Below are positions 1-64,000 of a DNA stretch of 64,000 nucleotides, piece after piece. Under the pieces are notes generated by a model. That model was given only the letters and a program-made list of their open reading frames with translations. It was not told where the DNA came from and ran no database searches. Made by a program: the position numbers and the translations under genes. The stretch is from positions 62,001 to 126,000 of the forward strand of contig NZ_CP088081.1 of NCBI RefSeq assembly GCF_021049305.1, in the 5' to 3' direction. How positions within the stretch are numbered: position 1 is the stretch's first letter; every line of letters begins with the position of its first letter. Origin of the DNA: Ideonella dechloratans (GTDB lineage: Bacteria > Pseudomonadota > Gammaproteobacteria > Burkholderiales > Burkholderiaceae_C).

Positions 1-2
1 TG

Positions 3-217
3 GAGCTGCGCGCCGGCGAGATCGAGCTGCTGCACGTGGAGCACACGCCGGTGATCCGCACCTGGAACGTGGTGCACCTGCAGTCGCGCCTGCTCTCGCC
101 GGCGGCCGAGGCCTTCCGCTACTTCATCCTGGAGGAGGGCGAGGCCTGGCTGGCCGCGCACGACCGGCCCTGGATCGGCGCCGGGCCGGAGGCCGCGGCC
201 CCGCCCGGCGGCGGGGG

Positions 218-221
<4 letters not shown>
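3..221 (+). CDS. LysR-type transcriptional regulator, C-terminal fragment
   Basis: Open at the left edge, so only the last 72 residues are visible. The stretch reading [20 protein letters not shown] is typical of the end of the substrate-binding domain of LysR regulators of the CbbR/CysB-like kind, where it forms the last strand and helix of the effector domain. The DNA-binding half lies outside the window, so the regulated genes cannot be named. The stop codon overlaps the stop codon of the convergent fumC gene by two bases (TAG at 219-221 against the minus-strand TAG at 218-220), so neither gene has room for its own terminator here. Confidence 0.75.
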
Positions 222-1609
<1,388 letters not shown>

Positions 1610-1783
1610 GCCGCTCTCCCGAAAGGAAGGGATGATCTGGCCCCCGCCGGTCTGCACCCGGCGCGAAGATAGACGGCATCTGAGGGCTCTCTCCTAGCTC
1701 TCGCGAGCCGACAGCAGCTTACGATGGTCGCGCGGGCCTGCCAAGGCCCGGCACCTGCCGCTGTCGCTCCGGTCGAAAAGAAG

Positions 1784-2902
1784 ATGAATCACCCTGCGAC
1801 CATTCTGGTTGTCGACGACGAGCCGCTGAACCTGGCGGTGCTCTCGCGGCTGCTCCATCCCCTCTACCGCGTCCTGGCCACCCGCTCGGGCGCGTCCGCC
1901 GTGGCCCTGGCCGCGGCCGAGCAACCCGACCTGATCCTGCTGGACGTGAAGATGCCCGGCATGGACGGCCATGCGGTGCTGGCCGCCCTGCAGCAGCAGG
2001 AGGGCACACGCGACATCCCGGTCATCTTCGTCTCGGCCCTGGGCGACGATGGCGACGAGGAGCTCGGTCTGGCCCTGGGCGCGGTGGACTATGTCGTCAA
2101 GCCGGTGCGCCCGGCCGTGGTGCTGGCCCGCGTGCGCACCCAGCTGGAGATCAAGCAGCACCGCGACCGCCTGCGCCAGCAGAACGGCAGCCTGGAACAG
2201 GCCCTGGCACGGCAGGTGGACGAGCTGCAGCTGGCCCAGGAACTGATGCTCTCGGGCATGGCCGAGCTGGCCGAAACCCGCGACAGCGAGACCGGCAACC
2301 ACGTGCTGCGCACCCAGCACTACGTGGACCTGCTGGCCCGGCAGCTGCGCCACGACCCCCGGCATGCCGAGACGCTGGACGAGGCCCAGATCCAGCGCAT
2401 CGTCAAGGCCGCGCCGATGCACGACATCGGCAAGATCGGCATTCCCGACCACATCCTGCTCAAGCGGGGGCCCTTGTCGGCCGATGAATTCGGTCTGATG
2501 CGCCAGCACACCACCATCGGCAGCCAGGCCATCCGGCACGCCATCGACCGCGCCCAGCGCGCGCTGGGCCAGCGCTTCCCCGAAGACAGCCCGCCCGAAT
2601 CGGTGCGCTACCTCGAGGTGGCCCGGCTGATCGCCCTGCACCACCACGAGCACTGGGACGGCCAGGGCTACCCCGCGGGTCTGGCCGGCGAAGCCATCCC
2701 GCTGCCGGCCCGGCTGATGGCGGTGGCCGACGTGTACGACGCCCTGACCCACGAGCGGGTCTACAAGCCCGCCTGGTCGCTCGACAGCGCCGAAGCCCAG
2801 ATCTTCACCGGGGCCGGCAGCCAGTTCGACCCGGCGGTGGTGGCCGCCTTCGACGCCGTGCGCCCCGAGATGGCGCAGGTGATGCAGGGCCTCTCGGACT
2901 GA
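1784..2902 (+). CDS. Response regulator with HD-GYP output domain (RpfG-like)
   Basis: A 372-residue two-component output protein. The receiver domain (about residues 5-120) has the acidic pair D11-D12 and phospho-acceptor D54 in LILLDVKMPG. A coiled linker (about 125-165) leads to an HD-GYP domain with the metal-binding pair H213-D214 in HDIGKIG and the GYP signature in WDGQGYPAGL. HD-GYP proteins hydrolyse cyclic di-GMP, so the likely role is phosphorylation-controlled lowering of c-di-GMP. Start at 1784 (MNHPATILVVDDE) fits the receiver domain; an upstream ATG at 1724 adds 20 residues. It lies 8 bp before the giant hybrid kinase, very probably in one operon, so that kinase is the best candidate phosphodonor. 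Confidence 0.92.
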   Translation: MNHPATILVVDDEPLNLAVLSRLLHPLYRVLATRSGASAVALAAAEQPDLILLDVKMPGMDGHAVLAALQQQEGTRDIPVIFVSALGDDGDEELGLALGAVDYVVKPVRPAVVLARVRTQLEIKQHRDRLRQQNGSLEQALARQVDELQLAQELMLSGMAELAETRDSETGNHVLRTQHYVDLLARQLRHDPRHAETLDEAQIQRIVKAAPMHDIGKIGIPDHILLKRGPLSADEFGLMRQHTTIGSQAIRHAIDRAQRALGQRFPEDSPPESVRYLEVARLIALHHHEHWDGQGYPAGLAGEAIPLPARLMAVADVYDALTHERVYKPAWSLDSAEAQIFTGAGSQFDPAVVAAFDAVRPEMAQVMQGLSD

Positions 2903-2910
2903 GCCGCGCC

Positions 2911-9049
<6,139 letters not shown>

Positions 9050-9057
<8 letters not shown>

Positions 9058-9478
9058 TGCCAACACGCCGGCCACCGGCCACGCGAGTCCTGTCCCCCAT
9101 GTGCTGGTGGCCGAGGATCACCCGGTCAACCGGGTGGTGGCCCAGGCCATGCTCGCCAGCCTGGGCGTGAGCTGCACCCTGGCCGAGGACGGTGAGGAAG
9201 CGGTGCAATGCGCGGCCACCGTCGAGGTGGATCTGATCCTGATGGACCTGCACATGCCCGGCCTGGACGGACTGGAGGCCACCCGCCAGCTGCGGGCCCA
9301 GGCCGCCGCGGCCGGGCGCGCCCGCGTGCCGGTGGTGGCCATGACCGGTGGCGACGAGGCCCAGGACGGCCCGGCCTGCCTGGCCGCCGGCATGGACGGC
9401 TTCCTGGCCAAGCCCTTCACGGTGGAAGCCCTGAAGGACTGCCTGCGGCGGCACGGGGTGCCCTGCACCGCCGGTTGA
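9050..9478 (+). CDS. Single-domain CheY-like response regulator
   Basis: A 142-residue protein that is essentially one receiver domain after a short N-terminal tail. It keeps the acidic pair in LVAEDHPVN, the phospho-acceptor D66 in LILMDLHMPG, and the conserved threonine and lysine (VAMTGG and LAKPF). The AED/N-type acidic pocket resembles receivers attached to hybrid kinases. The ATG at 9050 is set by a strong CAGGAGG six bases upstream and lies inside the 3' end of the giant kinase gene (8-bp overlap), indicating translational coupling. It lacks an output domain, so it is either a phosphate shuttle or sink in the kinase's relay or acts by protein-protein contact. Confidence 0.9.
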
Positions 9479-9512
9479 GCCGCCAGACGCGCGGCCCACG
9501 GCCCCCGCCGGC

Positions 9513-10901
9513 TCAGGCCGGCTCCGCCCCCACCGCCCCCAGCCGGGCCAGGGCCGCCGCCGGCACCCGGGCCCACAAGGTGGTGCCCGCGCCGGGCGCG
9601 GCATCCAGTTCCAGCGTGCCGTCGATCGATTCCAGCCGCTCGCGCATGTTGCGCAGGCCGATGCCGCGCTGCGGGTCCTGCTGCACCGCGGGCAGGTCAA
9701 AGCCCTGACCATCGTCGTGGATCGTCAGGCAAACCCCTTCGCGCTCGGCGCTCAAGGTCAGGCTCACCCGCTGCGCCTGGGCATGCTTGCCGATGTTGGC
9801 CAGGGCCTCCTGGGCGACGCGGAACAGCACCGTGGCCACCTCGTCGGGCAGCGGCGGCTCGGGCTCGTCGAGCTGCAGATGCACCTGGAGCTGGCCATGC
9901 TCGCCGAATTCGTGGCCCAGCCAGGCCAGGGCGGCGGGCAGGCCCAGGGTGTCCAGCGTGGCCGGGCGCAGCCGGTGCGACAGATGGCGCACCTCGCCGA
10001 GGGCGTCGTTGAGGCGCTCCAGCGCCTTGGCCAGGGCGGGCGGCGGCGTGCTGCCGGCACGCTCCAGGCTGTCCACCGCCGACTCGATCATCAGCTTGGC
10101 CGAGACCAGGGTTTGGCTGGTGCCGTCGTGCAGCTCGCGCGCCAGGTGGGCCCGCTCGCTTTCCTGCGAGCGCACCACCTGCCGGGCCAGCAGACCCAGC
10201 TTGGCATCGGCCACCCGGTGCTCGCTGAGGTTCAGCCACAGGCCGCTGGCGCTCAAGAGGCCCAGGCCGGCCATGGCGATGCCGGCGATCCACAGCAGGG
10301 TGGTGGTGATGTGCGCGCCGACCTGGCGGTCCAGCGCGCCCAGCGTGGTCTGGATGTCGTCCAGGTACAGGCCGGTGCCGATCATCCAGTTCCAGTCGGG
10401 CAGGGCGGTGACGTAACCCAGCTTGGGCACCATCTGGCCGCTCGACGGCTTGCGCCAGGGGTAGGTGACGAAGCCGCCGCCCGCCTTGGCCCGGACGATG
10501 AGCTGCTGGATGGTGGGCTGGCCCTGCGGGTCGCGCAGTTCCCACAGGTTCTGACCCAGCAGCTCGGGCTGGCGCGAGTGCATCAGCACCCGGCCCTGCA
10601 GGTCGTAGACGAAGAAGTAGCCGTCGCTGCCGTAATCCAGGCTGCCCAGCAGGCGCAGGGCCTCGGCCTGGGCCTGCGGGTCCTGGTGGCGGCGTTCGTA
10701 GAGCGGACGGATGGTGCTGACGGCCAGGTCCACGTAGTGCTTGAGCTCGGCCTGGCGCGCGGCCATGTAGGCCTCTTGCACCAGGGCCTGCTCGCGCCGG
10801 GCCAGGGCCTGCTCCTGGTGGCGCACGGCGGCCGCAATGAGGGCCACCGAGAGCAGCAGCGGCACGGCGGCCAGCAGGACGAGCTTGAGGCGAAGGCGCA
10901 T
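9513..10901 (-). CDS. Cache-domain sensor histidine kinase (HisKA_3/NarX type)
   Basis: A 462-residue membrane kinase. TM1 (about 5-25) and TM2 (about 195-220) bracket a periplasmic single-Cache domain containing SDGYFFVYDLQGRVLMH and PDWNWMIGTG, a domain class that often binds small carboxylates. The cytoplasmic part has the HisKA_3 dimerisation helix with phospho-acceptor histidine in ARELHDGTSQTL and a HATPase core (DDGQGFD, GIGLRNMRERLE). Start at 10901 (MRLRLKLVLL) is chosen because a GAGGA lies upstream and the hydrophobic segment then begins at once. It is the last gene of a minus-strand run with cstA and ybdD, and the matching NarL-type regulator lies just upstream of cstA. By inference this pair senses an external carboxylate and controls cstA. 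Confidence 0.9.
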   Translation of the reverse strand: MRLRLKLVLLAAVPLLLSVALIAAAVRHQEQALARREQALVQEAYMAARQAELKHYVDLAVSTIRPLYERRHQDPQAQAEALRLLGSLDYGSDGYFFVYDLQGRVLMHSRQPELLGQNLWELRDPQGQPTIQQLIVRAKAGGGFVTYPWRKPSSGQMVPKLGYVTALPDWNWMIGTGLYLDDIQTTLGALDRQVGAHITTTLLWIAGIAMAGLGLLSASGLWLNLSEHRVADAKLGLLARQVVRSQESERAHLARELHDGTSQTLVSAKLMIESAVDSLERAGSTPPPALAKALERLNDALGEVRHLSHRLRPATLDTLGLPAALAWLGHEFGEHGQLQVHLQLDEPEPPLPDEVATVLFRVAQEALANIGKHAQAQRVSLTLSAEREGVCLTIHDDGQGFDLPAVQQDPQRGIGLRNMRERLESIDGTLELDAAPGAGTTLWARVPAAALARLGAVGAEPA

Positions 10902-10936
10902 GCCGCGATTGTCCTCGCGGCCGCGCCCCTTTTGGT

Positions 10937-11188
10937 TCAGCAGCAACGGCCGGTGCGGGCGCCGTAGCGGGCCTGCTGGCGCTCGCGGAAGAAGTCCTCG
11001 TAGCTCATGGGCGCCTGGTCCGGGTGGGTGGCGGCCATGTGCTTCAGGTAGGTGCCGTAGTCCGGCACGCCCACCATCAGCCGGAAGGACTGGGCCAGGT
11101 AGCGGCCGGCCTGGCCGACCTCCTGGCCCAGGCCGCGGGCCAGCGCACCGGCGCGCTGGCCTTCGAGCAGGCCGCCCAGCAGGCTCAC
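10937..11188 (-). CDS. YbdD/YjiX-family small protein, cstA partner
   Basis: An 83-residue protein with the family's conserved core: LAQSFRLMVGVPDYGTYLKH, then HPDQAP and FFRERQQARYG. YbdD/YjiX proteins are almost always encoded directly after cstA-type transporters, and members are reported to be needed for transporter activity. The start is a GTG at 11188 that overlaps the cstA stop codon (GTGA), so translation is probably coupled. No in-frame ATG precedes the conserved core. The C-terminal RCC is not part of the conserved core. The gene lies within a much longer open frame, which could easily lead to a wrong start call. Confidence 0.88.
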   Translation of the reverse strand: MSLLGGLLEGQRAGALARGLGQEVGQAGRYLAQSFRLMVGVPDYGTYLKHMAATHPDQAPMSYEDFFRERQQARYGARTGRCC

Positions 11189-13248
11189 CGCGCAGCCTCC
11201 GGCAGGGCGACGAAGGGCGTCTCCTGCACGGTGGGGCGCTGGCTGGCGCGGGCCTGGGCGATGGCCTTGACCGCGTAGACCGCCACGCTCACCACGACGA
11301 ACATGAATAGCGCGCACAGGGCGGCATCCAGCCGGTCGTTGAAGAGCACGCGGGCCATGGCCTCGGGCGACTTGGCCGGGGCCAGCAGCTGGCCGCTGGC
11401 CAGGGCGTCGGCGTACTTCTGGGCATGGGCCAGGAAGCCAACCTTGGGGTTGGCCGAGAAGATCTTCTGCCAGCCGGCGGTCATGGTGCAGGCCAGCAGC
11501 CACAGGGCCGGCAGCACGGTGGTCCAGGCGTAGCGGCCCTTCTTCATCTTGAACAGCACCACGGTGCCCAGCAGCAGGGCCACGGCGGCCAGCATCTGGT
11601 TGGCGATGCCGAACAGCGGCCACAGGGTGTTGATGCCGCCCAGCGGATCGACCACGCCCTGGTAGAGGAAGTAGCCCCAGGTGGCCACGCACAGGCCGGT
11701 GGCCAGCAGGTTGGCGGTCCAGCTGTCGGTGCGCTTGAGCGCCGGCACGAAGGTGCCCAGCAGGTCCTGCAGCATGAAGCGGCCGGCGCGGGTGCCCGCA
11801 TCCACGGCGGTCAGGATGAACAGGGCCTCGAACAGGATGGCGAAGTGGTACCAGAAGGCCATCATCGCCTTGCCGCCGATCACCTGGTGCAGGATCTGCG
11901 CCATGCCCACGGCCAGCGTGGGCGCGCCGCCGGCACGGGCCAGGATGGTGTGCTCGCCCACGTCCTGGGCGGTCTGCAGCAGCACGTCGGGGGTGATGAC
12001 GAAGCCCCAGGAGGAGATGGTCTGGGCCACGGCTTCGGGCGTGCTGCCCACCAGCGCGGCCGGCGCGTTCATCGCGAAGTAGACGCCGGGGTCGATCACC
12101 GAGGCGGCGGCCAGGGCCATCACCGCGACGAAGGATTCGGCCAGCATGCCGCCGTAGCCGATGAAGCGGGCATGGCTCTCGTTCTCCAGCATCTTGGGCG
12201 TGGTGCCCGAGGAGATCAGCGCATGGAAGCCCGACACCGCGCCGCAGGCGATGGTGATGAACAGGAAGGGGAACAGGTCACCCGACCAGACCGGGCCGTT
12301 GCCGCCCGCGAACTGGGTGAAGGCCGGCATCTTCAGTTCCGGCGCGACGAACAGGATGCCGATGGCCAGGGCGACGATGGTGCCGATCTTCAGGAAGGTC
12401 GACAGGTAGTCGCGCGGGGCCAGCAGCAGCCACACCGGCAGCACCGAGGCAATGAAGCCGTAGCCGATCAGCATCCAGGTCAGGGCCTTGCCGTCGAAGG
12501 TGAACAGCGGGCCCCAGGTCGGGCTGTCGTGCACGGCCTGGCCGCCGACGATGGCCCCCATCAGCAGCACGAAGCCGATGACGGAGACCTCGCCGATGCG
12601 GCCCGGGCGGATGTAGCGCACATAGAGGCCCATGAACAGCGCCACCGGGATGGTGGCGCCCACGGTGAAGGTGCCCCAGGGCGAGCCGGCCAGGGCCTTC
12701 ACGACGATCAGCGCGAGCACCGCCAGGATGATGATCATGATCATGAAGGCGCCGAACAGCGCGATCACGCCCGGCACATTGCCCATCTCCTGCTTGACCA
12801 GATCGCCCAGGGAGCGGCCGTCGCGGCGGGTGGAGATGAACAGCACGATGAAGTCCTGCACCGCACCGGCGAAGACCACGCCGGCCAGGATCCACAGCAG
12901 GCCGGGCAGGTAGCCCATCTGCGCGGCCAGCACCGGGCCCACCAGCGGGCCGGCGCCGGCGATGGCGGCGAAGTGGTGTCCGTAGAGCACGAACTTGTTG
13001 GTCGGCACGTAGTCCAGCCCGTCGTTGTGGGCCCAGGCCGGGGTCTGCCGGCGCGGGTCCAGGCCGAAGACCTTGTCGGCCAGGAACAGGCTGTAGTAGC
13101 GGTAGGCGATCAGGTAGGTGCAGACGGCGGCCACCACGATCCACAGGGCGCTGACGGCCTCGCCACGGGCCAGGGCGACCGTGGCGAGCCCGAAGGCTCC
13201 GAGGATGGCGACCAGCAGCCACGGCAGGTGGCGGCGCAGACTGGACAT
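11185..13248 (-). CDS. cstA: CstA/BtsT-family carbon starvation transporter
   Basis: A 687-residue polytopic inner-membrane protein of the carbon-starvation CstA family, whose studied members import pyruvate or peptides. The N-terminal helix is followed by the family signature region HNDGLDYVPTNKFVLYGHHF and AGAGPLVGPVLAAQ; many further membrane helices follow. Start at 13248 (MSSLRRHLPWLL) has GGAGA upstream; a start at 13263 would add METAL without a ribosome site. The 3' end overlaps ybdD (GTGA) and a Cache-domain kinase follows, with a NarL-type regulator upstream, an arrangement that suggests carboxylate-inducible two-component control. A 26-bp dyad about 140 bp upstream is a candidate operator. 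Confidence 0.93.
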   Translation of the reverse strand: MSSLRRHLPWLLVAILGAFGLATVALARGEAVSALWIVVAAVCTYLIAYRYYSLFLADKVFGLDPRRQTPAWAHNDGLDYVPTNKFVLYGHHFAAIAGAGPLVGPVLAAQMGYLPGLLWILAGVVFAGAVQDFIVLFISTRRDGRSLGDLVKQEMGNVPGVIALFGAFMIMIIILAVLALIVVKALAGSPWGTFTVGATIPVALFMGLYVRYIRPGRIGEVSVIGFVLLMGAIVGGQAVHDSPTWGPLFTFDGKALTWMLIGYGFIASVLPVWLLLAPRDYLSTFLKIGTIVALAIGILFVAPELKMPAFTQFAGGNGPVWSGDLFPFLFITIACGAVSGFHALISSGTTPKMLENESHARFIGYGGMLAESFVAVMALAAASVIDPGVYFAMNAPAALVGSTPEAVAQTISSWGFVITPDVLLQTAQDVGEHTILARAGGAPTLAVGMAQILHQVIGGKAMMAFWYHFAILFEALFILTAVDAGTRAGRFMLQDLLGTFVPALKRTDSWTANLLATGLCVATWGYFLYQGVVDPLGGINTLWPLFGIANQMLAAVALLLGTVVLFKMKKGRYAWTTVLPALWLLACTMTAGWQKIFSANPKVGFLAHAQKYADALASGQLLAPAKSPEAMARVLFNDRLDAALCALFMFVVVSVAVYAVKAIAQARASQRPTVQETPFVALPEAAR

Positions 13249-13384
13249 GAGGGCTGTCTCCATGGGGTCGATCCAAAGGCATCCGCCCCGGAACGGGTGC
13301 CGGGGCAGGGGGGCTTCAGTCTGCGCGTGGGGGGAGGGCGGCCGCTACCGTCGCAATGCGTGGCGCATCGCGCAGCATCGCCTA

Positions 13385-13410
13385 AGGGTCGTCACTTAAG
13401 TGAAAACCCT
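13385..13410. promoter_or_regulatory. 26-bp dyad upstream of cstA, candidate regulator operator
   Basis: A perfectly symmetric nested dyad: AGGGT, two bases, the 12-bp palindrome TCACTTAAGTGA, two bases, ACCCT. It overlaps the stop codon of the NarL-type regulator gene and lies about 140 bp before the cstA start. It is A+T-rich at the centre and lacks a U-tract, so it is not a typical terminator. The position fits an activator site for the neighbouring regulator; that assignment is inferred. Confidence 0.5.
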
Positions 13411-14068
13411 AGTTACCTCGGGGGGTGTCCGGCTCGGCGGCGCCCTGCAGGCGCACATGCTCGACGGCGTAGCGGATCAGGTCGGCCTGGGTGTCCAGGG
13501 CCAGCTTGCGCTTGATGCTCTGGCGGTGGGCGTCGACGGTGCGGGCGCTGAGGTCCAGCTCGCGGGCCATCTGCTTGCTCGACAGGCCGCGCGCCAGGGC
13601 CGAAAGGATCTGGCTTTCGCGCGGGGAAAGCAAGGGCCGGGGGGTTTGATTTCGAAACAGCCGGCGTGACACCGCCGGGCTGAGGAAGACGCCGCCCTCG
13701 GCCACGGTGCGGATGGCGCTGACGATCTCGCTGGCCGGCGCGTCCTTGAGCACATAGCCGCTGGCCCCGGCCTGCAGGGCCCGCTGCACGTACTCCGGGT
13801 TGTCGTACATGCTCAGCATCAGCACCCGCAGACCCGGGTGGTCGGCCAGCAGGCGGGCGGCCAGCTCGATGCCGTTGACCTCGCGCATGCCCACATCCAT
13901 CAGCACCAGCGTGGGCTGGCAGCGCAGGGCCTCGGCCTGGGCCTCGGTGGCATCGCCGGCCTCGCCCACCACGGCCAGGCCTTCCAGCGCGGACAGGCGG
14001 GCGCGCAGGCCATCGCGCACCAGCGGGTGGTCATCGACGAGGAGCAGGCGGATGGGCGATGTTTCCAT
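13409..14068 (-). CDS. NarL/FixJ-type LuxR-HTH response regulator
   Basis: A 219-residue response regulator. The receiver has the acidic pair in LLLVDDHPLVRDG and phospho-acceptor D58 in LVLMDVGMREVNG; the C-terminal GerE/LuxR helix-turn-helix reads LSPRESQILSALARGLSSKQ followed by DLSARTVDAHRQSIKRKLAL. Start at 14068 (METSPIRLLLVDD) fits the family; upstream in-frame codons give unconserved sequence. It is followed on the same strand by cstA, ybdD and a HisKA_3 kinase, the kinase class that normally partners NarL-type regulators, so it is the probable activator of cstA. It is divergent from a small flagellar-rod-like gene 57 bp away. Confidence 0.92.
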   Translation of the reverse strand: METSPIRLLLVDDHPLVRDGLRARLSALEGLAVVGEAGDATEAQAEALRCQPTLVLMDVGMREVNGIELAARLLADHPGLRVLMLSMYDNPEYVQRALQAGASGYVLKDAPASEIVSAIRTVAEGGVFLSPAVSRRLFRNQTPRPLLSPRESQILSALARGLSSKQMARELDLSARTVDAHRQSIKRKLALDTQADLIRYAVEHVRLQGAAEPDTPRGN

Positions 14069-14125
14069 GTGTGAAATGGTACGGCCCCCGCTTAACTGCC
14101 CCCTGGATCGGACGATCATCAGGGC

Positions 14126-14443
14126 ATGTCCACCCTGCCCACCATCGCCTCCAGCGGCCTGGCCGCGGCGCAGGCGCGGCTGGATGCTTCGGCGAACAAC
14201 ATCGCCAATGTCGCCACACCGCGCTATCGACGCGAGGATGTGGTGCAGAGCACCCGCGCTTCCGGGGGGGTGGACGCCCAACCCCGCCAGCTCGACGCCC
14301 AGGGTGAAGCCGGCGCCAGCACCGGCCAGCTCACCCAGGACGTGGTGAACCAGAAGGTGGCGCTCTACAACTTCCAGGCCAATGTGATGACCCTCAAGAC
14401 CGAGGGCAGCATGGTGGGCTCGCTGCTGGACTGCTCGGCCTGA
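14126..14443 (+). CDS. Orphan flagellar basal-body-rod-like protein (FlgC-like)
   Basis: A 105-residue protein whose N-terminus (IASSGLAAAQARLDASANNI then ANVATP) is the conserved rod/hook motif shared by FlgB, FlgC, FlgE and FlgG. Its C-terminal half contains VVNQKVALYNFQANVMTLKT, matching the C-terminal coiled-coil helix of axial flagellar proteins. It is shorter than FlgC (about 135 residues) because the middle domain is nearly absent. No flagellar gene is nearby; neighbours are a response regulator and cyanase. It may be an accessory axial subunit, a degenerate copy or a regulator mimic; function is unknown. Confidence 0.75.
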   Translation: MSTLPTIASSGLAAAQARLDASANNIANVATPRYRREDVVQSTRASGGVDAQPRQLDAQGEAGASTGQLTQDVVNQKVALYNFQANVMTLKTEGSMVGSLLDCSA

Positions 14444-14450
14444 GCGGGCG

Positions 14451-14894
14451 TCAGAACGCCTTGTAGGGCAGGAACTTGCCCGACATCACGATGTTCACCC
14501 GGTCGCCATGGGGATCGGGCTCGCGCTGCAGGTCCATCTTGAAGTCGATCGCGCTCATGATGCCGTCGCCGAATTCCTCGTGGATCAGCGCCTTGAAGGT
14601 GCTGCCGTACACGCTCACCAGTTCGTAGAAGCGGTAGATCAGCGGATCGGTCGGCACGGCCGTGGGCAGCGAGCCCTTGCTGGGCACCACCATGAGCCAC
14701 TTCTGCTCCTCCGCGGTCAGGCCGAAGATCTTGCCCAGCACCTTGGCCTGGGCGGCGGTGGCGGTCATCTGGCCCAGGCACAGGGCGGTGGTCCACTCCT
14801 TGGATTGGCCCACCTTCTTGGCCACGTCGGCCCAGCGCAGGCCCTTGCTGACCTTGGTGGCGATGATCTTCTCGGTGACGTCGAGTCGGGTCAT
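14451..14894 (-). CDS. cynS: Cyanate hydratase (cyanase)
   Basis: Converts cyanate plus bicarbonate to ammonia and carbon dioxide (via carbamate), detoxifying cyanate and freeing nitrogen; active as a homodecamer. The 147-residue product has an N-terminal helical domain and the C-terminal catalytic domain. The catalytic triad is intact: R88 and E91 in PLIYRFYELVSVYG and S114 in GDGIMSAIDF, matching R96, E99 and S122 of the E. coli enzyme with a constant offset of eight. Start at 14894 (MTRLDVTEKI). No cyanate transporter (cynABD) or CynR is adjacent, so it is a stand-alone copy. It converges with the flagellar-rod-like gene at 7 bp. Confidence 0.96.
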   Translation of the reverse strand: MTRLDVTEKIIATKVSKGLRWADVAKKVGQSKEWTTALCLGQMTATAAQAKVLGKIFGLTAEEQKWLMVVPSKGSLPTAVPTDPLIYRFYELVSVYGSTFKALIHEEFGDGIMSAIDFKMDLQREPDPHGDRVNIVMSGKFLPYKAF

Positions 14895-15010
14895 GGTGCT
14901 GTCTTGCGTTGTGGATGCAGGTGGGTCTAGCAATCGATGTGCCCGTCCCCGTCGATGTCCCTTTCTCAAGGGAGCCGCAAGGCCGGGCCCCGCGGCTATG
15001 CTGCCCACCC

Positions 15011-16744
15011 ATGTACGAATCGTTCTTCGGCCTGGCCCGCGAGCCCTTTTCGGTCGCCCCGGATCCGCGCTTTCTCTACCTCAGCAAGCAGCACCGTGAC
15101 GCCCTGGGCTACCTGAACTACGGGCTGCGCCGGGCCGGCGGCTTCGTGCTGCTGACCGGCGAGATCGGGGCGGGCAAGACCACCGTCTGGCGGGCCTTCC
15201 TGGAGCAGCTGCCGCCGCGGCTGGACGTGGCCTACGTGGTCAACCCGAAGATGAGCGTGCAGGCCCTGCTCAAGCGCCTGTGCGAGAGCCTGCAGGTGGA
15301 GCTGCCGGCCGATGCCGACCGCCCTGGGGCGGAAGCCGACCTGATCGACGCCCTGCACGGCCACCTGCTGCTGGCCCACGCCCAGGGCCGGCGCACCCTG
15401 GTGGTGGTGGACGAGGCCCAGGCCCTGGCCCTGCCGGTGCTGGAACAGCTGCGCCTGCTGACCAACCTGGTGACCAACGAGGACAAGCTGGTGCAGGTGC
15501 TGCTGATCGGCCAGCCGGAGCTGCGCCAGCTGCTGGAGCACCCGGAGATGGCGCCGGTGGCTCAGCGCATCGTGGCGCGCTTTCACCTGCAGACGCTCAG
15601 CCGCGACGAAACCGAGGCCTACCTGATCCACCGGCTGACGGTGGCCGGGCTGACCGGCCCGCTGCCTTTCGAGGACGAGGCCATCCGCCGCATCCACCGC
15701 CTGTGCCGGGGCACCCCCCGGCGCATCAACGTGCTGTGCGACCGGGCCATGACCCTGGCGGCCGAACGGGGCCAGCACCGGGTGGACCGCACCCTGGTGG
15801 ACCAGGCCGCCAGCCAGGTGTTCGACTTGCCGGGCCTGCGCCAGCTGGGCCCCCGGCAGGCGGCACGCTGGGTGGCGGGCGGGGCCGCGGCGGCGCTGGC
15901 GGTGTTCGCCCTGACGCGTCTGCTGCCGCCCTGGCAGGCGGCCGCCGCGCCCGGGCCGGTGGCCGGGGCATCCACGCCATCTGCAGCGCCGGCAGCATCC
16001 GCGGCAGTGCCGGCATCGGCGGCCAGCCCGGGCTCAGCGGCGCCCTCGGCCCCGGTGGCCGGGCCGGTGGTCGTCGCCGGGGCGGCCGCAGCCTCCGCCG
16101 CGCTGGCCCCCGACGCGCTGGGCGCCCAGCTTTTTGCCCAGCCGCTGACCGAGGCCCAGGCCTGGCAGCACCTGGCCCGGCGCTGGAACGTGAACCTGGC
16201 CGGCACCGCGGACCCCTGTGCCCAGCTGCCCGCCCAGGGCCTGCGCTGCCACGACAGCCAGGGCGGCCTGGGCCCGGTGCGCCTGCTGGACCGGCCCGGG
16301 TGGCTGCTGCTGAGCGGCCCGGACGGACGCAGCACCCGCGTGCTGCTGGACGGCCTGCAGGGAGAACAGGCCCGCCTGGGCCTGGCCGACGGCCGCACCG
16401 TGACGGTGCCGCTGCTGAAGCTGGCCGCCTGGTGGCAAGGGGAGTTCCACACCCTGTGGCGCAGCCCGCCGGCCTATGCGGGCGACGGGCTGCTGGCCGC
16501 CGATGGCGCCTCGGGCACCTGGCTGGCCCAGCAACTGGCCCGGCTGGACGGCGGCCCGGCCCAGGACAGCGCCGAGGGCCTGGCCAAGCGCATCCGCGCC
16601 TTCCAGCTGGCCCAGGGCCTGCGTCCCGACGGCCTGCCCGGCCCGCTGACCCTGATGCGGCTGAACCATGCCACCGGCGTGGCCGAACCGACGCTGGCCG
16701 GCAGCGCGGCCGTCAGCCCGCCCATCAGCTCGCCCGCCCGCTGA
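15011..16744 (+). CDS. ExeA/GspA-like AAA+ ATPase with C-terminal peptidoglycan-binding domain
   Basis: A 577-residue protein starting MYESFFGLAREPFSVAPDPR, the hallmark of ExeA-type ATPases. Walker A is GEIGAGKTT (residues 50-58) and Walker B is LVVVDEAQ. A transmembrane helix lies near residues 285-300, followed by an Ala/Pro-rich periplasmic linker and a C-terminal PG_binding_1 motif (RIRAFQLAQGLRPDGLPGPL). ExeA family proteins use ATP and peptidoglycan binding to help assemble the type II secretion secretin; related proteins occur in exopolysaccharide and MSHA pilus loci. No ExeB or other gsp gene is adjacent. Start at 15011 is fixed by the conserved N-terminus. Confidence 0.9.
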   Translation: MYESFFGLAREPFSVAPDPRFLYLSKQHRDALGYLNYGLRRAGGFVLLTGEIGAGKTTVWRAFLEQLPPRLDVAYVVNPKMSVQALLKRLCESLQVELPADADRPGAEADLIDALHGHLLLAHAQGRRTLVVVDEAQALALPVLEQLRLLTNLVTNEDKLVQVLLIGQPELRQLLEHPEMAPVAQRIVARFHLQTLSRDETEAYLIHRLTVAGLTGPLPFEDEAIRRIHRLCRGTPRRINVLCDRAMTLAAERGQHRVDRTLVDQAASQVFDLPGLRQLGPRQAARWVAGGAAAALAVFALTRLLPPWQAAAAPGPVAGASTPSAAPAASAAVPASAASPGSAAPSAPVAGPVVVAGAAAASAALAPDALGAQLFAQPLTEAQAWQHLARRWNVNLAGTADPCAQLPAQGLRCHDSQGGLGPVRLLDRPGWLLLSGPDGRSTRVLLDGLQGEQARLGLADGRTVTVPLLKLAAWWQGEFHTLWRSPPAYAGDGLLAADGASGTWLAQQLARLDGGPAQDSAEGLAKRIRAFQLAQGLRPDGLPGPLTLMRLNHATGVAEPTLAGSAAVSPPISSPAR

Positions 16745-16751
16745 CCCCTGC

Positions 16752-17681
16752 TCAGCCCGCCGGCCAGGCCAGCCGACGCCGGCTCTCGAAGGCCAGGGCC
16801 TGGCCGGTGATCGGGTCGGTGAAGGCCAGCCGCCGTGCCAGCAACTGCAGCGGCCGGCTGAAATCCGGCGCCTGGCCGGGCGCCGGCTCGGGCTGCAGCA
16901 CCGGATAGACGCTGTCGCCCAGCAGCGGCGCGCCCAGGGCCAGCATGTGCACCCGCAGCTGGTGGGTCTTGCCGGTGTGCGGGGTCAGGCGGTAGTGAGC
17001 GTGCACTCCGTCGTGTGAAATCATCTCGATGCCGGTCTCGGCATTGGGCTCGCCCGGCACCTCGTGCATCTGCATGCGGCGGTCCGAGGGTTCCAGCCGG
17101 CTGTGCCGCCGCAGCGGCACGGCCAGCTCGGGCCGGTAGGGCGCCAGCGCCTCATAGACCTTCTGCACCTGGCGTTCACGGAACAGGGCCTGGTAGGCGT
17201 TGCGGTCCTCGGGCCGGCGGCTGAACACCACCACGCCGGCCGTCTCGCGGTCCAGGCGGTGCAGCGGCGTCAGTTCGGCCAGGCCCAGGCGGCGCTGCAG
17301 GCGGGCCAGCAGGGTGTGGCGGGCATAGCGACCCACCGGCGCCATCGGCAGGAAGTGCGGCTTGTCCACCACCACCAGGCGCTCGTCCAGATGCAGCAGC
17401 GCCTCGGCAAAGGGGATGTCCACCTCGCCATCCACCTCGCGCCAGTACCAGACCCGCTCGCCCGGCCGGTAGGCGGCGTCCTCGGCCAGGGCGGCGCCGC
17501 GCTCGTCCAGCACCTCGCCCGCGGCCAGGCGGGCCTGCCACTGCGGCTCGTCCAGCACCGGCAGGCGCCAGGCCAGGAAGGCGCTGAGCCGGGGCCAGCG
17601 CTGGTCATGGGGCAGGGCCACGCAGCTGGCCGGCACGCCGTGGCGGGGCGCCGGCCGCCTGGCCGGGCGGGGACGGGACAT
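16752..17681 (-). CDS. RluA-family pseudouridine synthase
   Basis: A 309-residue member of the RluA/RsuA superfamily that isomerises uridine to pseudouridine in structured RNA, most likely ribosomal RNA. The catalytic-aspartate motif is HRLDRETAG; other conserved pieces are VVDKPHFLPMAPVG, VQKVYEALA and GKTHQLRVHMLALGAPLLGD. An N-terminal S4-like part precedes the catalytic domain. Start at 17681 (MSRPRPARRP) gives the usual basic leader; the longer open frame to 17726 lacks support. The exact target uridine cannot be told from sequence. Confidence 0.9.
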   Translation of the reverse strand: MSRPRPARRPAPRHGVPASCVALPHDQRWPRLSAFLAWRLPVLDEPQWQARLAAGEVLDERGAALAEDAAYRPGERVWYWREVDGEVDIPFAEALLHLDERLVVVDKPHFLPMAPVGRYARHTLLARLQRRLGLAELTPLHRLDRETAGVVVFSRRPEDRNAYQALFRERQVQKVYEALAPYRPELAVPLRRHSRLEPSDRRMQMHEVPGEPNAETGIEMISHDGVHAHYRLTPHTGKTHQLRVHMLALGAPLLGDSVYPVLQPEPAPGQAPDFSRPLQLLARRLAFTDPITGQALAFESRRRLAWPAG

Positions 17682-17717
17682 GGGGCGCGATTGTGGCCTG
17701 CCCGCGGCCCAGCACAC

Positions 17718-17902
17718 TGTGGACAAGTGCTGTCAAGGCACAGCTCTGTGGACAAGTTTTGAACAAGGACTCGGTTTTCCACAGGCTGAACAGCCGCCGC
17801 CGGCTTGTTGTCTTTTGCTCCCCGGGTCTTCCAGACCGCCGGCCACAGACTTTGGAAGACGACAAGCCGTTGATCCCAAAAAGAAAAATCGGCTTATCCA
17901 CA
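17718..17902. other. Cluster of four DnaA-box-like 9-mers in a gene-free region
   Basis: The stretch 17682-18006 has no gene and is poorer in G+C than its surroundings. It holds TTATCCACA, an exact consensus DnaA box (17894-17902), TTTTCCACA (17775-17783), and TTGTCCACA twice in reverse orientation (17718-17726 and 17747-17755), with purine-rich A+T stretches around 17875-17890 and 17935-17975. Four near-matches in 185 bp of G+C-rich DNA is striking. dnaA, dnaN, gidA, rpmH and parAB are not adjacent, so it may be a DnaA-titrating or reactivating locus, a secondary origin, or chance. Confidence 0.45.
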
Positions 17903-18006
17903 GCGGCTGGCGCCCTCTACTACAACTGCCAAGTTGAGATATCAAAAGACAAAGGGAATAACAGCCCGGAAGTTTTTTTCGACCACGGCGCCTGCGGCGG
18001 GCCAAT

Positions 18007-18711
18007 TCAAGGCGTGTAACGCACCTGGGTGGCGGTGAAGGTGAGCGTCTTGCCGTCCTGGACCCGCACGATCTTCAGTGGCATCCAGCCCAGGCCCTGG
18101 GCCAGGCCCACCTCGAAGCCGCCCTCCGGGCTGGTGCTGACCAGGCGCAGGGTGGGATAAGCCTTGCCCTCGTAACTGGCACTGCCGTCGGGCAGCTTGG
18201 TGAATTGGTGAGGCACGACATTGCGGCCATTGGTCACCGGCAGGGTCTTGCCTGCCACCTTGTCGCCCATCCAGATCAATTGGTAAGCCAGGGCATTGAT
18301 GTCCTGCAAGCCCTCGGTCAGCGGCTTTTCGTGCAGGGGCACGGCCGTACGGCCGTAGTTGACGACATGGGAGGCGCGGTCCACCTTGGCGACGGAACGC
18401 GGCTTGGGGTCACCCACCTCGTAATCTTCATAGGAAGAAGGCTCCAGACCCAGGGGACCGACGCGGCCCTGGCTGACATAGCGGCGGTTGGCGAAGCCCA
18501 GAGGCAGCTTGAGTTCGGTGCTGAGGGTGTAGCGGTCGCCATCCAGGCGCCAATGTTGTTCGGCTTCCAGGCTGACCAGGCCCCAGCGCACCTGGTAGGT
18601 CAAGTCCGCCGAACGGGGCAGTTCGGCCGCATGGGCCGGTGCCTGGGCCAGGCAGGCGGCACCGGCCAGGATCCAGGGCAGCAAGGAAGAAGAGGATTGA
18701 ATTCGGAGCAC
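18007..18711 (-). CDS. DUF3108 periplasmic protein
   Basis: A 234-residue protein with an N-terminal signal peptide (about SSSLLPWILAGAACLAQAPA, cleavage near AHAA). The body matches DUF3108: LTYQVRWGLVSLEAEQHWRL, ALAYQLIWMGDKVAG, and a C-terminal LGWMPLKIVRVQDGKTL. These beta-rich periplasmic proteins are common in Betaproteobacteria and of unknown function. The start is a GTG at 18711, with AAAGG upstream; there is no ATG in frame at a sensible distance, and the far longer open frame to 20127 runs antisense through the efflux gene. It is divergent from the RND pair across about 280 bp of non-coding DNA. Confidence 0.82.
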   Translation of the reverse strand: MLRIQSSSSLLPWILAGAACLAQAPAHAAELPRSADLTYQVRWGLVSLEAEQHWRLDGDRYTLSTELKLPLGFANRRYVSQGRVGPLGLEPSSYEDYEVGDPKPRSVAKVDRASHVVNYGRTAVPLHEKPLTEGLQDINALAYQLIWMGDKVAGKTLPVTNGRNVVPHQFTKLPDGSASYEGKAYPTLRLVSTSPEGGFEVGLAQGLGWMPLKIVRVQDGKTLTFTATQVRYTP

Positions 18712-18990
18712 GGGGACCTTTCGCAAAGGGTTTCCGGAGGAGACTTCTTCAAAAAACGGTGGTGTCGGCGCCCGTGTTGACCGCGGGGCCGAAGCGGGGC
18801 CACTTGTTACAGCGTCGCACAGGTCTGCTAGATTGCCCTTCGCACAGCCGGCGCGGACATTCGTGGAACCGTTTGTCGCAAATCCGCTCTCTGTGCTGTG
18901 GCGCCGGTGGCCTGTCCCCGGCGTTTTTGCGTTTGCGGAGATCCCGCAGACCGCGCACTCCTGCTGAACACGCCAAGAAGAGAGAAGTCG

Positions 18991-20205
18991 ATGAACACAC
19001 GTGCCCGGATGGGCTGGACGGTGGTGGTGGCTGTCGTGGCCGCTGGTGGATGGTGGTGGCAGGGGCGTGGTGGATCCGGCGAAGCAGGCCCGGCGGGCAA
19101 GGCCGGCGCCGCGCCGCACAGCCAGGCGGTGACCCTGGTCACCGTGCGCCAACAGGACATGCCGGTGCAGGCCGAGGCCGCGGGCACGGTGGTGCCGCTG
19201 AACACGGTGGAGGTGCGGCCCCAGGTGTCCACCACGGTGCGCAGCGTGGCCATCCAGGAAGGGCAGTTCGTCCACCAGGGCGATCTGCTGTTCACCCTGG
19301 ACGACCGCAGCGACCAGGCCAACCTGGAAAAGGCCCGCGCCACCCTGCTGCGCGACCAGGCCACGCTGGCCGACCTGGAGCGCCAGTGGCGCCGCAACCA
19401 GGAGCTGCTGGCCCAGAACTTCGTGTCCCAGGGGGCGCTGGACAGCGTCCAGGCCCAGCGTGATGCCCAGGTCGCTCTGGTGGCCTCGGACAAGGCGGCC
19501 GTGCGCGCGGCCGAGGTCAGTGCCGGCTACAACACCGTGCGGGCGCCTCTGAGCGGCCGGGCCGGTGCCATTGCGGTGCACCCGGGCAGCCTGGTCAGTC
19601 CCACCGGCGACCCCTTGGTGACGATCAGCCAGATCGACCCGATCGGCGTGAGCTTCACCCTGCCCGAGGCCCAGTTGCCCACCCTGCTGGGCGATGGCGA
19701 CGGTCCGCAGCAGCAGCGCACGCCGCTGGGGGTGACGGTGCTGCGCAAGGCAGCCGACGGCGGCGAGGCCGCCCCGATGACCGGCCAGCTGAGCTTCCTG
19801 GACAACACCGTGGACAGCACCAGCGGCACCATCAAGCTCAAGGCCCGGCTGGCCAACCCGGCCCAGGCCCTGTGGCCGGGCCAGTACGTGACGGTGCGCC
19901 TGACGCTGCGTACCCTGAAGGATGCGGCGGTGCTGCCCCAGGCGGCGCTGATCATCAAGGGTGACGACCGTGAGGTCTATGTGGTGGGGGCCGATCAAAA
20001 GGCCGACCTGCGGCCGGTGAAGGTGCTGAACAACGACGGCGCCTGGGCCGCAGTCAGCGGTGTGAAGCCGGGTGAACAGGTGGTGATGGAAGGCAAGGAG
20101 AACCTGCGGCCGGGCGGCAGCGTGCATGTGGCGCCGACCGCCGCCCCGGCTTCGGCGGCCTCGTCCGCCGGCAGCGCACCCACCCGCGCCGGAGCCGGCG
20201 CATGA
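18991..20205 (+). CDS. RND efflux periplasmic adaptor (membrane fusion protein)
   Basis: A 404-residue adaptor linking an inner-membrane RND pump to an outer-membrane channel. An N-terminal membrane anchor (MGWTVVVAVVAAGGWWW) is followed by a barrel-sandwich/lipoyl domain (VRPQVSTTVRSVAIQEGQFV, DLLFTLDDR), an alpha-hairpin (about 110-170), the second lipoyl half (VRAPLSGRAGAIAVHPGSLV) and beta-barrel and membrane-proximal domains. Start at 18991 has AGAGAAG upstream. It overlaps the permease gene by four bases (ATGA), a tight operon. No outer-membrane factor or local regulator is present, so the channel must come from elsewhere. Confidence 0.93.
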   Translation: MNTRARMGWTVVVAVVAAGGWWWQGRGGSGEAGPAGKAGAAPHSQAVTLVTVRQQDMPVQAEAAGTVVPLNTVEVRPQVSTTVRSVAIQEGQFVHQGDLLFTLDDRSDQANLEKARATLLRDQATLADLERQWRRNQELLAQNFVSQGALDSVQAQRDAQVALVASDKAAVRAAEVSAGYNTVRAPLSGRAGAIAVHPGSLVSPTGDPLVTISQIDPIGVSFTLPEAQLPTLLGDGDGPQQQRTPLGVTVLRKAADGGEAAPMTGQLSFLDNTVDSTSGTIKLKARLANPAQALWPGQYVTVRLTLRTLKDAAVLPQAALIIKGDDREVYVVGADQKADLRPVKVLNNDGAWAAVSGVKPGEQVVMEGKENLRPGGSVHVAPTAAPASAASSAGSAPTRAGAGA

Positions 20206-23200
20206 GCATCACCGAGCTGTTCATCCGCCGTCCGGTGATGACGGTGCTGCTGAACGTGGCCGTCGTCGTGGCCGGGCTGCTGGCCCTGGACAAGATCCCC
20301 GTGGCGGCGCTGCCGCGCTTCGACACGCCCACCATCAACGTCAGCGCCAACCTGCCCGGGGCCTCGCCGGAGACCATGGCCAGCTCGGTGGCGCTGCCGC
20401 TGGAAAAGCAGTTCTCGACCATTGCCGGCCTGTCCCTCATCAGCTCCAGCAGTTCGCTGGGCAGCACGTCGCTGACGCTGGAGTTCGACGCCTCGCGCGA
20501 CATCGACGCCGCCGCGCTGGATGTGCAGGCCGCCCTGTTCCGGGCCCAGCGCAGCCTGCCCGAGGACATGACCACGCCGCCGAGCTACCGCAAGGTCAAC
20601 CCGGCCGACGCGCCCGTGCTGTTCGTGGCGCTGACCTCGCCGTCCATCGGCCTGACCCAGCTCAACGACTACGCCGAGAACCTGATCTCGCCCAGCCTGT
20701 CCACGCTGGAAGGGGTGGCCCAGGTGTCCATCTACGGCCAGCGCCGCTTTGCGGTGCGGGTGGAGGTGGACCTGGACCGCCTGGCCGAACGGAACCTGAC
20801 CCTGGACGAGCTGCGCGCGGTGCTGACCAGCGCCAATGCCAACACGCCGGTAGGCACGCTGGACGGCCCGCGCCAGACGCTGACGGTGCAGGCCAACCGC
20901 CAGCTGATGAACGCCAAGGACTGGCGCAATGTCATCGTGGCCACCCGCAATGGCGCGCCGGTGCGCCTGACCGACGTGGCCCAGGTGCAGGACAGCGTCG
21001 AATCGACCAAGACCTACGCCGAACTCAACGGCGAGCCCAGCATCACCCTGGCCATCCAGCGGCAGCCGGACGCCAACACCGTGCAGGTGGTGGACCGGGT
21101 CAAGGCCATGCTGCCGCACTTTGCGGCGCAGCTGCCGGCCTCGGTCAAGATGATCCCGGTGAACGACCGCTCGCGCTCCATCCGCGAGGCGGTGCACGAC
21201 GTGTACTACACGCTGGCGCTGACCGTGGTGCTGGTGGTGATGGTGATCTTCCTGTTCCTGCGCCGGCTGTCGGCCACGCTGATCCCGTCCTTCTCGCTGC
21301 CCATCTCGCTGATCGGCGCGCTGGCCCTGCTGTGGGCCGGCGGCTACAGCCTGGACAACATCTCGCTGCTGGGCATCACCCTGGCCGTGGGCCTGGTGGT
21401 GGACGACGCCATCGTGATGCTCGAGAACATCGTGCGCCACGTGGAAGACGGCATGGAGCCCTTTGCGGCCGCCGTGCGTGGCGCGCGCGAGATGAGCTTC
21501 ACCATCCTGTCCATCTCCATCTCGCTGGTGGCGGTGCTCATCCCCATCTTCTTCATGCCCGGGGTGATGGGCATGCTGTTCCATGAATTCGCGGTGGTGG
21601 TGGGCCTGTCCATCCTGGTGTCGGCGGCGGTGTCGCTCACCCTGGTGCCCATGCTGTGCAGCCGCTACCTGAAGCACGAGGCCCACCATGAAGAAGGCTG
21701 GCTGGGCCGGACCTTCGAGGCCGGCTTCACCGCCTTCCAGAACGGCTACGGCCGCACGCTGGATTGGGCGCTGCGCCACCGCGGGCTGATGGGTGGCCTG
21801 GCCCTGGGCAGCCTGGTGCTGACGCTGTGGATGGCGGTGAGCATGCCCAAGGGCTTCTTCCCCGAGGAGGACATCGGCCAGATCCGCGTGAGCACCGAAG
21901 CGTCGCAGGACATCTCCTTCGACGCGATGATGGGCCTGCAGGCCCAGGTGGCGGCCGTGTTCCGGGCCGACCCGAACGTGGCCACCGTCTCGTCCTTCCT
22001 CAGCGGCGGCAACTCGGGCCGGCTGTTCATCAACCTCAAGCCCCGGGGCGAGCGCCCGGCCATGCCGCAGGTGGTGGAGGAACTGCGCAAGAAGCTGCGC
22101 GGCATTGCCGGCATCCAGGCCTACATGGCGCCGGTGCAGAACCTGCAGCTGGGCGGCCGGCAGAGCAAGAGCCGCTACCAGTACACGCTGCAGAGCGTGA
22201 GCGCGGACGACCTGGCCACCTGGGCCCAGAAGCTGGAGGACAAGCTGGCGGCCAATACCAGCTTCCGCGACGTGACCAGCGACGCGCAGAACAAGGGCCT
22301 GCAGGCCCAGCTCGTCATCGACCGCGACAAGGCCAACCTGCTGGGGGTGCAGCTGGCCGACGTGCGCTCCGCGCTCTACAGCGCCTTCGGCGAACGCCAG
22401 GTCAGCACCATGTACGGCCCGGCCAACAGCTTCGAGGTCATCATGGAGGCCGCCCAGGCCAACCGGGAGTTCGAGCAGGCCTTCGACAAGGTCTGGCTGC
22501 GCAGCAAGGCGGGCAACCTGGTGCCGCTGTCGGCCGTGGCCAGCGTGCAGCGCACCCTGGGCCCGGTGGCGGTGAACCACCAGGGGCAGCTGCAGTCGGT
22601 CACCATTGCCTTCAACCTGGCCCCGGGCGTGCCGCTGAGCGTGGCCACCCAGGCCATCGACCAGGCCAAGGCCGCACTGGACATGCCGGCCTCGCTGATC
22701 GGCACCTATGGCGGCGACGCCGCGGTCTACCAGCAGAGCCAGGGCAGCCAGGTGATGCTCATCGTCGCGGCGCTGGCCGTCATCTACGTGCTGCTGGGCG
22801 TGCTCTATGAGAGCTACATCCACCCGCTGACCATTCTGGCCGGCCTGCCCTCGGCCGCCATCGGTGCGCTGCTGGCGCTCAAGCTCTTCAACATGGAGCT
22901 GACGCTGATCGCCAGCATCGGCATCCTGATGCTGATCGGCATCGTCAAGAAGAACGCGATCATGATGATCGACTTCGCCCTGGACGCGCAGCGCCACCAG
23001 GGCATGAGCCCGCCCGAGGCCATCCGCGCCGCGGCCCTGCTGCGCCTGCGGCCCATCATGATGACCACCGTGGCCGCCCTGATGGGCGCCCTGCCCATCG
23101 CCCTGGGCCTGGGCGCCGGCGCCGAGCTGCGCCAACCCCTGGGCCTGGCCGTGGTGGGCGGGCTGATCCTGAGCCAGGTGGTGACGCTCTACATCACCCC

Positions 23201-23282
23201 GGTCATCTACCTGGCGCTGGACCGCTGGGCCGGCAGCGGCCCCATCACCACCGAGGTGCCCGAGGCCGGCAGCAGGGCCTGA
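20202..23282 (+). CDS. RND multidrug efflux permease (HAE1 family, MdtB/MdtC-like)
   Basis: A 1026-residue proton-driven resistance-nodulation-division transporter that exports drugs, detergents or dyes from the inner membrane and periplasm. It has the typical TM1 start ([20 protein letters not shown]), two large periplasmic loops, and TM4 with the proton-relay pair in [15 protein letters not shown]. The second half repeats the fold ([20 protein letters not shown]). The N-terminal residues and the short 1026-residue length are closest to MdtB/MdtC-type pumps. Its 3' end overlaps the integron integrase gene on the other strand by 76 bp, which marks the insertion side of the integron. Confidence 0.93.
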
Positions 23283-24262
23283 AGCGCATCCAGCGGGCTG
23301 CGCACCGCAGCCCCGCCCACCTTGAGCACATGGGTGTAGACCATGGTGGTCTTCACATCCGCATGGCCCAGCAGGGCCTGGACCGTGCGGATGTCGTAGC
23401 CCGCCTGCAGCAGGTGGGTGGCGAAGCAATGGCGCAGCGTGTGCGGTGAGGCCGGTCTGGCGATGCCGGCCGACTGCAGGGCCTGCTTGAAGGCGCGCTG
23501 GAAGGTCTGGTCATAGGCGTGGTGGCGCCGGATCTCGCCCGTGCGCGGGTCGGCCGAAAGATGATCTTGAGGGAAGACCCAGAACCAGGCCCAGCTTTGC
23601 GGGGCCCGCGGGTACTTGCGCGCCAGCGCATGGGGCAGGTCCACCCCGCCAGTGCCCCGCAGCTGATCGGCCCGCCACAGCACCTGGGCCCGGGCCAGTT
23701 GCGCTTCCAGCCCGGGGCGCAGGCTTTCCGGCAGCATCACCGCGCGGTCCTTGTCACCCTTGCCCGAGCGAACCACCAGGGTCCGGTGGGCGAAATCAAT
23801 GTCCTTGACCCGCAGGCGCAGCCCTTCCATCAGGCGCAGGCCGGTGCCATAGAGCAAATGGCCGAACAGCTGATGCTGGGGTGCCAGGCAGGCCAGCACA
23901 CGGGCCACTTCGTTCGGGCTGAGCACCACCGGCAGACGCCGCCGAGGCACCGGGCGGATCACATCGTTCATCCAGGGCAGATCGGTGCCCAGGACCTGCC
24001 GGTAGAGAAACAACAAGGCCGACAGCGCCTGCCGCTGGGTCGACGCCGACAAGTCACGCTGGGCTGCCAGGTGGGTCAGAAATTCTTCGACCTCCTCCCG
24101 CCCCATGTCCGCGGGGTGCCGCAGACCCTGGAAACGCACAAAGGCCTTGACCCAATGCACATAGGCTTCCTCCGTCCGCAGGCTGTAGTGCAGCACGCGC
24201 AAGCGTTCGCGCAGGCGCCGCAGCAGGCGCGGTGGGCTGGGCGATGAGGGCGGGGTGGTCAT
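23207..24262 (-). CDS. intI: Integron integrase (tyrosine recombinase IntI)
   Basis: A 351-residue tyrosine recombinase that inserts and excises cassettes at attI and attC. All catalytic residues are present: R143, K168, H274, R277, H300 and nucleophile Y309, equivalent to R146, K171, H277, R280, H303 and Y312 of IntI1 with a constant offset of three. The extra integron-specific segment between the catalytic boxes (about 200-232, containing [20 protein letters not shown]) marks it as IntI rather than XerC/D. The C-terminus (after about residue 326) is encoded by the antisense of the RND permease 3' end and is longer than usual. A LexA-type box lies 23 bp before the start, so SOS control is likely. 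Confidence 0.95.
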
Positions 24263-24284
24263 GAGAGGAAGATGCCATCGGAGA

Positions 24285-24300
24285 CTGTATGTTCATACAG
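24285..24300. promoter_or_regulatory. LexA (SOS) box before intI
   Basis: CTGTATGTTCATACAG matches the CTGT-N8-ACAG LexA consensus exactly. It lies 23 bp upstream of the integrase start, where SOS boxes sit in several Proteobacterial integrons, so DNA damage or conjugation should induce the integrase. LexA in some Burkholderiales uses this Escherichia-type box; that it binds here is inferred. Confidence 0.75.
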
Positions 24301-24370
24301 TATTTTGATATTCTCCCGCTGACATCCCCCATTCGGGGGAATCTGGCCCCCGCCTGTTACAACGAGCCCT

Positions 24371-24398
24371 TTGTCGCTCTGTTACGAAGTGATAAGCT
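24371..24398 (+). promoter_or_regulatory. Candidate Pc promoter for the cassette array
   Basis: TTGTCG (24371-24376) and TAAGCT (24393-24398), 16 bp apart, read toward the cassettes from between intI and attI, the usual place of a cassette promoter. The match to the sigma-70 consensus is only partial. Confidence 0.3.
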
Positions 24399-24507
24399 GG
24401 CCTGAATTGTCAAAAATCTCAGTCGGCTCAGTCACTTGCGAGACCTCCCTCTTGGAATGTTCGGGAGCATCCAGGTTGTTGGTGGCGCAAAGTGGGGTCG
24501 ATAACTA

Positions 24508-24514
24508 GTTAGGC
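24508..24514 (+). other. Likely attI recombination core
   Basis: GTTAGGC fits the GTTRRRY core and is the last such site before the first cassette gene on the side of the intI 5' end. Insertion would occur between G and TT, so the first cassette begins at 24509. The rest of attI should occupy the preceding gene-free stretch (24263-24508). Confidence 0.6.
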
Positions 24515-24546
24515 TTTTCGAAAATCACCACCGGTGATCGCGCAAG

Positions 24547-24948
24547 TCAGTCCGGCGACAAAGCTGATCGCAGGCCAAGGTGCTCAACGAATGGCTCAAA
24601 GTCCCGATCACTGAATAGCAGAGCGAAGTCGTGCTCAATGCATGCCGTCGCAATCAGCGTATCAATGGTCTTTCGAACAGTAATGCCCATCTGGCGCAAC
24701 GTCCTGAAATTGCGCGCGGCCTGAATGGCAATCTCCTGACCACCAAGGCCCACGACATCCAATGAGGTCAGCAACTTGCGCGCCTGGTTGAACTCCTTGT
24801 CTGTGTTGAAGCCTTGCAGCACCTCGGCAAGCACCAAGTCGCCAACACACAGTGGCTCGCTACTAAGCAACTGGTCAAGGCGCTCGGCCTCGGGGGTGAC
24901 CGTCCCTCGAAAGTAGTCAATCCAAACGCTTGAATCAACAAGAATCAC
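24547..24948 (-). CDS. vapC: VapC-family PIN-domain toxin
   Basis: A 133-residue PIN-domain ribonuclease, toxin of a type II toxin-antitoxin pair. Acidic metal-binding residues of the family are visible: D5 in LVDSSVWID, E42 in VLAEVLQGF, D96 in TIDTLIATAC, and D114/D116 in LLFSDRDF. Start is GTG at 24948, overlapping the antitoxin stop by four bases (GTGA), the usual coupled layout. It occupies the first integron cassette but faces backward, against the direction of the attC sites, so it must use its own promoter. Toxin-antitoxin cassettes are known to stabilise large arrays. Confidence 0.93.
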   Translation of the reverse strand: MILVDSSVWIDYFRGTVTPEAERLDQLLSSEPLCVGDLVLAEVLQGFNTDKEFNQARKLLTSLDVVGLGGQEIAIQAARNFRTLRQMGITVRKTIDTLIATACIEHDFALLFSDRDFEPFVEHLGLRSALSPD

Positions 24949-25139
24949 TTGTCTGCCCTCATCGCGTTCAGGTCACCCTGCCAATCAAGCTTGCCACGGA
25001 AGCGCCTGATCTCCTCTTGCTGGCGCAAGCGCAACAAGGTTCGAAGGCCAAGCTCCACAGCCTCCTTCTTTGTCTTCAAACCCGTAAGGCGCATGGCATC
25101 TGCCATGAGCTTGTCGTCAATCACAATGTTCGTGCGCAT
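24945..25139 (-). CDS. vapB: VapB-family antitoxin
   Basis: A 64-residue antitoxin with an N-terminal ribbon-helix-helix (MRTNIVIDDKLMADAMRLTG, then TKKEAVELGLRTLLRL) and a charged C-terminal tail that would bind and block the toxin. It precedes vapC with a four-base overlap. A palindrome overlapping its start codon is the likely autoregulatory operator. High similarity to common VapB proteins makes the assignment firm; whether the pair is active is not shown. Confidence 0.92.
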   Translation of the reverse strand: MRTNIVIDDKLMADAMRLTGLKTKKEAVELGLRTLLRLRQQEEIRRFRGKLDWQGDLNAMRADK

Positions 25140-25173
25140 GATGTGTACTACTCGTTTAATTCATACACATCAT
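25138..25173. promoter_or_regulatory. Palindromic operator of vapBC
   Basis: Perfect 10-bp arms ATGATGTGTA (25138-25147) and TACACATCAT (25164-25173) separated by 16 bp, overlapping the vapB start codon and the promoter-proximal A+T-rich DNA. This layout is typical of autoregulation by VapB-VapC complexes. Confidence 0.65.
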
Positions 25174-25248
25174 AGCCGCCAGCACTGCAGAGTGCAAGCC
25201 AGCCAAGAAGCCATAGTTGACGGGCAAAGGCAGGTCAGGTAGCCTCAT

Positions 25249-25409
25249 GTGTAACAACTGACGCATAACCTGGGAGGGAACAGTGCGAAAAGCCAAATTC
25301 TGCTTGCCTATCAAGCACTTACGACATGAAGTCTCTCCCAGGTTATCCGTCATTCAAGACGGTTACAACCGGATAGGTCGTCTGCAATGACGTCTAAATT
25401 GCGTTAGGC
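25249..25409 (+). repeat. Candidate attC of the vapBC cassette (atypical)
   Basis: A large imperfect dyad: GTAAC (25251-25255) pairs with GTTAC (25362-25366), TGACG with CGTCA, and ATAACCTGGGAG (25265-25276) with CTCCCAGGTTAT (25335-25346). The next cassette begins at GTTAGGC (25403-25409). The R'' site (GTGTAAC) is off consensus and the 37 bp between the dyad and the junction are unexplained, so the attC may be degraded or composite. The stretch 25174-25431 contains no gene. Confidence 0.4.
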
Positions 25410-25431
25410 CTCGCAACTCCACCATCTAGAC

Positions 25432-25989
25432 ATGACAAATCGCATCTTCACATTCGTTGGCGGCTCCTCTGGTAAGTGGCGCGTTCGGTCGCAACTGCCG
25501 TTCATAGGCCAAGCACTGCCGCCGGTATCCTTCATCGAGGTGATTAATGCGATCGAGTCGGCTCCCGCGGGAGGTTGGGCGCTACGTGGAATCACAAGCA
25601 ATGATCGGTACGTCGTGCGTACCGAGAAGCAAGAACTTGTCTCCAAACAGGAAGGTCTAGGCAGGCCCGAGGCAACGTATGCTGCGCTCATTCCCATCCG
25701 GAAGACAACTGCATGGTGGGCCTTGACCCAGGACGAGCGCCGTACGATCTTCGAAGAAAGGTCCCAGCACATGCGTATCGGAATGAGATATCTGCCCCCT
25801 ATTGCCCGTCGCCTACACCACTGCCGCGATCTGGCAGAGCCCGAGGCCTTTGATTTTCTGACTTGGTTCGAGTACCGACCCGACCATGAGAGTGCATTTG
25901 AAGAGCTACTTGTAGAGCTTCGCGCCTCCGAGGAATGGAAGTACGTTGACCATGAGGTTGACATCCGCCTCGTTAACAGCGCGGCCTAA
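25432..25989 (+). CDS. Chlorite dismutase-family heme protein (short, lineage II type)
   Basis: A 185-residue cassette protein. Its body matches short chlorite dismutases such as that of Nitrobacter: WALRGITSNDRYVVRTE, GRPEATYAALIPIRKT, AWWALTQDERRTIFEERSQH, YLPPIARRLHHCRDL, FDFLTWFEY and EEWKYVDHEVDIRL. By spacing, H113 corresponds to the proximal heme ligand and R126 to the distal arginine (H114 and R127 in the Nitrobacter enzyme), so both key residues appear intact. The family converts chlorite to chloride and oxygen at a heme b, though some short members have other or unknown roles. The cytoplasmic, signal-free form is typical of lineage II. The stop codon lies inside the following attC. 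Confidence 0.88.
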   Translation: MTNRIFTFVGGSSGKWRVRSQLPFIGQALPPVSFIEVINAIESAPAGGWALRGITSNDRYVVRTEKQELVSKQEGLGRPEATYAALIPIRKTTAWWALTQDERRTIFEERSQHMRIGMRYLPPIARRLHHCRDLAEPEAFDFLTWFEYRPDHESAFEELLVELRASEEWKYVDHEVDIRLVNSAA

Positions 25990-26050
25990 CTAACGGTTCA
26001 ACGCGGACAAAAATGCTCCGCATTTTTGCCGGTTAACCTTGGCGTTCGGC
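25984..26050 (+). repeat. attC site of the chlorite dismutase cassette
   Basis: A 67-bp imperfect palindrome from GCCTAAC (R'') to GTTCGGC. GCCTAAC is the exact complement of the cassette's own leading core GTTAGGC (25403). The central arms AAAAATGC/GCATTTTT form a strong hairpin. Confidence 0.85.
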
Positions 26051-26053
26051 GTC

Positions 26054-26470
26054 ATGAATACTGCACTCGGTATTGCCGTTCTCGCACTTACTGTTGGGGT
26101 CTGGTTCTTCTTTGAGAAGCGACGAGTGGATAGGGAGTTCGAAAAAACGTTTCGCGGTAGAGAGTCGCTATCGGATGACGACTTCTATGCAGCGTTTTAT
26201 CAAGACTCCGGCATATCGCGTGAGATAGTAACCGGAGTACGGCAAGTCCTTGCAGACGAACTCCAAGTTGATGTTTCCAGGATGATCCCCTGTGATGACT
26301 TCTCGCGTAACTTGAGGTTCCTCTTGGAAAGCGACTCAATGGTTGACGTTGCCCTTGTCGAAGCACTTGAAAAGCGCTTCAGAATTGCGATATCGGACAA
26401 GGAGGCGGAAGACACCAAAACTGTCCACGACATCATCACTTTCGTGCACGGAAAGACGCTGCCCGCATGA
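26054..26470 (+). CDS. Membrane-anchored acyl-carrier-protein-like cassette protein
   Basis: A 138-residue protein. An N-terminal transmembrane helix (about 5-20, GIAVLALTVGVWFFF) is followed by a cytoplasmic domain resembling acyl carrier proteins: LRFLLESDSMVDVALVEALE then KRFRIAISDKEAEDTKTVHD and IITFV. D94-S95-M96 sits where ACPs carry the DSL motif with the phosphopantetheinylated serine, and the ends of helices II and III align with ACP. DUF1493-type proteins share this fold. No synthase or ligase is in the array, so a partner is unknown. Start at 26054; RBS is weak because the gene begins just inside its cassette. Confidence 0.65.
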   Translation: MNTALGIAVLALTVGVWFFFEKRRVDREFEKTFRGRESLSDDDFYAAFYQDSGISREIVTGVRQVLADELQVDVSRMIPCDDFSRNLRFLLESDSMVDVALVEALEKRFRIAISDKEAEDTKTVHDIITFVHGKTLPA

Positions 26471-26471
26471 C

Positions 26472-26543
26472 GCCGAACCAATCATTCCAGCGGACCTGCA
26501 AAATGCTGCGCATTTCACCGTCCGCTGAATTAAAACGTTGGAC
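26472..26543 (+). repeat. attC site
   Basis: 72 bp from GCCGAAC to GTTGGAC; GCCGAAC complements the cassette's own leading GTTCGGC (26044). Arms CAGCGGAC/GTCCGCTG and AAATGC/GCATTT pair. Confidence 0.88.
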
Positions 26544-26551
26544 GGCACAAC

Positions 26552-26881
26552 ATGGATGAGCGCCTACAGAAGCAGCGAGCGGTTACGGAAAAGTTGATAT
26601 TGGAGGCGGCCTCGAAGATCGAAGGCTCAACAGGTTTCACTGAGCACAAAGAATTCATTGTTCGCAACGAACTCGGCCTTGCACTCGACGCACTCGCTGA
26701 CTACGGAAAACACTGCGAAGTAAACGCGGACTACTGGCATCTCTTGAAGAAGGCGGCAGAGGTCATGGGTTTAAAAGAGCAGGTCAAAGAGTTCAGGCGC
26801 AAACGCCAACTCGCCCGCGCTAGTGCCATCCAACCGGGCATTCAACCCGACGAACCCGCCTCCGGCGGGTCCGCGGGTTAA
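26552..26881 (+). CDS. Unrecognised small helical cassette protein
   Basis: A 109-residue, charged, mainly helical protein with no signal or membrane segment. The pattern EFIVRNELGLALDALADYG followed by YWHLLKKAAEVMGL recalls small helical immunity proteins (MafI-like), but the match is by eye only. The last 18 or so residues (from about IQPGIQPDEP) are encoded inside the attC and would differ if the cassette moved. No toxin gene is next to it, so an orphan immunity role would be speculative. Confidence 0.6.
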   Translation: MDERLQKQRAVTEKLILEAASKIEGSTGFTEHKEFIVRNELGLALDALADYGKHCEVNADYWHLLKKAAEVMGLKEQVKEFRRKRQLARASAIQPGIQPDEPASGGSAG

Positions 26882-26895
26882 TTCCGGCGTTGGAG
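26828..26895 (+). repeat. attC site
   Basis: 68 bp from ATCCAAC to GTTGGAG, overlapping the 3' end of the preceding gene. The centre is a G+C-rich hairpin (ACCCGC/GCGGGT). Confidence 0.8.
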
Positions 26896-27225
26896 CGCAC
26901 CTTGACGGCCATCCGAACATTCCCCTTACCCGCTTTGCTTCTTGCTGTAGCAGCAACCGCCGCAGCCAATGACCAGGTCGCGTACAGCGGTGACTATTTC
27001 TATAACTTTGAATTTGCGTACCTGACACCTGACGGCAAGAATGAGCAGTGGTGCATCAAGGGCGACATGGCGCCTGCAGAGCGCGCTGATCGTTGGGGCA
27101 CTTCTCGTGTGGTGGTCGAGGGCACACTTGGGCCTGAAGGAAAATACGGCAATCTAGGCGTTTGTAAACGCATCCTCACCGTCACGCGATTGTTAAAGGT
27201 GATCAATATGCGAGGGCGCGAGTGA
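26890..27225 (+). CDS. Unrecognised secreted cassette protein
   Basis: About 111 residues with an N-terminal signal peptide (FPLPALLLAVAATAAA, cleavage near AAA-ND) and a small mature domain with a cysteine pair (WCIKGD and GVCKRIL). No ATG precedes the signal region: the candidate starts are TTG at 26890, inside the attC core, or TTG at 26902, so initiation is uncertain. Family not recognised. Its G+C content is below that of the chromosome. It is likely exported to the periplasm by Sec. Confidence 0.55.
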   Translation: MERTLTAIRTFPLPALLLAVAATAAANDQVAYSGDYFYNFEFAYLTPDGKNEQWCIKGDMAPAERADRWGTSRVVVEGTLGPEGKYGNLGVCKRILTVTRLLKVINMRGRE

Positions 27226-27232
27226 GCATTCG

Positions 27233-27289
27233 CCCCAACCCTTTGCTGCAGCGGACGGCTTCGCCGCCCGCTGAGCGCAGACGTTGGGC
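27233..27289 (+). repeat. attC site
   Basis: 57 bp from CCCCAAC to GTTGGGC. The core CAGCGGACGGCTTCGCCGCC and CGCTG is shared almost exactly with the attC sites at 27613 and 29358. Confidence 0.88.
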
Positions 27290-27312
27290 TTCATAAACGC
27301 TGCCACCCGCCT

Positions 27313-27654
27313 ATGCCGTTCTTCCATGTGCTCATCGAAGGTACGAACCTCTGCATAACGGGGGAGGAGGATCAGCCTCCGATCGTTGGCTTCTTTACTT
27401 CCCGAGTCGTATGGGCTGGCGATTTGAAAGCCGCCGAGGCTAAGGCACTGCGGAACGTGCGGGATGTTTGGACGCGCGGCGATTGCGCTGACCAACCAAC
27501 GGCGGAGCAACTCTCGCTCGCAGTGTCTGAGTCAAGCTCCTCATCATTTCTCCAGTGGCTCCTCGCGCCCAACAAGGGGCATGTGTTCTTCCCAATGGAG
27601 CCGGTCGATGAGGCCCAACCCATTGCTCCAGCGGACGGCTTTGCCGCCCGCTGA
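27313..27654 (+). CDS. Unrecognised cassette protein
   Basis: A 113-residue soluble protein starting MPFFHVLIEGTNLCI. The N-terminal strand pattern (FHVLIEGTNL, VGFFTSRVVWAG) and a following helix (LKAAEAKALRNV) suggest a small alpha/beta fold. The C-terminal residues APADGFAAR are read from the attC, a common integron signature. No known family is recognised; the low G+C and the cassette setting imply horizontal origin. Confidence 0.6.
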   Translation: MPFFHVLIEGTNLCITGEEDQPPIVGFFTSRVVWAGDLKAAEAKALRNVRDVWTRGDCADQPTAEQLSLAVSESSSSSFLQWLLAPNKGHVFFPMEPVDEAQPIAPADGFAAR

Positions 27655-27669
27655 GCGCGAACGTTAAAG
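27613..27669 (+). repeat. attC site
   Basis: 57 bp from GCCCAAC, the complement of the cassette's leading GTTGGGC (27283), to GTTAAAG. It overlaps the end of the preceding gene. Confidence 0.88.
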
Positions 27670-27672
27670 CTC

Positions 27673-28002
27673 ATGGATACGACCACCTCGAAGGAACTCA
27701 AGGCCCGATACGAGAAGTTGCTCTATGACTTGGAGTATGTCGTGCATGAGCTGCCAGCGGGGGTTCTGTTTGGGGCTGATGGTGCAAGTTCCAAACAGTG
27801 CGCAGAGCTGATGGCCGATCTGAACGAGTTCGAGAAGCTGTGCATCGAACTTGAGCGGCCACAGGCTGAATTCATAGAAGCCTGCCGATGGCACTTCGAT
27901 CACTATCCACACTTTCTAGGGCGCAGGAGGCATTTCGCCAACTATGCCCAGTACATCACCGGCCGCGGTGGCCCAATCGATGTACCGAGGGCTCGGCGAT
28001 GA
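27673..28002 (+). CDS. Unrecognised cassette protein
   Basis: A 109-residue soluble helical protein (KELKARYEKLLYDLEYVVHE, ELMADLNEFEKLCIELERPQ). It begins 4 bp after the attC core and ends just before the next attC. The aromatic/His-rich C-terminal part (CRWHFDHYPHFLGRRRHF) is notable. No family recognised and no signal peptide seen. Confidence 0.6.
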   Translation: MDTTTSKELKARYEKLLYDLEYVVHELPAGVLFGADGASSKQCAELMADLNEFEKLCIELERPQAEFIEACRWHFDHYPHFLGRRRHFANYAQYITGRGGPIDVPRARR

Positions 28003-28003
28003 G

Positions 28004-28072
28004 CTTTAACCCTTTGGTCAAGCGGACCTTCGCCGGCTTCGCTGGCTCGTCCGCTTACCGCGAACGTTAGCC
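28004..28072 (+). repeat. attC site
   Basis: 69 bp from CTTTAAC, complementing the cassette's leading GTTAAAG (27663), to GTTAGCC. Arms AAGCGGAC/GTCCGCTT pair. Confidence 0.85.
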
Positions 28073-28081
28073 ACTTAAGCC

Positions 28082-28858
28082 ATGCGCCTTCTCTACCCTT
28101 GTGATCCCTTCAACAAGAAGGAGCCCGATGACACCTACGCTGAGGAGTTCTTCGCCGCTCAAGCTGCCGGCATGGCGTGCTCGCTCTACTCGGCTGAGGA
28201 TTTCGAGTCCGGCGAATTCAAACCGCGTCCGCTTTTCGCTGAACGGGAAGAGATTCTGTATCGCGGATGGATGCTAACCCCGAGCGGATACGCTGAATTG
28301 CTTGAGGCAATTGAGCGTAAAGGCGCTCGCGCGGTTACTTCCCTTGCACAGTATCGCCTCTGCCATTACCTCCCGGAGTGGTACCCACTCTGCAGAGATC
28401 TCACTCCGGAAACCATCTTTGTTGAGAAGGGCGCAGACTATACGGCGGCCGTTGCAAATCGCCATTGGCCGGCCTTCTTCGTCAAAGACTATGTGAAGTC
28501 GCTGACCACAAACCGGGGCTCGATTGCGAACTCGGTTGGAGAAATCGAAGAGATCGTCTCACTAATCGAGAAATTCCGGGGCCAAGTGGAGGGTGGTGTC
28601 TGCATCAGGCAATTTGAACAGTTGACTCCCGACACCGAAGATCGCTACTTTGTGTTTCGGGGCAAGCCGTATGCTCGTAGTGGCGTCGTGCCCAAGATTG
28701 TTAAAACCATCGCGCCGCGAATCGACAGTCCGTTCTTTTCCGTTGATGTTGTGCTTTCCTCCGATGGCACGCCGCGCCTCATCGAACTTGGAGACGGTCA
28801 GGTCTCCGACCGTAAGCAGTGGCCCGCTGGACTTTTTCTGGAGATATTCCGTGGCTAA
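28082..28858 (+). CDS. ATP-grasp domain protein, R2K clade type
   Basis: A 258-residue cassette protein resembling the R2K clade of ATP-grasp enzymes (Pfam DUF4343-like). Visible features are the N-terminal LLYPCDPFN, a mid-region FFVKDYVKSL with the ATP-contacting lysine, VEGGVCIRQFEQLTPDTEDR with the acidic strand, and a C-terminal FSVDVVLSSDGTPRLIELGD typical of the metal-binding end of ATP-grasp folds. Such enzymes ligate an amino or similar group to a carboxylate via acyl-phosphate. R2K members have been linked to peptide modification and biological conflict systems. The substrate is unknown, and no peptide gene is next to it. Confidence 0.78.
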   Translation: MRLLYPCDPFNKKEPDDTYAEEFFAAQAAGMACSLYSAEDFESGEFKPRPLFAEREEILYRGWMLTPSGYAELLEAIERKGARAVTSLAQYRLCHYLPEWYPLCRDLTPETIFVEKGADYTAAVANRHWPAFFVKDYVKSLTTNRGSIANSVGEIEEIVSLIEKFRGQVEGGVCIRQFEQLTPDTEDRYFVFRGKPYARSGVVPKIVKTIAPRIDSPFFSVDVVLSSDGTPRLIELGDGQVSDRKQWPAGLFLEIFRG

Positions 28859-28948
28859 CCCGGCGCTCCAGGGGACGCCCGAGAAGCTGCGCTTCTCGGT
28901 TCCCTTCGGCCTTCGGCCTCCGGTCGCCCCTGAGCAAGCACGTTCAAC
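28853..28948 (+). repeat. attC site
   Basis: 96 bp from GGCTAAC, complement of the leading GTTAGCC (28066), to GTTCAAC. Arms CAGGGGACG/CGCCCCTG and AGAAGC/GCTTCT. Confidence 0.85.
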
Positions 28949-28951
28949 AGC

Positions 28952-29356
28952 ATGAAGATCGGCGCTCTGCATCGCCTGCGTTCTTGGTATCGCGAATGGC
29001 GTCTCGGTCCGCAGCCCCCGTTGCCATATCGCGCACGCCCGTGCCAAGGTGCTGCGTGGCGGAAGGCGTTTCCCGGGGTACCCAAGGAGGACGTGCGCGA
29101 CTTTCTCGAAGTCTTCGTGGCGGCATTTGCCTTTCGATCTTCGTCGCGATTGAACTTTGCGCCGGACGATTCGATTCTCGCAATCTACCGGACGCTGTAT
29201 CCAAATCGGTGGACGCCCGACTCGCTGGAGGTCGAGTCATTCGCCAAGCAGGTGGAGCGCCGCTACCTCATTGGCTTCGCCACGGTTTGGCATGAGCACC
29301 TCACGTTGGGCGAGCTTTTCGGCGCCGCCCAGCATGCACGAGGAAGCCGCCCATGA
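28952..29356 (+). CDS. Possible acyl-carrier-protein-like (DUF1493-like) cassette protein
   Basis: A 134-residue soluble protein. Its C-terminal half (FAPDDSILAIYRTLYP, TPDSLEVESFAKQVERRY, LTLGELFGAAQ) has the helix and loop order of acyl-carrier-like domains, with D90-S91-L92 where ACPs carry the modified serine and LTLGELF where DUF1493 proteins carry LTxGML. The N-terminal 60 residues are basic and unassigned. This would be the second ACP-like protein in the array; the resemblance is by eye and weaker than for the one at 26054. Confidence 0.55.
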   Translation: MKIGALHRLRSWYREWRLGPQPPLPYRARPCQGAAWRKAFPGVPKEDVRDFLEVFVAAFAFRSSSRLNFAPDDSILAIYRTLYPNRWTPDSLEVESFAKQVERRYLIGFATVWHEHLTLGELFGAAQHARGSRP

Positions 29357-29357
29357 T

Positions 29358-29414
29358 GTTGAACCTTTCGCTCCAGCGGACGGCTTCGCCGCCCGCTGAG
29401 CTTTGACGTACAAG
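29358..29414 (+). repeat. attC site
   Basis: 57 bp from GTTGAAC, complement of the cassette's leading GTTCAAC (28942). The right core is GTACAAG instead of GTTRRRY, at the junction with the duplicated element. Confidence 0.8.
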
Positions 29415-29642
29415 GGCTTCCCCGTCCGTCAAGCCAAACGAATCCCTAGACCCGCACAGCGGGTCTGTCTTTTTGTGGGCTTCTGATACCAACCGAGCTT
29501 CGATCAGGCGATGGGAACAACAAGGTGCGGACTGGCCAAACTACAAGCGGTCATTCATGTGGCGGTGCATGCCACGGACCCTGATGAAGGACGCACGCGA
29601 GCGACCCATTCGTTAGCCGGCAACTGTTTCGCCGCCCTTGAG
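29409..29642 (+). repeat. 234-bp duplicated element, copy A
   Basis: Nearly identical (5 differences by eye, no gaps) to 31010-31243, in direct orientation. It starts TACAAGGGC and ends GCCCTTGAG, giving 7-bp inverted ends (CAAGGGC/GCCCTTG). It carries a rho-independent terminator and an internal CATTCGTTAGCC resembling an attC right end. It may be a duplicated gene-less cassette or a small non-autonomous element. No convincing gene lies in it. Confidence 0.8.
29448..29474 (+). terminator. Rho-independent terminator in copy A
   Basis: AGACCCGC, loop ACA, GCGGGTCT, then GTCTTTTT. It would stop array transcription from upstream cassettes. Confidence 0.8.
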
Positions 29643-29756
29643 TTAATCGGTCACTGCTCGCGCAGGTCCAAACCTGTTGTCATCAACGCTTGCCGTCACG
29701 CGGCGGTGGATTCCTGTTCTCCTGACTGGTTGGCAGGCGGGTTCAAATGGAGGGCG
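29643..29756. other. Non-coding flank, probable IS110-type element end
   Basis: 114 bp between the end of copy A and the transposase remnant. No gene and no clear terminal repeat is seen; it probably contains one end of the insertion sequence. Confidence 0.35.
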
Positions 29757-30446
29757 TCAGGCCGGCAGCGCAAAGGCCTCGCCCTTGCGCAATACCGCCC
29801 AAGCCATGCGGGCGTTCTTGGCCGCCATGGCCACCACGGCTTTCCAGTAGCCGCGTCGCTCGGCCAGGGCCACCACCCAGCGGCTGATCGGGTCGTTCTT
29901 CTTCGGCGCAGCCGCCAGCACGGCCCGCGCGCCCAGGATGAACAGCGTGCGCAGGTAGGCGTCGCCGGCCTTGGTGGTGCGCTCGTCGAGCCAGGTCACC
30001 TCGCTGAGCAGGCCGCGGATGCGGTTGAGGTGGCCGGTGCGCTGCTCGACATAGGCCTGCCGGGCCCGGTGCACCATCAGCCGGTTCTGCTGCTCCACGC
30101 TCTTGAGCGGCACGAAGCGCATGTGCGGGCGCTGCACGGCTTCGCAGATGGCGGCGGCATCGGCCGCGTCGTTCTTGCCGCGCTTGCCGCTCATGCGGTA
30201 CGGGGTGACGAACTTGGGGGCGATCAGGCGCACGGTGTGGCCCAGGGCGATGAACTGCCGGGCCCAGTGGTGGGCGCCGGAGCAGGCTTCCATGCCGATC
30301 ACGCAGGGCGGCAGGGCCGAGACCAGGGCCAGCAGCTTGTCGCGCGGCACCGCCGGTCGTACCAGTTCAGGACGTCCGGCTTCGTTGATGCCATGCACGG
30401 CAAACACGTTCTTGGCGAGGTCGATTCCAACGCATACGATGGCCAT
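29757..30446 (-). pseudogene. IS110/IS1111-family transposase, internally deleted
   Basis: A 229-residue remnant; full IS110 transposases are about 340 residues. The N-terminal RuvC-like half is intact (GIDLAKNVFAVHG, IGMEACSGAHHWA, KRGKNDAADAAAICEAVQRP), but after LNRIRGLLSE the frame jumps to TKAGDAYLRTLFILGARA, so about 100 residues with most of the C-terminal Transposase_20 region are missing without loss of frame. It is therefore probably inactive. The G+C content is high, unlike the cassettes. IS1111-type elements are known to target attC sites, which fits its position in the array. Start at 30446 (MAIVCVGIDL). Confidence 0.85.
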
Positions 30447-30562
30447 GGGCTTCCCCTTCGGAGTGAATGGATGAGATTCGCAACCCCATCGTGGCACTCG
30501 TTGCCGTTTGCCGCTTCGCGGCTCGCTCGGGACGGGGAAGTCCCTTTCATTCGTTAGCCAGC

Positions 30563-30937
30563 ATGCGCCAGACTCGCCCCTCTATGTCGCGCTCGAAGAA
30601 GGCGCTCCTCGCCATCGCCGCAGTTGTGGCATTGGCGGCCTCGTATCTGTTCGCGTTTTCACTGATTTCGACGTCTCACCCAATCTCCAAAGCGGCAATT
30701 GCACAGTCCCCAGACGTCGCCGCGTCGGTCGGAAAGCTCGCAGCAGTGATCCTCATCGGTAGTCGTCAGAAGCTTGTGACCGGCGGGCTCAGTTGCGGAA
30801 CCAACACCTACCTAGTGTTTGGCAATGCGGGTTGGGCAGTAGTGACTTCAGCACTGTCTATGCCAGCGCGTCAGCACGATTGGCAGGTCAGCAACTTGTC
30901 CCTGGGCTGGTTCAGCGGTACTCACGGGAGTTGCTGA
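30563..30937 (+). CDS. Unrecognised small membrane-anchored cassette protein
   Basis: A 124-residue protein. A basic N-terminus and one hydrophobic helix (LLAIAAVVALAASYLFAFSL) are followed by a likely periplasmic domain with VAASVGKLAAVILIG and two cysteines. The cassette starts at GTTAGCC (30553) and its attC at 30948 has the matching R''. Low G+C and lack of a known family are like the other cassettes. Confidence 0.55.
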   Translation: MRQTRPSMSRSKKALLAIAAVVALAASYLFAFSLISTSHPISKAAIAQSPDVAASVGKLAAVILIGSRQKLVTGGLSCGTNTYLVFGNAGWAVVTSALSMPARQHDWQVSNLSLGWFSGTHGSC

Positions 30938-30947
30938 CCATGAAGCT

Positions 30948-31009
30948 GGCTAACCTGGCATTGCAGCGGACCTGCGCCAGCTACGCTGGCTGGTCCGCTG
31001 AACGTCAAC
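30948..31009 (+). repeat. attC site (right core altered)
   Basis: About 62 bp from GGCTAAC, complement of the leading GTTAGCC (30553). Arms CAGCGGACC/GGTCCGCTG and CCAGC/GCTGG pair. The right core reads CGTCAACTAC instead of GTTRRRY, where copy B begins. Confidence 0.75.
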
Positions 31010-31243
31010 TACAAGGGCTTCCCCGTCCGTCAAGCCAAACGAATCCCTAGACCCGCACAGCGGGTCTGTCTTTTTGTGGGCATCTGATTCCAACCGAGCT
31101 TCGATCAGGCGATGGGAACAACAAGGTGCGGACTGGCCAAACTACAAACGGTCATTCATGTGGCGGTTCATGCCACGGATCCTGATGAAGGACGCACGCG
31201 AGCGACCCATTCGTTAGCCGGCAACTGTTTCGCCGCCCTTGAG
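31010..31243 (+). repeat. 234-bp duplicated element, copy B
   Basis: Second copy of the element at 29409-29642, exactly 1601 bp away. It marks the last recognisable part of the integron; 31244-31399 holds no gene and leads into ordinary chromosomal DNA. Confidence 0.8.
31049..31075 (+). terminator. Rho-independent terminator in copy B
   Basis: Same hairpin (AGACCCGC/GCGGGTCT) and T-run as in copy A. Confidence 0.8.
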
Positions 31244-31399
31244 CATTCAGATGGCACGATGGCGGTCCCGCCCACGCCCATTCCCGGATACGGGCGCTTT
31301 GCCATCTACCTGCAAGGTGGAAATGAGCATGGCCTTTGGCAGCCCTTGGAGCGTGCCTGAGCCGTGAACCCTGCCTCACCCAACCTGGAGACAAAGGAC

Positions 31400-31813
31400 A
31401 TGAACATCACGGTGGAGACGACGATCGCCGCACCGGTCGCACTGGTCTGGCAGACCTGGACGACGCCCGCGGACATCCAGCAGTGGAATGCGGCGTCGGA
31501 CGATTGGCATACGACCGCGGCTTCCGTGGACTTGCGCGTGGGGGGCACCTTCTCCTCGCGGATGGAGGCCAAGGACGGCAGCATGGGCTTCGACTTTGCG
31601 GGCACCTACACGCAGGTGGTGGAGCACCGGCTCATCGAATGCGCATTTGGCGACCGCACGCTGCGCGTGGAGTTTCTGCCCGGGCCGGAGGGCGTGACGG
31701 TGCGGGAAACCTTTGAGGCCGAGTCCACGCATTCCGAGGAACAGCAGCGGGCCGGCTGGCAGGCCATTCTGGACAACTTTGCCCGCCATGTGCGGGGCAA
31801 GCTGGGCGCATGA
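31400..31813 (+). CDS. SRPBCC/AHSA1-type START-like protein
   Basis: A 137-residue protein with the helix-grip START-like fold of AHSA1-related proteins: TVETTIAAPVALVWQTWTTP, DIQQWNAASDDWHTTAA, DLRVGGTFSSRMEAKDG and a C-terminal helix (GWQAILDNFARHV). These proteins bind hydrophobic ligands; exact roles are mostly unknown. Start at 31400 has GGAG upstream. It overlaps the DUF1801 gene by four bases (ATGA), a pairing common in stress-type gene clusters. Confidence 0.9.
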   Translation: MNITVETTIAAPVALVWQTWTTPADIQQWNAASDDWHTTAASVDLRVGGTFSSRMEAKDGSMGFDFAGTYTQVVEHRLIECAFGDRTLRVEFLPGPEGVTVRETFEAESTHSEEQQRAGWQAILDNFARHVRGKLGA

Positions 31814-32184
31814 GCGCGCTCCCGGCGGAACTCATCGATGCGCGCATCCAGTCCCTGGGCGACTGGCGCGGTGCCCTGTTGGCCCGTTTGAGAGGCGTGA
31901 TCCTGGCGGCCGATGCGGGCATCGTCGAGGAATGGAAATGGAACACGCCGGTGTGGTCCTGCCAGGGCATCGTGTGCACGGGCGAGAGCTACAAGAAGGC
32001 GGTGAAGCTGACCTTTGCCCACGGCGCCGCGCTGCCGGACCCGGCGCGGGTCTTCAATGCCAGCCTGGACGGCAAGGTCCGCCGGGCGGTGGACTTTGCG
32101 GAAGAGGCCGTGGTGGACGAAGATGCGCTGACCGCGCTGGTGCAGGCGGCGGTGGCCTTCAACCGGGCAGGCCGCGTCAAGTGA
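31810..32184 (+). CDS. DUF1801 family protein
   Basis: A 124-residue protein with the YdhG/DUF1801 pattern LRGVILAADAGIVEEWKWNT, PVWSCQGIVCTGESYKKAVK and FAHGAALPDP. The family has a frataxin-like fold and unknown function. It is translationally coupled to the AHSA1-type gene and followed 45 bp later by a RibD-C protein, a trio often found together. Confidence 0.88.
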   Translation: MSALPAELIDARIQSLGDWRGALLARLRGVILAADAGIVEEWKWNTPVWSCQGIVCTGESYKKAVKLTFAHGAALPDPARVFNASLDGKVRRAVDFAEEAVVDEDALTALVQAAVAFNRAGRVK

Positions 32185-32229
32185 AGGGCGCCGGCCGCGG
32201 CGAGGCCGGCCATGCAACGGAGACAGACG

Positions 32230-32892
32230 ATGACACGCGTTCGCGTTGAAGGCTTCACCCTGTCGCTCGACGGCTATGGCGCCGGGCCGGATCAGGACCT
32301 GGCGAACCCCTTGGGCGTGGGTGGCACGGAGCTGCACGACTGGCTCATTCCCACGCGCACCTTCCAGCGGGCCCTGTTCGGCCAGGAAGGGGGCAGCACC
32401 GGGGTGGACGACGACTTTGCCGCCCGTGGCTTTCGCAATGTGGGCGCCTGGATTCTGGGACGCAACATGTTCGGCCCGGTGCGGGGCCCCTGGCCGGATG
32501 ATCGGTGGAAGGGCTGGTGGGGCGACAGCCCGCCCTACCATGTGCCCGTCTTCGTGCTGACCCACCATGCCCGAGCCTCCATTGAAATGGCGGGTGGCAC
32601 CACCTTCCACTTCGTCACCGGAGGCATCCACGAGGCCCTGGACCGGGCGCGTGCCGCGGCCGGCGGGCAGGATGTGCGCATCGGCGGTGGGCCGGCCACG
32701 GTGCGGCAGTACCTGTGCGAGGGGCTGATCGACGAACTGCACCTCGCCATCTCGCCGGTGCTGCTGGGCCGGGGAGAGCCCCTGTGGGCTGGCCTGGACC
32801 TGCGGGCGCTGGGCTACCGCTGCGTGGCTTCGGCGGCGTCCGACAAGGCCACCCACGTTGTGCTGCAGCGCCAGGGACCGGCGCGTGCCTGA
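32230..32892 (+). CDS. Dihydrofolate reductase-family (RibD C-terminal-like) oxidoreductase
   Basis: A 220-residue stand-alone RibD_C domain. Visible pieces are VEGFTLSLDGYGAGPDQDLA, ILGRNMFGPVRGPW, VFVLTHHARASIEMAGGTTF, VRIGGGPATVRQYLCEGLID and ISPVLLGRGEPLWAG, which form the NADPH-binding Rossmann-like fold. The physiological substrate is unknown. Start at 32230 has GGAGA eight bases upstream; the ATG at 32212 has none. Confidence 0.9.
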   Translation: MTRVRVEGFTLSLDGYGAGPDQDLANPLGVGGTELHDWLIPTRTFQRALFGQEGGSTGVDDDFAARGFRNVGAWILGRNMFGPVRGPWPDDRWKGWWGDSPPYHVPVFVLTHHARASIEMAGGTTFHFVTGGIHEALDRARAAAGGQDVRIGGGPATVRQYLCEGLIDELHLAISPVLLGRGEPLWAGLDLRALGYRCVASAASDKATHVVLQRQGPARA

Positions 32893-32925
32893 AGCCAGGC
32901 AAGCTGAACCTGGTGGCGCAGGGGC

Positions 32926-33096
32926 TCAGCTCATGTGCTGCGGCAGTTCGGCGCAGGCCGTGGCCACGCAGGGTTCGCCGGGGTGGTGGCCCAGTGCCTG
33001 GGGCAGCGACACGAAGGTGGTGAGCACCACGGGCACCAGGGCCATCAGGGCGATGCGCGTCCAGGCCAGGGCAAAGTTCTTCAGGTCGGCGTTCAT
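32926..33096 (-). CDS. Small single-pass membrane protein
   Basis: A 56-residue protein with one membrane helix (WTRIALMALVPVVLTTFVSL) and two cysteines in the C-terminal tail (PCVATACAE). AAGGAG six bases before the ATG at 33096 strongly supports translation and this start. Function unknown. Confidence 0.65.
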   Translation of the reverse strand: MNADLKNFALAWTRIALMALVPVVLTTFVSLPQALGHHPGEPCVATACAELPQHMS

Positions 33097-33203
33097 GCGA
33101 AGCTCCTTGGGTTCGGTGTGCACAGCTTCGGCCCGAAAGATGAACGCTGGCTTAGCGGCGCGCGGAGTTTTCTTTGGATTCGCTGATATCGGAGAGAGAC
33201 AAC

Positions 33204-33656
33204 ATGGAACCCATCGACAGTCGGTCTGACGCCCGCAGCCACTTCATCCCGGCCAGTCCGGCCCAGGTCTTTGCCGCGATGCAGGACCCGGACCGCGTGG
33301 CACGGTGGTGGGGGCCGGCGGGCTTCACCAACACCATTCACCGCTACGACTTCGAGCCCGGCGGCAGCTGGCTGCTGACCATGCATGGGCCCGATGGCAC
33401 GGACTACCCGAACGAAAGCCGCTTCACGCGCATCGTGCCCGACCAGCTGTTCGAGATCGAGCATCTGCATGTGCCGCACTTCCTGCTGACTCTCGAACTG
33501 CTGCCGCAGGACCAGGGTACCCAGGTGCGGTGGCGCCAGAGCTTTGACAGCGTGGCGGACTACCAGCGTCTGGCCGAGTTTGTGGCGGTGGCCAATGCGC
33601 AGAATCTGGCGCGTTTGACGGCCGAAGTGCTGCGGGGCGAGGCCGACGCGGTGTGA
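33204..33656 (+). CDS. SRPBCC/AHSA1-type START-like protein
   Basis: A 150-residue AHSA1-like protein: FIPASPAQVFAAMQDPDRVA, RWWGPAGFTNTIHRYDFEPG and GSWLLTMHGPDGTDYPNE are diagnostic. Start at 33204 has GGAGAGAG upstream. It is distinct from the paralogue at 31400 and followed by a VOC-family gene, another common neighbour of this family. Confidence 0.9.
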   Translation: MEPIDSRSDARSHFIPASPAQVFAAMQDPDRVARWWGPAGFTNTIHRYDFEPGGSWLLTMHGPDGTDYPNESRFTRIVPDQLFEIEHLHVPHFLLTLELLPQDQGTQVRWRQSFDSVADYQRLAEFVAVANAQNLARLTAEVLRGEADAV

Positions 33657-33701
33657 TGCGTTGCCGTGGCTGCGGCATGTGTGTTCATGCAGGAGGATGA
33701 G

Positions 33702-34088
33702 ATGAAGCGTGTGACGGGCATCGGGGGCATCTTCTTCCAGGCCAAGGACCCGGTGGCCTTGCGCGCCTGGTACCAGCGCCATCTGGGCATTGACGTGCAG
33801 CCCTGGGGCGGCGCGGCGTTTGATTGGACGGATGCGGCCGGGCAGCCGGTGGCCGGCACCACGGCCTGGTCCATCGGGCCGCAGGGCAGTGAGCAGTTTG
33901 CGCCGGGCACGGCCCCCTTCATGGTGAACTACCGGGTGGCCGATCTGGATGCGCTGCTGCAGGCCCTGCGCGAGGAGGGCTGTCAGGTGCTGGAGAAAGC
34001 CGACGATTCCGAGTACGGCAAGTTCGGCTGGGTGATCGACCCGGAAGGCCACAAGGTGGAGTTGTGGGAGCCGCCCGCAGGGTCTTGA
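33702..34088 (+). CDS. VOC-family (glyoxalase/bleomycin resistance-like) protein
   Basis: A 128-residue vicinal-oxygen-chelate protein with two beta-alpha-beta modules: GIGGIFFQAKDPVALRAWYQ, RHLGIDVQPW in the first, and VNYRVADLDALLQALREEG, WVIDPEGHKVELWEPP in the second. Members include glyoxalases, dioxygenases and antibiotic-binding proteins. Start at 33702 has AGGAGG upstream. Confidence 0.9.
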   Translation: MKRVTGIGGIFFQAKDPVALRAWYQRHLGIDVQPWGGAAFDWTDAAGQPVAGTTAWSIGPQGSEQFAPGTAPFMVNYRVADLDALLQALREEGCQVLEKADDSEYGKFGWVIDPEGHKVELWEPPAGS

Positions 34089-34112
34089 GGGGCCCTGCGG
34101 GAAGGGCCTGCG

Positions 34113-35216
34113 TCAGGCCCGGCCGGCGTCCACGTCCTTCAGGAAGCGGATCAGACCGGCCATGTAGGTGGCCTGGTCGTCGTACATGGCCATGTGCGCG
34201 CCTTGCGGGCAGTGCAGGTAGCGGCCACGCCGCACGCGCTGGGCGATCAGGCGCATCTGCGCGGGCTCCATGGTGTCGTGCTGCGCGCCAATGGCCAGCG
34301 TGGGCACCTGGATCTTGGGCAGGTCGGCGATGCGGTCCCAGCGTTCGAGCTTGCCGCTGGCGCCCATCTCGCTGGGGCCCTGCATGGGCACGTAGATCTT
34401 GCGGTTGAGGTGCGAGAAGCTGCGCAGCACCGGCTCGGGCCACTGGTCTGCCGGCAGGCGCAGCACATGCTGCACGTAGTAGTGCTGCATCAGCAGGGCT
34501 TCGTACTGCGGGTCCTCGAACCGGCCGGCCTGCTCCAGCGCCAGGATCTGCTTCAGCGCGGCCGGGTCCATGGCCGGCATCAGCACCTCGTGGGCATAGC
34601 GGTTGTACTCGGGGATGCTGGCCACCATGTTGGAGATGACCAGGCCCTTGAGCTGCTGCGGGTGGGCCAGCGCATATTCCAGCGCCAGGATGCCGCCCCA
34701 GGAATGACCCAGCAGGTAGAAGTCCTTGGGCCCCAGGCCGAGGGCCTGGCGCACCTGCTCCACCTCGTCCACATAGCGCGGCAGTTCCACCAGGGACGGG
34801 TCGTCGGGCTGGTCGCTGTAGGCCGAGCCGAGCTGGTCGTAGTAGATGAACTCGATGCCGGCCTGCGGCAGGAAGCTCTCGAAGGCTTCGAAGTACTCGT
34901 GCGTGGCGCCGGGGCCGCCGTGCAGCAGCAGCAGGCGGATGCGCGGGTGGTGGCCCACCCGCTTGGTCCACACCCGGAAGCGCCCCTTGGGCGTCTGGAT
35001 GGGCACCATCTGCACGCCGCCGGTCTGGATGGCCGGGGCGGCTGGCGTTGCCGGCTTGGCAGCCTGGGCAGCCTGGGCAGAAGGTGCCACGGCCAGGGCG
35101 GCGGTGGCGGCGGAGGCGGCCAGCGCACCCAGGCACAGGCGGCGGGTGGGGTCGGTGGGTTGGGGCGCACCGGCGGTGTCGGGTGCGGACGAGGCGGGCA
35201 GCGGCAGGGAGGACAT
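34113..35216 (-). CDS. Proline-iminopeptidase-like alpha/beta hydrolase, exported
   Basis: A 367-residue alpha/beta hydrolase of the S33 proline iminopeptidase type. An N-terminal Tat-like signal (RRLCLGALAASAATAALAVA, then PSAQAA) suggests export. The nucleophile elbow is GHSWGG; the oxyanion motif is LLLHGGPGATHEY; a late histidine in PQGAHMAMYD completes the likely triad. It may release N-terminal proline or hydrolyse a related amide; specificity is not predictable. It converges with the VOC gene and is divergent from a GNAT gene. Confidence 0.88.
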   Translation of the reverse strand: MSSLPLPASSAPDTAGAPQPTDPTRRLCLGALAASAATAALAVAPSAQAAQAAKPATPAAPAIQTGGVQMVPIQTPKGRFRVWTKRVGHHPRIRLLLLHGGPGATHEYFEAFESFLPQAGIEFIYYDQLGSAYSDQPDDPSLVELPRYVDEVEQVRQALGLGPKDFYLLGHSWGGILALEYALAHPQQLKGLVISNMVASIPEYNRYAHEVLMPAMDPAALKQILALEQAGRFEDPQYEALLMQHYYVQHVLRLPADQWPEPVLRSFSHLNRKIYVPMQGPSEMGASGKLERWDRIADLPKIQVPTLAIGAQHDTMEPAQMRLIAQRVRRGRYLHCPQGAHMAMYDDQATYMAGLIRFLKDVDAGRA

Positions 35217-35300
35217 GGTGGGTCTTCGGCGGCGCGTGGCGTCGTGGAGGTTGGGGTGCGGACGATGCTAGCCCAGCCGCGGCTCCGCTACATTGGGCCG

Positions 35301-35891
35301 ATGAACGCGATCCGCTTTCCCTTGCTGCTGGACTTTCCCGACACGCTCCAGACCGAGCGTCTGCTGCTGCGCCTGCCATGCGCGGGCGACGGGGCGATGG
35401 TGCATGTTGCGGTGGCCGAGTCCATCACCGATCTGCGCCGTTTCCTGGGCGCCATTCCCTGGGTGGCCGAGGAGCCGTCGGAGCAGGCTTCGGAGCTGTT
35501 CTGCCGCAATGGCCACGCCAACGCCGCGGCGCGCAAGGATTTCCCCTTCCTGCTGCTGGACCGGGCCAGCGGGGCCTTCGTGGGGGTGGCGGGCCTGCAC
35601 CGACCGGACTGGGCGGTGCCCAAGATCGAGGTGGGCTACTGGTGCCGCAGCAGCCGCACCGGCCATGGCCTGATGACCGAGGCGGTGCGCGCCGTCACGG
35701 CCTTTGCCTTCGAGCACCTGCAGGTGGCGCGGGTGGACCTGGTGGCCGACCAGGAGAACCACGGTTCACGCGGGGTGGCGCTGCGTGCGGGCTTCACGCT
35801 GGAAGGCACGCTGCGCCACGACCGGCGCGGGCCCGACGGGGGCCTGCGCAACACCTGCCTGTACGGGCAGCTGGCGGGGGAGCGGGCGTAG
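35301..35891 (+). CDS. GNAT N-acetyltransferase (RimJ/RimL type)
   Basis: A 196-residue acetyltransferase of the RimL/ribosomal-protein-serine group: LQTERLLLRLPCAGDGAMVH, IEVGYWCRSSRTGHGLMTEA (the acetyl-CoA pyrophosphate loop), and NHGSRGVALRAGFTLEGTLR. It transfers acetyl from acetyl-CoA to an amine; targets may be ribosomal or small-molecule. A second, different GNAT gene follows 9 bp later. Confidence 0.9.
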   Translation: MNAIRFPLLLDFPDTLQTERLLLRLPCAGDGAMVHVAVAESITDLRRFLGAIPWVAEEPSEQASELFCRNGHANAAARKDFPFLLLDRASGAFVGVAGLHRPDWAVPKIEVGYWCRSSRTGHGLMTEAVRAVTAFAFEHLQVARVDLVADQENHGSRGVALRAGFTLEGTLRHDRRGPDGGLRNTCLYGQLAGERA

Positions 35892-35900
35892 CATCACGGC

Positions 35901-36521
35901 ATGCATGCGCCCGATTCCCAGACGGGCCTGGCGCCGGGCTGGCGCTTCCAGGCCATGGGGCACCATGCCCGCCCGCTGCGGGCCGACGAGGTGCCCCTGT
36001 TGCAGGCCTTGTACGAGGCCAACCCGCTGTACTTCGAGACGGTGACCGGCCACGGCCCGCGCCCGCACGAGGCCCAGGAGGCCTTTGACGACCGGCCACC
36101 GCCGGACATGCCCTACCGCGCCCAGGAATGCCTGGGCCTGTTCCGCCACGACGGCACCCTGGTGGGCGTGAGCATCGTGGTGGTGGACCTGATGGCGCCC
36201 GGGGTGTGGCATGTGGCGCTGTTCCTGCTGGCCACCGGCCTGCACGGCCACGGCCTGGCGCGGGCGCTGTACCAGGCGCTGGAGGCCTGGGCGGTGCGCG
36301 AGGGTGCGCAGTGGATGCGCCTGGGCGTGGTGGTGGGCAACACCCGGGCCGAGCACTTCTGGTGGCGGCGCGGCTTCGAGCAGGTGCGTCTGCGCGAGCA
36401 CATCCTGGCCAGCGACCGGGTGAACACGCTGCGCGTGATGGTCAAGCCGCTGGCCGGCCGGCCGGTGGCGGCCTACCTGGCCCAGGTGCCGCGCGACCGG
36501 CCGGAGACGGATCTGCCCTGA
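35901..36521 (+). CDS. GNAT N-acetyltransferase
   Basis: A 206-residue GNAT. The core is LGLFRHDGTLVGVSIVVVDL, WHVALFLLATGLHGHGLARA (acetyl-CoA loop with GHGLA) and LGVVVGNTRAEHFWWRRGFE. It lies 9 bp after the previous GNAT in an apparent operon and converges with the TRAP transporter genes. Substrate unknown. Confidence 0.88.
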   Translation: MHAPDSQTGLAPGWRFQAMGHHARPLRADEVPLLQALYEANPLYFETVTGHGPRPHEAQEAFDDRPPPDMPYRAQECLGLFRHDGTLVGVSIVVVDLMAPGVWHVALFLLATGLHGHGLARALYQALEAWAVREGAQWMRLGVVVGNTRAEHFWWRRGFEQVRLREHILASDRVNTLRVMVKPLAGRPVAAYLAQVPRDRPETDLP

Positions 36522-36543
36522 TCCCCCCCGGCCGGGGCCGGCG

Positions 36544-37839
36544 TCAGCCGGCGCCGGTGGACATGCCCAGGGCGTGGGGCAGGAACAGGGACAGCGTGGG
36601 CCAGTAGGTCACCAGCACCAGGAAGCCCAGCATGGTCAGCAGCCAGGGCCAGACGGCCACGGTCAGCTCGGTGATGCCCATCTTGGTGATGCCCGAGGCC
36701 ACGTACAGGTTCAGGCCCACCGGCGGATGGCACATGCCCACTTCCATGTTCACCACGATCAGGATGCCGAAGTGAACCGGGTTGATGCCCAGCTTGATGG
36801 CCACCGGGAACAGGATGGGCGCCATGATCAGCACGATGGACGAGGGCTCCATGAAGTTGCCGGCCACCAGCAGCAGCACGTTGACCACCAGCAGAAAGGC
36901 GATCGGGCCCAGGCCCATGCCCACCAGCCAGTCGGCCAGTTGCTGCGGGATGTTCTCGTTGGCCAGCACGAAGCTGAACAGCACCGCGTTGGTGATGATG
37001 TACAGCAGCATGGCGCTCATGTTGGCCGAGCCCAGCAGCACGCGCGGCACGTCCTTCAGGCCCATGTCCTTGTAGACGAACACGGCGATGAAGAAGGCGT
37101 AGACGGCGCTCATGGCCGCGGCTTCGGTCGGGGTGAACAGGCCGGTGTAGATGCCGCCCATCACGATGACGATCAGCAGCAGGCCCCAGACCGATTCGCG
37201 GAAGGCCTTCCAGCGTTGGGCCAGGGTGGCCTTCTTCATGCGCGGGTAGCCGAACTTGCGGGCGCGCCACCAGGCGGTCAGGCCCAGCAGGAAGGCCAGC
37301 AGCAGGCCGGGGATGACGCCGGCCATGAACAGGGCGCCCACCGAGGTGTTGGTGGAGACCGAGTACATCACCATCACGATGGATGGCGGGATCAGGATGC
37401 CCAGCGCGCCCGAGGTGGTGATGATGCCGGCGCCGAACTGCTTGGGAAAGCCGGCCTTGGTCATGGCCGGCAGCAGGATGGAGCCGATGGCCACCACCGT
37501 GGCGGGCGAGGAGCCCGACACCGCGGCGAACAGGGCGCAGGCCAGCACGCCGGCCAGGCCCAGGCCGCCGTGCCAGTGGCCCACCATGCTGGTGGCGAAG
37601 TTGATCATTCTTCGCGCCACCCCGCCGTGGGTGAGGAAGTTGCCGGCGAGGATGAAGAACGGGATCGCCATGATCTCGAACTTCTCGATGCCGGTGAACA
37701 GCTTGAGCGCCACCGACTCCACGGGCACTTGCGTGAACCCGAAGATGAAGGTGAGGACGGTGAGGCCCAGCGCGATGGAGATGGGCATGCCGGTCAGCAT
37801 CAGGACCAGCAGCAGGGAAAAGATGATGATGCCGCTCAT
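36544..37839 (-). CDS. dctM: TRAP transporter large permease
   Basis: The 431-residue, about 12-helix membrane subunit that carries substrate and sodium in tripartite TRAP transport. It has the family opening IIFSLLLVLMLTGMPISIAL, the GSSPATVVAIGSILLPAM segment and MCHPPVGLNLYVASGITKMG. Start at 37839 (MSGIIIFSLL) has GAGGGA upstream; the longer open frame runs into dctQ. It lies 10 bp after dctQ, forming a dctPQM operon for C4-dicarboxylate uptake. Confidence 0.95.
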   Translation of the reverse strand: MSGIIIFSLLLVLMLTGMPISIALGLTVLTFIFGFTQVPVESVALKLFTGIEKFEIMAIPFFILAGNFLTHGGVARRMINFATSMVGHWHGGLGLAGVLACALFAAVSGSSPATVVAIGSILLPAMTKAGFPKQFGAGIITTSGALGILIPPSIVMVMYSVSTNTSVGALFMAGVIPGLLLAFLLGLTAWWRARKFGYPRMKKATLAQRWKAFRESVWGLLLIVIVMGGIYTGLFTPTEAAAMSAVYAFFIAVFVYKDMGLKDVPRVLLGSANMSAMLLYIITNAVLFSFVLANENIPQQLADWLVGMGLGPIAFLLVVNVLLLVAGNFMEPSSIVLIMAPILFPVAIKLGINPVHFGILIVVNMEVGMCHPPVGLNLYVASGITKMGITELTVAVWPWLLTMLGFLVLVTYWPTLSLFLPHALGMSTGAG

Positions 37840-37849
37840 GGTGGGTCCC

Positions 37850-38458
37850 TCAGGCCTTGGTGGGCTCGGTTTCTTCGTCCAGGCCGTCCACATGGCCGTG
37901 GTCGTGGTGCGGCAGCTCACCGGTGCGCACGAAGCTCCATGCCACCTGCAGGAAGCGGAAGCACATCAGCGAGGAGCCCAGGGGGATGGCGCAATAGATG
38001 ATCCAGGTGGGCCATTCCAGGTCGGGCGTGGTGGGGCCTTCGATCATCTCGGAGACGTCCATGCCCACCCAGCTGGCGAAGGCGTAGTGGGCGCCGTTTT
38101 CCCACACGAAGCGCGCGCCCATGGTGGCGATGGCGCCGGTGAAGAAGGCGCCGGCCAGCAGGCCGAACAGCACGACCTTGCGGCGGTGCTGGGGCTGCAG
38201 GCGGTTGATCACCACGTCCACCCCCACGTGGATGCCGGTGCGCACGCCGTAGGCGGCGCCGAACTTCGCCATCCAGACGAAGAGGTAGATGGTGGCTTCC
38301 TGCGCCCAGGCGAAGTTCAGGCCCAGCAGCCAGTTCTGCAGCGGGGATTCGAAACCCACCAGATAGCGGTGGACCACGGCGATGAAGGTGATGAGGGTGG
38401 CGGCGCCCATGAAGGTCGCAATCAGCCATTCCTCAAGGTGATCGAGCCATTTCAACAT
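37850..38458 (-). CDS. dctQ: TRAP transporter small permease
   Basis: A 202-residue, four-helix subunit that binds the large permease. It shows LEEWLIATFMGAATLITFIA, VVHRYLVGF, the conserved WAQEATIYLFVWMAKFGAAY and GVRTGIHVGVDV. The C-terminal tail is acidic and histidine-rich (HHDHGH). Start at 38458. A terminator separates it from dctP, as often seen where the binding protein is made in excess. Confidence 0.94.
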   Translation of the reverse strand: MLKWLDHLEEWLIATFMGAATLITFIAVVHRYLVGFESPLQNWLLGLNFAWAQEATIYLFVWMAKFGAAYGVRTGIHVGVDVVINRLQPQHRRKVVLFGLLAGAFFTGAIATMGARFVWENGAHYAFASWVGMDVSEMIEGPTTPDLEWPTWIIYCAIPLGSSLMCFRFLQVAWSFVRTGELPHHDHGHVDGLDEETEPTKA

Positions 38459-38494
38459 GGTGGGCTCTCCTGGGGCAGGGGTGGGCAGGGGCGT

Positions 38495-38520
38495 AAAAAG
38501 GCCCACGTCCAGCGTGGGCC
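38495..38520 (-). terminator. Terminator/attenuator between dctP and dctQ
   Basis: Read on the minus strand: GGCCCACG, five-base loop, CGTGGGCC, then five T residues. It lies between dctP and dctQM in the same operon and should let only part of the transcription through, giving more binding protein than permease. Confidence 0.75.
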
Positions 38521-38544
38521 CGGGAGGCGGTCAGGCCACCGCGA

Positions 38545-39570
38545 TCACATCTTGGCGGGATCGAAGTTGGTGGCCTTGTAGATGTCCTTGATGGTCTCTT
38601 CGCCGATGCGCGAGGACATCTGCTTGTGCACCGGGAACATGGCCTTCTTCAGCAGGAAGCGCTCGCCCTTGCTGGGCTCGTAGACGGTGCTCTTGCCCGA
38701 GGCCTTGACCTTGGCCAGCGCGTCCTGGTTGTCCTTGAGTGCGTCCTCGTTGGCCACCTTGGTGGCGTCGGCCATGGCCTGGGTCAGCTGGTTGCGGATG
38801 TCGGCGGGCAGGCCGTCCCAGAACTTCTTGTTCACGACGACGGCGTAGCCCAGGTAGCCGTGGTTGGTCACGCTGACGTGCTTCTGCACCTCGTACATCT
38901 TCTGGGTGTAGAGGTTGGACGGCGGGTTCTCGGTGCCGTCGACCACGCCGGTCTGCAGGGCCTGGTAGGTTTCGGAGAAGGCCAGCACCTGGGGCAGAGC
39001 GCCGATGGCGCGCATTTGCGCGTCCAGCACCTTGGAGGACTGGATGCGCATCTTCAGGCCCTTGTAGTCCTCGACGGACTTCAGCGGCTTGTTGGCCGAC
39101 ATGACCTTGAAGCCGTTGTCCCAGTAGGCCAGGCCGGTGATGCCGCGGCTTTCCAGCTTCTTGAGCAGCTTGGCGCCCACCGGGCCCTGGGTGACGGCGT
39201 GCAGGTCGTTGTAGTCGTCGAAGATGAAGGGCAGGTCGAAGGCCTCGAATTCCTTCACGCCCAGCGGCGCGAACTTGGACAGCGAGGGCGCCAGCATCTG
39301 GACGGAGCCCAGCTGCAGGGCTTCCATCTCTTCCTTGTCCTTGTAGAGCTGGCTGTTGGGATAGACCTCGACCTTGACCTTGCCCTTGGTCAGCTCGGCC
39401 GCGCGCTTGGCGAAGAACTCGGCGGCCTTGCCCTTGGGGGTGTCGGTGGCCACCACATGGCTGAACTTGATGACGATGGGCGACTGGGCCTGGGCGGTGG
39501 GCAGCAGCGTGGCGCCAGCGGCCAGCGCGGCGGTGGTGGCCAGGGCCTGGCGGCGGGTGATCTGGGTCAT
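38545..39570 (-). CDS. dctP: TRAP transporter C4-dicarboxylate-binding protein
   Basis: A 341-residue periplasmic binding protein of the DctP family. A Tat-like RR signal (ITRRQALATTAALAAGATLL, cleavage near AQAQ) precedes IKFSHVVATDTPKGKAAEFF, VEVYPNSQLYKDKEEMEALQ and GTENPPSNLYTQKMYEVQKH. The conserved arginine in KGLKMRIQSSKV probably contacts substrate carboxylate. First gene of dctPQM. A TGTGG-N4-CCACA motif lies 95 bp upstream. Confidence 0.95.
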   Translation of the reverse strand: MTQITRRQALATTAALAAGATLLPTAQAQSPIVIKFSHVVATDTPKGKAAEFFAKRAAELTKGKVKVEVYPNSQLYKDKEEMEALQLGSVQMLAPSLSKFAPLGVKEFEAFDLPFIFDDYNDLHAVTQGPVGAKLLKKLESRGITGLAYWDNGFKVMSANKPLKSVEDYKGLKMRIQSSKVLDAQMRAIGALPQVLAFSETYQALQTGVVDGTENPPSNLYTQKMYEVQKHVSVTNHGYLGYAVVVNKKFWDGLPADIRNQLTQAMADATKVANEDALKDNQDALAKVKASGKSTVYEPSKGERFLLKKAMFPVHKQMSSRIGEETIKDIYKATNFDPAKM

Positions 39571-39664
39571 GGTCTGTCTCCGTGGATGTGTTGGACAGCG
39601 CGTGACATGGAGGCCATGCGGCGCTTGCTGCGGAGTGTGGCGGGGGCGGCCGGCCGCTTGAAAC

Positions 39665-39678
39665 TGTGGGTTTCCACA
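39665..39678. promoter_or_regulatory. TGTGG-N4-CCACA motif upstream of dctP
   Basis: TGTGGGTTTCCACA, 95 bp before the dctP start. The same motif lies before the second dctP gene and a weaker relative lies before the kinase gene. Candidate site for the nearby FixJ-type regulator; inferred. Confidence 0.55.
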
Positions 39679-39763
39679 TTCGGGCCCGTTCGGGGCCGTT
39701 GTTGAGGGTTATCCCTGGGTTGGCTGGCGATGCCGGCCGCTTCCCGGCCCCTGCGGGGACGCT

Positions 39764-40786
39764 TCAGCGCGGCGGGACGAAGCCGGCGGCCTGGTAGGCG
39801 GCCTGCAGCGCGGCCGCGCCCACCCGGGTCGCCACGTCCTGATGCACGCCCATCAGGGCCCGGCGCCATTCGTCCAGTTCGGCGGCCAGCGGCGCGTAGA
39901 GGGCCACCCGCGCGCTGGTCTTGATCTTGCCCAGGGCCCAGGCGTTCTCGGTGTTGGCGATGGCGTTGGCGTACTGCGTGGCGTCCGCGACGGCGCTGTC
40001 GAACACGGCACGCAGGTCCGCCGGCAGGCTGTCGTGGAAGGCGCGGTTGACCAGCAGGGCGTAAGCCAGGTAGCCGTGGTTGGACAGGGTGAGGTGCTTC
40101 TGCACCTCGGGCAGGCGCTGGGTCAGGAAGTTGGAGGCCGTGCCTTCGGTGCCGTCCACGCTGCCGGCCTGCAGGCCGGTGAAGAGTTCGGAGAAGTTCA
40201 TCACCCGCGGCTCGGCGCCCAGGGCGTGCATCTCGGCTTCGGCCACGGCCGAGGGCTGGATGCGCATCTTCAGTCCCTTGAAGTCGTCCACATCGCGCAG
40301 CCGGCGGTTGGCGCTCATCAGCAGGAAGCCGTTGTCCCAGAAGGCCAGGCCCCGCACGCCGCTGGGTTCGAGCTTGGTGAACAGGGTGCGGCCGTAGCTC
40401 TGGGCGGTGTCGGTGAAGGCGTTGCGGTTCTTGAACAGGAAGGGCAGGTCGAAGACCTCGAACTCCTTGACCCCCAAGGGCCGCAGCTTGGACAGCGAGG
40501 GCGCGAGCAGCTGCACCTCGCCGCGTTTGAGGGCGGCGATCTCGTCCTTGTCCTTGAACAGCGTGCTGTTGGGATAGACCTCCACCTTGACGCGGCCGCC
40601 GCTGCGGATTTCCATCAGCTCCTTGAAGCGCAGCGCGCCCTTGCCCTTGGGGGTTTCGGGCGCCACCACATGGCTGAACTTGATGACCAGCGGCTTGGCC
40701 GGGGTGGGCGATGCGGTCTGGGCCCAGGCGGGCGCGAGCAGGCTGGCCCCGGCGGCCAGTGCGGTGCGGCGGGTGATCGAGGACAT
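39764..40786 (-). CDS. Second TRAP-type DctP-like binding protein
   Basis: A 340-residue paralogue of the neighbouring DctP. It has an RR signal (ITRRTALAAGASLLAPAWAQ), IKFSHVVAPETPKGKGALRF, VEVYPNSTLFKDKDEIAALK, and GTASNFLTQRLPEVQKHLTL. No second permease pair follows, so it probably shares DctQM or serves as a co-sensor for the divergent kinase. Start at 40786; a GTG at 40885 only adds sequence that overlaps the operator motif. Confidence 0.92.
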   Translation of the reverse strand: MSSITRRTALAAGASLLAPAWAQTASPTPAKPLVIKFSHVVAPETPKGKGALRFKELMEIRSGGRVKVEVYPNSTLFKDKDEIAALKRGEVQLLAPSLSKLRPLGVKEFEVFDLPFLFKNRNAFTDTAQSYGRTLFTKLEPSGVRGLAFWDNGFLLMSANRRLRDVDDFKGLKMRIQPSAVAEAEMHALGAEPRVMNFSELFTGLQAGSVDGTEGTASNFLTQRLPEVQKHLTLSNHGYLAYALLVNRAFHDSLPADLRAVFDSAVADATQYANAIANTENAWALGKIKTSARVALYAPLAAELDEWRRALMGVHQDVATRVGAAALQAAYQAAGFVPPR

Positions 40787-40872
40787 GGCGGTGGGATGGG
40801 TGGACAGGGGCCGCCGGGAGGGCCCCGGCGCCAGGCGCCCGAGTGTCCGGGCCCACCGCCCCGGGCCGACAC

Positions 40873-40886
40873 TGTGGACTTCCACA
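40873..40886. promoter_or_regulatory. TGTGG-N4-CCACA motif upstream of the second dctP
   Basis: TGTGGACTTCCACA, 87 bp before the gene start, matching the copy at 39665. A looser relative (CGGGT-TT-ACCCG, 40914-40925) lies between it and the divergent kinase gene. All are preceded by an ACTG sequence. Confidence 0.55.
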
Positions 40887-40983
40887 TTTGCGCAGGGCGA
40901 GCGGGTGAAACTGCGGGTTTACCCGGCATGTCGCCGCGATGTGGGCCCGCCACGCCGGCCGCCACTGGCTAGACTCGGCGCCC

Positions 40984-43020
40984 ATGAAGCATGCCGGCCC
41001 TGTTCTCTCGCCCCAGCCGCTGCCGGCACAGGGCTTGCCCGCGGCGCTGCGGCGCGGGCTGTGGGCCTGGCCGCTGCTGCTGTCGCTGCTGTTCGTCGGC
41101 GGGGTGGTGCTGTGGGCCCACCGCACCGACCGCCAGGAGCGCGACGAGGCTCACCGCACGATGATCTCCGACGCGCTGAGCGCCGAGGCCCAGCTGCGGG
41201 CCCGGCTGGACCTGGAGGCGCTGCACCTGCGCAGCCTGGCGGCCCAGCTGCGCCGCGCGCCCCACAACCGCCAGACCCTGGCCACCAGCCCCGAGGTGGA
41301 GGAAGGCTTTCGCGGCCTGTGGCTGAGCGTGACCTGGCTGGACGCGGACAACCGCATCATCGCCCACCTGCCGCCGCAGGAGGCGCCGCTGCTGCCGGCC
41401 GCCTCGGACGAGCGCGATGGCCTGAGCGCCCACCTGGTGGCCCCGGTGGACCCGGAGATGGCCGACGCCGTGCCCGAGACCAACCGCTTCGACGTGGCGG
41501 GCGAGAAGGTGGTGGTGCGCTTCTCGCCGTCCACCCTGCTCAAGCGCGACACCCCCTGGTGGCTGACCCGGCGCTACGAGGTGCAGCTGGTGGACGGCAG
41601 CGAGCAGATCATCGCCTCGGCCGACGGCCCGGTGGCCGCCCAGCCCGGGCCCGGCACCCGCGACAGCTACCGCGTGCTGGTGGGCGGCGGCATGCCGGGC
41701 GTCTACCTGCAGCTGACCGAGCGCGAGGTGCCCGCTCCGTGGTGGGATGGCCTGCCCCTGGTGCTGGTGGGGGGCTTTCTGCTGCTGGTGGGCAGCGCCA
41801 CCGTGCTGCTGCGCCGGCAGATGCGCCAGGTCAGCGCCGCCGAGGCCGCCTGGCGCACCGAGGTGGCCTGGCGCAGTGCCATGGAGGATTCGGCCCTGGT
41901 GGGCCTGCGTGCGCGCGATGCCGAGGGCCGGCTGCTGTACGTGAACCGCACCTTCTGCGAGCTGGTGGGCCGGCCGGCGGAGCAGCTGATCGGCCTGAAG
42001 CCGCCCATGCCCTACTGGCCGCCGGAATCGGCCGGCGAGGCCATGCAGCGCAGCCGGCGCGGCCTGGCCGGCCTGGCCCCGCGCGAGGGCTACGAGGCCC
42101 AGTGGCGCCATGCCGACGGCCACCCCATCGAGGTGATGGTGTTCGAGTCGCCGCTGGTGGACGCCCGCGGCCAGCAGATCGGCTGGATGGGCTCGATCAT
42201 CGACATCACCCAGCGCAAGCGCCTGGAGGAGCGCGAGCGCCACCAGGCCGAGGCCCTGGCCCACCAGGCCCGGCTGACCACGCTGGGCGAGGTGGCCTCG
42301 GCCCTGGCGCACCAGCTCAACCAGCCGCTCACCGCGGTGGCCGGCTACAACGCGGGCGTGCTGCGCCGGCTGGAGCAGGCCGGCTGCGAGGACACGATGG
42401 TGCTGCAGGCACTGCGCCGCCAGGGCGAGCAGGCGGCCGAGGCCGGGCGCATCGTGCGCCGCATCCGCGAGTTCCTGACCCGCCGCGCGCCCCGGCGCGA
42501 ACCGGCGGTGCTGGCCGAGACGGTGCGCCAGGCCGCCGGCCTGCTGCAGCGCGACCTGCAGCGGCAGAAGATCCAGGTGGTGCTGGACCTGCCGCCGGAC
42601 CTGCCGCTGGTGCAGGCCGACCCGGTGCTGATCGAGCAGGTGCTGATCAACCTGCTGCGCAATGCCGCCGACGAGCTGGTGCAGCAGCCCGAGGGCCAGC
42701 CTCGCCAGATCCGGGTCTCGGCCCATGACACCGGCAGCGGCTTCGTGCGGCTGGACGTGGACGACAGCGGCCCCGGCCTGGCCGGCCGCACGGCCGAGCA
42801 GCTGACCACGCCCTTCTACTCGACCAAGCCCGAGGGCATGGGCATGGGCCTGGCCATCTGCCGCTCGGTCATCGAGGTGCACCACGGTGCCTTCGATGCC
42901 GGGGTGAGCCCGCTGGGCGGCGCGCGTTTTTCCTGTTCGCTGCCGGTCTGGCGGGCGGACGCGGACCTTGACGGTGAAGAGGATCCCGATGACGAGACCG
43001 ATGGTGCACCTGGTCGATGA
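40984..43020 (+). CDS. dctS: DctS-like PAS-domain sensor histidine kinase
   Basis: A 678-residue membrane sensor. TM1 (about 26-44) and TM2 (about 257-280) flank a periplasmic domain with RDSYRVLVGGGMPGVYLQLT; a cytoplasmic PAS domain (about 285-410) follows; HisKA has phospho-acceptor H443 in ALAHQLNQPLTAVAGY; the HATPase has NLLRNAADEL and GMGMGLAICRSVIEVHHG. The order and the adjacent FixJ-like regulator match DctS/DctR that control dctPQM in Rhodobacter capsulatus. It is divergent from dctP genes and overlaps dctR by 32 bp. Start at 40984 (MKHAGPVLS). Confidence 0.9.
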   Translation: MKHAGPVLSPQPLPAQGLPAALRRGLWAWPLLLSLLFVGGVVLWAHRTDRQERDEAHRTMISDALSAEAQLRARLDLEALHLRSLAAQLRRAPHNRQTLATSPEVEEGFRGLWLSVTWLDADNRIIAHLPPQEAPLLPAASDERDGLSAHLVAPVDPEMADAVPETNRFDVAGEKVVVRFSPSTLLKRDTPWWLTRRYEVQLVDGSEQIIASADGPVAAQPGPGTRDSYRVLVGGGMPGVYLQLTEREVPAPWWDGLPLVLVGGFLLLVGSATVLLRRQMRQVSAAEAAWRTEVAWRSAMEDSALVGLRARDAEGRLLYVNRTFCELVGRPAEQLIGLKPPMPYWPPESAGEAMQRSRRGLAGLAPREGYEAQWRHADGHPIEVMVFESPLVDARGQQIGWMGSIIDITQRKRLEERERHQAEALAHQARLTTLGEVASALAHQLNQPLTAVAGYNAGVLRRLEQAGCEDTMVLQALRRQGEQAAEAGRIVRRIREFLTRRAPRREPAVLAETVRQAAGLLQRDLQRQKIQVVLDLPPDLPLVQADPVLIEQVLINLLRNAADELVQQPEGQPRQIRVSAHDTGSGFVRLDVDDSGPGLAGRTAEQLTTPFYSTKPEGMGMGLAICRSVIEVHHGAFDAGVSPLGGARFSCSLPVWRADADLDGEEDPDDETDGAPGR

Positions 43021-43594
43021 CGAGGCCGCGGTGCGTGACGCACTGGGCTTTCTGCTGCAGTCGCACGGCCTGAGCACGGCCGCCTATCCTGACGCACCGA
43101 GCTTCCTGTCCGCCTTGGCGGCGGGCCCGCTGCGCGGCTGCGTGCTGCTGGACGTGCGCATGGAGCCCATGTCGGGCCTGCAGCTGCACGACGAACTGAT
43201 GGCCCAGGGCTTCCGGGCGCCGGTGATCTTCCTGACCGGGCATGGCGACATTCCGATGGCGGTGGAGGCGCTGAAGAAGGGCGCCTTCGACTTCGTGGAG
43301 AAGCCCTTCAGCGACGACGCGCTGGTGGAGCGGGTGCAGAAGGCGCTGGCGGTGGAGGCGGCGCAGCACGCCGACCAGGCCGCCGGCGACGAGGCGGCGG
43401 CCCGCCTGGCCAGCCTGTCCGAGCGTGAACGCGAGGTGATGCAGCGCGTGGCTGCGGGCAAGCTCAACAAGGTCATCGCCGACGAGCTGCACATCTCGGT
43501 GCGGACGGTGGAGGTGCACCGGGCCAAGGTCTTCTCCAAGCTGGGCGTGCGCTCGGCTGCCGAGGTGGCCACCTTGCTGGCCCAGATCCGCTGA
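42989..43594 (+). CDS. dctR: DctR-like FixJ-family response regulator
   Basis: A 201-residue response regulator: receiver with HLVDDEAAVRDALGF and phospho-acceptor D55 in CVLLDVRMEPMSG, then a LuxR-type helix-turn-helix (LSEREREVMQRVAAGKLNKV, HISVRTVEVHRAKVFSKL). This FixJ/TodT-like type pairs with PAS-domain kinases. Translation starts inside the kinase gene (32-bp overlap, GAAGAGGA upstream), so the pair is co-produced. The likely targets are the two dctP promoters. Confidence 0.9.
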   Translation: MTRPMVHLVDDEAAVRDALGFLLQSHGLSTAAYPDAPSFLSALAAGPLRGCVLLDVRMEPMSGLQLHDELMAQGFRAPVIFLTGHGDIPMAVEALKKGAFDFVEKPFSDDALVERVQKALAVEAAQHADQAAGDEAAARLASLSEREREVMQRVAAGKLNKVIADELHISVRTVEVHRAKVFSKLGVRSAAEVATLLAQIR

Positions 43595-43652
43595 GGACGC
43601 GGTGATGGGGTGGTGATGGCGTGGTGATGGGGCGGTGACGGACAATCGGGGC

Positions 43653-44927
43653 ATGAGCACCGATGCTGCGGACGACACCGCCACCCCCCTGTCCGATGCC
43701 CCCGACGCCCTGGCCGAACTGGCCCGGCGTGACCGCTTCTTCGACGCCCTCTCGGCCAGCCTGGCCGAGCAGCGCTGCGTCAAGCTGGTGCTGGGCAAGC
43801 CGCGGCGCAGCGGCTCGGACCTGGTGCGGCTGACGGCCCGGCCACTGGTGCTGCGTGGCCAGCCTTGCCTGAGCCTGCTGTACCACCACGCCACCCGCGA
43901 CATCACCAAGAACCCGCCGCTGGCCGAGGGCCTGGCCGCCGTGCAGGCCATGCTGGGCACCGAGTTCAGCCACGCCCACCTGTTCACCACCACCGAGGAG
44001 TGGCAGCTGATGGTCAGCAAGCGCGGGCGCATCGGCGTCACGCGCAAGGCCCTGCAGCAACCCGGTGCGGAGAAGGCCGCGGCCACCGGCCACGACCGCG
44101 AGAAGCACCGCTTCCTGAGCCTGGACCTGCCCTTCCTGGAAGACCTGGGCGTGACCGACGCGCAGCACCGCCTGGTGCCGGCGATGGCGCGCAAGTGGAA
44201 GCAGATCAACAAGTTCGTCGAGGTGCTGGACCACGCCCTGGAAGCGGCCAGGCTGCAGCCGCGCGACGGGCGCGTGAGCGTGGTGGACTTCGGCTCCGGC
44301 AAGGGCTACCTGACCTTCGCGATGCATCACCACCTGAGCCATGCCCGCGGCTGGCAGGCTGCGGTGACCGGGGTGGAGCTGCGCGAGGACCTGGTGAACC
44401 TGTGCAACGCCGCGGCGCTGCGCCGGCACATGGACGGTCTGTCCTTCGTCTGCGGCGATGTGCGCAGCCATGTGCCCGAACACCTGGACGTGATGGTGGC
44501 GCTGCACGCCTGCGACACGGCCACCGACTTCGCGCTGCACACCGGCATCCGCGCCGGCGCGTCCATCATCCTGACCGCGCCCTGCTGCCACAAGCAGATC
44601 CGCCCGCAGATGCAGCTGCCGCCGCTGCTCAAGCCCATGCTGCAGCACGGCGTGCACCTGGGCCAGCAGGCCGAGATGGTGACCGACAGCCTGCGCGCGC
44701 TGCTGCTGGAGGCCAACGGCTACGACGCCCAGGTGTTCGAGTTTGTCGCCCTGGAGCACACCAGCAAGAACAAGATGATCCTGGCGGTGCGGCGGCCGGC
44801 CGGCGCGCGGGTGGACGAGGCCCGGCGGGCCCAGGTGCTGGGGCAGATCGCGGAGATCAAGGCCTTCTACGGCATCCGGGAGCACTGCCTGGAGAGCCTG
44901 TTGCAGGCCGACACCGCGGCCGCCTGA
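43653..44927 (+). CDS. SAM-dependent methyltransferase (Methyltransf_32-like)
   Basis: A 424-residue protein with a C-terminal Rossmann methyltransferase domain: VVDFGSGKGYLTFAMHHHLS (SAM loop), VTGVELREDLVNLCN, and the FVCGDVR and VALHACDTATDFAL segments, plus ILTAPCCHKQIRPQM. This is the METTL25/Methyltransf_32 group. The N-terminal half (RCVKLVLGKPRRSGSDLVRL) is probably substrate-binding. The target is unknown; RNA or protein is possible. Start at 43653. Confidence 0.85.
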   Translation: MSTDAADDTATPLSDAPDALAELARRDRFFDALSASLAEQRCVKLVLGKPRRSGSDLVRLTARPLVLRGQPCLSLLYHHATRDITKNPPLAEGLAAVQAMLGTEFSHAHLFTTTEEWQLMVSKRGRIGVTRKALQQPGAEKAAATGHDREKHRFLSLDLPFLEDLGVTDAQHRLVPAMARKWKQINKFVEVLDHALEAARLQPRDGRVSVVDFGSGKGYLTFAMHHHLSHARGWQAAVTGVELREDLVNLCNAAALRRHMDGLSFVCGDVRSHVPEHLDVMVALHACDTATDFALHTGIRAGASIILTAPCCHKQIRPQMQLPPLLKPMLQHGVHLGQQAEMVTDSLRALLLEANGYDAQVFEFVALEHTSKNKMILAVRRPAGARVDEARRAQVLGQIAEIKAFYGIREHCLESLLQADTAAA

Positions 44928-45100
44928 CCGGTCCCGGACGGGGTGCCGGGCGGCCTCCCGTCAGGCTCCCCCTAGGGCGGAAGTCACGGAGATTGAACTC
45001 CGCGGGGGCGTGTTAGTCTGACCGGCTCGCCGACCCGGCGGGCCGCGTCATGAGCGTGGGCCGGGTCTTCTGGAACCGACCCGTTCAGGATGCGATCCCT

Positions 45101-47194
45101 GTGCTGAAGCTGTCTTCCCTTTCCCTGGCCGTGCTGGCCCTGTGCACGCTGCCCGCCTGCACCACGCCCAACCCGACGCAGGCCGCGTCGGCACCCACGG
45201 CCGCCGCGCCCGCCGCGGCGGTGGCCGCCGCCCCCGCCGCGTCCGCGGCCTTCACCTTCGATCGCAGTGGCGAAGACCTGTCGGTGCGCCCGCAGGACGA
45301 CCTCTTCCGTGCCGCCAACGGTGGCTGGATGAAGGACACGCCCATCCCCGCCGACAAGGCGGCCTATGGCAACTTCTCGATCATGTCCGACCGGGCCGAC
45401 GAGCGGGTGCACACCCTGGTGGAGGAGCTCTCCAAGGGCCACTACAAGGACGGCAGCAACGAGCAGAAGATTGCCGCCTACTTCCGGGCCTTCACCGACG
45501 AGGCGGCCATGGACAAGGCCGGCAAGGCGCCCCTGCAGCCCCTGCTGAGCCAGGTGCAGGCGCTGCGCAAGCCTGCCGACGTGACCCGCTACCTGGGCCA
45601 GATGCAGGGCGTGCTCTCGCTGCCGCTGGCGCTGGACGTGCAACCCGATCAGAAGGCCCCGACGATGAACCTGCCGCTGACCTGGCAGGGGGGTCTGGGT
45701 CTGCCCAACCGCGAGTACTACCTGTCCAAGGACCCGCGCATGGCCAAGGCCCGCGCGGCCTACCTGGCCTACCTGCAGACCCTGTTCCGCCTGGACGGTG
45801 ACCGCAAGCACGCCGCCCGCTCGGCGCGGGACGTGCTGATGTTCGAGACCCGTCTGGCCAAGGCCCAGTGGACCGAGGTGGCCAACCGCGACGCCCAGAA
45901 GACCTGGAACCCGATGACCCGGGCCCAGCTGGCCGCCAAGGCGCCCGGCATGGACTGGTCGGCCTTCTTCAGCGCCGCCGAGATGCCGTCGCTGGCCCGA
46001 CTCAATGTCTCCCAGCCCGACTACGCCCAGGCCGTGGCCAAGGCGGTGCAGGAGGTGCCGGTGGCCACCTGGAAGCTCTACTTCCGGGCCCGGGTGATGG
46101 ACGCCCATGCCAACCTGCTGTCCAAGCCCTGGCGCGACGCGCGCTTTGCCTTCCGGGGCAAGGCCCTGTCCGGCAGCGAGAAGCCCACGCCGCGCTGGCA
46201 GCAGGGCATCGACGCCCTGGACGGCGCGCTGGGCGAGGCGGTGGGCCAGCAGTACGTGGCGCGCTACTTCCCGGCCGATCACAAGACCCGCATGCAGGGG
46301 CTGGTGGCCAATCTGCTCAAGGCCTACGGCGAGTCCATCGACGGACTGACCTGGATGAGTCCGGCCACCAAGGTCAAGGCCCGCGAGAAGCTGTCCAAGT
46401 ACACCACCAAGATCGGCTACCCGGACAAGTGGCGCGACTACAGCGGCCTGGTGGTCAAGGAAGGTGACCCGGTGGGCAATGCCGAGCGGGCCGGGCGCTT
46501 CGAGTTCAAGCGCGTGGCCGCCAAGCTGGGCCAGCCGGTGGACCGCAGCGAGTGGCTGATGTCGCCGCAGACGGTCAATGCCTACTACAACCCGTCGATG
46601 AACGAGATCGTCTTCCCGGCCGCCATCCTGGAGCCACCCTTCTTCGACATGGCCGCCGACGACGCGGCCAACTACGGCGCCATCGGCGCCATCATCGGCC
46701 ACGAGATCAGCCACGGCTTCGATGACCAGGGGGCGCAGTACGACGGCGACGGCAAGCTGGACAACTGGTGGACCCCGGAAGATGCCAAGGCCTTCGCCGC
46801 CCTGGGCAAGCAACTGGTCGCGCAGTTCGCCGGCTACGAGCCCCTGCCGGGCCACAAGGTCAACGGTCAGCTGACGCTGGGCGAGAACATCGCCGACCTG
46901 TCGGGCCTGCAGATCGCCTACAAGGCCTGGAAGCTCTCACTCAATGGCGTCACGCCTCCGGTGATCAACGGCCTGACCGGCGAGCAACGCTTCTTCTACA
47001 GCTTTGCCCACGCCTGGCGCTCCAAGTACCGCGAGGAGCTTCAGCTGCGTCTGCTGACCGCCGACCCGCACTCGCCGCCGGAATTCCGCGCCAACGGCAC
47101 GGTGATCAACCACGACGGCTTCCAGGCGGCCTTCGGCGTCAAGCCGGGCGACAAGATGTACAAGGCGCCGCAGGACCGCATCCGCATCTGGTGA
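45101..47194 (+). CDS. M13-family (neprilysin/PepO-like) zinc metallopeptidase, lipoprotein
   Basis: A gluzincin endopeptidase. A lipoprotein signal (LKLSSLSLAVLALCTLPAC, lipobox LPAC) is followed by an Ala-rich linker, the peptidase M13 N-domain and the catalytic C-domain. Zinc ligands are in GHEISHGFDDQGAQYDGDG (HEISH) and the glutamate of GENIADLSGL; the substrate motif NAYYNPSMNEIVFPAAIL is conserved. Start GTG at 45101 gives a standard lipoprotein signal; an ATG at 45050 would add 17 residues ahead of it. It degrades small peptides outside the inner membrane. Confidence 0.9.
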   Translation: MLKLSSLSLAVLALCTLPACTTPNPTQAASAPTAAAPAAAVAAAPAASAAFTFDRSGEDLSVRPQDDLFRAANGGWMKDTPIPADKAAYGNFSIMSDRADERVHTLVEELSKGHYKDGSNEQKIAAYFRAFTDEAAMDKAGKAPLQPLLSQVQALRKPADVTRYLGQMQGVLSLPLALDVQPDQKAPTMNLPLTWQGGLGLPNREYYLSKDPRMAKARAAYLAYLQTLFRLDGDRKHAARSARDVLMFETRLAKAQWTEVANRDAQKTWNPMTRAQLAAKAPGMDWSAFFSAAEMPSLARLNVSQPDYAQAVAKAVQEVPVATWKLYFRARVMDAHANLLSKPWRDARFAFRGKALSGSEKPTPRWQQGIDALDGALGEAVGQQYVARYFPADHKTRMQGLVANLLKAYGESIDGLTWMSPATKVKAREKLSKYTTKIGYPDKWRDYSGLVVKEGDPVGNAERAGRFEFKRVAAKLGQPVDRSEWLMSPQTVNAYYNPSMNEIVFPAAILEPPFFDMAADDAANYGAIGAIIGHEISHGFDDQGAQYDGDGKLDNWWTPEDAKAFAALGKQLVAQFAGYEPLPGHKVNGQLTLGENIADLSGLQIAYKAWKLSLNGVTPPVINGLTGEQRFFYSFAHAWRSKYREELQLRLLTADPHSPPEFRANGTVINHDGFQAAFGVKPGDKMYKAPQDRIRIW

Positions 47195-47219
47195 TGCGAC
47201 CGGTTGGCGTCTGACGGGT

Positions 47220-47588
47220 TCAGGCGCTGACCGACAGCGCGCTGTGCTGGGCCTGGCGGGCCTGGGTCAGCGCGTTCTGTGCCACGTAGCGGCGGCTGCC
47301 CGTGCCCAGATCGGTGTCACCGCCATCCGCAGGGGTGGGGGCGGCCTGCCGGGCCTGCTGGGCCACCGACCGCGAGGCGGCATTCAGGCGGGCCTGGCTG
47401 GCGGCCAGCTGGCTGCGCAGGTTGTCCATCGCATGCAGGGCCTCGTCCAGCTCGCGGCTGAGCTGCTCGTTGGCATCGGCCACCGGCGACACGGGCTCGA
47501 CCGAGGCCACGCCCTGCACGGGCACCGGGCTGGGACGGCTGGATTGCACCGGGGCGACCGGTGTGGCGGGAACGGGCGAGATCAGCAT
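47220..47588 (-). CDS. Unrecognised proline-rich/coiled-coil protein
   Basis: A 122-residue protein: an N-terminal Pro/Val/Ser-rich part (LISPVPATPVAPVQSS) and a helical coiled-coil part (NEQLSRELDEALHAMDNLRS, QLAASQARLNAASRSVAQQA). There is no signal peptide. CAGGAG six bases before the ATG at 47588 supports it. The family is unrecognised; the layout resembles small flagellar or secretion-associated proteins, but that is only an impression. Confidence 0.65.
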   Translation of the reverse strand: MLISPVPATPVAPVQSSRPSPVPVQGVASVEPVSPVADANEQLSRELDEALHAMDNLRSQLAASQARLNAASRSVAQQARQAAPTPADGGDTDLGTGSRRYVAQNALTQARQAQHSALSVSA

Positions 47589-47936
47589 GGTCAGGCTCCT
47601 GTGCGGCGGTGTCCGGCCGACAAGCCGGGCCTTCTCCCGAAGGCATGGCCACACTGTGCCGGAAACTGAAGGGCTCCGGCGCGAACTCCGCGGGCGATGG
47701 CGTGAACTTTGCCTCGCCCTGCGGATCTGTGCGGGAGGGCGGCGGCCCCGGGGCGCGCTGGAAGGGCGTCCGGGCTTGCGACTATCATGTGCGGCACAGG
47801 TGGGGCCGGGCCTGGGTGGGCGGCCGATTCACCGGCGACTAGCAGATGGCAACAGGCCAGCAATGAAGGCCGCCTCACAATCTCCCGCCCGAGCGAGCCC
47901 CTGAATCAATTTGTCTGTCAGAGACTGGACCTTCGA
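47589..47936. other. Gene-free region, 348 bp
   Basis: Between the divergent genes at 47588 and 47937. No RNA gene, repeat or convincing promoter was found; both genes' promoters are expected here. Confidence 0.5.
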
Positions 47937-49244
47937 ATGAAGAAAAGAACCCTGCTTGGCCTGATGGCCGGCCTCCCGGTGAGTGGCGTGCTGACCGCAT
48001 GCGGCGGCAACAACAGCGGCAGCGCCCAGGTGCGGCTGGTGAACGCCAGCCCGGGTTACAGCGCCCTGGACCTGTACATCGATGACAAGCTGAAGGTCAG
48101 CAATGTCGCCTATGGCGCGGCCAGCGGCTATGTGTCGGTCGACAAGGGCAGCTTCGACACGGCGCTGTCGGTCAACGGCTCCTCGACCCAGCTGATCACG
48201 ACGTCCCGCACCTACGACACCGACACCACCTATTCCATCATCGCCTACGGCTGGAACGGTTCGCTGAAGTCGGTCATCGTCACCGAGAACCAGGACGACG
48301 CCACCGACGGCTCGATGTACTTCCGGGTGCTGAACACCTCGACCGATGCGGGTTCGGTGGATGTCTACCTGACCGCCGAGACCGATTCCCTGGATTCCGC
48401 CACCGCGGTGGCGTCCGATGTGGGTGGCGGCAAGAGCACCAGCTTCGGCACGGTCGATTCCGGAACCTACCGTCTGCGCATCACCGCGCAGGGTGACACC
48501 TCCACCGTGCTGCTGGACGTCTCCAACGTCACCGTCAGCAGCAAGGGCGTCTACACCCTGATCGTCACCCCGACCATCGGCGGCGTGCTGGTCAATGCCC
48601 TGCTGATGAAGCAGAAGGGCGACGTGACCGCGCTGAACACCACCATGGCCCGCGTGCGCCTGGTCTGCGCCATGCCGGGCGGCGCCCGCGTGGCCGCCGC
48701 GGTGGGCGACACCACGCTGACCAGCGGCAACGCTTCGCCCGCGGTCATCGGCTACACCCAGGTGGACGTGAGCGCCGGCACCCTGACCATCCAGGCCACC
48801 GTGGATGGCGTGGCCACCCCGTCCACCACCTGGGCGGCGACGGCCGGCTCCGATGTGACCGTGGTGGTGTCGGGCGCGACGGCGGCCGACGCGACGCCGG
48901 TGGTCATCACCGACGACAACCGCCTGTCGACCTCGAGCACCAAGTACAAGATGCGCCTGATGCACGCCTCGCAGGCGCTGTCGTCCGACGCGCTGACGCT
49001 GACCGTGGACCTGACCGACATCGTGTCGAACCAGGCCTACCGCTCGGCATCCAGCTACGTCAACCGCTCTGCCAACAGCTCCTCGGTGGTCACCGTGAGC
49101 TCGCTGAACGCCGGTCAGATTTTCTCCCTGTCTGACCAGGCCCTGGTGGCCCAGGGCGTGTACGACGTGATCCTGCTGGACAAGTCGGCTGCGGGCACCG
49201 ACGGCGTGCTGCAGACCTACTACTTCAGCAACGTCCGCGCGTGA
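47937..49244 (+). CDS. DUF4397 domain lipoprotein
   Basis: A 435-residue exported protein with a lipoprotein signal (KRTLLGLMAGLPVSGVLTAC). The first part matches DUF4397 (AQVRLVNASPGYSALDLYID, SGYVSVDKGSFDTALSVNGS) and similar beta-rich units recur (MYFRVLNTSTDAGSVDVYLT, YKMRLMHASQ), so the protein has about three repeated beta modules. It is rich in Ser/Thr and Asp, like other surface proteins. Function unknown. A strong terminator follows. Confidence 0.87.
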   Translation: MKKRTLLGLMAGLPVSGVLTACGGNNSGSAQVRLVNASPGYSALDLYIDDKLKVSNVAYGAASGYVSVDKGSFDTALSVNGSSTQLITTSRTYDTDTTYSIIAYGWNGSLKSVIVTENQDDATDGSMYFRVLNTSTDAGSVDVYLTAETDSLDSATAVASDVGGGKSTSFGTVDSGTYRLRITAQGDTSTVLLDVSNVTVSSKGVYTLIVTPTIGGVLVNALLMKQKGDVTALNTTMARVRLVCAMPGGARVAAAVGDTTLTSGNASPAVIGYTQVDVSAGTLTIQATVDGVATPSTTWAATAGSDVTVVVSGATAADATPVVITDDNRLSTSSTKYKMRLMHASQALSSDALTLTVDLTDIVSNQAYRSASSYVNRSANSSSVVTVSSLNAGQIFSLSDQALVAQGVYDVILLDKSAAGTDGVLQTYYFSNVRA

Positions 49245-49283
49245 TGCGGCGCGGGGCGCCGGCCCCGCGGCTGCGCCAGGACA

Positions 49284-49308
49284 AAGGCCACCCCAGGGTG
49301 GCCTTTTT
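49284..49308 (+). terminator. Rho-independent terminator after the DUF4397 gene
   Basis: AAGGCCACCC, two-base loop, GGGTGGCCTT, then T residues. It lies between the convergent DUF4397 and pirin genes. Confidence 0.85.
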
Positions 49309-49327
49309 CATGCCCGGGCGGTGGTGT

Positions 49328-50203
49328 TCAGCCCATCTTGCCGGCGCGGAAGTCCGCCACGGCCTGGAAGATCTCTTCCTGGGTGTTCATCACGAAGGGG
49401 CCGTACTGGGCGATGGGCTCGCCCAGCGGCCGGCCGGCGATGAGCAGCACCCGCGCTTCCTCCGGCCCCGGGTTGTGCAGGGTGATGCCGTCGCTGCCCG
49501 CGGTGTTGGCCAGGAGGGCCATGCGGCCGGCGGCCACCTCGCGCGGCTCGGCGCCCAGCACCACGCGGCCCCGGTAGGGGTAGGCAAAGGCGTTGAACAC
49601 CGGGTCCAGCGGCTGGCTGAACGCGGCGCCCGGCGCGAGATGCAGGTCCAGGTACAGCGGCTCGGTGTGCTCGCGCTCGATCGCCCCCGTCACGCCCTGT
49701 GTGCGGCCGGCGATCACCCGTGCGGTCACGCCTTCGCCCTGCCATTCGGGAACGGCCTGCGTGGGGATGTCGCGGTACCAGGCCGCCACCATCTTGTCCT
49801 TCGCCGGCAGGTTCAGCCAGAGCTGGAAGCCTTCCATGCGGCCCTCCTCCTGCTCCGGCAGTTCGCTGTGGATCAGGCCGCGGCCGGCGGTCATCCACTG
49901 CACGCCGCCGTTCTCCAGCAGGCCCTCGTGGCCGGCCGAGTCGCGGTGGCGCATGCGCCCGGCGATCATGTAGGTCACCGTCTCGAAGCCGCGGTGCGGG
50001 TGGTTGGGGAAGCCGGCGATGTAGTCGTCGGCCTCGTCCGAGCCGAAGGCATCCAGCATCAGGAAGGGGTCCAGGCGGCGCTGCAACTCGTGCGTGAGCA
50101 CGCGGGTGAGCTTGACGCCGGCGCCATCCTGGGTGGCCACGCCGGTGACCAGGCGCTCGACGGCGCGGGGCTGCAGGACGGTGGGCAGGGCAGGGGTGCT
50201 CAT
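49328..50203 (-). CDS. Pirin family protein
   Basis: A 291-residue bicupin of the pirin family. The metal-binding pattern is HPHRGFETVTYMIAG and HRDSAGHEGLLENGGVQWMT, with AGRGLIHSE. Some bacterial pirins act as quercetin dioxygenases, others as regulators; the role here is unknown. It is followed (upstream on the same strand) by azoR, an association often seen for redox and aromatic metabolism. Confidence 0.92.
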   Translation of the reverse strand: MSTPALPTVLQPRAVERLVTGVATQDGAGVKLTRVLTHELQRRLDPFLMLDAFGSDEADDYIAGFPNHPHRGFETVTYMIAGRMRHRDSAGHEGLLENGGVQWMTAGRGLIHSELPEQEEGRMEGFQLWLNLPAKDKMVAAWYRDIPTQAVPEWQGEGVTARVIAGRTQGVTGAIEREHTEPLYLDLHLAPGAAFSQPLDPVFNAFAYPYRGRVVLGAEPREVAAGRMALLANTAGSDGITLHNPGPEEARVLLIAGRPLGEPIAQYGPFVMNTQEEIFQAVADFRAGKMG

Positions 50204-50247
50204 GGTGTCTCTCCGGTGAAGGGTGATTCTGCGGGAAGGCGATAGGC

Positions 50248-50868
50248 TCAGCGCGCGGCGGCCTCGGCGGCCAGCCGGGCGATTTCGGCGCGGGCTTCGG
50301 CCAGGGCGCGGGCCTGGGCGTCCGGGCCCAGGGCCAGGCCTTCGGCGTAGATGAAGTGGATGTCGGTCATGCCCAGAAAGCCCAGCGCGGCGCGCAGGTA
50401 GGGCACGATGGTGTCGCTGGGCTGGTCGCGGTGGATGCCGCCGCGGGTCAGCACCGCGTACACCGTCTTGCCGGTCAGCAGGCCCTCGGGGCCCTGCTCG
50501 GTGTAGCGGAAGGTGACCCGGGCCCGGGCGATGGCGTCGATCCAGTTCTTCAGCTGGCTGGAGATGCCGAAGTTGTACATCGGCACGCCCAGCACCACGG
50601 TGTCGGCCGACTGGATGTCCTCGATGGCCAGGTCGTCCAGCGTGACGCGGGCGGCCTGCTCAGGGCTGCGCTGCTCGGGCGGGGTGAAGAGGGCGCCCAG
50701 GGCGGCCTCGTCCAGCGCCGGGTGCGGCTGCACCGCCAGGTCGCGCACGGTGGCGCGGCTGCCCGGGCGGGCGGCCAGCAGGGCGGCGCTGAGCTCGTTG
50801 GCCAGCAGGGTGGAGAGGGCGCCTTGTTCGACGCGGCGGGCGCTGCCGTTGATCTGCAGGAGTTTCAT
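50248..50868 (-). CDS. azoR: FMN-dependent NADH-azoreductase
   Basis: A 206-residue flavodoxin-like protein that reduces azo bonds and quinones by NADH. It has [20 protein letters not shown] (phosphate loop), [20 protein letters not shown] and [12 protein letters not shown]. Start at 50868 (MKLLQINGS). It is divergent from a LysR gene with a palindromic site between them, the usual arrangement of a LysR-regulated quinone/azo reductase. Confidence 0.93.
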
Positions 50869-50953
50869 GGGGAGCCTTGGTGGGAAGTGGGGGTCGATGG
50901 GTTCACTGTATTGAGACATTCCACGGCGATAAATCCGCTATTTCGGGTTTGTT

Positions 50954-50971
50954 TGTTCCTTCGGTGGAACA
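50954..50971. promoter_or_regulatory. Palindrome between azoR and lysR
   Basis: TGTTCC-N6-GGAACA, a perfect dyad just upstream of the LysR start codon. Probably the regulator's own binding site. Confidence 0.5.
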
Positions 50972-50979
50972 ATGCTGCC

Positions 50980-51936
50980 ATGACCGACACCCCCTGGCTC
51001 GATCCCGCCGATCTGCTGCTGTTCGCCCGGGTGGCCGAGTGCGGCAGCTTCACGTTGGCGGCGGCCCAGCTGGGCTGGCCCAAGTCCACGCTGTCGCGCC
51101 GGCTCTCGGCGCTGGAGGAGCGGCTGGGCGAGCGCCTGATGCGCCGCACCACCCGCCGCCTGACGATCACCGACTTCGGCGCCGCCGTGCTGGAACATGC
51201 CCGCGAGGTGGCGGCCCAGACCGACGCCACGCTGGCCCTGGCCGAGTACCGCCAGGCTCAGCCCAGCGGCCTGCTGCGGGTGTCCATGCCGGCCGACCTG
51301 GCGGTGGGCGTGCTGGCGCCGGCGCTGGCGCGCTTTGCCCGGGCACACCCCCGGGTCAGCCTGGAGCTGGACCTGTCGTCCCGCCGGGTGGACCTGGTGG
51401 CCGAGAACTACGACCTGGCCCTGCGCGGCGGGGTGCTGGCCGACGACGCCACGCTCAGCGCGCGCCGCCTGGCCACCTTCGAGGGGGGGCTCTATGCCGC
51501 GCCGACCTGGGCGGCCGACCACGCACGCGGCTGGACCCACCCGCGCCAGCTGCTGGAGCCCGGGGTGGAGGGGGATCTGCCGCACGGCCTGCTGCTGGGC
51601 ACGCCGGGGCGGGCCGCCCGGCCCTGGGCCCTGTCGCGGCTGGGGGCCGATGGCGGCCAGGAGGTCTGGAGCGGGCTGCCCGCGCGCAGCACCCAGGCCA
51701 ACCTGCCGGCCCTGCTGCTGGAGATGGCGGCCGACGGCCTGGGCGTGACGGCCACCGCCGAGCTGCTGGCCCGGCCGCTGGTGGAGGCCGGCCGCCTGGT
51801 GCGCCTGCTGCCCGACTGGCAGCTGCCTCCCGAATCGATGTGGGCGGTCTTTCCCGGCCGGCGGCTGATGCCGGCCAAGACCCGTGCCCTGGTGGACTGC
51901 CTGGCCGAGGCCCTCGCACCCTGCCGCCCGGCGTAG
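50980..51936 (+). CDS. LysR-type regulator (probable azoR regulator)
   Basis: A 318-residue LysR protein with an N-terminal winged helix (DLLLFARVAECGSFTLAAAQ, LGWPKSTLSRRLSALEERLG) and a periplasmic-binding-fold effector domain (LLRVSMPADLAVGVLAPALA, RVDLVAENYDLALRGG). Divergent orientation to azoR suggests autoregulation and control of azoR by an aromatic or quinone ligand. Start at 50980. Confidence 0.92.
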   Translation: MTDTPWLDPADLLLFARVAECGSFTLAAAQLGWPKSTLSRRLSALEERLGERLMRRTTRRLTITDFGAAVLEHAREVAAQTDATLALAEYRQAQPSGLLRVSMPADLAVGVLAPALARFARAHPRVSLELDLSSRRVDLVAENYDLALRGGVLADDATLSARRLATFEGGLYAAPTWAADHARGWTHPRQLLEPGVEGDLPHGLLLGTPGRAARPWALSRLGADGGQEVWSGLPARSTQANLPALLLEMAADGLGVTATAELLARPLVEAGRLVRLLPDWQLPPESMWAVFPGRRLMPAKTRALVDCLAEALAPCRPA

Positions 51937-51946
51937 CATCGCGGTC

Positions 51947-52777
51947 ATGTCCGATCTGCCCCCGCCACCCCGGCTGGGCGTGGCCCACCGCCGCCGGCTG
52001 CGGGCGCTGTGGCGCTCGGCGGGCTGGCCCAGCCACGACCTGCTGGAGGCCGAGTTGCTGGTGGCCGGCCTGCTGACCCGAGAAACGGACCTGCAGGGCC
52101 GCGACACCCTGCGCCTGACGGAAGCCGGCCTGCGCCTGATGACCCAGGACGCCCAGGGTCACCGCAGCGCGCGCAGCGCCCACGAGGGCCTGGTGGCGCG
52201 GGTGGCGCTGGAGATGCACCGGGCCGGCCGCATCGTCTGGCAGGGCCTGAGCCTGCGCGCGCCGGTGGCGCTCGATGCCCCTGATGTCGTGCCGCCTCCG
52301 GCGCCGTCGGTGTTCGACGTCGGGGCCGTGCCCGAGCCGGCGCTGGCACCGGTGCGCTGGGTCCAGGCCATGCCCGATGTCTATTCCATCCGCCACACCA
52401 CGCGTGAGGACTGGGTGGAGCCCGTGGCGCACGAGATCAAGGTGTCGCGGGCCGATCTGCTGTCCGACCTGAAGAAGCCGGCCAAGGGCGCGGCCTATGC
52501 CGCGGTGGCCAGCCAGTGCTGGTACGTGCTGGCCGCGGGCATCGGCCAGGCCGAGGAGATTCCGGAAGCCTACGGGGTGATGCAGGCCCATCCGCTGGCC
52601 GGGCAGCCGGGCACCTTCGGCGCGCTGGAGGTGCTGCGCCCGGCGCCGCGGCGGCCCTTCGTGCTGCCGCTGGCGCTGTGGATGGCCCTGGCCCGCGCGG
52701 ACGCCCGGCGCTTCGAGGACGAGGCTCAGACGGGGTTGGGTGATGACCCCGGGGCTTCGGGCGAAGAGGTCGCCTGA
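51947..52777 (+). CDS. Possible PD-(D/E)XK nuclease-fold protein (MmcB-like)
   Basis: A 276-residue protein. Residues about 1-95 are helical and end in a winged-helix-like segment (DTLRLTEAGLRLM, AHEGLVARVALEMH). A central part (about 145-215) reads MPDVYSIRHTTRED and HEIKVSRADLLSDLKKP, with the spaced Asp, Glu and Lys of a PD-(D/E)XK nuclease core, then YAAVASQCWYVLAAG. This resembles MmcB-type DNA repair proteins by eye. Its 3' end overlaps a GNAT gene on the other strand by 52 bp. Confidence 0.65.
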   Translation: MSDLPPPPRLGVAHRRRLRALWRSAGWPSHDLLEAELLVAGLLTRETDLQGRDTLRLTEAGLRLMTQDAQGHRSARSAHEGLVARVALEMHRAGRIVWQGLSLRAPVALDAPDVVPPPAPSVFDVGAVPEPALAPVRWVQAMPDVYSIRHTTREDWVEPVAHEIKVSRADLLSDLKKPAKGAAYAAVASQCWYVLAAGIGQAEEIPEAYGVMQAHPLAGQPGTFGALEVLRPAPRRPFVLPLALWMALARADARRFEDEAQTGLGDDPGASGEEVA

Positions 52778-53331
52778 GCCGGCGCCTCCCACAGCCAGGT
52801 GGCCGTGGGCTCGCCATCGGCATCGGGTCGGGTGTGCTGCCAGTGCAGGCCCGACGCCGCCAGCACCCGGGCCGAGGCGGTGTTGTCCGGCATGGCCGTG
52901 GCCCAGACCTGACGCAGGCCGCGCTGCCGCGCCCCCCAGTCCAGCATGGCGCTCACCATCTCCCGCGCATAGCCGCGGCCCCAGAAGGGCGGGCGCAGGG
53001 CATAGATGATCTCCACCGGCCGGCGGGGCTCGCCCGGCGGATGGATCAAGCCGCAGCCGCCGACGAACTCGCCAGAGGCCCGCTCGAACACGGCGCAGTA
53101 GCCGTAGCCCTGGTTGGCGTAGTTGTTCATCGAGACCCGCACCCAGGCCAGGCACATCTCGGGCGTGAGCGGCGTGCCGTCGCCCATCCAGCGGGCCACG
53201 GCCGGGTCGCCGTGCAGCGTCAGCAGCAGGGGCTCGTCGCCTGGGGCGAGCTCGCGCACCTGCAGGCGCGGGGTGAGATACAGCGTCTTCGTCACGGGAT
53301 TGGGGGGAGCCGCTGGCGTGTGGCCCATCAT
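52726..53331 (-). CDS. GNAT N-acetyltransferase (RimJ/RimL type)
   Basis: A 201-residue acetyltransferase: LYLTPRLQVRELAPGDEPLL, EIIYALRPPFWGRGYAREMV (acetyl-CoA loop with GRGYA), and NTASARVLAASGLHWQHTR. It overlaps the previous gene's end by 52 bp on the opposite strand. The start at 53331 (MMGHTP) is tentative: the frame stays open far upstream and a GTG about 35 bp inside is also possible. Confidence 0.85.
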   Translation of the reverse strand: MMGHTPAAPPNPVTKTLYLTPRLQVRELAPGDEPLLLTLHGDPAVARWMGDGTPLTPEMCLAWVRVSMNNYANQGYGYCAVFERASGEFVGGCGLIHPPGEPRRPVEIIYALRPPFWGRGYAREMVSAMLDWGARQRGLRQVWATAMPDNTASARVLAASGLHWQHTRPDADGEPTATWLWEAPAQATSSPEAPGSSPNPV

Positions 53332-53433
53332 CGCGCAAAATCGGCGGCTGACCTTTTCTGACAGCCCGGTGCCGCCGGGCGCCGCGGGCCACGAGCCCCG
53401 GCCGCTCCAGGCACCTTCGACCTGGAGTGCGTC

Positions 53434-55041
53434 GTGCCCAACCGGCCTCTGAATTCCCTGTGCCATCCGCTTCTCACCGTGCGTCCCGGCCTGCGTGGCC
53501 TGGCGGCTGCGGGCGTTCTTGCCGCCAGCCTGGGGCTGCCCGGCCTGTCGGCCCAGGCGGCCAACCCGCCGGCCACGTCCAGCGTGGCCTGGCTGGAGGC
53601 TTCGGCGCAGGCCGACATCGACCGCGCCTTTGCCCAGGGCAAGGGCGAGAACAAGCCGGTGCTGGTCTACTGGGGCGCCAAGTGGTGCCCGCCCTGCAAC
53701 CAGCTCAAGGCCACGCTGTTCAACCGGCAGGACTTCATCGAGCGCTCGCGCAGCTTCGTGGCGGTGCACATCGATGGCGACGCCCCCGGGGCGCAGAAGC
53801 TGGGCGCCCACTTCAAGGTGCGCGGCTACCCGACGTTGATCCTGTTCAGCCCGCAGGGCCAGGAGATCACCCGCCTGCCGGGCGAGGCCGAGCCCACCCA
53901 GGTGATGAACCTGCTGCAACAGGGCCTGGCCGGCGGCCGCCCCATCAAGGCCGTGCTGGCCGATGCCCGCAGCGGCAAGGCGGTGAGCGCCAACGAGTGG
54001 CGCACGCTGGCCTTCTACTCCTGGGACACCGACGAGGCGCAACTGGTGCCGGCCGCCGAGCGCGCGGCCCTGCTGGGCCGGCTGGCGGCGGCCTGCCCGG
54101 CGGCCGAGGCCGATTCGGCCACCCGCCTCCTGCTCAAGGCCCTGGCCGCGACCGAACCCGGCCAGCCGGTGCCCGGCGGTGCCGCCACCGAGCCGCGGGT
54201 GCGCCAGCTGCTGGCCGACGCGGCCGCCAGCCGCCGTCAGATGGACGTGCTGGTGAACTACGCGCCCGACATCGTGCGCGCCCTGGCGCCCAAGGCCGGC
54301 CCGGCCCAGGCGGCCCTGGTGCGGGTCACCGATGCGGCCTTGGCCCGGCTGCAGGGTGACGCCACGCTGTCGCGCGGGGACCAGTTCTCGGCCCTGGCCG
54401 CGCGGGTCGATCTGGCCCGCCTGGACCAGCCCGAGGACAGCCTGCATCCCAAGCTGCCCAAGCCGCTGACCGAGGAAGTCAAGGCCACGGCGGCGCGCAT
54501 GGACCGCGAGATCACCGACGGCTTCGAGCGCCAGGCGGTCATCACCGGCGCCGCACACACCCTGGCCAGCGCCGGCCTGTGGCAGGACAGCAATGCCCTG
54601 CTGGAGTCCAACCTGGCCAAGAGCCACTCGCCCTACTACCTGATGAGTCAGCTGGGTGGCAACGCCCGCCGCCTGGGTGACAAGGCCGGCGCCCTGCGCT
54701 GGTACGGCCAGGCCTGGGACAAGAGCGTGGGGCCGGCCACCCGCCTGCAGTGGGGCGCCAACTACGTCAGCGCCCTGGTGGAGCTGGCGCCGCAGGACGA
54801 AGGCAGCATCGAGAAGGCCGCCGGCAAGGTGCTGGGCGAAGCCACGGCCCAGGAGGGCGCCTTCTACGAGCGCAGCGCGCGCTCGCTGCAGAAGGTGGGC
54901 AGCCAGCTCGCCAAGTGGAGCAAGCAGGGGCACCACCAGGCGGTGATCGGCCGGTTGCAGGCCCAGCTGGCCCCGGTCTGCGCCAAGCTGCCGGCGGCCG
55001 ATGGCCAGAAGGCGACCTGCGACGGCCTGTTCAAGGGCTGA
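53434..55041 (+). CDS. Exported thioredoxin-fold protein
   Basis: A 535-residue protein with a signal peptide (about residues 20-42, ending LSAQAA) and a thioredoxin-fold domain (about 50-165) with the redox motif WCPPCNQLK and the cis-proline segment GYPTLILFS. The remaining 370 residues are helical and repeat-like (TPR-like), of unknown function, with DQFSALAARVDLARLDQPED and GDKAGALRWYGQAWDKS. It probably reduces or isomerises periplasmic thiols. The start is GTG at 53434, as no ATG precedes the signal. Confidence 0.85.
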   Translation: MPNRPLNSLCHPLLTVRPGLRGLAAAGVLAASLGLPGLSAQAANPPATSSVAWLEASAQADIDRAFAQGKGENKPVLVYWGAKWCPPCNQLKATLFNRQDFIERSRSFVAVHIDGDAPGAQKLGAHFKVRGYPTLILFSPQGQEITRLPGEAEPTQVMNLLQQGLAGGRPIKAVLADARSGKAVSANEWRTLAFYSWDTDEAQLVPAAERAALLGRLAAACPAAEADSATRLLLKALAATEPGQPVPGGAATEPRVRQLLADAAASRRQMDVLVNYAPDIVRALAPKAGPAQAALVRVTDAALARLQGDATLSRGDQFSALAARVDLARLDQPEDSLHPKLPKPLTEEVKATAARMDREITDGFERQAVITGAAHTLASAGLWQDSNALLESNLAKSHSPYYLMSQLGGNARRLGDKAGALRWYGQAWDKSVGPATRLQWGANYVSALVELAPQDEGSIEKAAGKVLGEATAQEGAFYERSARSLQKVGSQLAKWSKQGHHQAVIGRLQAQLAPVCAKLPAADGQKATCDGLFKG

Positions 55042-55129
55042 CGGCGGCTGAGGCCGAACTGCGACAGTCTGTGTCGAACCCCCGGTTTGCAGGGTGGGCG
55101 GCCACCCAAAGCTGGCGAGAATCGCCGGC

Positions 55130-56692
55130 ATGCTGACATTGCCGAGGGTTCGCCGCGGGACGGCGTTCAGGACGTCCACCCGCTGGCTGCGGGGGATGTT
55201 GTGGGGTGGCCTGCTGGCCGGTGCCATGGGGCCGGCCCTGGCCCAGGCGACACCGCCGGCACCGACGCTGCAACTGCACCCCTGCCGCCTGAAGGACGTC
55301 GAGGTCGATGCCCGCTGCGGCGTGCTGCGCCGCCCGCTGGATCCGGCCCGGCCCCAGGGCGTGCAGATCGATCTGCATGTGGCGGTGCTGCCGGCCATCG
55401 CCCGGCGGCGTCTGCCCGATCCGGTGGTCTTCATCGCCGGTGGACCGGGACAGAGCGCGATCTCCCTGGCCGGTCCGATCTCGCAGCTCATGACGCGCGA
55501 GCTCAACCGGCGTGACGTGATCCTGGTGGACCAGCGCGGCACCGGGCAGAGCGCGCCCTTGCGCTGCGACGATGACCAACCCACCCGCACGCTGGCCGAG
55601 AGCATGGACCCGGCGGGCGAGCAGCGTGTGCTCCAGGCCTGCCGCGCCCGGTTGCAGAAGCTGCCCTATGGCGACTTGCGCCAGTTCACCACGCCGATCG
55701 CCATGGCCGACCTGGACGCCGTGCGCCAGGCCCTGGGCGTGGCGCGCTGGAACGTGGTGGGCGCTTCCTACGGCACCCGGGCGGCGCTGGAGTACCAGCG
55801 CCAGTTCCCCGCCCGGGTGCGGCGCATGGTGCTCGACGGCGTGGCCCCGGCCGACATGGTGCTGCCGCAGAGCTTTGCCACCGGTGCGCAGGCGGCGCTG
55901 GAGGCGGTGTTCGACGACTGCGCCCAGGATGCCAACTGTCACGCCACCTATCCGAACGCCCGCGCCCAGTGGCAGGCCCTGCTGGGCAGCCTGCCGCGCA
56001 AGATCACGGTGGCGCACCCCTTCACCGGTCAGCCAGAGACCTTCACCCTCAGCCGTGCGATGCTGGCCAGCCTGGTCCTGCCGCCGCTGTATGCACCCCT
56101 CACCGCCTCGGCCCTGCCGCTGGCGGTGCTGCAGGCCAGCCAGGGCCGCTTCGAGGCCCTGGTTGGTCTGGGCATGGGGGCCATGGGCGGCGGGCGAGGC
56201 CTGGGCCTGGCCACCGGCATGCACTTCTCGGTGATCTGCGCCGAGGACGTGCCGCGCATGAAGCCGGGCGGCGAGGCCGCGCTGACCGACTTTGGCGACT
56301 TTCAGGAGCGCCTGTACCGCGAGAGCTGCCGCGACTGGCCGCGTGGCGAGCTGCCGCCGGCCTTCTACACCGTCCCGCCGGCGTCCTCGCCGGTGTTGCT
56401 GCTGTCCGGCGCGGTGGATCCGGCCACGCCCCCGGTCCATGCCGAGCGCGTGGCCAAGGCCCTGGGGCCGAAGGCCGTGCACATCGTGGTGCCGCACAGC
56501 GGCCACGGCGTGATGAGCCTGGGTTGTATGCGCGACGTGGTGTTCCGCTTCCTGGACGAGCCCAACGATGCCAAGGCCCTGGCCCAGGTGGGCGCCGATG
56601 CGGCCTGTGCCGCCAGGATGCCGCGGCCACCCGCGCTGCTGCCGCTGATGTCACCGACGGCCGCATCGGCCCCGCAGGGAGGTGCCCGATGA
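55130..56692 (+). CDS. TAP-like alpha/beta hydrolase
   Basis: A 520-residue exported hydrolase (signal about residues 20-38, ending PALAQA). It shows FIAGGPGQSAISLAG, ILVDQRGTGQSAPLRC, nucleophile elbow GASYGTRA and a C-terminal TAP-like segment (LLLSGAVDPATPPVHAERVA, PHSGHGVMSLGC) with the catalytic Asp and His. Such enzymes release amino acids or tripeptides from peptides. It overlaps the ABC ATPase gene by four bases (ATGA), so a shared operon with NatAB is likely. Confidence 0.9.
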   Translation: MLTLPRVRRGTAFRTSTRWLRGMLWGGLLAGAMGPALAQATPPAPTLQLHPCRLKDVEVDARCGVLRRPLDPARPQGVQIDLHVAVLPAIARRRLPDPVVFIAGGPGQSAISLAGPISQLMTRELNRRDVILVDQRGTGQSAPLRCDDDQPTRTLAESMDPAGEQRVLQACRARLQKLPYGDLRQFTTPIAMADLDAVRQALGVARWNVVGASYGTRAALEYQRQFPARVRRMVLDGVAPADMVLPQSFATGAQAALEAVFDDCAQDANCHATYPNARAQWQALLGSLPRKITVAHPFTGQPETFTLSRAMLASLVLPPLYAPLTASALPLAVLQASQGRFEALVGLGMGAMGGGRGLGLATGMHFSVICAEDVPRMKPGGEAALTDFGDFQERLYRESCRDWPRGELPPAFYTVPPASSPVLLLSGAVDPATPPVHAERVAKALGPKAVHIVVPHSGHGVMSLGCMRDVVFRFLDEPNDAKALAQVGADAACAARMPRPPALLPLMSPTAASAPQGGAR

Positions 56693-57474
56693 TCGAGGTG
56701 GCCGGACTGAGCAAGACCTTCGTCACCGGCAGCGGCCGCCAGCGCAAGGTGGTGCCTGCGGTGCGGGCGGTGAGCTGGAAGGCGGCCGATGGCGCCATCA
56801 CCGGCCTGCTGGGCCCCAATGGCGCGGGCAAGACCACCACGCTGCGCATGGTGGCGGCGCTGCTCTCGCCCGATGCCGGCCAGGCCCGGGTGGACGGGTT
56901 GGAGGTGGCGCGCGAGCCGCAGGCCGCGCTGGCGCGCCTGGGCGTGCTGTCGGATGCGCGGGGCTTGTACCCGCGCCTGACCGCACGCGAGAACATCGTC
57001 TACCACGGCCGCCTGCAGGGCATGCGCGTGGCCGATGCGGTGGCCCGGGCCGAGCACCTGGCCCGGGTGCTGGACATGGCTCCGTTGCTGGACCGCCGCA
57101 CCGAGGGCTTCAGCCAGGGCGAGCGCATGAAGACCGCGCTGGCCCGGGCCCTGGTGCACAACCCGCCCAACATCATCCTGGACGAGCCGACGAATGGCCT
57201 GGACGTGCTGGCCACCCGCGCGCTGCGCGAGGCCCTGCGCCGGCTGCGCAACGAGGAGGGCAAGTGCATCGTCTTCTCCACCCACATCATGCAGGAGGTG
57301 GAGCGGCTGTGCGACCACGTGGTGGTGATCGCCCGGGGCACCACGGTGGCCCAGGGCACGGTGCCCGAGCTGCTGGCCCGCACCGGTCAGAGCGATTTCG
57401 AGGAGGCCTTCGTGAGCCTGGCCTTTGACGATGCCGAGCGGGCCGCCGCCGCGGGCGGGGAGGGCGCACGATGA
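56689..57474 (+). CDS. natA: ABC exporter ATPase (NatA-like)
   Basis: A 261-residue ATP-binding subunit: Walker A GPNGAGKTTT, signature FSQGERMKTALARAL, Walker B IILDEPTNGLDVL and switch His in STHIMQEVERL. The arrangement with the ABC-2 permease that follows matches NatAB-type exporters, first described for sodium export in Bacillus, though many members have other roles. Overlaps the hydrolase start and the permease start (ATGA on both sides). Confidence 0.9.
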   Translation: MIEVAGLSKTFVTGSGRQRKVVPAVRAVSWKAADGAITGLLGPNGAGKTTTLRMVAALLSPDAGQARVDGLEVAREPQAALARLGVLSDARGLYPRLTARENIVYHGRLQGMRVADAVARAEHLARVLDMAPLLDRRTEGFSQGERMKTALARALVHNPPNIILDEPTNGLDVLATRALREALRRLRNEEGKCIVFSTHIMQEVERLCDHVVVIARGTTVAQGTVPELLARTGQSDFEEAFVSLAFDDAERAAAAGGEGAR

Positions 57475-58634
57475 CCGGCGCCTGGACCGTCTTCCGCAAG
57501 GAGCTGGTGGACGCGCTGCGCGACCGCCGCACCCTGATGACCGTGCTGCTCAGCGCGGTGGCCATGGGGCCGCTGGTGCTGATGCTGATCTCCACCCTGG
57601 TGGCCCGGGTGGAGAAGCAGGCCGAGGCGCGCGAGGTGGTGGTGCAGGGCATCGCCCAGGCGCCGACGCTGCGCAACTACCTGGAACGCCAGACCTACAC
57701 CGTGCGAGAGGCCCCGGCCGACTACGAGCAGCAGCTGGCCCAGAGCCGGCTGGGGGACCCGGTGGTGGTGGTGCCCAAGGACTTCGAGGCCGACCTGCGC
57801 CGGGGCGAGGTGCCCACGGTGGAGGTGGTGAGTTCATCGAGCAACCAGCGCGCCGACAGCGGCCAGCAGCGCATCCTGAACCTGCTGCAGGGCTTCAACC
57901 GCGAGCAGGCGGCCCTGCGCCTGCTGGTGCGCGGGGTGTCGCCGGCCCTGCTGCAGGCGGTGGACGTGCAGCCGCGCGACCTGGGCAGCCCGGCCGCGCG
58001 CGCCATGCGCCTGACCGGCATGCTGCCCTTCTTCGTGCTGATGGCGGTGCTCTACGGGGCGCTCAACGCCGCGCTGGACACGACGGCGGGCGAGCGCGAG
58101 CGCGGCTCGCTGGAGCCGCTGCTGACCACGCCGGCCACCCGCGCGGGCCTGGTGGTGGGCAAGTGGGGGGCGGTGGCCGCGGTGGCCATGCTGATCGCGC
58201 TGCTGTCCAGCCTGAGCTTTCTCTCGGGGCAGTGGTTGCTGCGCAGCGAGACCCTGGCCGCCAACTTCCAGTACGGCTGGCCGGAGGCGCTGTCCTTCAT
58301 GGCGGTGCTGCTGCCTTTGGCGGCCAGCCTCTCGGCCCTGTTGATGGCGATCGCCATCCGTTGCAAGACCTTCAAGGAGGCCCAGGCCGGGGCCAGCGTG
58401 CTGCTGCTGGGCGTGTCCCTGCTGCCGATGATGAGCATGATCGACCAGGGGGGCGAGCGGCCCTGGCACCTGTGGGTGCCGGCCCTGGCGCAGAGCACGC
58501 TGATGAACCGCGTGCTGCGTGGCGATGTGCTGGGCTGGGGCGATTGGCTGATCACCGCGGTGATCGGTGCGGCCCTGACCGCCGCCTGTCTGGCCTACGT
58601 GGCCCGGCAGCTCGCCAAGGTGGTGGCGCGGTGA
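57471..58634 (+). CDS. natB: ABC exporter permease (NatB-like)
   Basis: A 387-residue ABC-2 type permease. TM1 (LMTVLLSAVAMGPLVLMLIS) is followed by a large extracytoplasmic loop (about 50-180) and about five C-terminal helices (MLPFFVLMAVLYGALNAALD, MLIALLSSLSFLSGQWLL, FMAVLLPLAASLSALLMAIA). The cytoplasmic GERERGSLEPLLTTPATRAG motif contacts the ATPase. It completes the operon 55130-58634. Confidence 0.9.
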   Translation: MTGAWTVFRKELVDALRDRRTLMTVLLSAVAMGPLVLMLISTLVARVEKQAEAREVVVQGIAQAPTLRNYLERQTYTVREAPADYEQQLAQSRLGDPVVVVPKDFEADLRRGEVPTVEVVSSSSNQRADSGQQRILNLLQGFNREQAALRLLVRGVSPALLQAVDVQPRDLGSPAARAMRLTGMLPFFVLMAVLYGALNAALDTTAGERERGSLEPLLTTPATRAGLVVGKWGAVAAVAMLIALLSSLSFLSGQWLLRSETLAANFQYGWPEALSFMAVLLPLAASLSALLMAIAIRCKTFKEAQAGASVLLLGVSLLPMMSMIDQGGERPWHLWVPALAQSTLMNRVLRGDVLGWGDWLITAVIGAALTAACLAYVARQLAKVVAR

Positions 58635-58665
58635 GTGACGCGGTGGGGGGCGCCGCGCCGGGGCC

Positions 58666-58935
58666 TCAGGCCTGGCGCAAGGAGCGCCACACCTCGTCCT
58701 GCCAGGGCAGCTGGTGGATCAGGCCGTTCAGGTGCAGGGCGGCTTCGTTGCTGGTCATCACCGCCCCTTCGTCGCTGACCAGACGCAGGTTGGTCAGCAC
58801 GCCCATCGGGTCGGCCATGGCGACCACGCCTTCGTTGATCTCCACCCAGTCCCACAGCAGCCCGGCCTCGGGTTGGGGCGAGGATTCGCACCACAAGGTC
58901 TGGCCGCACAGCGGATCGCGTGGACTTCCGCGCAT
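58666..58935 (-). CDS. Unrecognised small protein next to the LuxR solo
   Basis: An 89-residue open frame reading MRGSPRDPLCGQTLWCESSP and LLWDWVEINEGVVAMADPMG, then LTNLRLVSDEGAVMTSNEAA. No signal peptide, membrane segment or known family. It is divergent from the luxR gene with a 10-bp palindrome between, which hints that it may be regulated with it. The open frame extends to 59079, and the start at 58935 is chosen only by composition; it may also be a chance frame. Confidence 0.45.
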   Translation of the reverse strand: MRGSPRDPLCGQTLWCESSPQPEAGLLWDWVEINEGVVAMADPMGVLTNLRLVSDEGAVMTSNEAALHLNGLIHQLPWQDEVWRSLRQA

Positions 58936-58967
58936 CACACGCGTGCCGACGTGCACAAAGCGACAAG

Positions 58968-59008
58968 TTTGTGGCCGGTTTGCCTGCCAAAATACCGTCG
59001 GCCACAAA
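58968..59008. promoter_or_regulatory. Palindrome upstream of the LuxR solo
   Basis: Perfect 10-bp arms TTTGTGGCCG and CGGCCACAAA with a 21-bp spacer, in the gene-free region between the small unknown gene and luxR. Possible operator; no T-run, so not a terminator. Confidence 0.4.
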
Positions 59009-59176
59009 TACAAGGACCAGGGGGGTGGCATGGCGCCGCGCGAGCGCGAGGGTGCATGAGCATTCGGTAGCGAGAGCATGGCGATAGTCTGGAATGGACG
59101 ACGTGCGTGAGCTAGATGTAAGACCTGTCAGGGATGCCTGGGGGAACCCGGCCTGTGCGGTGCGGGAGGCAGCGCT

Positions 59177-59905
59177 GTGACCGCCGGCATGCTGCATGGC
59201 AGCTTCTTGTCGGTCATGCAGGCCCAGACTGAAGCGGATTTCCGCCAGGAGGTCATCCGCTTTGCGCAGGATCTGGGCTTCGCCTATGTGTCGGCGATGA
59301 CGGTCATCGATCAGTCGCTGACCCATTCCGATTTCTTCACGGTGGACAACACGCCGCAGGCTTACAAGGACGGCTTTCAGAACAACCAGATTTGGCGCCG
59401 CGATCCTGTGATGCAGCACTGCAAGCGGGGTACTGTGCCCATCCTGTGGGACCAGGCCACCTATGTCCGCAACGGGGTCGAAGAGCTCTGGGAAGAGCAG
59501 GCGGCCTTCGGTTATCGCACCGGGATTGCGTTGGCCATGCATCTCCCGCAGGGCCGCCATTTCACCTTCGGCGTGGACCGTGACCAAGCCTTGCCCAAGG
59601 AGCCGGCTGCCCTGACCCGGATCGTGGCCGACATCCAGCTGTTTGCCGTGCACGCCCAGGAAGCGGCCTTGCGGCTCTTCGTGGCGCCCAACGCGGTGGC
59701 GCTGGAGCGACCCAAGCTGACGCCCCGCGAACTGGAGGCCCTGCGCTGGACCATGGAGGGCAAGACGGCCTGGGAAGTGGGCACCATCCTGGGCATCAGC
59801 GAGCGCACCGCGGTGCTGCATTTGCAGAATGCGATGCACAAGCTCGAGGCCACCAACAAGCACCAGGCGGTGCTCAAGGCGCTGCGCCTGGGCCTGATCC
59901 ACTGA
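59177..59905 (+). CDS. LuxR-type quorum-sensing regulator, solo
   Basis: A 242-residue LuxR protein with an N-terminal autoinducer-binding domain and C-terminal GerE helix-turn-helix (LTPRELEALRWTMEGKTAWE, GISERTAVLHLQNAMHKLEA). Of the six TraR-type pocket residues, D76, P77, W91 and G116 are kept, but the positions equal to W57 and Y61 of TraR are Y63 and F67. No luxI is nearby. Start is GTG at 59177; ATG at 59189 is an alternative. It sits just upstream of the GG-peptide/exporter genes and is their likely regulator (inferred). Confidence 0.88.
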   Translation: MTAGMLHGSFLSVMQAQTEADFRQEVIRFAQDLGFAYVSAMTVIDQSLTHSDFFTVDNTPQAYKDGFQNNQIWRRDPVMQHCKRGTVPILWDQATYVRNGVEELWEEQAAFGYRTGIALAMHLPQGRHFTFGVDRDQALPKEPAALTRIVADIQLFAVHAQEAALRLFVAPNAVALERPKLTPRELEALRWTMEGKTAWEVGTILGISERTAVLHLQNAMHKLEATNKHQAVLKALRLGLIH

Positions 59906-59943
59906 GCAGGGGATGTGTTGCGGAGGGTGACGCCCTGTAAGAG

Positions 59944-59959
59944 TTGACAGTGTCGTCAA
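59944..59959. promoter_or_regulatory. TTGAC-N6-GTCAA dyad before the peptide gene
   Basis: TTGACAGTGTCGTCAA, 65 bp before the peptide start. It overlaps a TTGACA -35-like hexamer (59944-59949), but no good -10 lies 17 bp downstream. Possible LuxR site. Confidence 0.35.
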
Positions 59960-60023
59960 AAGCGGGGACTTGGTTCAATGACTCCATGCGCTCGATGCGC
60001 ACCGATCAACGGAGTCAACCACC

Positions 60024-60188
60024 ATGAAGCAAGTCCTGAAGTCCATCGTTTCCAACACCCTGGGCGCGCTGCGTGCCAAGACTGCACCGGTGCAGCCGCT
60101 CCAGCAGATGTCCGACACCGAGCTGCGGGCTGTGGTGGGCGGCACCAGCGCTGACGCCGTTGATGCCCTGCCGCGCGGCGGCTGGTAA
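60024..60188 (+). CDS. Double-glycine leader peptide (secreted peptide precursor)
   Basis: A 54-residue peptide, too short for many gene callers. A 40-residue leader ends in LQQMSDTELRAVVGG, the standard leader cut by C39 peptidase ABC exporters after GG, leaving the core TSADAVDALPRGGW (14 residues, no cysteine, C-terminal Trp). GGAG eight bases before the ATG at 60024 supports translation. A strong terminator follows, then hlyD-type and C39 exporter genes on the same strand. Such a short core may be a signal peptide or a bacteriocin; no immunity gene or maturase is apparent. Confidence 0.8.
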   Translation: MKQVLKSIVSNTLGALRAKTAPVQPLQQMSDTELRAVVGGTSADAVDALPRGGW

Positions 60189-60297
60189 GACAAGAAGCAA
60201 AGACGCTGTCATCGTGAATCGGCCTGGGGAGGGCGATTCTCACTTCAAGCACTCTCAGGGAAGACAAGTCCAGAACTAGGACGTGTTGGGATCTCTC

Positions 60298-60335
60298 GAC
60301 GGCGGCCACGGGAAACCGGGCCGCCGTCTCTTTTT
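60298..60335 (+). terminator. Terminator between peptide and exporter genes
   Basis: GACGGCGGCC pairs with GGCCGCCGTC, followed by CTTTTT. It should favour high peptide levels over exporter levels. The rest of 60189-60412 holds no gene. Confidence 0.85.
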
Positions 60336-60412
60336 GGGCGGCTGCCGACGCCCTATCATCTGCCCGCCATGCCGCACACACCATCCCCCCGCCGAAGTCC
60401 TGAGGAGGCTGG

Positions 60413-61675
60413 GTGAGCCTGTTCCGACCCGAGGCCTTGCGTCACCGACAGGGGGAATGGCTGGGCACGCTGCAGCTGTCGCAGCCCCTGCCACTGGCGT
60501 GGATCACCGCCGGCGTGGTGGCCAGTGTGCTGGCCTTGGGCCTGTTCCTGGCCTGGGGGCAGGGCAGCCGCCGCGTGCAGGTCAGCGGTGTGTTGATTCC
60601 TGCCGGCGGGTTGGTGCGCATCGTGCCGCCCCAGGTGGCGCGGGTGCAGCGTCTGGCGGTGCAGGAAGGCCAGCCGGTGCGGGCCGGGCAGCTGCTGATG
60701 ACCCTGGCCGTGGGCGATCCCCGCCTGGCCGGAGCGCCGCAGGGGCAGCTGCAGCAGACCTTCGACGCCCGGCTGCAGAGCCTGGCCGACACCGAGCAGC
60801 AGACCCGCCGGGTGGCCGAGGCCCAGCAGCAGTCGCTGGCGCAGCGCATCGAAGCCCTGCAGCGCGAGTTGCAGCAGCTGGCGCAGCAGGTCCAGTTCCA
60901 CCAGCAGCGCCTGACCCTGGCCGAACAGGCCCAGGCCCGGCTGGAATCCTTGGCGGGCCAGCAGTTCGTTTCCACCGCCCAGGTGCAGGCCAAGCAGGAA
61001 GAGGTGATGGGCCTGCGCGCCGACGGCGCCGCCTTGCTGCGGCAGCGGGCCTCGCTGGCGCGTGACCTGGCCGATCTGCAGGCCCAGGCGCGCGAGCTGC
61101 CGGCGCAGACGGCCCAGCAGCTGCAGGCCCTGGCCCGGCAGCGCGACGAGATCCGCGAGACCGCCACCCGCGCTGACCCGGCGGCGGCCGACCGGGTGCT
61201 GCCGGTCACCGCGCCGATGGCCGGCACCGTCACCGCCATCTACGCCGGCGCAGGCCAGGCGGTCAGCGACGAGTTCGCCATGGCCAGCCTGTGGCCGGCC
61301 GGGGCGCCGCTGCAGGCGCATCTGTACGCGCCGTCCAGCGCCTTGGGCTTTGTGCGGCCGGGGCAGCCGGTGCGCCTGCGGCTGCAGGCCTTTCCGTACC
61401 AGAAGTACGGTTGGCTGGACGGCACGGTCCGCCAGGTGGCCCAGGCCCCGGCCCAGGCCACCGAGCTGGCCAGGCTGCCGCTGGCCTCCCAGACGGGCGC
61501 GCCGCAGCCGCTCTACCGCATCGTGGTCACGCTGTCGGCCCAGGCCATGCGCGCGGGCGGCCTGGCCCAGCCCCTGCAGCCGGGCATGCAGTTGGACGCC
61601 GACATCCAATTGGAGCGCCGCCGTTTGATCGAATGGGTGCTGGAGCCCCTGCTGGGCTGGCGCCAGCGCTGGTGA
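60413..61675 (+). CDS. HlyD-family secretion adaptor
   Basis: A 420-residue membrane fusion protein. One TM helix (about 28-48, WITAGVVASVLALGLFLAWG) precedes a lipoyl half (VSGVLIPAGGLVRIVPPQVA), a long coiled-coil hairpin (about 110-240, Gln/Ala-rich) and the second lipoyl and beta-barrel part (VTAPMAGTVTAIYAGAGQAV). It bridges the C39 ABC exporter to an outer-membrane channel. Start GTG at 60413 with AGGAGG six bases upstream. The next gene begins 10 bp after it. Confidence 0.92.
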   Translation: MSLFRPEALRHRQGEWLGTLQLSQPLPLAWITAGVVASVLALGLFLAWGQGSRRVQVSGVLIPAGGLVRIVPPQVARVQRLAVQEGQPVRAGQLLMTLAVGDPRLAGAPQGQLQQTFDARLQSLADTEQQTRRVAEAQQQSLAQRIEALQRELQQLAQQVQFHQQRLTLAEQAQARLESLAGQQFVSTAQVQAKQEEVMGLRADGAALLRQRASLARDLADLQAQARELPAQTAQQLQALARQRDEIRETATRADPAAADRVLPVTAPMAGTVTAIYAGAGQAVSDEFAMASLWPAGAPLQAHLYAPSSALGFVRPGQPVRLRLQAFPYQKYGWLDGTVRQVAQAPAQATELARLPLASQTGAPQPLYRIVVTLSAQAMRAGGLAQPLQPGMQLDADIQLERRRLIEWVLEPLLGWRQRW

Positions 61676-61685
61676 GCACGCACGC

Positions 61686-63833
61686 ATGACCGAACCGACC
61701 CCTGACGCCGGAACCGAGGCCTTGCGCGGCCTGCGCACGAGCTGGGGCCGCCGCCGCGTGCCGTTGGTGTTGCAGACCGAGGCCGCCGAATGCGGCCTGG
61801 CCTGCCTGGCCATGGTGGCCGGTGCCCATGGGCTGGACACCGATCTGCCGGCCCTGCGCAGCCGCTTCCAGATCTCGATGAAGGGGGCCACGGCAGCCGA
61901 TGTCTGCGAGATGGGCGCGGCCCTGGGCCTGGCGCCGCGCGCCCTGCGGGCCGAGCCGGCGCAGCTGGCCCAGCTGAGCCTGCCGGCGGTGCTGCACTGG
62001 GACCTGAACCATTTCGTGGTGCTGGCCGGGCTGAAGCGCGGCGTGGCCACGGTGCACGACCCGGCCCGCGGCGTGCGCCGCATGAGCCTGGCCGAGCTGT
62101 CACCGCATTTCAGCGGCGTGGCGCTGGAGTTCACGCCCACCGCGGCCTTCGTGCCCCGCCGCGAGCGCCAGCCGGTGCGCCTGCGCGAGCTGATGGGCCG
62201 GGTGCTGGGCTGGAAGCGGGCGCTGGGCCAGGTGCTGCTGCTGGCGCTGGCACTGGAGCTGCTGGTGCTGGGCAGCCCCTTCTTTCTGCAGTGGGTGGTG
62301 GACAGCGCCCTGCCCACCGGCGACCGCGACCTGCTGCTGACCCTGGGCGTGGGCTTCGGCGGCCTGGTGCTGTTGCAGTCGGTGGCGGCCGCCGCCCGCT
62401 CCTGGGCGGTGCTGCACCTGTCTTCCACTCTGAAGCTGCAGTGGCTGGGGCAGGTCTTCGCCCACCTGCTGCGCCTGCCGCTGGAATGGTTCGAGCGCCG
62501 CCACACCGGCGATGTGTGGTCGAGATTTGCTGCGGTGCAGCAAATCCAGGATGCACTGTCGATGCAGTTCTCCGAGGCGGTGATCGACGGTCTGATGGTG
62601 CTGCTGACCCTGGTGCTGATGCTGGCCTACAGCCCGACGCTGACCGCCGTGGCGGTGGCCGCGGTGGCGCTGTACGCGGTGCTGCGCTGGGCCCTGTACC
62701 GGCCGATGAAGGAGGCCTCCGAGGAGGCCCTGGTGCACGAGGCCCGCAAGAGCAGCCACTTCCTCGAGTCGCTGCGCGGGGTGGGCGCGATCAAGCTGTT
62801 CAATGCCCAGGGGCGGCGCCAGTCGCGCTTTTTGAACCTGGTGGTGGACGCGATGAACGCCAGCCTGGTGGCCCGCCGGCACGAGCTGGTGCTGTCGGTG
62901 GGCCAGCGGCTGATCTTCGGCCTGGAGCGGGTGGCGGTGGTCTGGCTGGGCGGGCTGGCGGTGATGGACCAGCAGATCAGCACCGGCATGTTGTTCGCCT
63001 TCCTGGCCTACCAGGAGCAGTTCGCCACCCGTTTCGGCGCCTTGATCGACAAGGCCGGCGAGCTGCAGCTGCTGCGTTTGCAGGGCGAGCGCCTGGCCGA
63101 CATCGTGCGCACGCCGCCCGAGGAGGACGCCGGCGCGCCCCTGCCTGCGGGCACCGAGCTGACGGGCCGGCTGACGGTGCGGGGCCTGCACTTCCGCTAC
63201 GCGGATGTGGAGGCCGAGGTGCTGCAGGACATCAGCTTCAGCGTGGCGCCGGGCGAGTCGGTGGCCATCACCGGGCCCTCGGGCGGTGGCAAGACCACGC
63301 TGCTCAAGCTGCTGCTGGGCATTTACGCCCCGCAAGGCGGCGAGGTCTGCATCGACGGGCTGCCGCTGGCCCGCCTGGGCCGGGCCCGCTGGCGCAGCCT
63401 GATCGGCACGGTGATGCAGGACGAGCCGCTGTTCGCCGGCTCCATCGCAGACAACATCGCCTTCTTCGCGCCCGACCCGGACCGCGACTGGATCGAGGCC
63501 TGCGCCCGGCAGGCCGCGGTGCACGAGGAGATCCTGGCCATGCCCATGGGCTATGCCACCCTGGTGGGCGACATGGGCACCAGCCTGTCGGGCGGGCAGA
63601 AGCAGCGCATTCTGCTGGCCCGGGCGCTGTACAAGCGCCCGCGCATCCTGCTGCTGGACGAGGCCACCAGCGCGCTGGACGTGGACCGCGAGCGCCTGGT
63701 GAACCAGGCGGTGCAGCAGCTGCAGCTGACCCGCATCATCGTGGCCCACCGGCCCGAGACCATCGCCAGCGCCCAGCGGGTGCTGGTGCTGAAGGATGGC
63801 CGCTTGATCGAGGACCGGCCGGTCGGCGGCTGA
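61686..63833 (+). CDS. C39-peptidase-containing ABC exporter (PCAT)
   Basis: A 715-residue exporter that cleaves GG leaders and exports the peptide. N-terminal C39 domain: oxyanion Q30 and catalytic C36 in LQTEAAECGLACLAMVAGAH, with H109 (WDLNHFVVLAG) and D125 (VHDPARG). Six TM helices (about 175-430) follow, then the ATPase: Walker A GPSGGGKTTLLK, signature LSGGQKQRILLARAL, Walker B ILLLDEATSALD and switch AHRPET. All catalytic parts are intact, so both maturation and export should work. The GG-peptide at 60024 is the evident substrate. Confidence 0.95.
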   Translation: MTEPTPDAGTEALRGLRTSWGRRRVPLVLQTEAAECGLACLAMVAGAHGLDTDLPALRSRFQISMKGATAADVCEMGAALGLAPRALRAEPAQLAQLSLPAVLHWDLNHFVVLAGLKRGVATVHDPARGVRRMSLAELSPHFSGVALEFTPTAAFVPRRERQPVRLRELMGRVLGWKRALGQVLLLALALELLVLGSPFFLQWVVDSALPTGDRDLLLTLGVGFGGLVLLQSVAAAARSWAVLHLSSTLKLQWLGQVFAHLLRLPLEWFERRHTGDVWSRFAAVQQIQDALSMQFSEAVIDGLMVLLTLVLMLAYSPTLTAVAVAAVALYAVLRWALYRPMKEASEEALVHEARKSSHFLESLRGVGAIKLFNAQGRRQSRFLNLVVDAMNASLVARRHELVLSVGQRLIFGLERVAVVWLGGLAVMDQQISTGMLFAFLAYQEQFATRFGALIDKAGELQLLRLQGERLADIVRTPPEEDAGAPLPAGTELTGRLTVRGLHFRYADVEAEVLQDISFSVAPGESVAITGPSGGGKTTLLKLLLGIYAPQGGEVCIDGLPLARLGRARWRSLIGTVMQDEPLFAGSIADNIAFFAPDPDRDWIEACARQAAVHEEILAMPMGYATLVGDMGTSLSGGQKQRILLARALYKRPRILLLDEATSALDVDRERLVNQAVQQLQLTRIIVAHRPETIASAQRVLVLKDGRLIEDRPVGG

Positions 63834-63844
63834 AGCCGCTCAGT

Positions 63845-64000
63845 TCACTTCATCGGGCAGGTCTTGATGCCCAGCACCGTGTAGAGCGGGCAGAAGCGCA
63901 GGGCGCCGGTGGCCAGCGGCACGATGCCGATCCAGCCCCAGACGCCGATGGTGCCGGTCAGGGTGAGGGCGATCAGCACGAGGCCGACGAGGATGCGGGC
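63845..64000 (-). CDS. DUF2892 inner-membrane protein, partial
   Basis: Cut by the right edge; 51 C-terminal residues visible. It reads ILVGLVLIALTLTGTIGVWG and WIGIVPLATGALRFCPLYTV, then LGIKTC, matching YgaP-like DUF2892 membrane proteins with the conserved CPLY..LG..TC. Function unknown; often linked to rhodanese/sulfur genes. Confidence 0.85.
   Translation of the reverse strand, partial: ARILVGLVLIALTLTGTIGVWGWIGIVPLATGALRFCPLYTVLGIKTCPMK

Follow-up and report, generated by a model that had tools for sequence, protein, structure and literature searches.

LuxR proteins are textbook receptors for acyl-homoserine lactones (AHLs), and sensing a peptide pheromone with a cytoplasmic receptor counts as a classic trait of Gram-positive bacteria. 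A locus in the window, i.e., the whole 64,000-nucleotide stretch of Ideonella dechloratans DNA that was analysed, raises the question of what a LuxR-family protein senses when the gene downstream of it encodes a small peptide with a Gly-Gly leader (Table 1).

Table 1. Features of the locus, in window coordinates
Feature	Position	Strand	Basis
Divergent small gene, DUF4902/RsaM-like (weak assignment); start codon uncertain	58666-59079	-	Conserved upstream of luxR
Dyad upstream of luxR, ATGTAAGACCTGTCAG	59116-59131		One mismatch to the dyad pattern
LuxR-family regulator, proposed peptide receptor	59177-59905	+	Pfam Autoind_bind E=3.2e-24, GerE E=5.3e-16
Lux-box-like dyad before peptide gene, CTGTAAGAGTTGACAG	59935-59950		13/14 relatives
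Possible -10 element, TTCAAT (putative promoter role)	59974-59979	+	AAT aligned in 14/14 relatives
Proposed pheromone precursor, 54 aa	60024-60188	+	ORF; leader ...LQQMSDTELRAVVGG, then TSADAVDALPRGGW; relatives P0002-P0012
Codons of conserved hexapeptide LPRGGW	60168-60185	+	xP...W motif across core loci
HlyD-type adaptor	60413-61675	+	Pfam HlyD_3 E=1.2e-13
C39-peptidase ABC exporter	61686-63833	+	Peptidase_C39 E=4.6e-31; catalytic residues

The first-pass annotation had placed a LuxR-type protein upstream of a 54-residue Gly-Gly precursor, an HlyD-type adaptor and a C39 exporter with intact C36, H109 and D125, and these assignments held. The LuxR protein carries both family domains (Autoind_bind and GerE) in a LuxR fold, an in-frame ATG at 59189 being an alternative start; the precursor ORF is present; and the adaptor and exporter gave Pfam matches, with C36, H109, D125 and also Q30 of the exporter confirmed by residue index. 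As in C39 double-glycine export (CSP/ComA, class II microcins), there is a Peptidase_C39 domain with the catalytic Cys, His and Asp, a GG leader and an adaptor. Unlike those systems, this one has a single or repeated hexapeptide core tied to LuxR, and the cassette showed neither a histidine kinase nor an immunity-type gene. The NHLP bacteriocin export model (TIGR03796) gave 503.8 bits against a cut-off of 853.3, and bacteriocin_sig (TIGR01847) also stayed below its cut-off (13.8 versus 15.7 bits).

The same cassette turns up again in Ideonella, Rubrivivax, Roseateles, Methylibium and relatives. Conservation of the peptide frame beside homologous exporters, which the first-pass annotation had proposed as a check, was found: of 27 loci inspected in relatives, 14 had the order LuxR, small GG ORF, HlyD/C39 (in L048 and L050 the ORF pattern missed the peptide, which was found separately). 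The wider sample held 211 loci with 228 LuxR instances, 190 of them non-identical and 184 with 400 bp downstream; 134 of the 184, with at least 355 bits or the dyad present, formed the core set. At 109 of these 134 orthologous loci, an ORF ending in P-x(3,4)-W followed luxR; dinucleotide shuffles gave 1.0 such loci on average, and the reverse strand none. An xP...W ORF was absent from nine. The peptide assigned to each locus was picked by a motif-favouring score, visibly wrongly for L122 and L210 and with correction by hand for L144.

The conserved unit is not a 14-mer but the C-terminal hexapeptide xPxxxW (LPRGGW here), with up to five copies per precursor. The 14-residue product predicted earlier does follow from a cut after Gly-Gly, but its eight residues before LPRGGW are not conserved. 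The 48 precursors with several copies yielded 76 copy pairs, 69 of them identical in amino acids but 12 in DNA; where adjacent copies differed in DNA, the hexapeptide was kept in 46 of 52 pairs (expected, 4.75), and the nucleotide differences between adjacent copies fell 107 times in synonymous codons and 15 times in others. This comparison of copies, together with the conservation, shows that the hexapeptide is under selection. It would be highly improbable, given the synonymous differences and the 109 loci against 1.0 in shuffles, that the frame is incidental or not a real gene, even though it is short and most records of it are unnamed or hypothetical. The exact repeats give it the look of a pheromone precursor. 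Some peptides have lost the terminal Trp (LPRVS, LPRVG), and in others the hexapeptide is not the C-terminal end (LPRGGWTKE), which would call for further trimming that no gene at the locus accounts for.

An adaptor lay within 900 bp of luxR at 107 of the 134 core loci, 100 of which also had the ABC gene. Where no adaptor adjoined luxR (27 core loci, including contig ends, L075 and L105, and L122, whose ABC gene was found), the peptide was leaderless in 11 cases and the terminal motif present in 21. Twelve related C39 loci without this LuxR carried GG peptides in 11 cases, none ending in W, and no peptide in one. The peptide thus goes with LuxR rather than with the exporter, and conservation driven by the exporter was rejected because these related loci carry different peptides. 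Leaderless forms with no nearby exporter, and a motif that already stands at the C-terminus of the uncut precursor, would also suit a LuxR ligand acting inside its producer as a feedback activator or inhibitor, with export as its removal. We regard this as quite unlikely, since C39 exporters cut as well as export, the adjacent adaptor is kept at most core loci, and the hexapeptide varies in a pherotype-like manner while the leader stays nearly constant, which suits signaling between cells better. Relatives P0005 and P0010 have LPKGTW or SPKGTW.

Fifty dyad-less LuxR paralogues were dropped as a negative control, a terminal P-x(3,4)-W ORF being present in 8 of 50; inspection showed leaderless peptides and another dyad among them. 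In the tree, 23 LuxR rows out of 180 lacked an assigned peptide, many of them belonging to tandem arrays (trees were quick LG+G4 trees, with long-branch warnings), and 23 of 29 distant peptides were chosen by eye among ORFs with a ribosome-binding-site-like stretch. When 399 genomes of the order were searched with the distant LuxR group, three matches at E≤1e-55 came up, of which L308, the sole one outside the family, lacked such a peptide. The L112 peptide matched nothing in a protein search, its query coordinates being apparently out of register.

As to the receptor, PF00765 found no LuxI-type synthase in the window's genome or in 15 same-genus genomes; the same search did return LuxI above cut-off in 3 of 36 genomes. 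The window's genome encodes one Autoind_bind protein and no second such LuxR. In LasR-aligned rows, the AHL-contact residues D73, P74 and W88 were kept in 128, 130 and 130 of 130 LuxRs. However, the six-residue TraR ligand-domain set (W57, Y61, D70, P71, W85 and G113, as listed in PMC4338825) was incomplete: Trp stood at the W57 position in 7 of 130 rows and Tyr at the Y61 position in 27 of 130, with Tyr63 and Phe67 there in the window LuxR, and the positions of LasR W60 and Y64 were variable, mainly Tyr/Phe. A Gly at G112/G116 was invariant across 68 rows and may map to TraR G113. The missing W57/Y61 residues lower the case for an AHL receptor and leave that for a LuxR protein intact.

Residues of the peptide co-varied with those of LuxR that align to the ligand pocket of LasR; the pocket list comes from a docking table (OdDHL in 2UV0; PMC11231148) rather than from crystal contacts. 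Pocket enrichment was seen at peptide positions 3 (p=4.5e-5), 4 (p=7.9e-5) and 6 (p=5.4e-3), and was not significant at positions 1 and 5; of the 16 positions in the leader, 2 likewise gave p<0.02. The best single pair was LuxR-73 with peptide position 5, where 12.5 of 14 independent pairs agreed and none opposed (p=2.4e-4, uncorrected, for one of 317 splits). For that reason a split sample was run, in which this pair ranked 1 of 173 in the second half, the halves sharing clades; columns L119, A188, Y37, V43, F54 and F168 led one half and failed in the other. LuxR residues 63 and 104 also co-varied with peptide position 3.

The kept D73, P74 and W88 count in favour of another explanation, in which LuxR senses an outside AHL or a plant compound and the peptide is merely a secreted output, e.g., a short bacteriocin-like product. 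LuxR solos of such a kind are known, and one UniRef entry calls a relative of the peptide "Bacteriocin". This explanation appears unlikely in view of the pocket covariation, the variable W60/Y64 positions, the leaderless peptides occurring without an exporter and the lack of a visible immunity-type gene in the cassette; a bacteriocin-only reading was rejected on these grounds. The "antagonistic" peptide of the first-pass annotation gained no support, as no immunity-type gene was seen, the exporter is not always present and the repeats resemble those of pheromone precursors. Its proposal of signaling under LuxR control is well supported, and the frame is conserved beside homologous exporters.

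Upstream of luxR lies a divergent gene. Among loci with 500 bp or more of upstream sequence, a homologue stood in that place at 128 of the 131 in the core set and at 37 of 54 others with a LuxR (counted within 1500 bp, so that genes of one tandem array may share one). Pfam DUF4902 matched 38 of 51 relatives at E≤0.01, the window protein scoring 20.1 bits against a curated cut-off of 25, and a profile matched PDB 4o2h (BCAM1869, which we take to be RsaM) at E=0.0078, weakly suggesting an RsaM-like product. RsaM adjoins cepI/cepR. A full CTG-N10-CAG dyad stood at -25 to -66 before luxR in 10 of 13 relatives (absent in G008, G005 and G013), and a dyad of the lux-box-like type occurred at 121 of 134 core loci; 36 genomes gave 23 lux-box-like sites, versus 1 in the reversed control. 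The possible -10 element would place the peptide-gene dyad near -43. The divergent gene, the two dyads and the confinement of conservation to the last six core residues had gone unmentioned in the first-pass annotation.

The sequences show gene content and its conservation, the repeats, selection on the hexapeptide, the dyads, the lack of a LuxI match and the covariation. Most likely this is a self-contained quorum-sensing circuit, whose LuxR-family receptor would respond to a linear pheromone peptide that has its own gene. The regulator beside the peptide would then be more than the nearby controller annotated at first, since the pocket covariation makes it look like the peptide's receptor. 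Cleavage of the precursor behind Gly-Gly and its export would be the work of the C39 exporter with its adaptor, and trimming would leave LPRGGW as the active part. At high density, the peptide would re-enter the cytoplasm, probably via an oligopeptide permease (four SBP_bac_5 proteins in the window's genome are candidates), and bind the LuxR pocket equivalent to the AHL site of LasR. Loaded LuxR would then bind both dyads and presumably raise expression of luxR itself and of the operon for peptide and exporter.

We further think it rather likely that this is a new quorum-sensing class, a Gram-negative cytoplasmic-receptor system of LuxR with a ribosomal linear hexapeptide, in which the pheromone gene replaced the LuxI of a luxI-rsaM-luxR-like locus, pocket and peptide co-diversify into pherotypes, the leaderless exporter-free form is older, and about a quarter of sampled family genomes take part (with close LuxR paralogues). 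A search of the open-access literature in PMC found no description of a LuxR/peptide pheromone circuit. LuxI/LuxR AHL systems (LasR, QscR, TraR) share the LuxR fold, the pocket position, lux-box-like dyads, an autoregulation-like layout and an RsaM-like neighbor, whereas here a peptide gene occupies the expected place of the synthase, the genome has no LuxI match and the TraR W57/Y61 positions are not kept. In the RRNPP systems of Gram-positives (Rgg/SHP, ComRS), a small peptide is encoded beside a cytoplasmic receptor-regulator, as here, and the leaderless short forms resemble SHP/ComS logic; however, our receptor is a LuxR with no TPR match in a Pfam scan, the host is Gram-negative and many loci have a C39 exporter. 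Also comparable are the LuxR solos PipR and OryR, which answer a peptide-like ligand and need an ABC peptide importer; PipR responds to plant macerates and, at high concentration, to Ser-His-Ser, and adjoins peptidase and importer genes, with no self-encoded peptide described for it in the part of that source used here (PMC4981722). Their hallmarks (W57M/Y61W, with proline iminopeptidase and importer neighbors) are not those of the window LuxR, with its Tyr63/Phe67 and other neighbors.

If true, a LuxR reading a self-made peptide joins the AHL-receptor and peptide-pheromone themes, could account for LuxR solos of unidentified ligand, and implies that environmental bacteria may talk by peptide through LuxR. 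The proposal is unusually testable, with a cheap hexapeptide signal, a single-protein receptor and specificity residues named by covariation (73 with position 5; 63 and 104 with position 3), and orthogonal peptide-LuxR pairs would be useful laboratory parts.

A genome-wide dyad search allowing two mismatches gave, over both strands, 22 sites against a control value of 15, a signal so weak that we claim no regulon from this search alone. With one mismatch, two sites lay outside the locus, one of them at a gene for a secreted M4 protease, which loaded LuxR would probably also raise.

The first-pass annotation had described a LuxR-type solo, a 54-residue double-glycine precursor, an HlyD-type adaptor and a C39 ABC exporter; all four genes lie where it had placed them, and the catalytic residues it noted in the exporter are present. 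A small fifth gene, absent from its list, is divergent from luxR. This LuxR was the sole Autoind_bind protein detected in the Ideonella dechloratans genome, and LuxI gave no match either there or in the 15 same-genus relatives searched. Among named relatives, the closest are Ideonella oryzae, Ideonella sp. B508-1 and I. benzenivorans.

Features of the peptide-LuxR locus and a putative target (window positions, except G000:C1, which denotes the contig of the window's genome, with the window at 62001-126000)
Feature	Position	Strand	Remark
Weakly RsaM-like gene	58666-59079	-	divergent from luxR
First dyad	59116-59131		before luxR
luxR	59177-59905	+
Second dyad	59935-59950		before peptide gene
Peptide gene	60024-60188	+
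Adaptor gene	60413-61675	+
Exporter gene	61686-63833	+
M4 (thermolysin-type) secreted metalloprotease gene (L169, L310)	G000:C1:210366-211730		outside window; dyad upstream

Named genomes scanned with the LuxR alignment yielded 196 relatives, of which 80 were kept, including records from Ideonella, Rubrivivax, Roseateles, Mitsuaria, Paucibacter, Methylibium, Rhizobacter, Aquincola and Aquabacterium. The LuxR or a close paralogue occurred in 102 of 399 sampled genomes of the family (E≤1e-60), and the pooled set held 190 distinct LuxR instances, with a core subset of 134 loci (≥355 bits or a dyad). Some genomes carry tandem arrays of three to five such LuxR genes with the dyad at one copy only; at loci L265, L255, L257, L240 and L243 the same copy also has the peptide. 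LuxR-family matches at L115, G115:C18 and G219:C66 contain an in-frame TAG, and the true start is possibly 3' of it.

Most peptide cores contain xPxxxW (LPRGGW in the window), with core length and spacer varying. An ORF with terminal P-x(3,4)-W was found at 109 of 134 core loci, versus 1.0 in shuffles and none on the reverse strand. With xP...W allowed anywhere in the ORF the count was 125 of 134 (shuffles, 22; reverse strand, 29), which makes the terminal form the informative one. Among 132 precursors scored, the hexapeptide was present in no copy (10), one (74), two (42), three (2), four (3) or five (1), e.g., GPNGGW five times at L112 and LPRGTW four times at L121. The 48 multi-copy precursors provided 76 copy pairs, 69 identical in amino acids and 12 in DNA; where adjacent copies differed in DNA, the hexapeptide was kept in 46 of 52 pairs, against 4.75 expected from random substitution. 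Because the copies agree in amino acids despite differing in DNA, the exact hexapeptide is under selection. Among close relatives the leader was mostly kept (8/10 fetched) while the hexapeptide changed to LPKGGW, LPKGTW, SPRGGW, SPKGGW, SPRGNW or SPKGTW. In one relative, P0011, the end of the leader is scrambled and the SPRGGW end intact, resembling two compensating frameshifts.

The peptide accompanies the LuxR receptor rather than the exporter. No adaptor was found within 900 bp at 27 of the 134 core loci; 21 of these 27 retained the terminal motif, and 11 had a leaderless peptide (e.g., MQATHQTQTTTLLPRNGW). Among 29 loci of a more distant LuxR group, 23 had an ORF of 16-28 residues with P[RKYT]xG, chosen by eye, 89 to 205 bp 3' of luxR, and many of these loci had, at the corresponding position, a dyad of different sequence (CTACAAGG..TTTGTAG-like). 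The most parsimonious history on the LuxR tree involves no fewer than three changes between the leader-bearing and the leaderless state. On the exporter side, 12 related C39 loci lack this LuxR (L037, a fragment of a LuxR locus, was excluded): 11 had other double-glycine peptides with no terminal Trp, and in the twelfth no such peptide was seen. Same-subfamily exporters without this LuxR at L032, L056 and L057 adjoin long Gly/Trp/Cys/His-rich double-glycine peptides. At L247, L250 and L262, distant LuxR paralogues are followed by double-glycine-leader ORFs with Trp-ending cores, and an adaptor was not found nearby.

An alignment of LasR with 130 LuxR rows showed variable residues, mostly Tyr or Phe, at LasR W60 and Y64, and conservation of D73, P74 and W88. 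Peptide positions and LuxR columns at 126 loci were compared by mutual information, and the values were scored against an independent list of LasR pocket residues, taken from excerpts of PMC11231148. Pocket columns were enriched for hexapeptide positions 3 and 4 (AUC 0.80 and 0.79; p=4.5e-5 and 7.9e-5) and 6 (p=5.4e-3), and not for positions 1 (p=0.06) and 5 (p=0.37). When the rows were thinned to 90 and to 50, the enrichment held for positions 3 and 4 (p≤0.014), and for position 6 at 90 only; in a leader control, 2 of 16 positions gave p<0.02. The position 5 signal rests on a single column, LuxR-73 (LasR Ala70 in the alignment): a Gly in this column went with a non-Gly peptide residue, mostly Thr (42/43), and a Trp, Met or Tyr with a peptide Gly (44/44). 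Of 14 independent pairs on the tree, 12.5 agreed and none opposed (p=2.4e-4, uncorrected), and column 73 was top of 317 splits tested (11.3 versus 4.6 for the runner-up). For Phe at LuxR-63 and Lys at position 3, 8.7 of 11 pairs agreed (median p=0.004, range 0.002-0.07). The same direction was seen for columns 104, 118 and 67, with too few pairs. In a split sample, columns 73, 118, 104, 67 and 63 (each among the top four of one half) ranked 1, 2, 3, 5 and 6 of 173 in the other, and T130 ranked 14; L119, A188, Y37, V43, F54 and F168 failed to replicate, and Q108 was unrankable. Phe at column 53 of the distant group's LuxR proteins accompanied a peptide Trp (7/10 versus 1/12, p=0.006, ancestry not corrected). 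This pattern of covariation is what a pocket-bound ligand would leave.

We propose that the precursor would be cut and exported, the hexapeptide trimmed free and returned via an oligopeptide permease (the genome encodes four SBP_bac_5 proteins), and that it would bind LuxR, which would switch on luxR, the peptide operon and, probably, a secreted protease. The peptide might act either between cells or inside the producer. Because the receptor has an ordinary LuxR fold, we place the system as a variant of LuxR quorum sensing; were binding demonstrated, the LuxR family would gain a new class of signal. The nearest described system is PipR, which, in excerpts of PMC4981722, responds to a plant signal and the tripeptide Ser-His-Ser. 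Excerpts of a LuxR-solo survey place a W57Y/Y61F group in other bacteria, and the gene context of our cassette was not found in that excerpted text. No LuxR paired with a self-made peptide was found in searches of the open-access PMC literature; novelty is provisional, since preprints and most subscription papers lay outside this search.

Counting only loci with enough upstream sequence, homologues of the fifth gene lie divergently 5' of luxR at 128 of 131 core loci and 37 of 54 other LuxR loci. DUF4902 matched 38 of 51 family members, the window copy falling under the cut-off; its product matched PDB 4o2h (BCAM1869) weakly (E=0.0078). We take BCAM1869 to be RsaM, a quorum-sensing modulator whose gene adjoins cepI/cepR. 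Because the divergent gene is weakly RsaM-like, the locus may descend from a luxI-rsaM-luxR ancestor, with the peptide gene in place of the synthase gene.

The interval from luxR to the peptide gene contains CTGTAAGAGTTGACAG, exactly or nearly, in 13 of 14 relatives, and 121 of 134 core loci have such a dyad. Another dyad lies 5' of luxR. Across 36 genomes the pattern occurred 23 times, versus once for a reversed control. An AAT within the window's TTCAAT aligned in 14/14 relatives; if TTCAAT is a promoter element, the dyad would sit at about -43, as in LuxR-activated promoters. The M4 metalloprotease gene of each of the four closest species has a dyad matching at 14-16 of 16 positions, 142-149 bp upstream (0/200 shuffles for each species); the remaining 21 of the 25 M4 genes tested (27 found, two left out) gave none. 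This metalloprotease is a candidate quorum-controlled exoprotease. Three Ideonella species (L061, L063 and L059) have a perfect dyad 5' of a second 2-oxoglutarate dehydrogenase E1-like gene, a gene of which no copy was seen in the window's genome. A one-mismatch dyad in the latter (L170, G000:C1:2019190-2019205) lies 5' of a D-2-hydroxyacid dehydrogenase gene.
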